Source: a virus. Taken from it: a DNA stretch of 21,902 nucleotides. Made by a program: the position numbers and the translations under genes. Under the pieces are notes generated by a model. It searched no databases. It saw only the letters and a list, made by a program, of their open reading frames with translations, and was not told the origin of the DNA. The stretch spans positions 1 to 21,902 of IMG/VR virus record IMGVR_UViG_3300042301_000922. One strand, given 5' to 3'. This document shows, in pieces, positions 1-21,902 of this stretch. Each line of letters begins with the position of its first letter. The stretch's first letter is position 1.

Positions 1-118
1 AAACTATCTAGAGCCAGAAGATGTATCGAAGTTGATTAACAAATCACTCAAAGATAAAATTGAGATGAATTTTCGTGAGTTGAACTATTTACCAAAGCAA
101 GCACAACTGGATGTGTAA
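1..118 (+). CDS. 33: Late-transcription co-activator gp33-like, C-terminal fragment
   Basis: This is the 3' end of a gene that enters from the left edge; the frame starts at base 2 and ends with TAA at 116-118, giving 38 visible residues. The pattern LEPEDVSKLINKSLKDKIE followed by FRELNYLPK aligns by eye with the C-terminal part of T4 gp33 (AKFIPSGIIEKIQSEAIDENLLRP). In T4, gp33 bridges RNA polymerase and the sliding clamp gp45 to activate late promoters. In T4 genes 59 and 33 are also neighbours, though in the opposite order. The last residues here are QAQLDV, without the hydrophobic end (LDFLL) that T4 gp33 uses to touch the clamp. The stop overlaps the start of the next gene (TAATG). Only a fragment is visible, so the assignment is moderate. 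Confidence 0.5.
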   Translation, partial: NYLEPEDVSKLINKSLKDKIEMNFRELNYLPKQAQLDV

Positions 119-729
119 TGGATGGATTTAAGGCATATCGTTATTACCTAGCAATTAAACTTCACTTTACCACCGACAGGTTCAATGTTTTTGAAAACAG
201 AGGTAATGTTCGTGGCACTCGTGAGGCATTTAATGCTCGTAATGATAGATACATTTTTGAGAAGTTGGCAAGCAAACGACCAGATGATAAAGACATCATC
301 CAGTTCTTTGTGGCTAACTTTGCGTATGGCAATGACCAAGCGATTTATGCTGGTCAAGAAGCAGACGATAATTACTTACAATGGCAGAAACGAAAGCAGT
401 CTATGACTAAGATTTTCGTGGATGACTTAGCAACTCTTTTAACCTATGTTGAAGTGAACAAGTTAAAATCCACTGCAATATTTCAGTTTACAGAAAACGA
501 ATATCCAGTAGCATTAAATTTATTTGTTGGAGGTAAAATTGCGATAGAGACACTAAATATCATAAACGACCAGATAGATATACTTGATGACTGGGCAACC
601 CATGCTTCTGTAAAGTACATATGGGAAGATGAGTTGCGAAGAATTAAAAAGTTGACTGGGTTCGTTAAATACGATAAAATAAAGATTGGTAAAATCTTCG
701 GGCATTTTAAAGAAGAACTTGCAGAGTGA
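118..729 (+). CDS. 59: Replicative helicase loader, T4 gp59-like
   Basis: The 203-aa product is close in length to T4 gp59 (217 aa). Recognisable segments are the N-terminal FKAYRYYLAIKLHF (T4 VYKLYLMIKQHM), then NARNDRYIFEKLASK (T4 KRRDKYFFQKLSEK) and IIQFFVANFAYGNDQAI (T4 LALIFISNLVANQDAWI). In T4 this protein binds forked DNA and gp32 and loads the gp41 helicase during recombination-dependent replication. The ATG at 118 overlaps the preceding stop, suggesting translational coupling. Gene 32, whose product is its partner, lies just downstream on the same strand. Confidence 0.85.
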   Translation: MDGFKAYRYYLAIKLHFTTDRFNVFENRGNVRGTREAFNARNDRYIFEKLASKRPDDKDIIQFFVANFAYGNDQAIYAGQEADDNYLQWQKRKQSMTKIFVDDLATLLTYVEVNKLKSTAIFQFTENEYPVALNLFVGGKIAIETLNIINDQIDILDDWATHASVKYIWEDELRRIKKLTGFVKYDKIKIGKIFGHFKEELAE

Positions 730-733
730 TACA

Positions 734-937
734 ATGGGTAAGACATATAATAAGCAACGAAACGATGACGAATTTTCTGGAAAGCGTTCTGGAAAGTCCA
801 CTGGTAAAAAAGGTGGTGGTATGAAAACGCTAAATAGTTATGTTGAAGAAGAATTTGATGATGACTCATTTGACGATGAGATTGAAATTAGTGATGACAT
901 TCAGATTCAACATATACAAAACGATAATACAAATTAA
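734..937 (+). CDS. Small charged protein of unknown function (67 aa)
   Basis: The ATG at 734 is preferred because it starts four bases after the gp59 stop; a longer frame from 686 would run deep into gene 59. The product is split by charge. Residues 1-30 are rich in Lys, Arg and Gly (KRSGKSTGKKGGG), and residues 35-60 are strongly acidic (EEEFDDDSFDDEIE). No cysteine or hydrophobic core is visible, so it is probably largely disordered. It lies between helicase loader and ssDNA-binding protein genes, which hints at a replication or recombination role, but I recognise no family. Confidence 0.6.
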   Translation: MGKTYNKQRNDDEFSGKRSGKSTGKKGGGMKTLNSYVEEEFDDDSFDDEIEISDDIQIQHIQNDNTN

Positions 938-961
938 TACTTTTAATACAAAGGAAATACG
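924..961 (+). promoter_or_regulatory. Unstructured leader and possible translational operator of gene 32
   Basis: The segment from 924 to 952 contains no G and carries TAATAC three times, at 925-930, 935-940 and 944-949, so nearly one helical turn apart. It runs straight into the Shine-Dalgarno sequence AAAGGAA (950-956) and the ATG at 962. In T4, gp32 represses its own translation by coating an A/U-rich unstructured leader next to the ribosome binding site. This stretch has the right position and composition for that role. The T4-type upstream pseudoknot was not found by eye. The function is inferred. Confidence 0.4.
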
Positions 962-1870
962 ATGGATATTCAATCTCTGCGCAAGATGCGCAACTCTGAC
1001 TTTGGTGCAATCTCTAATGCATTCGAAAAAGTCGCAAATCCCCAATCCGAACAAAAGTCTTTCACAGACGATCGCTTCTGGCGTCTCGAAGGTGACAAGG
1101 CTGGTAACGGAACAGCAACACTCCGATTTCTACCTCGTGTAGAAGGTGACGAACTCCCATGGGTTCGAATCTTTTCACATGGCTTCCAAGGTCCAACTGG
1201 AAAATGGTATATCGAAAACTCTCTAACAACTCTTGGTGAAAATGATCCAGTCGGTGAATTGAATACCACTCTTTGGAACTCTGGTTCTGAAGCGAACAAA
1301 GAGATTGCACGTAAACAAAAGCGTCGTCTAAGTTTCACTGCCAATGTCTTGGTTGTGTCTGATCCTAAGCATCCTGAGAATGAAGGTAAAGTGTTCTTGT
1401 GGAAGTTTGGTAAGAAAATCTTTGATAAGATTATGGACAAGGCTCGCCCAACCTTTGAAGATGAGAAGCCAGTCAATGTCTTCGACTTCTGGGAAGGTGC
1501 AAACTTCAAATTGCGTATGCGTAAGAAAGATGGTTACGCAAACTATGATGAGTCTGCATTCATGGAGCCAGCTGCAATTGCTAGTGACGATGAATCAATT
1601 CTTCACATTGCTAATTCTCAGCATAAGTTGTCTGAGTTTACTGATCGTAAGAACTTCAAGTCTTATGATGAGTTGAAGAAGAAACTCAATGAGGTTTTGT
1701 CTGGTGATTCTTTTGCTAGCAAGTCTGCTGCACAGATCGCTGAAGATGAAGATCGTCCTGTAGCACAAGCACCAAAGATTGCTTCTAAACCTGCGCCAGC
1801 ACCAAAGGCAATGGAAGAAGACGACGATGATGTTATGTCTTACTTTGAGAAGATCGCTAAAGAAGATTAA
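962..1870 (+). CDS. 32: Single-stranded DNA-binding protein, T4 gp32-like, zinc ligands missing
   Basis: The 302-aa product matches T4 gp32 (301 aa) along its length: GNGTATLRFLPR (T4 GNGQAVIRFLP), HGF..TGKWYIE at 73-85, HPENEGKVFLWKFGKKIFDKI, FWEGANFKLRMRKKDGYANYDES and an acidic tail (EEDDDDVMSYFEK). It coats and protects ssDNA and organises replication, recombination and repair; the acidic tail of the family recruits partners such as gp59. T4 gp32 binds zinc through one His and three Cys. Here His73 is present, but the Cys positions are replaced (IENSLTTLGENDPVGEL, 84-100), and the whole protein has no cysteine. A good ribosome binding site, AAAGGA, precedes the ATG. Confidence 0.95.
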   Translation: MDIQSLRKMRNSDFGAISNAFEKVANPQSEQKSFTDDRFWRLEGDKAGNGTATLRFLPRVEGDELPWVRIFSHGFQGPTGKWYIENSLTTLGENDPVGELNTTLWNSGSEANKEIARKQKRRLSFTANVLVVSDPKHPENEGKVFLWKFGKKIFDKIMDKARPTFEDEKPVNVFDFWEGANFKLRMRKKDGYANYDESAFMEPAAIASDDESILHIANSQHKLSEFTDRKNFKSYDELKKKLNEVLSGDSFASKSAAQIAEDEDRPVAQAPKIASKPAPAPKAMEEDDDDVMSYFEKIAKED

Positions 1871-1902
1871 TTATGAGTTGCCGAAAGGCACTGTGAAGTA
1901 CT

Positions 1903-1929
1903 ATGGGAGCCGATCGGCTCCCATTTTTT
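1903..1929 (+). terminator. Rho-independent terminator after gene 32
   Basis: A perfect 22-base palindrome (1903-1924) gives a GGGAGCC/GGCTCCC stem with a GATC loop, extended by ATG...CAT edge pairs, and is followed by six T (1924-1929). It sits in the 57-base gap between the convergent genes 32 and tape measure. The T run is on the + side only, so it should mainly stop + strand transcription. It ends on the stop codon of the opposing tape measure gene (1928-1930). A smaller hairpin with a GAAA loop (TGCC/GGCA, 1879-1890) lies just upstream. Confidence 0.85.
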
Positions 1930-3847
1930 ATGCTCGTGCGTATCTGCTTGCAACGAACTTTGACATCGAAGATTCTTGATTTCGAATTGGAGATCTAATT
2001 ATCTGAGAGGTATTGTTGTTTGTTGTGACTGGAGCATTAACAACAGCAGTGTTACCGCTGCCACCACCGCCACTTACTGCAGCATTATCAGCGTTTGTTC
2101 TAGAACCACCCTCAACTGCATTTGCCATTCTCATTGCTGCACCCATAGCTGCAATTTTATCAACTGGAAGGTCAGAGATCGCTTTAATTGTTTTAGTATC
2201 AATTGTAGAGAATTTACCCAAACCAGTAGCAAGAGCCATTACACCATCACCTGCTGCTTTGATATCTTGACCTCGTTCACCCATCATCATAATCTGTTCA
2301 ACTGGAGACTTTCCAGGAGTTACTAGATTTAAGAATCCACCCACTAGATTACCGATACCAGCTGCAGCAGTTCCAGCACCGAACACTGCCATGCCTGCGC
2401 CAATAGCTGCAAGACCAGCACCAACCATAATAAGATTATTACCATCTAGCTGACCAAGTTTAGTCAACCCGTCAGTCATCTGAGAAAAGCCTTCACCCAC
2501 TGCTTGCATTGCTTCGCCAACAATCCACAAAGCACCACCGAGTAAACCAATTGCTGCAGCACCTAAAGTGATTGGAACAATAGCACTACCCATAACTGCA
2601 GCGATTACAGCAATACCAGCAACAGCAAGCATTCCCTTACCAATGGTTTCCCATTCTAATTCAGCGAATCCACCCAATGCTGCACTCATTCCGTACATGG
2701 CAAGAGCCAGTACACCAAGAGCAAACGCACCTTTAATAATAGATCCTTTTACTTTATCTAATCCGATTGCAGCAAGAACTAAACCACCAAGAGCAACCAT
2801 ACCTTTACCGATTGAATCCCATTCAACTTCGCCAAATTCTTGGAATGCCTTTGCTGCAACAAACAATGCTGCACCAATTGCCAAAAGACCGATACCGAAT
2901 TTCTTCATGCCATCTAATGCTTTACCTGCACCACCACTCATTAAACCAGAGAGCATACCTCCACCTGCTTTGTCACCTTCAGCTGGCTTAGCTTTTTGGT
3001 CAGGAGACTCACCACGAGTATTCTGCTCAATTTTAATAAAAAGATCTTCTTGTTTCTGAGCATGTTTTTGTGCTTCAAGTGCTTGTTCTTCGTTAGCGCC
3101 AGAATCTGCAAACTGCTGAGTTGGAGAAGTTTTTAAACTACCTGCTCTTAAATCTGCGCCAGCAAGAGTATCTGTCAGAGAATTTCGTTTAGCGAATAGA
3201 TCCTTACCTGCACCTCTCTTAGCCAATTCAGCTTCTGACATCCCAGTATCTTTTTTCAACTGGGAGATTTCAGCTTCGTTTTTCTTGATATCTTTTGCTG
3301 CTCTATTTGCAGTTTCAAATTTACCAGAAAGAGTAGAGCGATCATCCTCAGAACCAAGTTTTCTTTGAGTTTGAATAAACTTTTCTTTGGCGATAGACTT
3401 ATCAAAGATACCACCAATATTCACTGCTTTCAATGCAGTTGTTTTTAGAGCAGATCCAGAACCAAACTTATCTTTGAAACTTTTACCCATATCAGAGATT
3501 CGATCTCCCATGGTCTTAAATGTTTGCATACCCTTAGCAATATTAGCAATTGCTTTTGCTTCTTCTCTGGTATATGTACCTTGTTCTTTAATGGATTTTG
3601 AGATGTCTTTTTGAACTTTTAAAATTTCTTTATCAATTTTAACATTCTGTTCGGCAATCTTTTCTTGTCTATCACCATCATCGTCAATTTGTTTAGTCTC
3701 GTACAGACTCGCAAACTCAGTCAATTTAATTAACTGCATAGTTTCTGAAATCGTCTTTAGAGATTTCATTGACTCTGTTTGCGCATTGAGTAATGCCGTC
3801 ATGTCACTTGATGTGACATGTACTTGATAGTTTTTATTTTTTGCCAT
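1928..3847 (-). CDS. 29: Tail tape measure protein, T4 gp29-like
   Basis: The 639-aa product is near the length of T4 gp29 (590 aa). Residues 1-300 are polar, helical and probably coiled coil. About 305-545 hold a chain of Ala/Gly-rich hydrophobic segments (GIGLLAIGAALFVAAKAF, GMVALGGLVLAAIG, GMLAVAGIAVIAAVMG), as is common in tape measure proteins. A 56-residue duplication carries EVEWDSIGKGM (about 338) and ELEWETIGKGM (about 394). The C-terminus is Asn/Ser-rich and ends in SRYARA. The family spans the tail tube lumen, sets tail length and is attached to the hub. The ATG has a GAGGA ribosome binding site, and the gene follows the chaperone-like frames by three bases. The identification rests on composition, length and position more than on direct alignment. 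Confidence 0.75.
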   Translation of the reverse strand: MAKNKNYQVHVTSSDMTALLNAQTESMKSLKTISETMQLIKLTEFASLYETKQIDDDGDRQEKIAEQNVKIDKEILKVQKDISKSIKEQGTYTREEAKAIANIAKGMQTFKTMGDRISDMGKSFKDKFGSGSALKTTALKAVNIGGIFDKSIAKEKFIQTQRKLGSEDDRSTLSGKFETANRAAKDIKKNEAEISQLKKDTGMSEAELAKRGAGKDLFAKRNSLTDTLAGADLRAGSLKTSPTQQFADSGANEEQALEAQKHAQKQEDLFIKIEQNTRGESPDQKAKPAEGDKAGGGMLSGLMSGGAGKALDGMKKFGIGLLAIGAALFVAAKAFQEFGEVEWDSIGKGMVALGGLVLAAIGLDKVKGSIIKGAFALGVLALAMYGMSAALGGFAELEWETIGKGMLAVAGIAVIAAVMGSAIVPITLGAAAIGLLGGALWIVGEAMQAVGEGFSQMTDGLTKLGQLDGNNLIMVGAGLAAIGAGMAVFGAGTAAAGIGNLVGGFLNLVTPGKSPVEQIMMMGERGQDIKAAGDGVMALATGLGKFSTIDTKTIKAISDLPVDKIAAMGAAMRMANAVEGGSRTNADNAAVSGGGGSGNTAVVNAPVTTNNNTSQIIRSPIRNQESSMSKFVASRYARA

Positions 3848-3850
3848 CTG

Positions 3851-4033
3851 TTACATCCTCTTTTTGGATTCTATTCTTTTCTTTTCTTCTTCAAGATACT
3901 GAATTAGCATGAAGACATATACTTCTCTTTCGAAAGGTATCATTTCTTCCAGCTCAGCCAAAGAGTATTTGTGGTACTGCATCATCGCAAAATTCATTTT
4001 ATAATAGTTCTCAAGCGATTCATGACTGAGCAA
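3851..4033 (-). CDS. Short -1 frame after gp26; likely frameshift extension (tail assembly chaperone, T-like part)
   Basis: This 60-codon frame begins at a TTG, two bases past the gp26 stop, and has no well-placed ribosome binding site of its own; an in-frame ATG occurs 13 codons in. It is open back through the gp26 stop to 4039-4045, where a slippery T-run would let ribosomes leave gene 26 and continue here, giving a fusion of about 302 residues. Its sequence (MNFAMMQYHKYSLAELEEMIPFEREVYVFMLIQYLEEEKKR) is helical, with the MIPFERE-Y pattern I associate with short tail chaperone or gp51-like frames ahead of tape measure genes. T4 gp51 itself is much longer (249 aa), so no symbol is given. It ends three bases before the tape measure start. 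Confidence 0.65.
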   Translation of the reverse strand: MLSHESLENYYKMNFAMMQYHKYSLAELEEMIPFEREVYVFMLIQYLEEEKKRIESKKRM

Positions 4034-4035
4034 TA

Positions 4036-4060
4036 CTAAAAAAAACTTTGGAGTCCCTCC
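4036..4060 (-). promoter_or_regulatory. Predicted programmed -1 ribosomal frameshift site
   Basis: On the - strand the end of gene 26 reads AGT TTT TTT TAG. The heptamer T TTT TTT (4045-4039) is in the correct phase for tandem -1 slippage and lies immediately before the stop (4038-4036). GGAGGG (4060-4055) is nine bases upstream. It is too far from the downstream TTG to serve as its ribosome binding site, but close to the spacing of the stimulatory Shine-Dalgarno in E. coli dnaX. A weak CTCA/TGAG stem (4030-4027 with 4013-4010) begins eight bases after the heptamer. A -1 shift reads LVLLSHES and enters the 60-codon frame. Slippage of RNA polymerase on the run of eight T is an alternative. Confidence 0.7.
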
Positions 4061-4758
4061 AACATCTTAACATGGTGTCTTCCACAAACAGGGCAGTCAT
4101 ATTCAATCTCTTTTTTAATCTTCGGCATTGTTTCAAAGAACTTTTGAACTCTAGCAAACTGCTCTGAAGATAGGTTTTCGATAAACTGTAATAGTTCAGG
4201 CTGAGTTTGTTCTTTAGCATAAAACAAATTATCGCCATCATAAATGTAATCAATAGATAAAGCCATAATATCAAAGACTGTATCTAAGTCACTGGTATCA
4301 AAACCCTCTAATTTTTTAATAACATCAACTGTAGGATACTTCATCACTACACCGACATTACCGAACAATTCAATCTTACTGCTATGGTCTGCAGATTTTT
4401 CTACAGTAATCGTAGACAAGTCAACAGTAACAGTGGTTTTAGCTTTTTCGTTTTGCTCTCCGTGATCTGTATCACAGGCAAAAATTAAATCAACTGTTTC
4501 ACCAACAGACTTACCACGAATCTGAGTAAACATATACTCTAGATCGAATGTTGCTAGTTTTTCAACATTAATCTCGTCTTGAACGCAAGACTTAACAACT
4601 TTCTTCAATGTTTCAATCATTGTTACTACATCTTCAGATTGCTGTGCAATCAAAAGTGCTTTCTCCTCTTTAACGAGGAATGGACGGTATCTTACTGTCG
4701 CTCCACTTGAAGGCACAACCATTGTGTAGGTTGGTGTATTCATCATCGGCAAAGCCAT
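4036..4758 (-). CDS. 26: Baseplate/hub assembly protein, T4 gp26-like
   Basis: This is a 240-aa protein (T4 gp26 is 208 aa). Its opening, YTMVVPSSGATVRYRPFLVKEEKALL, carries the RPFLVKEEK signature of the T4 baseplate protein family (PF12322). The C-terminus has a likely metal-binding knuckle, CPVCGRHH (Cys222, Cys225, His228, His229), and ends LEGLQSFF. In T4, gp26 acts in assembly of the central baseplate hub. Its place directly ahead of the tape measure gene, with a -1 slippery site at its end, suggests it is the counterpart of the G-type tail chaperone. The ribosome binding site AAAGGAGAA lies inside the end of gene 16, and the ATG is two bases past that stop, so the two are probably translationally coupled. 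Confidence 0.8.
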   Translation of the reverse strand: MALPMMNTPTYTMVVPSSGATVRYRPFLVKEEKALLIAQQSEDVVTMIETLKKVVKSCVQDEINVEKLATFDLEYMFTQIRGKSVGETVDLIFACDTDHGEQNEKAKTTVTVDLSTITVEKSADHSSKIELFGNVGVVMKYPTVDVIKKLEGFDTSDLDTVFDIMALSIDYIYDGDNLFYAKEQTQPELLQFIENLSSEQFARVQKFFETMPKIKKEIEYDCPVCGRHHVKMLEGLQSFF

Positions 4759-4760
4759 AA

Positions 4761-5174
4761 TTATTCTCCTTTAGACATATTCTTAATTAACTTATTCAAC
4801 TCAGCAGTGCTACCTGTAAAGATAACATTGTTATTCGTCACTTCTTTTCTGGATCCTTCTTTAGGTGTATCCAGCTTTTGCTTCTGTTGATGTAGATCTA
4901 ATAACTGTTGGTTTATATCAGCCAACTGCTTCATTAGATTTCCAACAACTTCAAATGCTCTTGGATGCTCAGACTGCATAGCCACGTCAAGTGACTTCTG
5001 TAGTGCTTCCTGTCCCTGTTGCAGTAATATACGAAGATTACCTCGAGTAACATCGAAGTCGTCTTGAATTTTATTTGTAGAGTCGTTAATAACTTCTCCA
5101 GTCTTTGTTATCACTTCAGTGTTGCCCATTGGTTGTATTCCAAATTCGGCAGATAATGTGTCATCAATCTTCAT
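4761..5174 (-). CDS. 16: Terminase small subunit, T4 gp16-like
   Basis: The ATG at 5174 is chosen over a TTG two codons upstream (5180), because AAGGA stands eight bases before the ATG; this gives 137 aa (T4 gp16 is 164). The segments DDFDVTRGNLRILLQQGQ, SEHPRAFEVVGNLMKQLADIN and VIFTGSTAELNKLI align with T4 gp16 ([35 protein letters not shown] and TVFVGSPTDLMDEI). The family forms oligomeric rings that recognise the genome and stimulate the gp17 packaging motor. Its centre is rich in Gln and Leu and probably coiled coil. Unlike in T4, no gene 17 adjoins it; it lies among tail genes. Confidence 0.8.
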   Translation of the reverse strand: MKIDDTLSAEFGIQPMGNTEVITKTGEVINDSTNKIQDDFDVTRGNLRILLQQGQEALQKSLDVAMQSEHPRAFEVVGNLMKQLADINQQLLDLHQQKQKLDTPKEGSRKEVTNNNVIFTGSTAELNKLIKNMSKGE

Positions 5175-5192
5175 TCGCAATCCTTAATGATG

Positions 5193-5200
5193 TATTTATT
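5193..5200 (-). promoter_or_regulatory. Candidate T4-type late promoter upstream of gene 16
   Basis: AATAAATA on the - strand differs from the T4 late box TATAAATA at one base and lies in the short gap between the gp54-like gene and gene 16. Initiation a few bases downstream would give a leader that still includes the AAGGA ribosome binding site. The AT-rich background makes chance matches easy. Confidence 0.4.
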
Positions 5201-5885
5201 AGAATCTTAGCAATCCTGGAAGTTTAGTTACAACAGCAGAACCCAAAGCACCTGTTACGAAGTTACCAGCACGTTCACCGATAACTCCATTTATCTGTTC
5301 CTGAAATCCAGTAAAGTTTTTAGTTAATTTATCAATGAAGGATGTTGGAATCTTTTGTCCGTCTGCTAGAGGACTCTTTGTTGTAGCAGTCCAGTATTTG
5401 TACTGCATAGTTACTTGCATTTTCATAAAATCTTTATTGGAATAATCCATCTGAATTGAACTAATGTTCTTTGGATAGCACTCATATAAAGTCATTTCAT
5501 AACGAGTTTTATTTTGAAGATCTTGAACTTCAATCTTCATCTCTGAAATATAATCATTATAATAACTAAATGTTCTTGTTTTGGGGTCTTGAATACTACC
5601 AATCCAATCATCAAATAATGCTTTAACTTTCATATCGTTATCTACATAGAATGACATAGATAAGTTATCATATAACTTTTCATATGGTGTTTCTCTAAAT
5701 TCACCGAATGTTCTATTTTGAACTGTTGAGTAATTAACTCCTGGAAGTTGAATCTGATCGCAGAAAAGTAAAACTTTTCTTAATGCACCTGGATTTATTC
5801 GAGAAGGTGGAGTGAAGATAACAGCGTATCTGTTATTTCTAGCGAGAGAGCCTCGTTTAATTTCTGATATAAAATCTTTAAGCAT
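5199..5885 (-). CDS. 54: Tail-tube-like baseplate protein, probably tube initiator gp54-like
   Basis: This is a 228-aa protein with the tail-tube fold pattern: an N-terminal NNRYAVIFTPP strand, LLFCDQIQLPG, then SMSFYVDNDMKVKALFDDWIGSIQDP, an ECYPKNIS turn and a final MQVTMQYKYW strand. The DDWIGSIQDPKTR and ECYPKNISSI segments resemble T4 gp54 (QDWVNSVQDPVTG and TGCIPISVS), the protein on which tube polymerisation starts. T4 gp54 is longer (320 aa). A major tail tube (gp19) paralogue is the main alternative, since both share the fold. It starts one base after the upstream stop. Confidence 0.6.
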   Translation of the reverse strand: MLKDFISEIKRGSLARNNRYAVIFTPPSRINPGALRKVLLFCDQIQLPGVNYSTVQNRTFGEFRETPYEKLYDNLSMSFYVDNDMKVKALFDDWIGSIQDPKTRTFSYYNDYISEMKIEVQDLQNKTRYEMTLYECYPKNISSIQMDYSNKDFMKMQVTMQYKYWTATTKSPLADGQKIPTSFIDKLTKNFTGFQEQINGVIGERAGNFVTGALGSAVVTKLPGLLRF

Positions 5886-5886
5886 T

Positions 5887-6477
5887 TTATTTTCTCATTA
5901 TCTTTCTGGACTCTGCCCAGATTTCTTGTTTGCTCGCTCCCACGAATCTTTCAACTGGAAGTAACATAGCGGTTGCCCAATCATTAGAGTTTATCTGTCT
6001 AAACTGAGATCTAACATGACCAGTAAGGTATTGTTTAACGCAGGGTTTTGCTGCAGCATATTTTGAGACTCCATCGATGAGTGCCCAAGAATATTTAATT
6101 CTAGTGGTTTCATCTATTTTAGAGTTGTTTTTAAACACTAGTAAATTATCAAGAAGTGTGATACGCAATTGATATGGTAGATAGTGTAAATTCAAACCGA
6201 TAAATCCATCAGGTGTTTTACGAAATGGAAGAACTAGTGGGAACTTATCATAGTATGGAAGTTCTGCTTTACCCTTTGGATCGTACGCAAACATATACAA
6301 AAATCCAGGCATAACTCTAGTTGTTAATTGGTCTGGATTACCCTGAAGAACTCTTTGAGGGGTAATCTGTTGCCTACTCATTAAGAGTACTTGCTGCTCA
6401 AACCATGAACGAGACTTCTTAACTGCTGTTAAGAGATCGTACTGATTTCGCTCGAAAACGTCTTTTAGGTTTGCCAT
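5887..6477 (-). CDS. Conserved T4-like phage protein, possibly DNA end protector gp2-like
   Basis: This 196-aa protein has a basic, helical N-terminus (YDLLTAVKKSRSWFEQQV) and a conserved-looking core: MPGFLYMFAYDPKGKAELPYYDKFPLVLPF, then FIGLNLHYLPY, AAAKPCVKQYLTGHVRSQFR and a closing LPVERFVGASKQEIW. I have the impression of a family widespread in T4-like phages next to gene 4. In T4 genes 2 and 4 adjoin, and gp2 protects packaged DNA ends, so gp2 is the best guess, but I cannot confirm it by sequence. It is not gp53, which is encoded at 8067. The start has no ribosome binding site; CCTAAATAA stands just upstream. Confidence 0.45.
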   Translation of the reverse strand: MANLKDVFERNQYDLLTAVKKSRSWFEQQVLLMSRQQITPQRVLQGNPDQLTTRVMPGFLYMFAYDPKGKAELPYYDKFPLVLPFRKTPDGFIGLNLHYLPYQLRITLLDNLLVFKNNSKIDETTRIKYSWALIDGVSKYAAAKPCVKQYLTGHVRSQFRQINSNDWATAMLLPVERFVGASKQEIWAESRKIMRK

Positions 6478-6482
6478 ATTAG

Positions 6483-6914
6483 TTATTTAGGTGTTAACCC
6501 CAACTCGTGTTCAGTTATAATCTTAAACTCCCAATTCCTATCTTTTGCAAATTCTGTTGCTGCTGCCCATTTAGCTTGATTCTTCATAAATGTTAGGGAT
6601 TCTACTAAATATCTCTGAGTTCGTTTTCCTGGAAATATAGGTGGTTTACATTGCGCTGCAGGTTTGACTTCCACCAAGTAAGTCTTCCCTGTAGTTACCG
6701 TTATTTTAAAGTCTACGAAATAACGATGAATACGATTATCCGTGGGACACTTATAGGGTATAACTGTCTCCTCAGAACTCCACTTTACGATACTGGGATT
6801 CTTGTCACACCAAGACGCAAACATAGTTTCCCAGCTAGATCGCATAACGATATTAGTTGGGTCTCCTGTATATTTTTCAGGAAATATTGGAGTGAACTTT
6901 CTTTTATGGAACAT
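6483..6914 (-). CDS. 4: Head completion protein, T4 gp4-like
   Basis: The 143-aa product (T4 gp4 is 150 aa) matches along its length: KFTPIFPEKYTGDPTNIVMRSSWETMFASWCDKNPSIVKWSSEETVIPY against T4 KWVPKNISKYRGDPKKITYRSNWEKFFFEWLDKNPEIIAWGSETAVIPY, then RYFVDFKI, YLVEVKP and FKIITEHEL. In T4, gp4 (also called gp50/gp65) completes filled heads before tail joining. The core, with W-x-E-P/VIPY followed by D-F and E-V-K, resembles nuclease-fold proteins, a point I infer only from the motif spacing. It is the first gene of the leftward late cluster. Confidence 0.9.
   Translation of the reverse strand: MFHKRKFTPIFPEKYTGDPTNIVMRSSWETMFASWCDKNPSIVKWSSEETVIPYKCPTDNRIHRYFVDFKITVTTGKTYLVEVKPAAQCKPPIFPGKRTQRYLVESLTFMKNQAKWAAATEFAKDRNWEFKIITEHELGLTPK
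6484..6491 (-). promoter_or_regulatory. CCTAAATA late-promoter-like box at the end of gene 4
   Basis: On the - strand the last codons of gene 4 (CCT AAA TAA) form CCTAAATA, seven bases before the next ATG at 6477. The same box, with almost the same flanks, precedes gp25 (13672-13679) and gene 4 itself (6949-6956). The last six bases match the T4 late box TATAAATA. If it is a promoter, the transcript would start about at the ATG. It could also be a chance by-product of the gp4 C-terminus. Confidence 0.4.
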
Positions 6915-6938
6915 AAATAAGTAATAGGAAAATAAATA
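6912..6938 (+). promoter_or_regulatory. Two candidate late promoters for the rightward tail cluster
   Basis: CATAAATA (6912-6919) and AATAAATA (6931-6938) each differ from the T4 late box TATAAATA at the first base only. They stand 32 to 58 bases ahead of gene 48, whose AAAGGA ribosome binding site is at 6959-6964. They are the only obvious promoter candidates for the long rightward run. The first box covers the start codon of the divergent gene 4. Confidence 0.55.
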
Positions 6939-6948
6939 ACACCGCTCT

Positions 6949-6956
6949 TATTTAGG
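6949..6956 (-). promoter_or_regulatory. Candidate late promoter for the leftward cluster (gene 4 onward)
   Basis: CCTAAATA on the - strand, within CCCTAAATAAGA (6957-6946), lies 35 bases ahead of the gene 4 start. Eleven bases, CCTAAATAAGA, are identical to those before gp25 at 13672-13682. The last six bases match the T4 late box. It overlaps the leader of the rightward gene 48, so the two clusters would be driven from overlapping divergent promoters. Confidence 0.5.
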
Positions 6957-6969
6957 GTAAAGGACTAGA

Positions 6970-8067
6970 ATGGCTATTAATCCAGAAACTGGTGAAGAAT
7001 ACACCCCACTAAAAGAAAATCTTTATAATAAACGTGGTGGTGCAAGTTCAATGAGTGATAAGTACTCAGTGAGCATGCATTCATATCCAAAAGATTTAAT
7101 CTCAAATACTGGTGAGTATGGTGGCAATTATGCTATCTTTTATATCAACGTACAAACTGATTCGAAGTTAGCAAAAACTGCAGATGAAAGTGAATTCGTT
7201 AATGACAACACTCCAAGAGATCGTGGAGACTTAATCGCACAAAATTTATCTTCAGATAAACTATTAGCGACTAATCTTGGACTTCTCGCTGGTGGTGCCA
7301 TTTTAGGTAAAGCATTAGGAGTTGGAGCTGTTGCTGGTCCAACAGCAGGTTTAGCAGCTGTTGGTGCTTATGCTACTTCTAAAGTCGCTGCTACTGCTAG
7401 TCGTGCTCAAAGAAGATTAAAAACTGCTATTGCGTTACATATACCAAATCAACTACAGATTCGTTATGGTATGCAGTGGGGTGATCAGGATACTGGTGCT
7501 TTGGCTATGGCTGCAGTTGCAGGAGAGCAAGCAGTAGAAATTGCTAAAGCATTGATGAATAAGGATAGTGTTAATACTAAAGATGTGGGTGATATCGCTG
7601 CAGCGATGGGTACAAATTTAGCATTATCTAAAGGTCCATTCGCTTCAGCGAATTCTGCAGCCACAGGTCTAGCAGCAAACCCGAAAAAAGAACAAGTATT
7701 TAGTGGTGTAGATTTTAGAACATTTCAGGTTGAATATCAGTTCTTTCCTAGAAGCGTAGATGAAGCTAGGAATGTTCAAAGAATTATTTACGAATTTAAA
7801 TATCATATGCATCCAGAATTTAAGGATGCCAATAATTTTGTTTATATCTATCCATCTGAGTTTGATATTTTCTATTATCAAAATGGTACAGAAAACTTAA
7901 ATCTTCATCGCCACACATCCTGCGTGTTGACAGAAATGAGTGTCAACTACACACCTAACGGAGTATTCTCTACATTTGATAATGGCATGCCAACGCAAAT
8001 TAACGTACAAATGTCATTCCGTGAACTTGCTCTTCTTACTAAAGACAAAATTAAGGATGGTCTATAA
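6970..8067 (+). CDS. 48: Baseplate tail tube cap, T4 gp48-like
   Basis: The 365-aa product is the size of T4 gp48 (364 aa). Its C-terminus, LTEMSVNYTPNGVFSTFDNGMPTQINVQMSFRELALLTKD, aligns with T4 QIQSIRFDKTPNGNFNGLAIAPNLPSTFTLEITMREIITLNR. The TPNG and M-F-RE-LLT pattern is typical of tube-fold proteins. In T4, gp48 sits on the hub between gp27 and gp54 and starts the tube. Residues about 97-145 form an Ala/Gly-rich hydrophobic stretch (GLLAGGAILGKALGVGAVAG), unusual for a tube protein. The ATG has an AAAGGA ribosome binding site. The stop overlaps the next start. Confidence 0.85.
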   Translation: MAINPETGEEYTPLKENLYNKRGGASSMSDKYSVSMHSYPKDLISNTGEYGGNYAIFYINVQTDSKLAKTADESEFVNDNTPRDRGDLIAQNLSSDKLLATNLGLLAGGAILGKALGVGAVAGPTAGLAAVGAYATSKVAATASRAQRRLKTAIALHIPNQLQIRYGMQWGDQDTGALAMAAVAGEQAVEIAKALMNKDSVNTKDVGDIAAAMGTNLALSKGPFASANSAATGLAANPKKEQVFSGVDFRTFQVEYQFFPRSVDEARNVQRIIYEFKYHMHPEFKDANNFVYIYPSEFDIFYYQNGTENLNLHRHTSCVLTEMSVNYTPNGVFSTFDNGMPTQINVQMSFRELALLTKDKIKDGL

Positions 8068-8558
8068 TGTATTTTAAAGATTTCCCTAAGTTTCTGTATG
8101 ACTTTAACTACGGAACAAATAATAAAACATCTGTAGTTACTGATATAACTCGAAACGTAAGATTCCGTAAAGAACTATTCTCCTCTATAACATATTTTGA
8201 TGAATATGATATTGTTGACGGAGAAACTCCAGAAATTATAGCGGAAAAGATTTACGGCAACGCAGAGTATCATTGGATCATTATGCTTGCCAATAATAAG
8301 TATGATTACATAAGTGACTTTCCATTACCTGAGCCACAATTAGCTAGACACATTACAGAAGTACATGGTGCAAATGTTAATGGAATAAAACATTATATTA
8401 ATGCTGCTGGATTCACAGTAAACTCTGACGCTCCAGGCGCAGTTCCTGAGACTTTTGCTCAACATGAAAGAAACATCAATGAAAGCAAACGAAGAATCAA
8501 AATTATATCTCCACAGCTAGTGAATACAATTCTTAAAAACTTTAAAGAATCTCTATAA
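8067..8558 (+). CDS. 53: Baseplate wedge protein, T4 gp53-like
   Basis: This 163-aa protein (T4 gp53 is 196 aa) carries the family signature: VDGETPEIIAEKIYGNAEYHWIIMLANNKYDYISDFPL matches T4 SPRPEELANAIYGNPQLYWVLLMCNDNYDPYYGW, and the end KRRIKIISPQLVNTILKNF matches T4 LRQIKIIAKSDINSFMNDL. The middle is a LysM-like fold. In T4, gp53 joins neighbouring wedges around the hub. ATG and the upstream stop overlap as TAATG, and so do its own stop and the next start. Confidence 0.9.
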   Translation: MYFKDFPKFLYDFNYGTNNKTSVVTDITRNVRFRKELFSSITYFDEYDIVDGETPEIIAEKIYGNAEYHWIIMLANNKYDYISDFPLPEPQLARHITEVHGANVNGIKHYINAAGFTVNSDAPGAVPETFAQHERNINESKRRIKIISPQLVNTILKNFKESL

Positions 8559-9835
8559 TGCAATCAGGCGAGCAGTTAAAATTTGCAGGTGAGGTAATTC
8601 TTGACAAGGTCAGGATTATTACTCCATCTGGTTTTTATCAAGATATTGCTGGACAGGTAATCACTGTACAGGTATACGAAGATCTATTTTCACCATTTAT
8701 CACTGGCAGTTTAATTGTGAAAGAATCTTTAGATCTGATCAATCTATTTCCATTTATTGGTGAAGAGTATCTAGAGTTAGAAATTAGAACTCCAACATTA
8801 GATAAAAATAATATCAAAAATACATTCTACATCTATAAGATGGGGAATAGAGAGTTGCTTGGAGATCGTTCAGTTGTTTATCAACTACACTTTATTTCAA
8901 CAGAAGCAATTTCTGATTTAAATAAAAAGATAAGCAAGACATTTACAGGTAAAGTATCCGACCTCGTTAAGAAATTTGTTACTGACAAATACGATGGAAT
9001 GGAAAGTACCAAATCAGTTAATATTGAACCAACTATAAACTCCACAAAGTACACTTCTAATTACTGGAGTCCAGTTCAAAATATTATGTATTTAATTGAT
9101 AACGCAATCAATATTAATAAAACTCCAGACTACGTTTTCTTTGAGAATAGAGATGGCTTTTACTTTATAAGTTTAGAATCATTGTATTCAAATAATGTAT
9201 TTCAAGAGTTTACTTACGACAAGTATACTCGTGACGACCTTCCAGGTGGTGGCAGTGCAAGAAACGTGCAGGAAGATTATAAACGAATTATCTCAATTAG
9301 TATCCCAACTGGATTTGACTACATCGATCGTATTCAATCTGGTATGCTATCGTCAAAGTTAATAACTTATGACACAACAAAGAAGTCTTATACTTCAAAA
9401 AATTACGATATGTTCAAACGATTTGAACAACAAAAACACTTGAACAAGTTTCCTATTAATTCCAATAGATCTATTTTTAGAAACAGTGCTTTAATTATGA
9501 ATGAACCTAAAGCATTCGCAAATCATTCAGGCTTCGGTGATGTAACTAATACAAGAATAATTCAGGAAAGAAATTCATTGATGAAGTTGGCTGAATCAAA
9601 CAAGCTAGAAATTACAGTTCCAGGAAGAGCAGACTATACTGTTGGTCAAAAGATTGCAGTGGTGTTAAATAAAATAGAATCACTCTCTGATAAAGACGGA
9701 GATATTACTGACAAAATGTTTTCTGGTTATTATATTATTGCAGCGATTAATCACTATGTAGATAGAGAAAAACACGAGTGTGTTATGGAAGTGATTAAAG
9801 AGTCTTCACAAATGGATATGAACAAAGGTAAATAA
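8558..9835 (+). CDS. 27: Baseplate hub protein, T4 gp27-like
   Basis: This 425-aa protein is close in size to T4 gp27 (391 aa). It has two regions of hub-type folds. The first 150 residues (VITVQVYEDLFSPFITGSLIVKES, LELEIRTPTL, YQLHFISTEAI) form the first tube-like domain, followed by the KISKTFTGKVSDLVKKFV helix. Near the C-terminus, ITVPGRADYTVGQKIAVVL and SGYYIIAAINHYVDREKHECVMEVIKES form the beta domain shared with VgrG and gpD hubs. It is expected as a trimer joining the spike (next gene) to the tube. Starts and stops overlap as TAATG at both ends. The call rests on fold pattern and position. Confidence 0.8.
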   Translation: MQSGEQLKFAGEVILDKVRIITPSGFYQDIAGQVITVQVYEDLFSPFITGSLIVKESLDLINLFPFIGEEYLELEIRTPTLDKNNIKNTFYIYKMGNRELLGDRSVVYQLHFISTEAISDLNKKISKTFTGKVSDLVKKFVTDKYDGMESTKSVNIEPTINSTKYTSNYWSPVQNIMYLIDNAININKTPDYVFFENRDGFYFISLESLYSNNVFQEFTYDKYTRDDLPGGGSARNVQEDYKRIISISIPTGFDYIDRIQSGMLSSKLITYDTTKKSYTSKNYDMFKRFEQQKHLNKFPINSNRSIFRNSALIMNEPKAFANHSGFGDVTNTRIIQERNSLMKLAESNKLEITVPGRADYTVGQKIAVVLNKIESLSDKDGDITDKMFSGYYIIAAINHYVDREKHECVMEVIKESSQMDMNKGK

Positions 9836-12800
9836 TGAATTTTTACTATGGTGTAGTCGAGAATAGACAAGATCCTTTAAGACTTGGTCGTTGCCAAGTT
9901 CGAGTGGTTGGTTTGCACACGCATGATAAGTCACAGTTACCGACTGCAGATTTACCTTGGGCAACTCCAGTTCAGCCAGTAACTTCTGCTGCAATGAACG
10001 GTATTGGATACTCTCCAATTGGACCAGTTGAAGGTTCTGCTGTTATTATTATGTATGCTGATGCTGAACAGCAACAACCAATTATAATTGGTACAATTGG
10101 TGGTATTCCATCAACACCAATCCCACCAGACGCTGATGATAGTGGTCCAATTGGTGCTTCTCCAAAAATCGCCGATTTAAAGTTAAGAACTATTCCTGGA
10201 CCAGTTTCTGGTAAACAATTAACATTTTACGATCCAGAGACTGGCTCTACTAATTTAACGGCACCATTATTGGCAAACATGAAAGTGTTTGGCTTTGGAT
10301 TACCTGAAGGTACATTCATCGTTTCTATCGATAGTGGAACTCAAATTACTATTAGTAATCCAGTAATTCAATACACAGAGAATATTCTATCGTTTGACGC
10401 TGCTCCAACAAATCTTGCAGCAGTCAATGCCAGCAAAATACAAAATGTATTGACAAGTTCAGATGGAACTCCAGTCACTTCTGGAGATGGTACTGTTATA
10501 ACTACTGGAACAACAGTACCATCAGCAGTAAAAGCCACACCAACAAATTCTGCTATCCCAACAATTGCACCACCAAAGTCATCACCAAATTCAGGAAAAT
10601 CTGAAGCAGGAATTAAGGCACTAATTGCAGCGTGTGATAAAGTTGGATTAACTACACGTGAACAAAAATGTGCACTACTAGGTATCGCTGGTGGTGAATC
10701 ACGTTGGATTCCTCAGTTAGAAGCATTCAATTATTCTGCCAATCGTATGAAGCAGATTTATTCCTTTGCTACCCCAGAAGACATAACACAATATTCTGAT
10801 GCTAGTAAAAAGGGTATAACACGTGATCAGTTTTTCTCATGGGCATATGGTCCAACAAAACGAGGTAAGGGATTCTTAGGTAATCAGACAGATGCCGATG
10901 GTGGAAAGTATTTTGGTCGTGGATTTATTCAACTAACTGGTAAGGCAAATTATCAGCGTTATCAAAAACTTGCCAATGATATGGGCTTGAATTTAGATAT
11001 TGTTAATAATCCAGATTCTCTTGATGCTGATATTAACGTATCTGCTTTGGTTGCTGCATTGTATATTAAAGATCGTGTTAAAGGTGTTGCACCTGCTGCA
11101 CATCCTGGATTCTTCCTTGCAGCTAAAAAAGCAGTTGGTGTAAACTCACCAGATATCGCTGCACTTAAACAAAACTACTACGAGTATTTCTACGGTAAAG
11201 CTGGCACTGGTGGAGAAGAAAAAGATGCAGGTGCACCAATTGCCACTCCTCCAGCGGATGGAGATGCCACACCTAGACCATCAGAAGAATCTGTTCGTTC
11301 AGGTGCAGACAATAACGGATTTAGAGATCCAAATAGTAAATATCCTTTAAAAGCATACATTGGTGAACCAGATACAAATCGTTTGGCACGTGGTATTATT
11401 GAAGGTACAGTTGTTAAGAAAAAAGACGCTGTAAGAGTTCGTGCTGTTCCTCGTGCATTAGATCTTGGTCCATGGGATCAACCTGAAGCACCTTATGGAG
11501 CAAAGTATCCATTTAACAAAGTGTTTGAAACTGAGTCTGGTCACATTCAAGAGTTTGATGATACTCCAGGGCAAGAACGTATTCATACTTACCATCGCTC
11601 TGGTACATTTCACGAGATTGATACCAATGGAACACAAGTAAATTATATCGTTGGCGATAACTTTGTTCTTATGGAAAAGAACGGATGTATTAGCGTAAGA
11701 GGTGAGTGTAATATTACTGTTGATGGTAATACAAACATTTATGCAAGAACCGATGCGAACATTCAAGTTGATCAAAATGCAACTATAAAAGTTGGTAACA
11801 ATCTAGACATCGGTGTTGGTACTGATGTAACCATGGCAATCGGTGGAGACTTTAAAGTTAAAGTTGCTGGAGATTACTCTATTGATGCAGCAACTATTAA
11901 TACTAAATCACAAGGTGGTCTAACTACACAAGCAGTTGGTGCTATGAATATCAAAGGTTCTACGATTAATCAAGAATCGGAAGGTGACGCAAACTATTTA
12001 AGTGGTGGCACTACTAGTATAGATTATAGTCAAGGACAGTTTGGTAATGGTGCTGATGGTGCTCAAGATGTAGAAGATGTTCCCCTTACTCCACCAGCAG
12101 CAACTATTGGTTTAAGCCCAGTCGTCCCATTTGCAATTCCACCAGAACGTGAGTTTGAAGAAAAAACTACTGCTGAAACTCCAGATGATTTTGAAACACC
12201 AGAAGGTCGTGCTGCATCTGCTCAACAAGCAAGAACAGAAGGTGTTGTTGGTGCGCTACCACCTGTTGCTACAGAAGAAGCACCTGCCCCAAGTGGCGGA
12301 TCTAAGAATGAGATTCCAGTGAGTTGCGATATTATCTACGCAAGAAAAGAATTCTCAAATGACTTTAGAATGTCTAAGAACTTTACTCTTGGTATGTTAA
12401 TTGATGGTGGTGTTGGTGGTAAGCATCGTCTAGTTGATCAGATGCTTAAAGAGTCTAAATCATCACCAGAACGTATATACACAGTTCAAGAAATTGTGTG
12501 TAATCTTGCTCAAACTGCTCAAAATATTCTAGAACCAATGTTGGAAATTCTTCCAGGTGGTATTGGTGGATATAAAACTCAGTGGAAAATTAACTCTGGT
12601 TATCGGTTAAAAGGTGTTGTTGGAAATGAGTCGCCAACATCTGATCACTGTAAGGGGCAGGCTATTGATATTGGTATTATGCTACCAGACAAGTATACAT
12701 CAACGTATGATATTATTCAAAAGGCTGAAAAGATTATTCCATACGACCAGTTAATTTTAGAATATCGTCATCCAGGATCTGTATGGATTCACGTATCATA

Positions 12801-12924
12801 CAAAGCAAAAGGTTCTAGAAAAATGGCATTTACTATGGTCAATGATTCGACTTATAAACGTAACACTGCAGGTATGCCATCTGGATTTGTATTGGTTGAA
12901 AATATTCCGCCTAAGAGTGCATAA
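9835..12924 (+). CDS. 5: Central spike / tail lysin, gp5-like, with GH19-type and M15-type domains
   Basis: The product has 1029 aa (T4 gp5 has 575). Residues 1-95 are the OB-fold (YYGVVENRQDPLRLGRCQVRVVG, PVTSAAMNGIG, GPVEGS), nearly as in T4 gp5. About 118-190 is an extra beta domain. About 262-460 is a glycoside hydrolase family 19-like domain: GGESRW with likely catalytic Glu288, E297-AFNYSANRM, and GRGFIQLTGKANYQRY from Gly361. This replaces T4's own lysozyme. Residues 565-580 (ETESGHIQEFDDTPGQER) start the beta-helical needle, with repeats such as GNTNIYARTDANIQVDQNATIKVGN. The C-terminal 200 residues look like an M15-type D,D-peptidase: SDHCKGQAIDI (His938, Asp945) and WIHVSY (His986). 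It should pierce and digest the wall at infection. It follows the hub gene with a TAATG overlap. Confidence 0.85.
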   Translation: MNFYYGVVENRQDPLRLGRCQVRVVGLHTHDKSQLPTADLPWATPVQPVTSAAMNGIGYSPIGPVEGSAVIIMYADAEQQQPIIIGTIGGIPSTPIPPDADDSGPIGASPKIADLKLRTIPGPVSGKQLTFYDPETGSTNLTAPLLANMKVFGFGLPEGTFIVSIDSGTQITISNPVIQYTENILSFDAAPTNLAAVNASKIQNVLTSSDGTPVTSGDGTVITTGTTVPSAVKATPTNSAIPTIAPPKSSPNSGKSEAGIKALIAACDKVGLTTREQKCALLGIAGGESRWIPQLEAFNYSANRMKQIYSFATPEDITQYSDASKKGITRDQFFSWAYGPTKRGKGFLGNQTDADGGKYFGRGFIQLTGKANYQRYQKLANDMGLNLDIVNNPDSLDADINVSALVAALYIKDRVKGVAPAAHPGFFLAAKKAVGVNSPDIAALKQNYYEYFYGKAGTGGEEKDAGAPIATPPADGDATPRPSEESVRSGADNNGFRDPNSKYPLKAYIGEPDTNRLARGIIEGTVVKKKDAVRVRAVPRALDLGPWDQPEAPYGAKYPFNKVFETESGHIQEFDDTPGQERIHTYHRSGTFHEIDTNGTQVNYIVGDNFVLMEKNGCISVRGECNITVDGNTNIYARTDANIQVDQNATIKVGNNLDIGVGTDVTMAIGGDFKVKVAGDYSIDAATINTKSQGGLTTQAVGAMNIKGSTINQESEGDANYLSGGTTSIDYSQGQFGNGADGAQDVEDVPLTPPAATIGLSPVVPFAIPPEREFEEKTTAETPDDFETPEGRAASAQQARTEGVVGALPPVATEEAPAPSGGSKNEIPVSCDIIYARKEFSNDFRMSKNFTLGMLIDGGVGGKHRLVDQMLKESKSSPERIYTVQEIVCNLAQTAQNILEPMLEILPGGIGGYKTQWKINSGYRLKGVVGNESPTSDHCKGQAIDIGIMLPDKYTSTYDIIQKAEKIIPYDQLILEYRHPGSVWIHVSYKAKGSRKMAFTMVNDSTYKRNTAGMPSGFVLVENIPPKSA

Positions 12925-13385
12925 TGGCTTGGTTACCAGAATCAACGGATTTAGGTTCTGTTAATGAGATTGTGTCATTTTCTAATACTATAACATATGA
13001 ACAGGAAGATCCTGGAACTATGACTATGGTTTCATACCCAGTTACTATTACTGTAAATCAGGTTAATCCAAATACAATTAGTGTTTCTGGTGGTATACTT
13101 TCTGGATATTATTTTGATTCATTTGATAACACAATAACCTACAGAACTTCAGAAGGATCGTTTCCTGTAGTTACAAAGTTTAATCAGATTAATATTGATC
13201 AATTATATGAAATGATTTCATATAAGGCGAGTTTGGTTTCTAGTAAGACGTTTACTTATACGGCAACTGCCAAAGATGGCGATACAATTATTGCCACTCA
13301 AGTTTATAGTAAAACTGTTACCAATGACTGGACTAGCGGAAAAAACTCTTTACAGGAATATGTAGGATATGCCAGCAGTAAGTAG
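12924..13385 (+). CDS. Unknown 153-aa protein between spike and PAAR genes
   Basis: The start overlaps the gp5 stop (TAATG), and the end overlaps the PAAR gene by 17 bases in another frame, so it is tightly held in the hub operon. The sequence is rich in Thr, Ser, Val and Tyr with alternating beta patterns (TMTMVSYPVTITVNQVNPNTISVSGG, KTFTYTATAKDGDTIIATQVYSKTV). It has no cysteine, signal peptide or membrane segment. I recognise no family. From its place, a small structural piece of the spike complex is a reasonable guess. Confidence 0.75.
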   Translation: MAWLPESTDLGSVNEIVSFSNTITYEQEDPGTMTMVSYPVTITVNQVNPNTISVSGGILSGYYFDSFDNTITYRTSEGSFPVVTKFNQINIDQLYEMISYKASLVSSKTFTYTATAKDGDTIIATQVYSKTVTNDWTSGKNSLQEYVGYASSK

Positions 13386-13671
13386 AATCGGAGATATGAG
13401 TACTGGACATGGATGCTTTGCTCCAACTGCTCTTATACAAACTCCAGTAACAAAAACCTTTTTTAATGGAATTTTAGCTTCAGTCATTGATACTGGTTGT
13501 CTTCATGCACCTCATACATGCGGTGTTACTACTCACGCTGGAGCAACTAGATCTCCATCTTCTGGAGCCAGTAAGACTTTTATAGAGGGTAAACTGGCTG
13601 CAAGAATTGGTGATAATATTGCATGTGGAGATGCAATTGGCGAAGGATCTCCCAACTCTTTTATAGAATAA
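13369..13671 (+). CDS. PAAR-type spike tip protein
   Basis: This 100-aa protein opens with PAVSRIGDMSTGHGCFAPT and repeats the motif pattern SRIGD...GHGC, NGILASVIDTGCLHAPHTCG, EGKLAARIGDNIACGDAIGEGS. PAAR proteins fold as a small cone, hold a metal through His and Cys residues (several are available here: GHGC, CLHAPHTC), and sharpen the spike of contractile tails and type VI secretion systems. The ATG has a GGA just upstream, inside the end of the previous gene. Position directly after the gp5-like gene supports the role. Confidence 0.9.
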   Translation: MPAVSRIGDMSTGHGCFAPTALIQTPVTKTFFNGILASVIDTGCLHAPHTCGVTTHAGATRSPSSGASKTFIEGKLAARIGDNIACGDAIGEGSPNSFIE

Positions 13672-13679
13672 CCTAAATA
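13672..13679 (+). promoter_or_regulatory. CCTAAATA late-promoter-like box before gene 25
   Basis: CCTAAATA occupies the 13-base gap between the PAAR stop and the gp25 ATG (13685), leaving only five bases to the ATG. No Shine-Dalgarno sequence is visible. Eleven bases (CCTAAATAAGA) are shared with the box ahead of gene 4. With T4-like spacing, transcription would begin at or near the ATG. Confidence 0.45.
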
Positions 13680-13684
13680 AGAAT

Positions 13685-14077
13685 ATGGCAAGAAACACAA
13701 GACTTTTCTCCGACATCGACCTTAATTTCACTAAACATCCAGTGACTAGGGACATAACTCGTAGATATGACGAGAATGCTATTAAGGCATCCGTTAAAAA
13801 CCTTCTATTAACCAGAAACTTTGAGAGACCATTTCATAGTGAAATCGGTTCTCCTATTCGAGCATTAATGTTTGAACTTCCTGGTCCAATGTTTGATGTT
13901 ATGCTTCAGCGTGCGATTATTGATGTTATCAATAACTTTGAACCAAGAGTGGAAATTATAGACGTTCGAGTAAATGATGCGTCAGAGTTAAACGCAGTTT
14001 ATATCACACTGGAATTTAAAATAGTCAATACCGAGAGACCTATTACTCTCGATCTAGCACTAGAGAGAACACGATAA
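13685..14077 (+). CDS. 25: Baseplate wedge protein, T4 gp25-like
   Basis: The 130-aa product is almost exactly the length of T4 gp25 (132 aa) and has the gp25/GPW family features: FSDIDLNFTKHPVTRDITRRYDENAIKASVKNLLLT, RPFHSEIGSPIRALMFE and the NNFEPRVEI box. The family has a lysozyme-like name but serves as a structural part of the wedge core bundle with gp6 and gp7, and in the related TssE of type VI systems. Its start lacks a ribosome binding site. It ends directly against gene 6. Confidence 0.95.
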   Translation: MARNTRLFSDIDLNFTKHPVTRDITRRYDENAIKASVKNLLLTRNFERPFHSEIGSPIRALMFELPGPMFDVMLQRAIIDVINNFEPRVEIIDVRVNDASELNAVYITLEFKIVNTERPITLDLALERTR

Positions 14078-15916
14078 ATGGCAATCAATAATAAAAGAAT
14101 CACAGTTTCAGATTTAGACTTTGATACAATCAAGGCTAACTTAAAAACTTTCTTGCAGGGACAAACAGAGTTTTCTGATTACGACTTTGAAGGATCTGGT
14201 CTTTCTGTTCTCCTAGATGTACTGGCTTACAACACTCATTATAATGGTGTTTATACTAACCTTGCCGTTAATGAGATGTTCCTTGATTCTGCAAGTAAAC
14301 GTGCTTCTGTAGTTTCGCTGGCAAAAATGCTTGGATATGTTCCTCGTTCTGCCAAGTGCGCAACTGCAGTAGTAAATGCTACAATTACTGCACCAACTTC
14401 TAACCCAAGCACTGTAACGCTACCTGCAAATCAATCATTTAACACGTCAATAGATGGAGTGTCTTATACATTCTATAATAGATCTGCTGTGACTACTGCT
14501 AGAAATACTGCTGGTAATTATGTATTTTCAAATTTATCAATTGTAGAAGGAACTCCTTTAGAATACAAATATACTGTAGCTGCTGGTGTTCGTTATATTA
14601 TCCCAAACGCAAATATGGATATTGACACTTTAACTGTGCGTGTTCAAGAAAATGCAAATGCAGACTTTTTTCAAGTTTATACTCGTGCAGAGTCTTTAAC
14701 AGATGTAACAACTACGACTAAAGTTTATTTTATTAAAGAAATTGATGATGGTCTTTATGAAATTTCTTTTGGTAATGGTATTCTTGGAGCCGAATTAGAT
14801 ATTGGTAACGTAATAACTTTAAATTATTTTGTTTCTAATCTAGATGCACCAAATAGTGCAACTAGCTTTTCATATGGTGGAACTTCTTTACTGGGTAGCA
14901 ATTTATCAGTTACCACAGTTTCTCGTGCTACTGGTGGTGCTGCTTCAGAAGGTATCGATTCTATTAAATTTAATGCTCCAAGAATGTATGCTGCACAAAA
15001 TCGTGCCGTGACTCCTGAAGACTATAAAGCAATTATTTTAAGCCAATTTCCAGAAGCATCGTCTGTTTCTGTTTGGGGTGGTGAAAATAACGATCCACCC
15101 ATCTACGGTAAAACTTTTATTTGCGTAAAACCCAGTGATGCAAATAAGCTAACAAATTTACAAAAAGACATTATTGTCAATAATATACTTGATCAAAGAA
15201 ATATTGTTTCTATCACTCCAGAAATTATTGATCCAGAATACTTTAATGTTAAAGTTACATCTTTCGTTTACTATAATCCAAGAGAAACTACTAAAACTCC
15301 AACTCAAATTGAAACCATTGTCAAAGACGCAATTTTAAATTATAATAACACAGATTTAGAAAAGTTTGATGGTGTTCTTCGTTTCTCTAAATTATCCAGA
15401 ATTATTGATTCTGCTGATCCTGCAATTGTTAATAATACATCACGTATTATGGTAAGACGTCAGTTTGCCCCAGTATATAATATCAGTTCAGAGTATAAAC
15501 TAAACCTAATTAATCCTATCTCTCAAGATGGTGGTAAACAAGGTGACGTATTTTCCAGCACTGGATTTTTTATACCAAATAGCACTCTTGTTCATTATCT
15601 TGATGATGATGCTGTTGGTAACATTCGTTTATATTATATTGGTCCAAACTTTGATAAAGTTGTTGTAGATTCATCGATCGGCACTATTGACTATGCAGCT
15701 GGTCGTGTAGTTGTACGCAACTTAACTATTACTGCTCTCGATGATGTCATATTTGAAATGCAAGTTAAACCAGAATCATATGATGTGGTTTCTGCTTTAA
15801 ATCAGATTGTGCAAATCGATCCAACATTATTAATAGTTGAAGCAATCGCAGATCAAACAATCAATGGCGACCTACGTGCAGGCTACAACTACGACTTCCA
15901 ATCAATTAGATCATAA
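14078..15916 (+). CDS. 6: Baseplate wedge protein, T4 gp6-like
   Basis: The product has 612 aa (T4 gp6 has 660). The N-terminal region is typical: LDFDTIKANLKTFLQGQTEFSDYDFEGSGLSVLLDVLAYNTHYNGVYTNLAVNEMFLDSA, followed by ASVVSLAKMLGYVPRSAKCA. The middle has the gpJ-like segment RAVTPEDYKAIILSQFPEASSVSVWGGENNDPP. In the family, gp6 forms the iris-like inner ring that joins all six wedges and drives sheath contraction. It begins right at the end of gene 25 and its stop overlaps the next start (TAATG). Confidence 0.95.
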   Translation: MAINNKRITVSDLDFDTIKANLKTFLQGQTEFSDYDFEGSGLSVLLDVLAYNTHYNGVYTNLAVNEMFLDSASKRASVVSLAKMLGYVPRSAKCATAVVNATITAPTSNPSTVTLPANQSFNTSIDGVSYTFYNRSAVTTARNTAGNYVFSNLSIVEGTPLEYKYTVAAGVRYIIPNANMDIDTLTVRVQENANADFFQVYTRAESLTDVTTTTKVYFIKEIDDGLYEISFGNGILGAELDIGNVITLNYFVSNLDAPNSATSFSYGGTSLLGSNLSVTTVSRATGGAASEGIDSIKFNAPRMYAAQNRAVTPEDYKAIILSQFPEASSVSVWGGENNDPPIYGKTFICVKPSDANKLTNLQKDIIVNNILDQRNIVSITPEIIDPEYFNVKVTSFVYYNPRETTKTPTQIETIVKDAILNYNNTDLEKFDGVLRFSKLSRIIDSADPAIVNNTSRIMVRRQFAPVYNISSEYKLNLINPISQDGGKQGDVFSSTGFFIPNSTLVHYLDDDAVGNIRLYYIGPNFDKVVVDSSIGTIDYAAGRVVVRNLTITALDDVIFEMQVKPESYDVVSALNQIVQIDPTLLIVEAIADQTINGDLRAGYNYDFQSIRS

Positions 15917-18039
15917 TGTCAAGAACCAATCTTTCTGCTGTCGTATCAAGACAACTTCCTGAGCATATCAGGGAGGATTACCCAACATTTGTTGCTTTCG
16001 TTGAAGCATACTATGAGTATCTTCAAGCACAAGGTGTTGATTTTTCTACAATTAGAGATATTGATCAGACCCTTGAATCATTTGTTGCTCAGTTTAGAAA
16101 AGAATTAGCATATAATTTACCAAATATAACTCAAGACGAAAGATTTTTATTACAAAATGTTAAGGATCAATACCTAGCAAAAGGGTCTGCAGGTTCTTAT
16201 AAACTTCTATTCAGATTATTGTTTGGAAAAGATGTTGAGTTGGTATATCCAGGTCGTTCAATGCTTCGTGCATCAGATGGTCGTTGGAATCAAGAACTCG
16301 CTTTGTTTGCCAAAGTAGATTATGGTACTGCAGAAGACATTGTTGGTAAACTGGTTGATATTCAAACTTCTACTCGTATTCTTCGTGTTCTTATTGATAG
16401 AAGACAAGACATTATAGGTGAGATCGATCGTATTGTTCTTATTGATCCAGCTTTACAGGTATATGAATTTTTCTTAGATAAAAAATTCTTTGGAAATGTT
16501 AGTCCAGGAGATAGGATTCGTTATCGTGACGAGTTTCAAGCAACTATTCTTCCTGCAACACAAAAAATATCAGTAGCACAAGCTGGCAAAAATTTTAGAG
16601 TTGGACAAGTGTTCCAACTAAGATCTGGCACAGGCACTGGTGCTTTATTAAAAGTGACTAGTGTTACTGCAACTGGTGGTATTAAATATGCAGAGATTAT
16701 TAAATTTGGTATTGGATACACCTCTAACTTTGCAGTTAGTTTGCTAGCATCAAACTCAGTAACAAGTGTTAGTTCTTCACTTCCAACAAGTTCTTCTACA
16801 TTAGTTCAAAAAAGCACTTATAGTTCAGCAGGTGCTGGTACTATTACTGCAAGTTCTTCTAGCACTACTGTTACTGGTTCTGGAACAAACTTTGGTCAAG
16901 CTGGTGGACCAGCAATTGATGATGAATTGTGGAGCACGGATTCTACTCCAAAGGTTATTGGTGTTATTAAAAGTATTGCAAGCACAACATCATTAACATT
17001 GGTAGGTGTTCCTTCTCAGTATCAAAATCCAATTTCTGGAACTTATACTGGATCGTTTACTTTTAGAAATATTAGATCTATTGGTTCCCTTTATGCTCCA
17101 GGTGGCACTCAATCATATACATTAGAATCTGATATATTAGATAGAACTGTAGGATTTGATGAACAGGGATATGTTAACTCTGCTGATTATGTTGATTATA
17201 ACTATGTTGATGCTACATATGCTGGTACACTATTAACAGAGTTTTCATTAAGCTACAGAAATGCTCAAGTTAACTCAGATGACCCTGCAATTATAGAAAT
17301 TGATCTGGGTGCTTTAGTTAAGTATCCTGGATATTTTGAAACCAACAATGGGTTTTTAGATGACTCTATCTATATTCAAGATAGTAAATATTACCAAGCA
17401 TTTTCATACGTATTAAAAATTGACGAGAGATTATCAACTTATAGCTCTGCAGTCAAAACTATGTTACACCCAGCAGGTATGGCATTGTTTGGTGAGTTTA
17501 ATATTACCAATAACTATGATTTAAGTATTGCTCTTGAATCTCTGGTCAAATCTTTGGGTATTGGTCTTGAAGATACTCAGGGTGTGGTTGATACTGGTAT
17601 TACTACTATTGGGTTTGGAAAAGTATTAAGTAGTACAATTAATACACCAACCGATAGTGCTACAAAGAGTGTTTCTAAGGTACTATCTACTTCTTATTCT
17701 GGAATGTCAGACAGTAATGTTATGACTTTCACGAAGCCACTAGCGACTTCTTATTCTGGAATGTCAGACAGTAATGTTATGACTTTCACGAAGCCACTAG
17801 CGACTTCTTATTCTGGAACGCAGGATGCCATCAGCACTCGTGCGTTTTCTAAGGCATTAGCAACGTCGCAATCAATAGCAGACATTCCTGCTATAACCAC
17901 AACTAAATATCTAACAGATACATTAGATTCACAAACGGAATCTGGTTATATTGCATTAAATCCATATGCAGCCCAAGATTATTTTGATGATTCCGATTAT
18001 TCCGCAGGCGCAAGAGCCTCAACATTTACTACACCGTAA
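15916..18039 (+). CDS. 7: Baseplate wedge protein, gp7-like, short form with repeat tail
   Basis: This 707-aa protein corresponds to the last third of T4 gp7 (1032 aa). YPTFVAFVEAYYEYLQAQG, LLQNVKDQYLAKGSAGSYKLLFRLLFGKDVEL and, near 530, VKTMLHPAGMALFGEFNI match T4 NFEAFCEAYIQYLSDGYG, FESRSYDFYSTKGIEASYKFLFKVLYNEEVEI and IRFVHPVGFGFIAIT. T4's large N-terminal part is absent. About 310-385 is an inserted beta domain (TVTGSGTNFGQAG..IDDELW). Residues about 570-670 form a repeat tail (K-x-L-x-T-S-x-S), containing an exact 19-residue duplication. In T4, gp7 links inner wedge ring and periphery with gp8 and gp10. Position after gp25 and gp6 fits. Confidence 0.75.
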   Translation: MSRTNLSAVVSRQLPEHIREDYPTFVAFVEAYYEYLQAQGVDFSTIRDIDQTLESFVAQFRKELAYNLPNITQDERFLLQNVKDQYLAKGSAGSYKLLFRLLFGKDVELVYPGRSMLRASDGRWNQELALFAKVDYGTAEDIVGKLVDIQTSTRILRVLIDRRQDIIGEIDRIVLIDPALQVYEFFLDKKFFGNVSPGDRIRYRDEFQATILPATQKISVAQAGKNFRVGQVFQLRSGTGTGALLKVTSVTATGGIKYAEIIKFGIGYTSNFAVSLLASNSVTSVSSSLPTSSSTLVQKSTYSSAGAGTITASSSSTTVTGSGTNFGQAGGPAIDDELWSTDSTPKVIGVIKSIASTTSLTLVGVPSQYQNPISGTYTGSFTFRNIRSIGSLYAPGGTQSYTLESDILDRTVGFDEQGYVNSADYVDYNYVDATYAGTLLTEFSLSYRNAQVNSDDPAIIEIDLGALVKYPGYFETNNGFLDDSIYIQDSKYYQAFSYVLKIDERLSTYSSAVKTMLHPAGMALFGEFNITNNYDLSIALESLVKSLGIGLEDTQGVVDTGITTIGFGKVLSSTINTPTDSATKSVSKVLSTSYSGMSDSNVMTFTKPLATSYSGMSDSNVMTFTKPLATSYSGTQDAISTRAFSKALATSQSIADIPAITTTKYLTDTLDSQTESGYIALNPYAAQDYFDDSDYSAGARASTFTTP
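17689..17818 (+). repeat. 57-bp perfect tandem repeat in the gp7-like gene
   Basis: Two identical 57-base copies (17689-17745 and 17746-17802) are followed by the first 16 bases of a third (17803-17818). Each copy encodes TSYSGMSDSNVMTFTKPLA, and the repeat keeps the reading frame. Around it are diverged units of similar shape (SKVLSTSYSG, SKALATSQS, TKYLTDTLDS). Zero difference between copies points to a recent duplication or ongoing copy-number change. Confidence 0.95.
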
Positions 18040-18054
18040 TCTAAAGGAGATTTT

Positions 18055-18513
18055 ATGAACTTACAAAAAGTTACTGAAGAACTAAAAGCAACTGGTCTTG
18101 TTAAGATCGTTCACACAAACGCAGCTGGCGAACTCATTAAGGAATTTGAAGTTCCTAACTTAGTTGTTACTGCTGGTAAAAACCATATCGCTGCTAAAAT
18201 TGCAGCAACAACAAACTCGCCTGCAGCGATGACTCACATGGCAATTGGTACTGATTCTACCGCTCCAGGTGCTTCTCAAACTGCCCTTTTAGCACAAACT
18301 GGTCGTGTATCACTATCAGGTTCTGCTGTTTCTACAAACACAATTACTTACACTGCTACTTTCCCTGCAGGTACTGGTGATGGCGCTATTACTGAAGCTG
18401 GTGTATTTAACGCTTCAACTGGTGGTACTATGCTTTGTCGCACTACTTTCCCAGTTGTAACTAAGGGAGCTGGGGATACTATTGCTGTAACATGGGTTGT
18501 AACAGTAAGCTAA
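18055..18513 (+). CDS. Probable tail-associated structural protein (152 aa)
   Basis: This beta-rich protein reads FEVPNLVVTAGKNHIAAKI, MTHMAIGTDSTAPGASQTALLAQTGRVSL and ends TMLCRTTFPVVTKGAGDTIAVTWVVTVS. The order NLVV-AG, H-A-G-T..A, ITEAGVFN, RT-F and a final W strand recalls a domain common in phage tail fibre and appendage proteins, but I cannot name the family firmly. The strong ribosome binding site AAAGGAG suggests it is made in high amounts. It lies between gp7-like and gp8 genes, so a baseplate periphery or fibre role is likely. Confidence 0.7.
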   Translation: MNLQKVTEELKATGLVKIVHTNAAGELIKEFEVPNLVVTAGKNHIAAKIAATTNSPAAMTHMAIGTDSTAPGASQTALLAQTGRVSLSGSAVSTNTITYTATFPAGTGDGAITEAGVFNASTGGTMLCRTTFPVVTKGAGDTIAVTWVVTVS

Positions 18514-18540
18514 TTTAAAATTTAAGTTTAGGGTTCGTAA

Positions 18541-21500
18541 ATGGCGACATCATCCTCTCTAATTAAAACCATTCTGCACAAATCATTGGCGGAGGGTGTA
18601 TATCGAGATGTAGTAACTAGAAGTTCTAACTATTACTATTTTCTTGGTAAAACTTTGGCATGGGGTGATGAATTAAATCCTCCGTACCCAGTAGATAGCT
18701 ATGCCTATGAAAGACTAGTTCGTTCAGATATTATCACTATGAAACAAATTGGTCCTTCTGATGTTTCTTTTGTTATTCCAAGAAGAAACTGGACAACTGG
18801 GACGATATATGATATGTATGATGACGAATATTCAACAGAAATTCTTGGACTAAACATAGTTTCTGGTGGTACAAGTTATACATCTTTACCAACAATAACT
18901 GTTACTGGTGGTGGCGGATCTGGAGCTAGTTTTACTGCAGTTGTTTTTGATGGACAAATTATTGATGTTGATTTAGTTTCTAAAGGATCTGGTTATACTT
19001 CTGTTCCCACTGTAACTGTTACTGGTGGTAATGGAACTGGAGCTGATCTAAGAGCTGTTTTAAATATTGCATCTTCTGGCGCACAAAAATTAGAAGACTG
19101 TACGTTTTATGTAATGACAGAAGACTATAACGTCTATAAATGTCTTGATAATAACAATAATGCGCAATCAACAATTAAACCATTAGGAACAGATGTTACT
19201 CCAATTGAAACATCAGATGGATATCGTTGGAAATATATGTACAACGTGCCTATTAATTTAAGAAATAAATTTTTATCAGACGATCAAATTCCAGTAATTT
19301 CTGCATTGACCAATCAATTTTATTCAAATGGTTCTTTAGATAGCATTATCATTAATAATAAAGGTTCTGGATATTCTGCTGCTACTATTACAGTAAGCAG
19401 TGGCACTGGAAGTAGAGTTGAAGATCCAACATTTTTAACTTCTGTTATTGTTAATGCAGGCGGAAGTGGATATTCTACACCAACATTAAATATTGGTGAC
19501 CCAGTTTCAAGTGCTTCGGCTTTTATCGGTTCGTCATCTGTATTTTTAGCACAGAGATTATATAATACAGATTTTGATTTTTATGAAGTAGTAAAACCTG
19601 GAACTTTGTCATCAACTCAACCAACGCATAGATTAGGCACGGTAGAAAATGGAACAACTGCTCTAAAATTTGTTGGAACTAGAGCTAAGGGTACTGTGTC
19701 ACTGACTACACCAACTATTTCTGGTGTTGCTATTTCTGGCACAGGGGGGCAATTTACTTGCACTGCAACTACTATAGCAGTTGGTAATTTAATTGCTATT
19801 TCTGGAACATTTGGTGGTACTGGTAGTATTACTGGTTATTCAAATCCAACAACTTATAAAGTTTCCGCCATTACTGGTAGTGGTTCTTCTGTAACAGGAT
19901 TTACTTTAACCACTGAAGCTGATGTTGCTATTGTTACTACAGCTGGTACACCAACTGGTTTAACATACTCTAATACTTCAAGAAAGAGTGTTGATTCAGT
20001 AACTCTTACTGGCGCAGTTAGAGAGGTTAATTTAATCAGCAATGGATCAGGATATACAACTGCGCCAGTAGTGGCATTCTCTGGTGGTGGTGGTGCCAAC
20101 GCAGTTGGTGTTGCAAAAATGAATGCTGTAACAGGATCTGTTCTTTATGTTACAATTACTAATCCAGGAGATAATTACACAAGTAATCCAGATATTCATT
20201 TTGGTTCATCGTGGTCTGCTTTAGCAGCAGTTTTAGTTGGAGAACAATATTATTTTTCAAATAGATTATATACTGTATCTACTGCTGGCTTTTTTGGATC
20301 AGCATCACCATCTCATACTACTGGAACAGTAGTAAACTCTGCAGCGTTTGCATCATCAACAGCACTGACTTTAAATAGCACTGTTTATGTTTCTAATAGA
20401 TTATATAAAGTTACAACTGCTGGTACAACACATGCTTCTACAGTTCCATCACATACTACTGGAACTGTAACTAATGGAACTGCTGGATTATTATATCTTG
20501 GTGTTCCTGCTCAATTAACATACGCAGGACAACCAGCAAGCGGAACTGTGGTTAGAAGATTTGGTGCTGGTTATGCTACTGCTCCAGAAATTTCTATTAC
20601 TGAAATTGGTGCTTCAGGAGCAGAAGTCTCTTTTCAAACTTCTGCGTCACAGGCAAAATTATTACCAATTTTAGATGGTGGGCAGATTGTTGGTGTTACT
20701 GTTGAAAATGCTGGCATTGGTTATAGCGATGCCACAATATCTGTTACTGGTGATGGTACTGGTGCTGCTTTGTCTGCAGACCTTAGTGTAGGTAATATTT
20801 CATCACTTCAAGCAAACAATGAAATTTTAACTGTTCCTGGAACTATTAATGCTATAAAAATCATTTCTGGTGGATATGGATATGGTGTTGCTAATATAGA
20901 AATTCAAGGTGATGGTACTGGTGCCACAGCCACAGCCACTGTGGATACTGCCACTGGAAAAATAACTAAAATAAATGTAACTAATGTTGGACAAAATTAT
21001 ACTTTTGCAAACGTAGTTGTTACTGGTAATGGTAAGGGTGCTAGATTACGTGCCATTATGCCTCCATTTGGTGGTCATGGAAGAAATGCTCCAGATGAAT
21101 TATTTGCAAGAACCCTTATGTTTTACAGCAATGTATCTACAGACTTAAATCAAGGTGTTGCGATAAATAATGATTATCGCCAACTTGGTATTATTAAAAA
21201 CCCAAGAGTTTATGGAACAAATAATAGATTCCAAGGAAGTATTGGATCTGCTTGTTTTATTATAGAAGGATCTATTAATACTACATTCTTTCCAAAAGAC
21301 ACAGACGTTGTTGTAAATAGAACTATTGATGGTGATGTTTATGAAAGAAGATATCGTGTTGTAGCATCCTCATCTACTAGTGCTTTACTACAGTCTTTAG
21401 ATAATGATATTCCTCTTGTCAATGATACATTTGAAAACGCTGCTTCACAAACATTTACTGTATTATCTGTTGGTAGTCCAACTATTGATAAATATTCTGG

Positions 21501-21585
21501 GCAGATGATGTTTATTGATAATAAAGCTGGTTTTACCCCATCAGCAGACGAGACTGTTACTCTTAGAACTGTTATCAGATTCTAA
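18541..21585 (+). CDS. 8: Baseplate wedge protein gp8-like, greatly enlarged by repeats
   Basis: The product has 1014 aa, three times T4 gp8 (334 aa). T4 gp8 landmarks occur in order: PPYPVDS, VIPRRNWTTG, YNVYKCLD, DGYRWKYMYNVP (residue ~225), then RQLGIIKNP, and YSGQMMFIDNKAGFTPSADETVTLRTVIRF at the end (T4 HSGEMIYMENRPP...EEINILFTF). Two insertions split this core, at about 100-180 and 260-835. They are made of about ten units of the form NxGSGYTSxPxVxVTGGxGTGA and three units of the form NRLYKVTTAGT...PSHTTGTV (about 333, 564 and 609). T4 gp8 is a dimeric wedge protein near the short fibres. The inserted parts probably extend outward as adhesin-like surfaces. Confidence 0.8.
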   Translation: MATSSSLIKTILHKSLAEGVYRDVVTRSSNYYYFLGKTLAWGDELNPPYPVDSYAYERLVRSDIITMKQIGPSDVSFVIPRRNWTTGTIYDMYDDEYSTEILGLNIVSGGTSYTSLPTITVTGGGGSGASFTAVVFDGQIIDVDLVSKGSGYTSVPTVTVTGGNGTGADLRAVLNIASSGAQKLEDCTFYVMTEDYNVYKCLDNNNNAQSTIKPLGTDVTPIETSDGYRWKYMYNVPINLRNKFLSDDQIPVISALTNQFYSNGSLDSIIINNKGSGYSAATITVSSGTGSRVEDPTFLTSVIVNAGGSGYSTPTLNIGDPVSSASAFIGSSSVFLAQRLYNTDFDFYEVVKPGTLSSTQPTHRLGTVENGTTALKFVGTRAKGTVSLTTPTISGVAISGTGGQFTCTATTIAVGNLIAISGTFGGTGSITGYSNPTTYKVSAITGSGSSVTGFTLTTEADVAIVTTAGTPTGLTYSNTSRKSVDSVTLTGAVREVNLISNGSGYTTAPVVAFSGGGGANAVGVAKMNAVTGSVLYVTITNPGDNYTSNPDIHFGSSWSALAAVLVGEQYYFSNRLYTVSTAGFFGSASPSHTTGTVVNSAAFASSTALTLNSTVYVSNRLYKVTTAGTTHASTVPSHTTGTVTNGTAGLLYLGVPAQLTYAGQPASGTVVRRFGAGYATAPEISITEIGASGAEVSFQTSASQAKLLPILDGGQIVGVTVENAGIGYSDATISVTGDGTGAALSADLSVGNISSLQANNEILTVPGTINAIKIISGGYGYGVANIEIQGDGTGATATATVDTATGKITKINVTNVGQNYTFANVVVTGNGKGARLRAIMPPFGGHGRNAPDELFARTLMFYSNVSTDLNQGVAINNDYRQLGIIKNPRVYGTNNRFQGSIGSACFIIEGSINTTFFPKDTDVVVNRTIDGDVYERRYRVVASSSTSALLQSLDNDIPLVNDTFENAASQTFTVLSVGSPTIDKYSGQMMFIDNKAGFTPSADETVTLRTVIRF
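18847..21054 (+). repeat. Glycine-rich degenerate repeat units within gene 8
   Basis: At protein level, units with the pattern hydrophobic-xx-G-GY-xx-P-hydrophobic-V-xx-GG-x-G-T-G-A begin near 18847, 18964, 19342, 19441, 20026, 20146, 20548, 20695, 20851 and 20968. Some are closely paired, such as IVSGGTSYTSLPTITVTGGG and LVSKGSGYTSVPTVTVTGGN. DNA identity between units is partial, so they are old compared with the exact repeat in the gp7-like gene. Confidence 0.75.
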
Positions 21586-21586
21586 A

Positions 21587-21594
21587 CATAAATA
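21587..21594 (+). promoter_or_regulatory. Candidate late promoter before the DUF4815-type gene
   Basis: CATAAATA, one base different from the T4 late box TATAAATA, lies in the 40-base gap between gene 8 and the next ATG (21626), with room for initiation and a leader of about 25 bases. It is identical to the box at 6912-6919. Confidence 0.5.
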
Positions 21595-21625
21595 GAACAG
21601 AATTAACCATAGAGAAGATTAAAGA

Positions 21626-21902
21626 ATGACAATCAATTTTAATACTGAGCCGTACTACGACGATTTTAGCGAAGATAGTAAGTTTTATCGTATTTTATAT
21701 CGTCCTGGGTATGCAGTTCAAGCACGAGAATTAACTCAAATGCAGACTATTCTGCAGAACCAAATTACAAAATTTGGCACCAACATATTTAAAGAAGGTG
21801 CACGAGTAATTCCAGGAGAGGCTTCTATTGATCTTGATGTTGGTTATATTAAATTAAAATCAACATCTGGTGGTGTTGCAACAGATACTATCATTGCAAA
21901 TT
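21626..21902 (+). CDS. Structural protein, DUF4815-type, N-terminal fragment
   Basis: The gene runs off the right edge; 92 residues are visible from the ATG at 21626, with GAGAAG some ten bases upstream. The start TINFNTEPYYDDFSEDSKFYRILYRPGYAVQARELTQMQTILQNQITKFGTNIFKEGARVIPG is, from memory, the hallmark opening of DUF4815-containing structural proteins that follow the baseplate wedge genes in marine T4-like phages. The role is taken to be at the baseplate periphery or fibre attachment, but the function of this family is not well established. Confidence 0.75.
   Translation, partial: MTINFNTEPYYDDFSEDSKFYRILYRPGYAVQARELTQMQTILQNQITKFGTNIFKEGARVIPGEASIDLDVGYIKLKSTSGGVATDTIIAN

Follow-up and report, generated by a model that had tools for sequence, protein, structure and literature searches.

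Whether the gp26-like gene of this locus ends at its own stop codon, or is also read on by a programmed −1 frameshift into a short frame ahead of the tape measure gene, was the question raised by its sequence. The window, meaning the whole analysed stretch of DNA, was a T4-like phage fragment, a virus record of 21,902 bases. Its features at the junction are listed in Table 1. On the minus strand, the gp26 frame ended AGT TTT TTT TAG and the elements followed each other in the order GGAGGG (4060-4055), ACTCCAAAG (9 nt), T TTT TTT (4045-4039) and TAG (4038-4036). The gp26 end, the phased heptamer and the GGAGGG nine bases upstream, all described in the original prediction, were confirmed on this strand. 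The same was true of the 62-codon open −1 frame (4039-3851), which ended TAA CAG ATG, with the stop codon and three bases preceding the tape measure start at 3847. A fusion of gp26 with this extension is predicted to have 302 aa. The in-frame motif T_TTT_TTN was unique among about 6,900 codons in the 19 ORFs of the window, where it formed the last two sense codons of gp26. The phrog_634 family matched by the extension is annotated as "gp51 / baseplate hub assembly catalyst". An ORF at 4761-5180, flanked by the tail tube-like gene on one side and gp26 on the other, matched the terminase small subunit (phrog_445, E 4.4e-36); no such gene was annotated at that position in the isolate genomes viewed.

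Table 1. Coordinates of the gp26 locus and its surroundings in the window.
Feature	Position	Strand	Evidence or remark
gp26-like short form, putative tail assembly chaperone (G-like / TAC-N)	4036..4758	-	240 aa; PF12322 T4_baseplate E 8e-59; phrog_150 E 1.9e-64
Internal Shine-Dalgarno-like GGAGGG, 9 nt 5' of the slippery heptamer	4055..4060	-	best anti-SD duplex in its own gene
Slippery heptamer T_TTT_TTT, in phase, adjoining the gp26 stop	4039..4045	-	sequence; kept in relatives
gp26 stop codon TAG, terminating the unshifted product	4036..4038	-	
-1 frame extension (gp51-like, T-like part), 62 codons and stop	3851..4039	-	phrog_634 E 3.2e-25; C-terminal part of phrog_150
Tape measure protein gene, 639 aa	1928..3847	-	phrog_4372 tail length tape measure E 4.4e-12
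Tail tube-like gene (gp19/gp54 type), upstream, tail module context	5199..5885	-	phrog_45 E 3.9e-43; PF23849

The site was read in 80 IMG/VR loci retrieved with gp26 and in the isolate genomes Pelagibacter HTVC008M, Methylophilales Melnitz-2, pf16, P10VF, KVP40, CZ01, phiAS5, S13, G2, Cr30, phiM19, S-WAM1, S-CRM01, P-SSM2 and ACG-2014e. Near-copies were removed, and the deletion variant L015 and all incomplete loci were excluded, which gave a set of 47 dereplicated loci. These spanned marine and freshwater contigs, Kyanoviridae, KVP40, phiAS5, Cr30 and rhizobial phages. An in-phase T_TTT_TT[CTG] was present in all 47 loci, with the gp26 stop 0-6 nt after it. T_TTT_TTC was the most frequent variant (26 loci), followed by T_TTT_TTT (20) and T_TTT_TTG (1). 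When a marine relative was used as query in a second scan, T_TTT_TTC was found in 79 of 79 further distinct loci, with an extension of 58-67 codons where complete. The heptamer, its frame, the upstream ribosome-binding-like motif and the −1 extension were kept in the 47 dereplicated and the 79 further loci, as expected from the original prediction. The chance of the heptamer under codon usage, as a product over the 47 loci, was about 1e-24, a value that is overstated because the loci are related. The tape measure gene lay directly downstream of the extension in the window and in many relatives; a small ORF stood between them in some. In the close relative L015 (region 3690-3760), a deletion began at the T run and had taken away the initial portion of the extension (GTTTTTTT followed by TGAGCTGGAAGAG), leaving neither frame with a full long form. 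The locus either belongs to a defective phage or is misassembled.

An indel introduced into the T run during sequencing or assembly could split one continuous gene into two frames. T runs are error-prone and the L015 deletion begins at this very run, but the out-of-frame layout recurred, with T runs of different lengths, in contigs and isolate genomes that number well over 100 and are independent of one another. Sequencing error was rejected on the strength of these many genomes and is scarcely conceivable as the origin of the layout.

A comparison of synonymous change is a fairer test against chance than the codon-usage product, and it was computed per codon from 30 closely related sequences, all of the same length. 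Synonymous change was 0.00 at Gln237, Ser238 and Phe239 and 0.064 at Phe240. At Glu234, which is the GAG of GGAGGG, it was 0.043. The other 10-codon blocks of gp26 had values of 0.20-0.50, mostly 0.28-0.46. Among the 37 representatives with the Glu before Gly, this residue was coded by GAG in 23, compared with 8.1 expected. Differences in the extension amounted to 0.131, 0.043 and 0.311 at codon positions 1, 2 and 3, respectively, which identifies it as a translated protein. The extension is, by this pattern of substitutions, under protein-coding constraint.

The long form could also arise through transcriptional slippage on a run of eight T's. Eight consecutive T's were present in the window and 16 other representatives (17/47). 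The majority, 27 of 47, had only six T's, often as TTTTTTC, which is short for polymerase slippage and makes this mode unlikely. The ribosome-binding-like motif, with its conserved GAG at a fixed spacing, points to the ribosome instead of the polymerase. Transcriptional slippage is consequently given very little credence.

The extension might alternatively be a small independent gp51 gene beside gp26, translated from its own start or by termination-reinitiation at the gp26 stop. Most public records annotate a distinct "baseplate hub assembly catalyst" ORF, and an ATG stands at +2 in some relatives. In the window, the first possible start of the downstream frame was a TTG 5 nt after the start of the gp26 stop codon, and the prediction of a TTG-only start without a usable ribosome binding site proved correct there. 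However, 19 of 47 representatives had no start codon for the extension up to +12 nt. A single representative (1/47) combined an early ATG with a ribosome-binding match of 4 bases, and it kept the heptamer too. Annotated starts often truncate the conserved LSHESLENYY block, the frozen heptamer and GAG codon would be left unexplained, and both parts are fused in T4. An independent start was rejected, as none was present in 19/47 and only one was well placed. Loss of the slippery run together with a good start for the short frame, the pattern named as contrary to frameshifting, was not seen in these lineages among the 47 representatives checked. Two separate genes are thus highly improbable, about as much so as slippage of the polymerase.

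The frameshift joining gp26 to the short frame was supported by the conserved site and phase, by the synonymously frozen codons and by the in-frame fusion found in T4 gp51. The gp26 gene is predicted with high confidence to yield two proteins, a 240-aa short form and a 302-aa long form made by −1 slippage, which would constitute a G/GT-like tail chaperone pair. Most ribosomes would halt at TAG and release the short form. We infer that a minority would slip by −1 on T_TTT_TTT, while GGAGGG, nine bases upstream, holds on to the anti-Shine-Dalgarno of the 16S rRNA. Both Phe tRNAs would re-pair in the −1 frame, the stop codon would be bypassed and 62 more codons would be read to give the minor long form.

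The window GGAGGG was the strongest anti-Shine-Dalgarno match within its gp26 gene. In 25 of 47 representatives, the corresponding match was in the top 5% of its own gene. A weak downstream stem had been part of the original prediction, but it was not significant in the window (z −0.87; second calculation z −0.08) and is not a feature of the window's lineage, whose immediate relatives mostly lacked a stem. Strong stems just 3' of the site were present in S-WAM1, P-SSM2, pf16 and several marine contigs, with z of −4 to −8. Several marine cyanophages and pf16 (loci L074, L078, L100, L103 and L088) showed such strong RNA stems after the heptamer. The mean stem z in the second scan was −2.0; this value, the z of −0.08 and those strong-stem values that come from the same calculation as the z of −0.08 derive from mononucleotide shuffles without a covariation test and serve as a lead only. 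The stem was rejected as an essential element, being not significant in the window and present in some lineages only. The stimulators seem to be interchangeable across lineages. With the same heptamer throughout, the window lineage would depend on its strong internal Shine-Dalgarno and have no significant stem, many marine cyanophages would add a strong stem, and the T4 branch would have replaced the device by one gene duplication that fixed both products. Whether this forms a natural series for stimulator interchange is evenly balanced in our judgement. Two details may be new: the internal Shine-Dalgarno is under synonymous constraint, and stems are used variably.

T4 served as a natural control. 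The short form and the extension of the window were homologous to T4 gp26 and gp51 in profile searches. T4 gp26 (208 aa) and gp51 (249 aa) are separate, divergently transcribed genes; the window did not have this two-gene layout and carried one gene with a −1 extension. T4 gp26 matched phrog_150 over positions 14-235 only, and T4 gp51 matched it over 13-280 of 282, including the extension, and also matched phrog_634. By these profile matches, T4 gp51 contains both a gp26-like part and the extension, fused in frame. T4-type gp26 ended in KEFFELL or similar, mostly with TTC TTT after a Glu codon GAG or GAA, and T4-type gp51 passed through the junction in a single frame. The T_TTT_TTN heptamer was absent from T4-type gp26 genes, as expected if recoding has become dispensable. 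The two forms of the T4 branch would come from two genes, with 26 giving the short form and 51 a product in which the short part runs on into the extension. A tree of 67 proteins placed gp26 of the T4 branch in one group and gp51 in another (100/99 and 100/100, respectively). This is compatible with a single step in which duplication took the place of recoding; the direction is deduced, given the uncertain root of the tree and the long branches that meet at that point.

In the lambda system, the slippery sequence is G_GGA_AAG, compared with T_TTT_TTT in the window. The window resembles lambda gpG/gpGT and the tail-gene frameshift of long-tailed phages in having two ORFs ahead of the tape measure gene, of which the first ends in a −1 slip, and short and long forms with a common N-terminal part. 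Homology of the window proteins to the lambda G family was not detectable in a Pfam scan. By analogy, the short and long forms might act like gpG and gpGT, together on the tape measure protein before the tail tube polymerises. The part common to both forms would coat the tape measure protein and the extension would recruit tail tube subunits, so that both forms would be needed at a set ratio. The order of two ORFs before the tape measure gene supported the predicted status of gp26 and its extension as the T4-like counterpart of G/GT, a correspondence drawn from gene arrangement and sequence. The frameshift of E. coli dnaX is stimulated by an internal Shine-Dalgarno-like sequence some 10 nt ahead of the homopolymeric slippery heptamer A_AAA_AAG, and it also requires a downstream stem-loop. 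The window shares the upstream stimulator with dnaX but has no significant stem, and its heptamer is T_TTT_TTT and not A_AAA_AAG.

There are further parallels among phages. In Vandenendeviridae and Andersonviridae, which are other phage families than that of the window, the short-form gene carries a conserved T-rich −1 site (GTTTTT) at its 3' end and the extension precedes the tape measure gene (PMC12846349); the T-rich site and the gene order are alike. Tail assembly chaperones of T4-like phages were identified by Vladimirov, Gautam & Davidson (Virology 2022, 566:9-15), as cited in passages of PMC10885494 and PMC12846349. A passage of PMC12846349 cites the same study for −1 slippery T runs in the short-form chaperone genes of T4-like phages. 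The likeness to the T4-like 26/51 chaperones lies, by our reading, in the protein families (PF12322/phrog_150 for the short form and a phrog_634-type extension) and in the pair of short and long forms, whereas T4 uses two divergently transcribed genes where the window has one gene with a slippery site. Both the likeness of T4 26/51 to G/GT and the T-run frameshift sites of T4-like phages are already in the literature. The original prediction had regarded the feature as undescribed for T4, with genes 26 and 51 separate; their separateness stands, the two genes being divergent. The window represents a new, well-supported case of an arrangement already described for T4-like phages.

Evidence on the chaperone reading points both ways. 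In its favour, T4 gp26 and gp51 were classed as hub assembly chaperones, gp51 being required for assembly without becoming part of the virion (PMC3004832). The classical annotation is "baseplate hub assembly" and not tape measure chaperone, which counts against the proposed role. The AF2 model of gp26 (pLDDT 86.9) matched the HK97 tail assembly chaperone gp13 (PDB 2ob9) at ranks 2-3, with probabilities of 0.82/0.77 and an rmsd of 2.6-3.0 over 58 columns, at E 0.77. The match was partial, covering about a quarter of gp26, with an insignificant E-value; as a sign of a chaperone fold in the model it is suggestive and no more. Compared with HK97 gp13, gp26 is larger and has a putative zinc-binding CPxC segment. 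A model of the fused T4-type gp51 had no match in the PDB. The insignificant partial match to 2ob9, the lack of a PDB match for gp51 and the mostly absent stem in the immediate relatives also count against the reading.

A joined, frameshifted gp26 CDS was not annotated in any of the 22 public record stretches viewed. Many of them gave the extension its own start, at the cost of conserved residues, or omitted the extension. Sullivan et al. (2010) described gp51 of cyanophages and vibriophages as lacking the first ~200 residues, with cyanophage gp51 at ~20% of the T4 length; the word frameshift is absent from that paper (PMC3037559). The frameshift reading explains this, as gp26 encodes the ~200 residues. 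In cyanophages and vibriophages, the small product named "gp51 / baseplate hub assembly catalyst" very probably has no gene of its own and forms the end of a frameshifted gp26, and hundreds of public annotations with invented starts are therefore likely to be wrong. T4 genes 26 and 51 would then be the separate-gene version of a recoded pair, and their role as tape measure chaperones becomes testable. Distant gp26 homologues in Ackermannviridae and Vibrio phage K364 (loci L091, L102, L090 and L095) carried a homologous −1 extension, often unannotated. The sites in these phages read only ATTTTC, GTTTTC or CTTTTT, to which no standard two-tRNA heptamer could be assigned, raising the question of single-tRNA slippage as the mode by which the two parts are joined.
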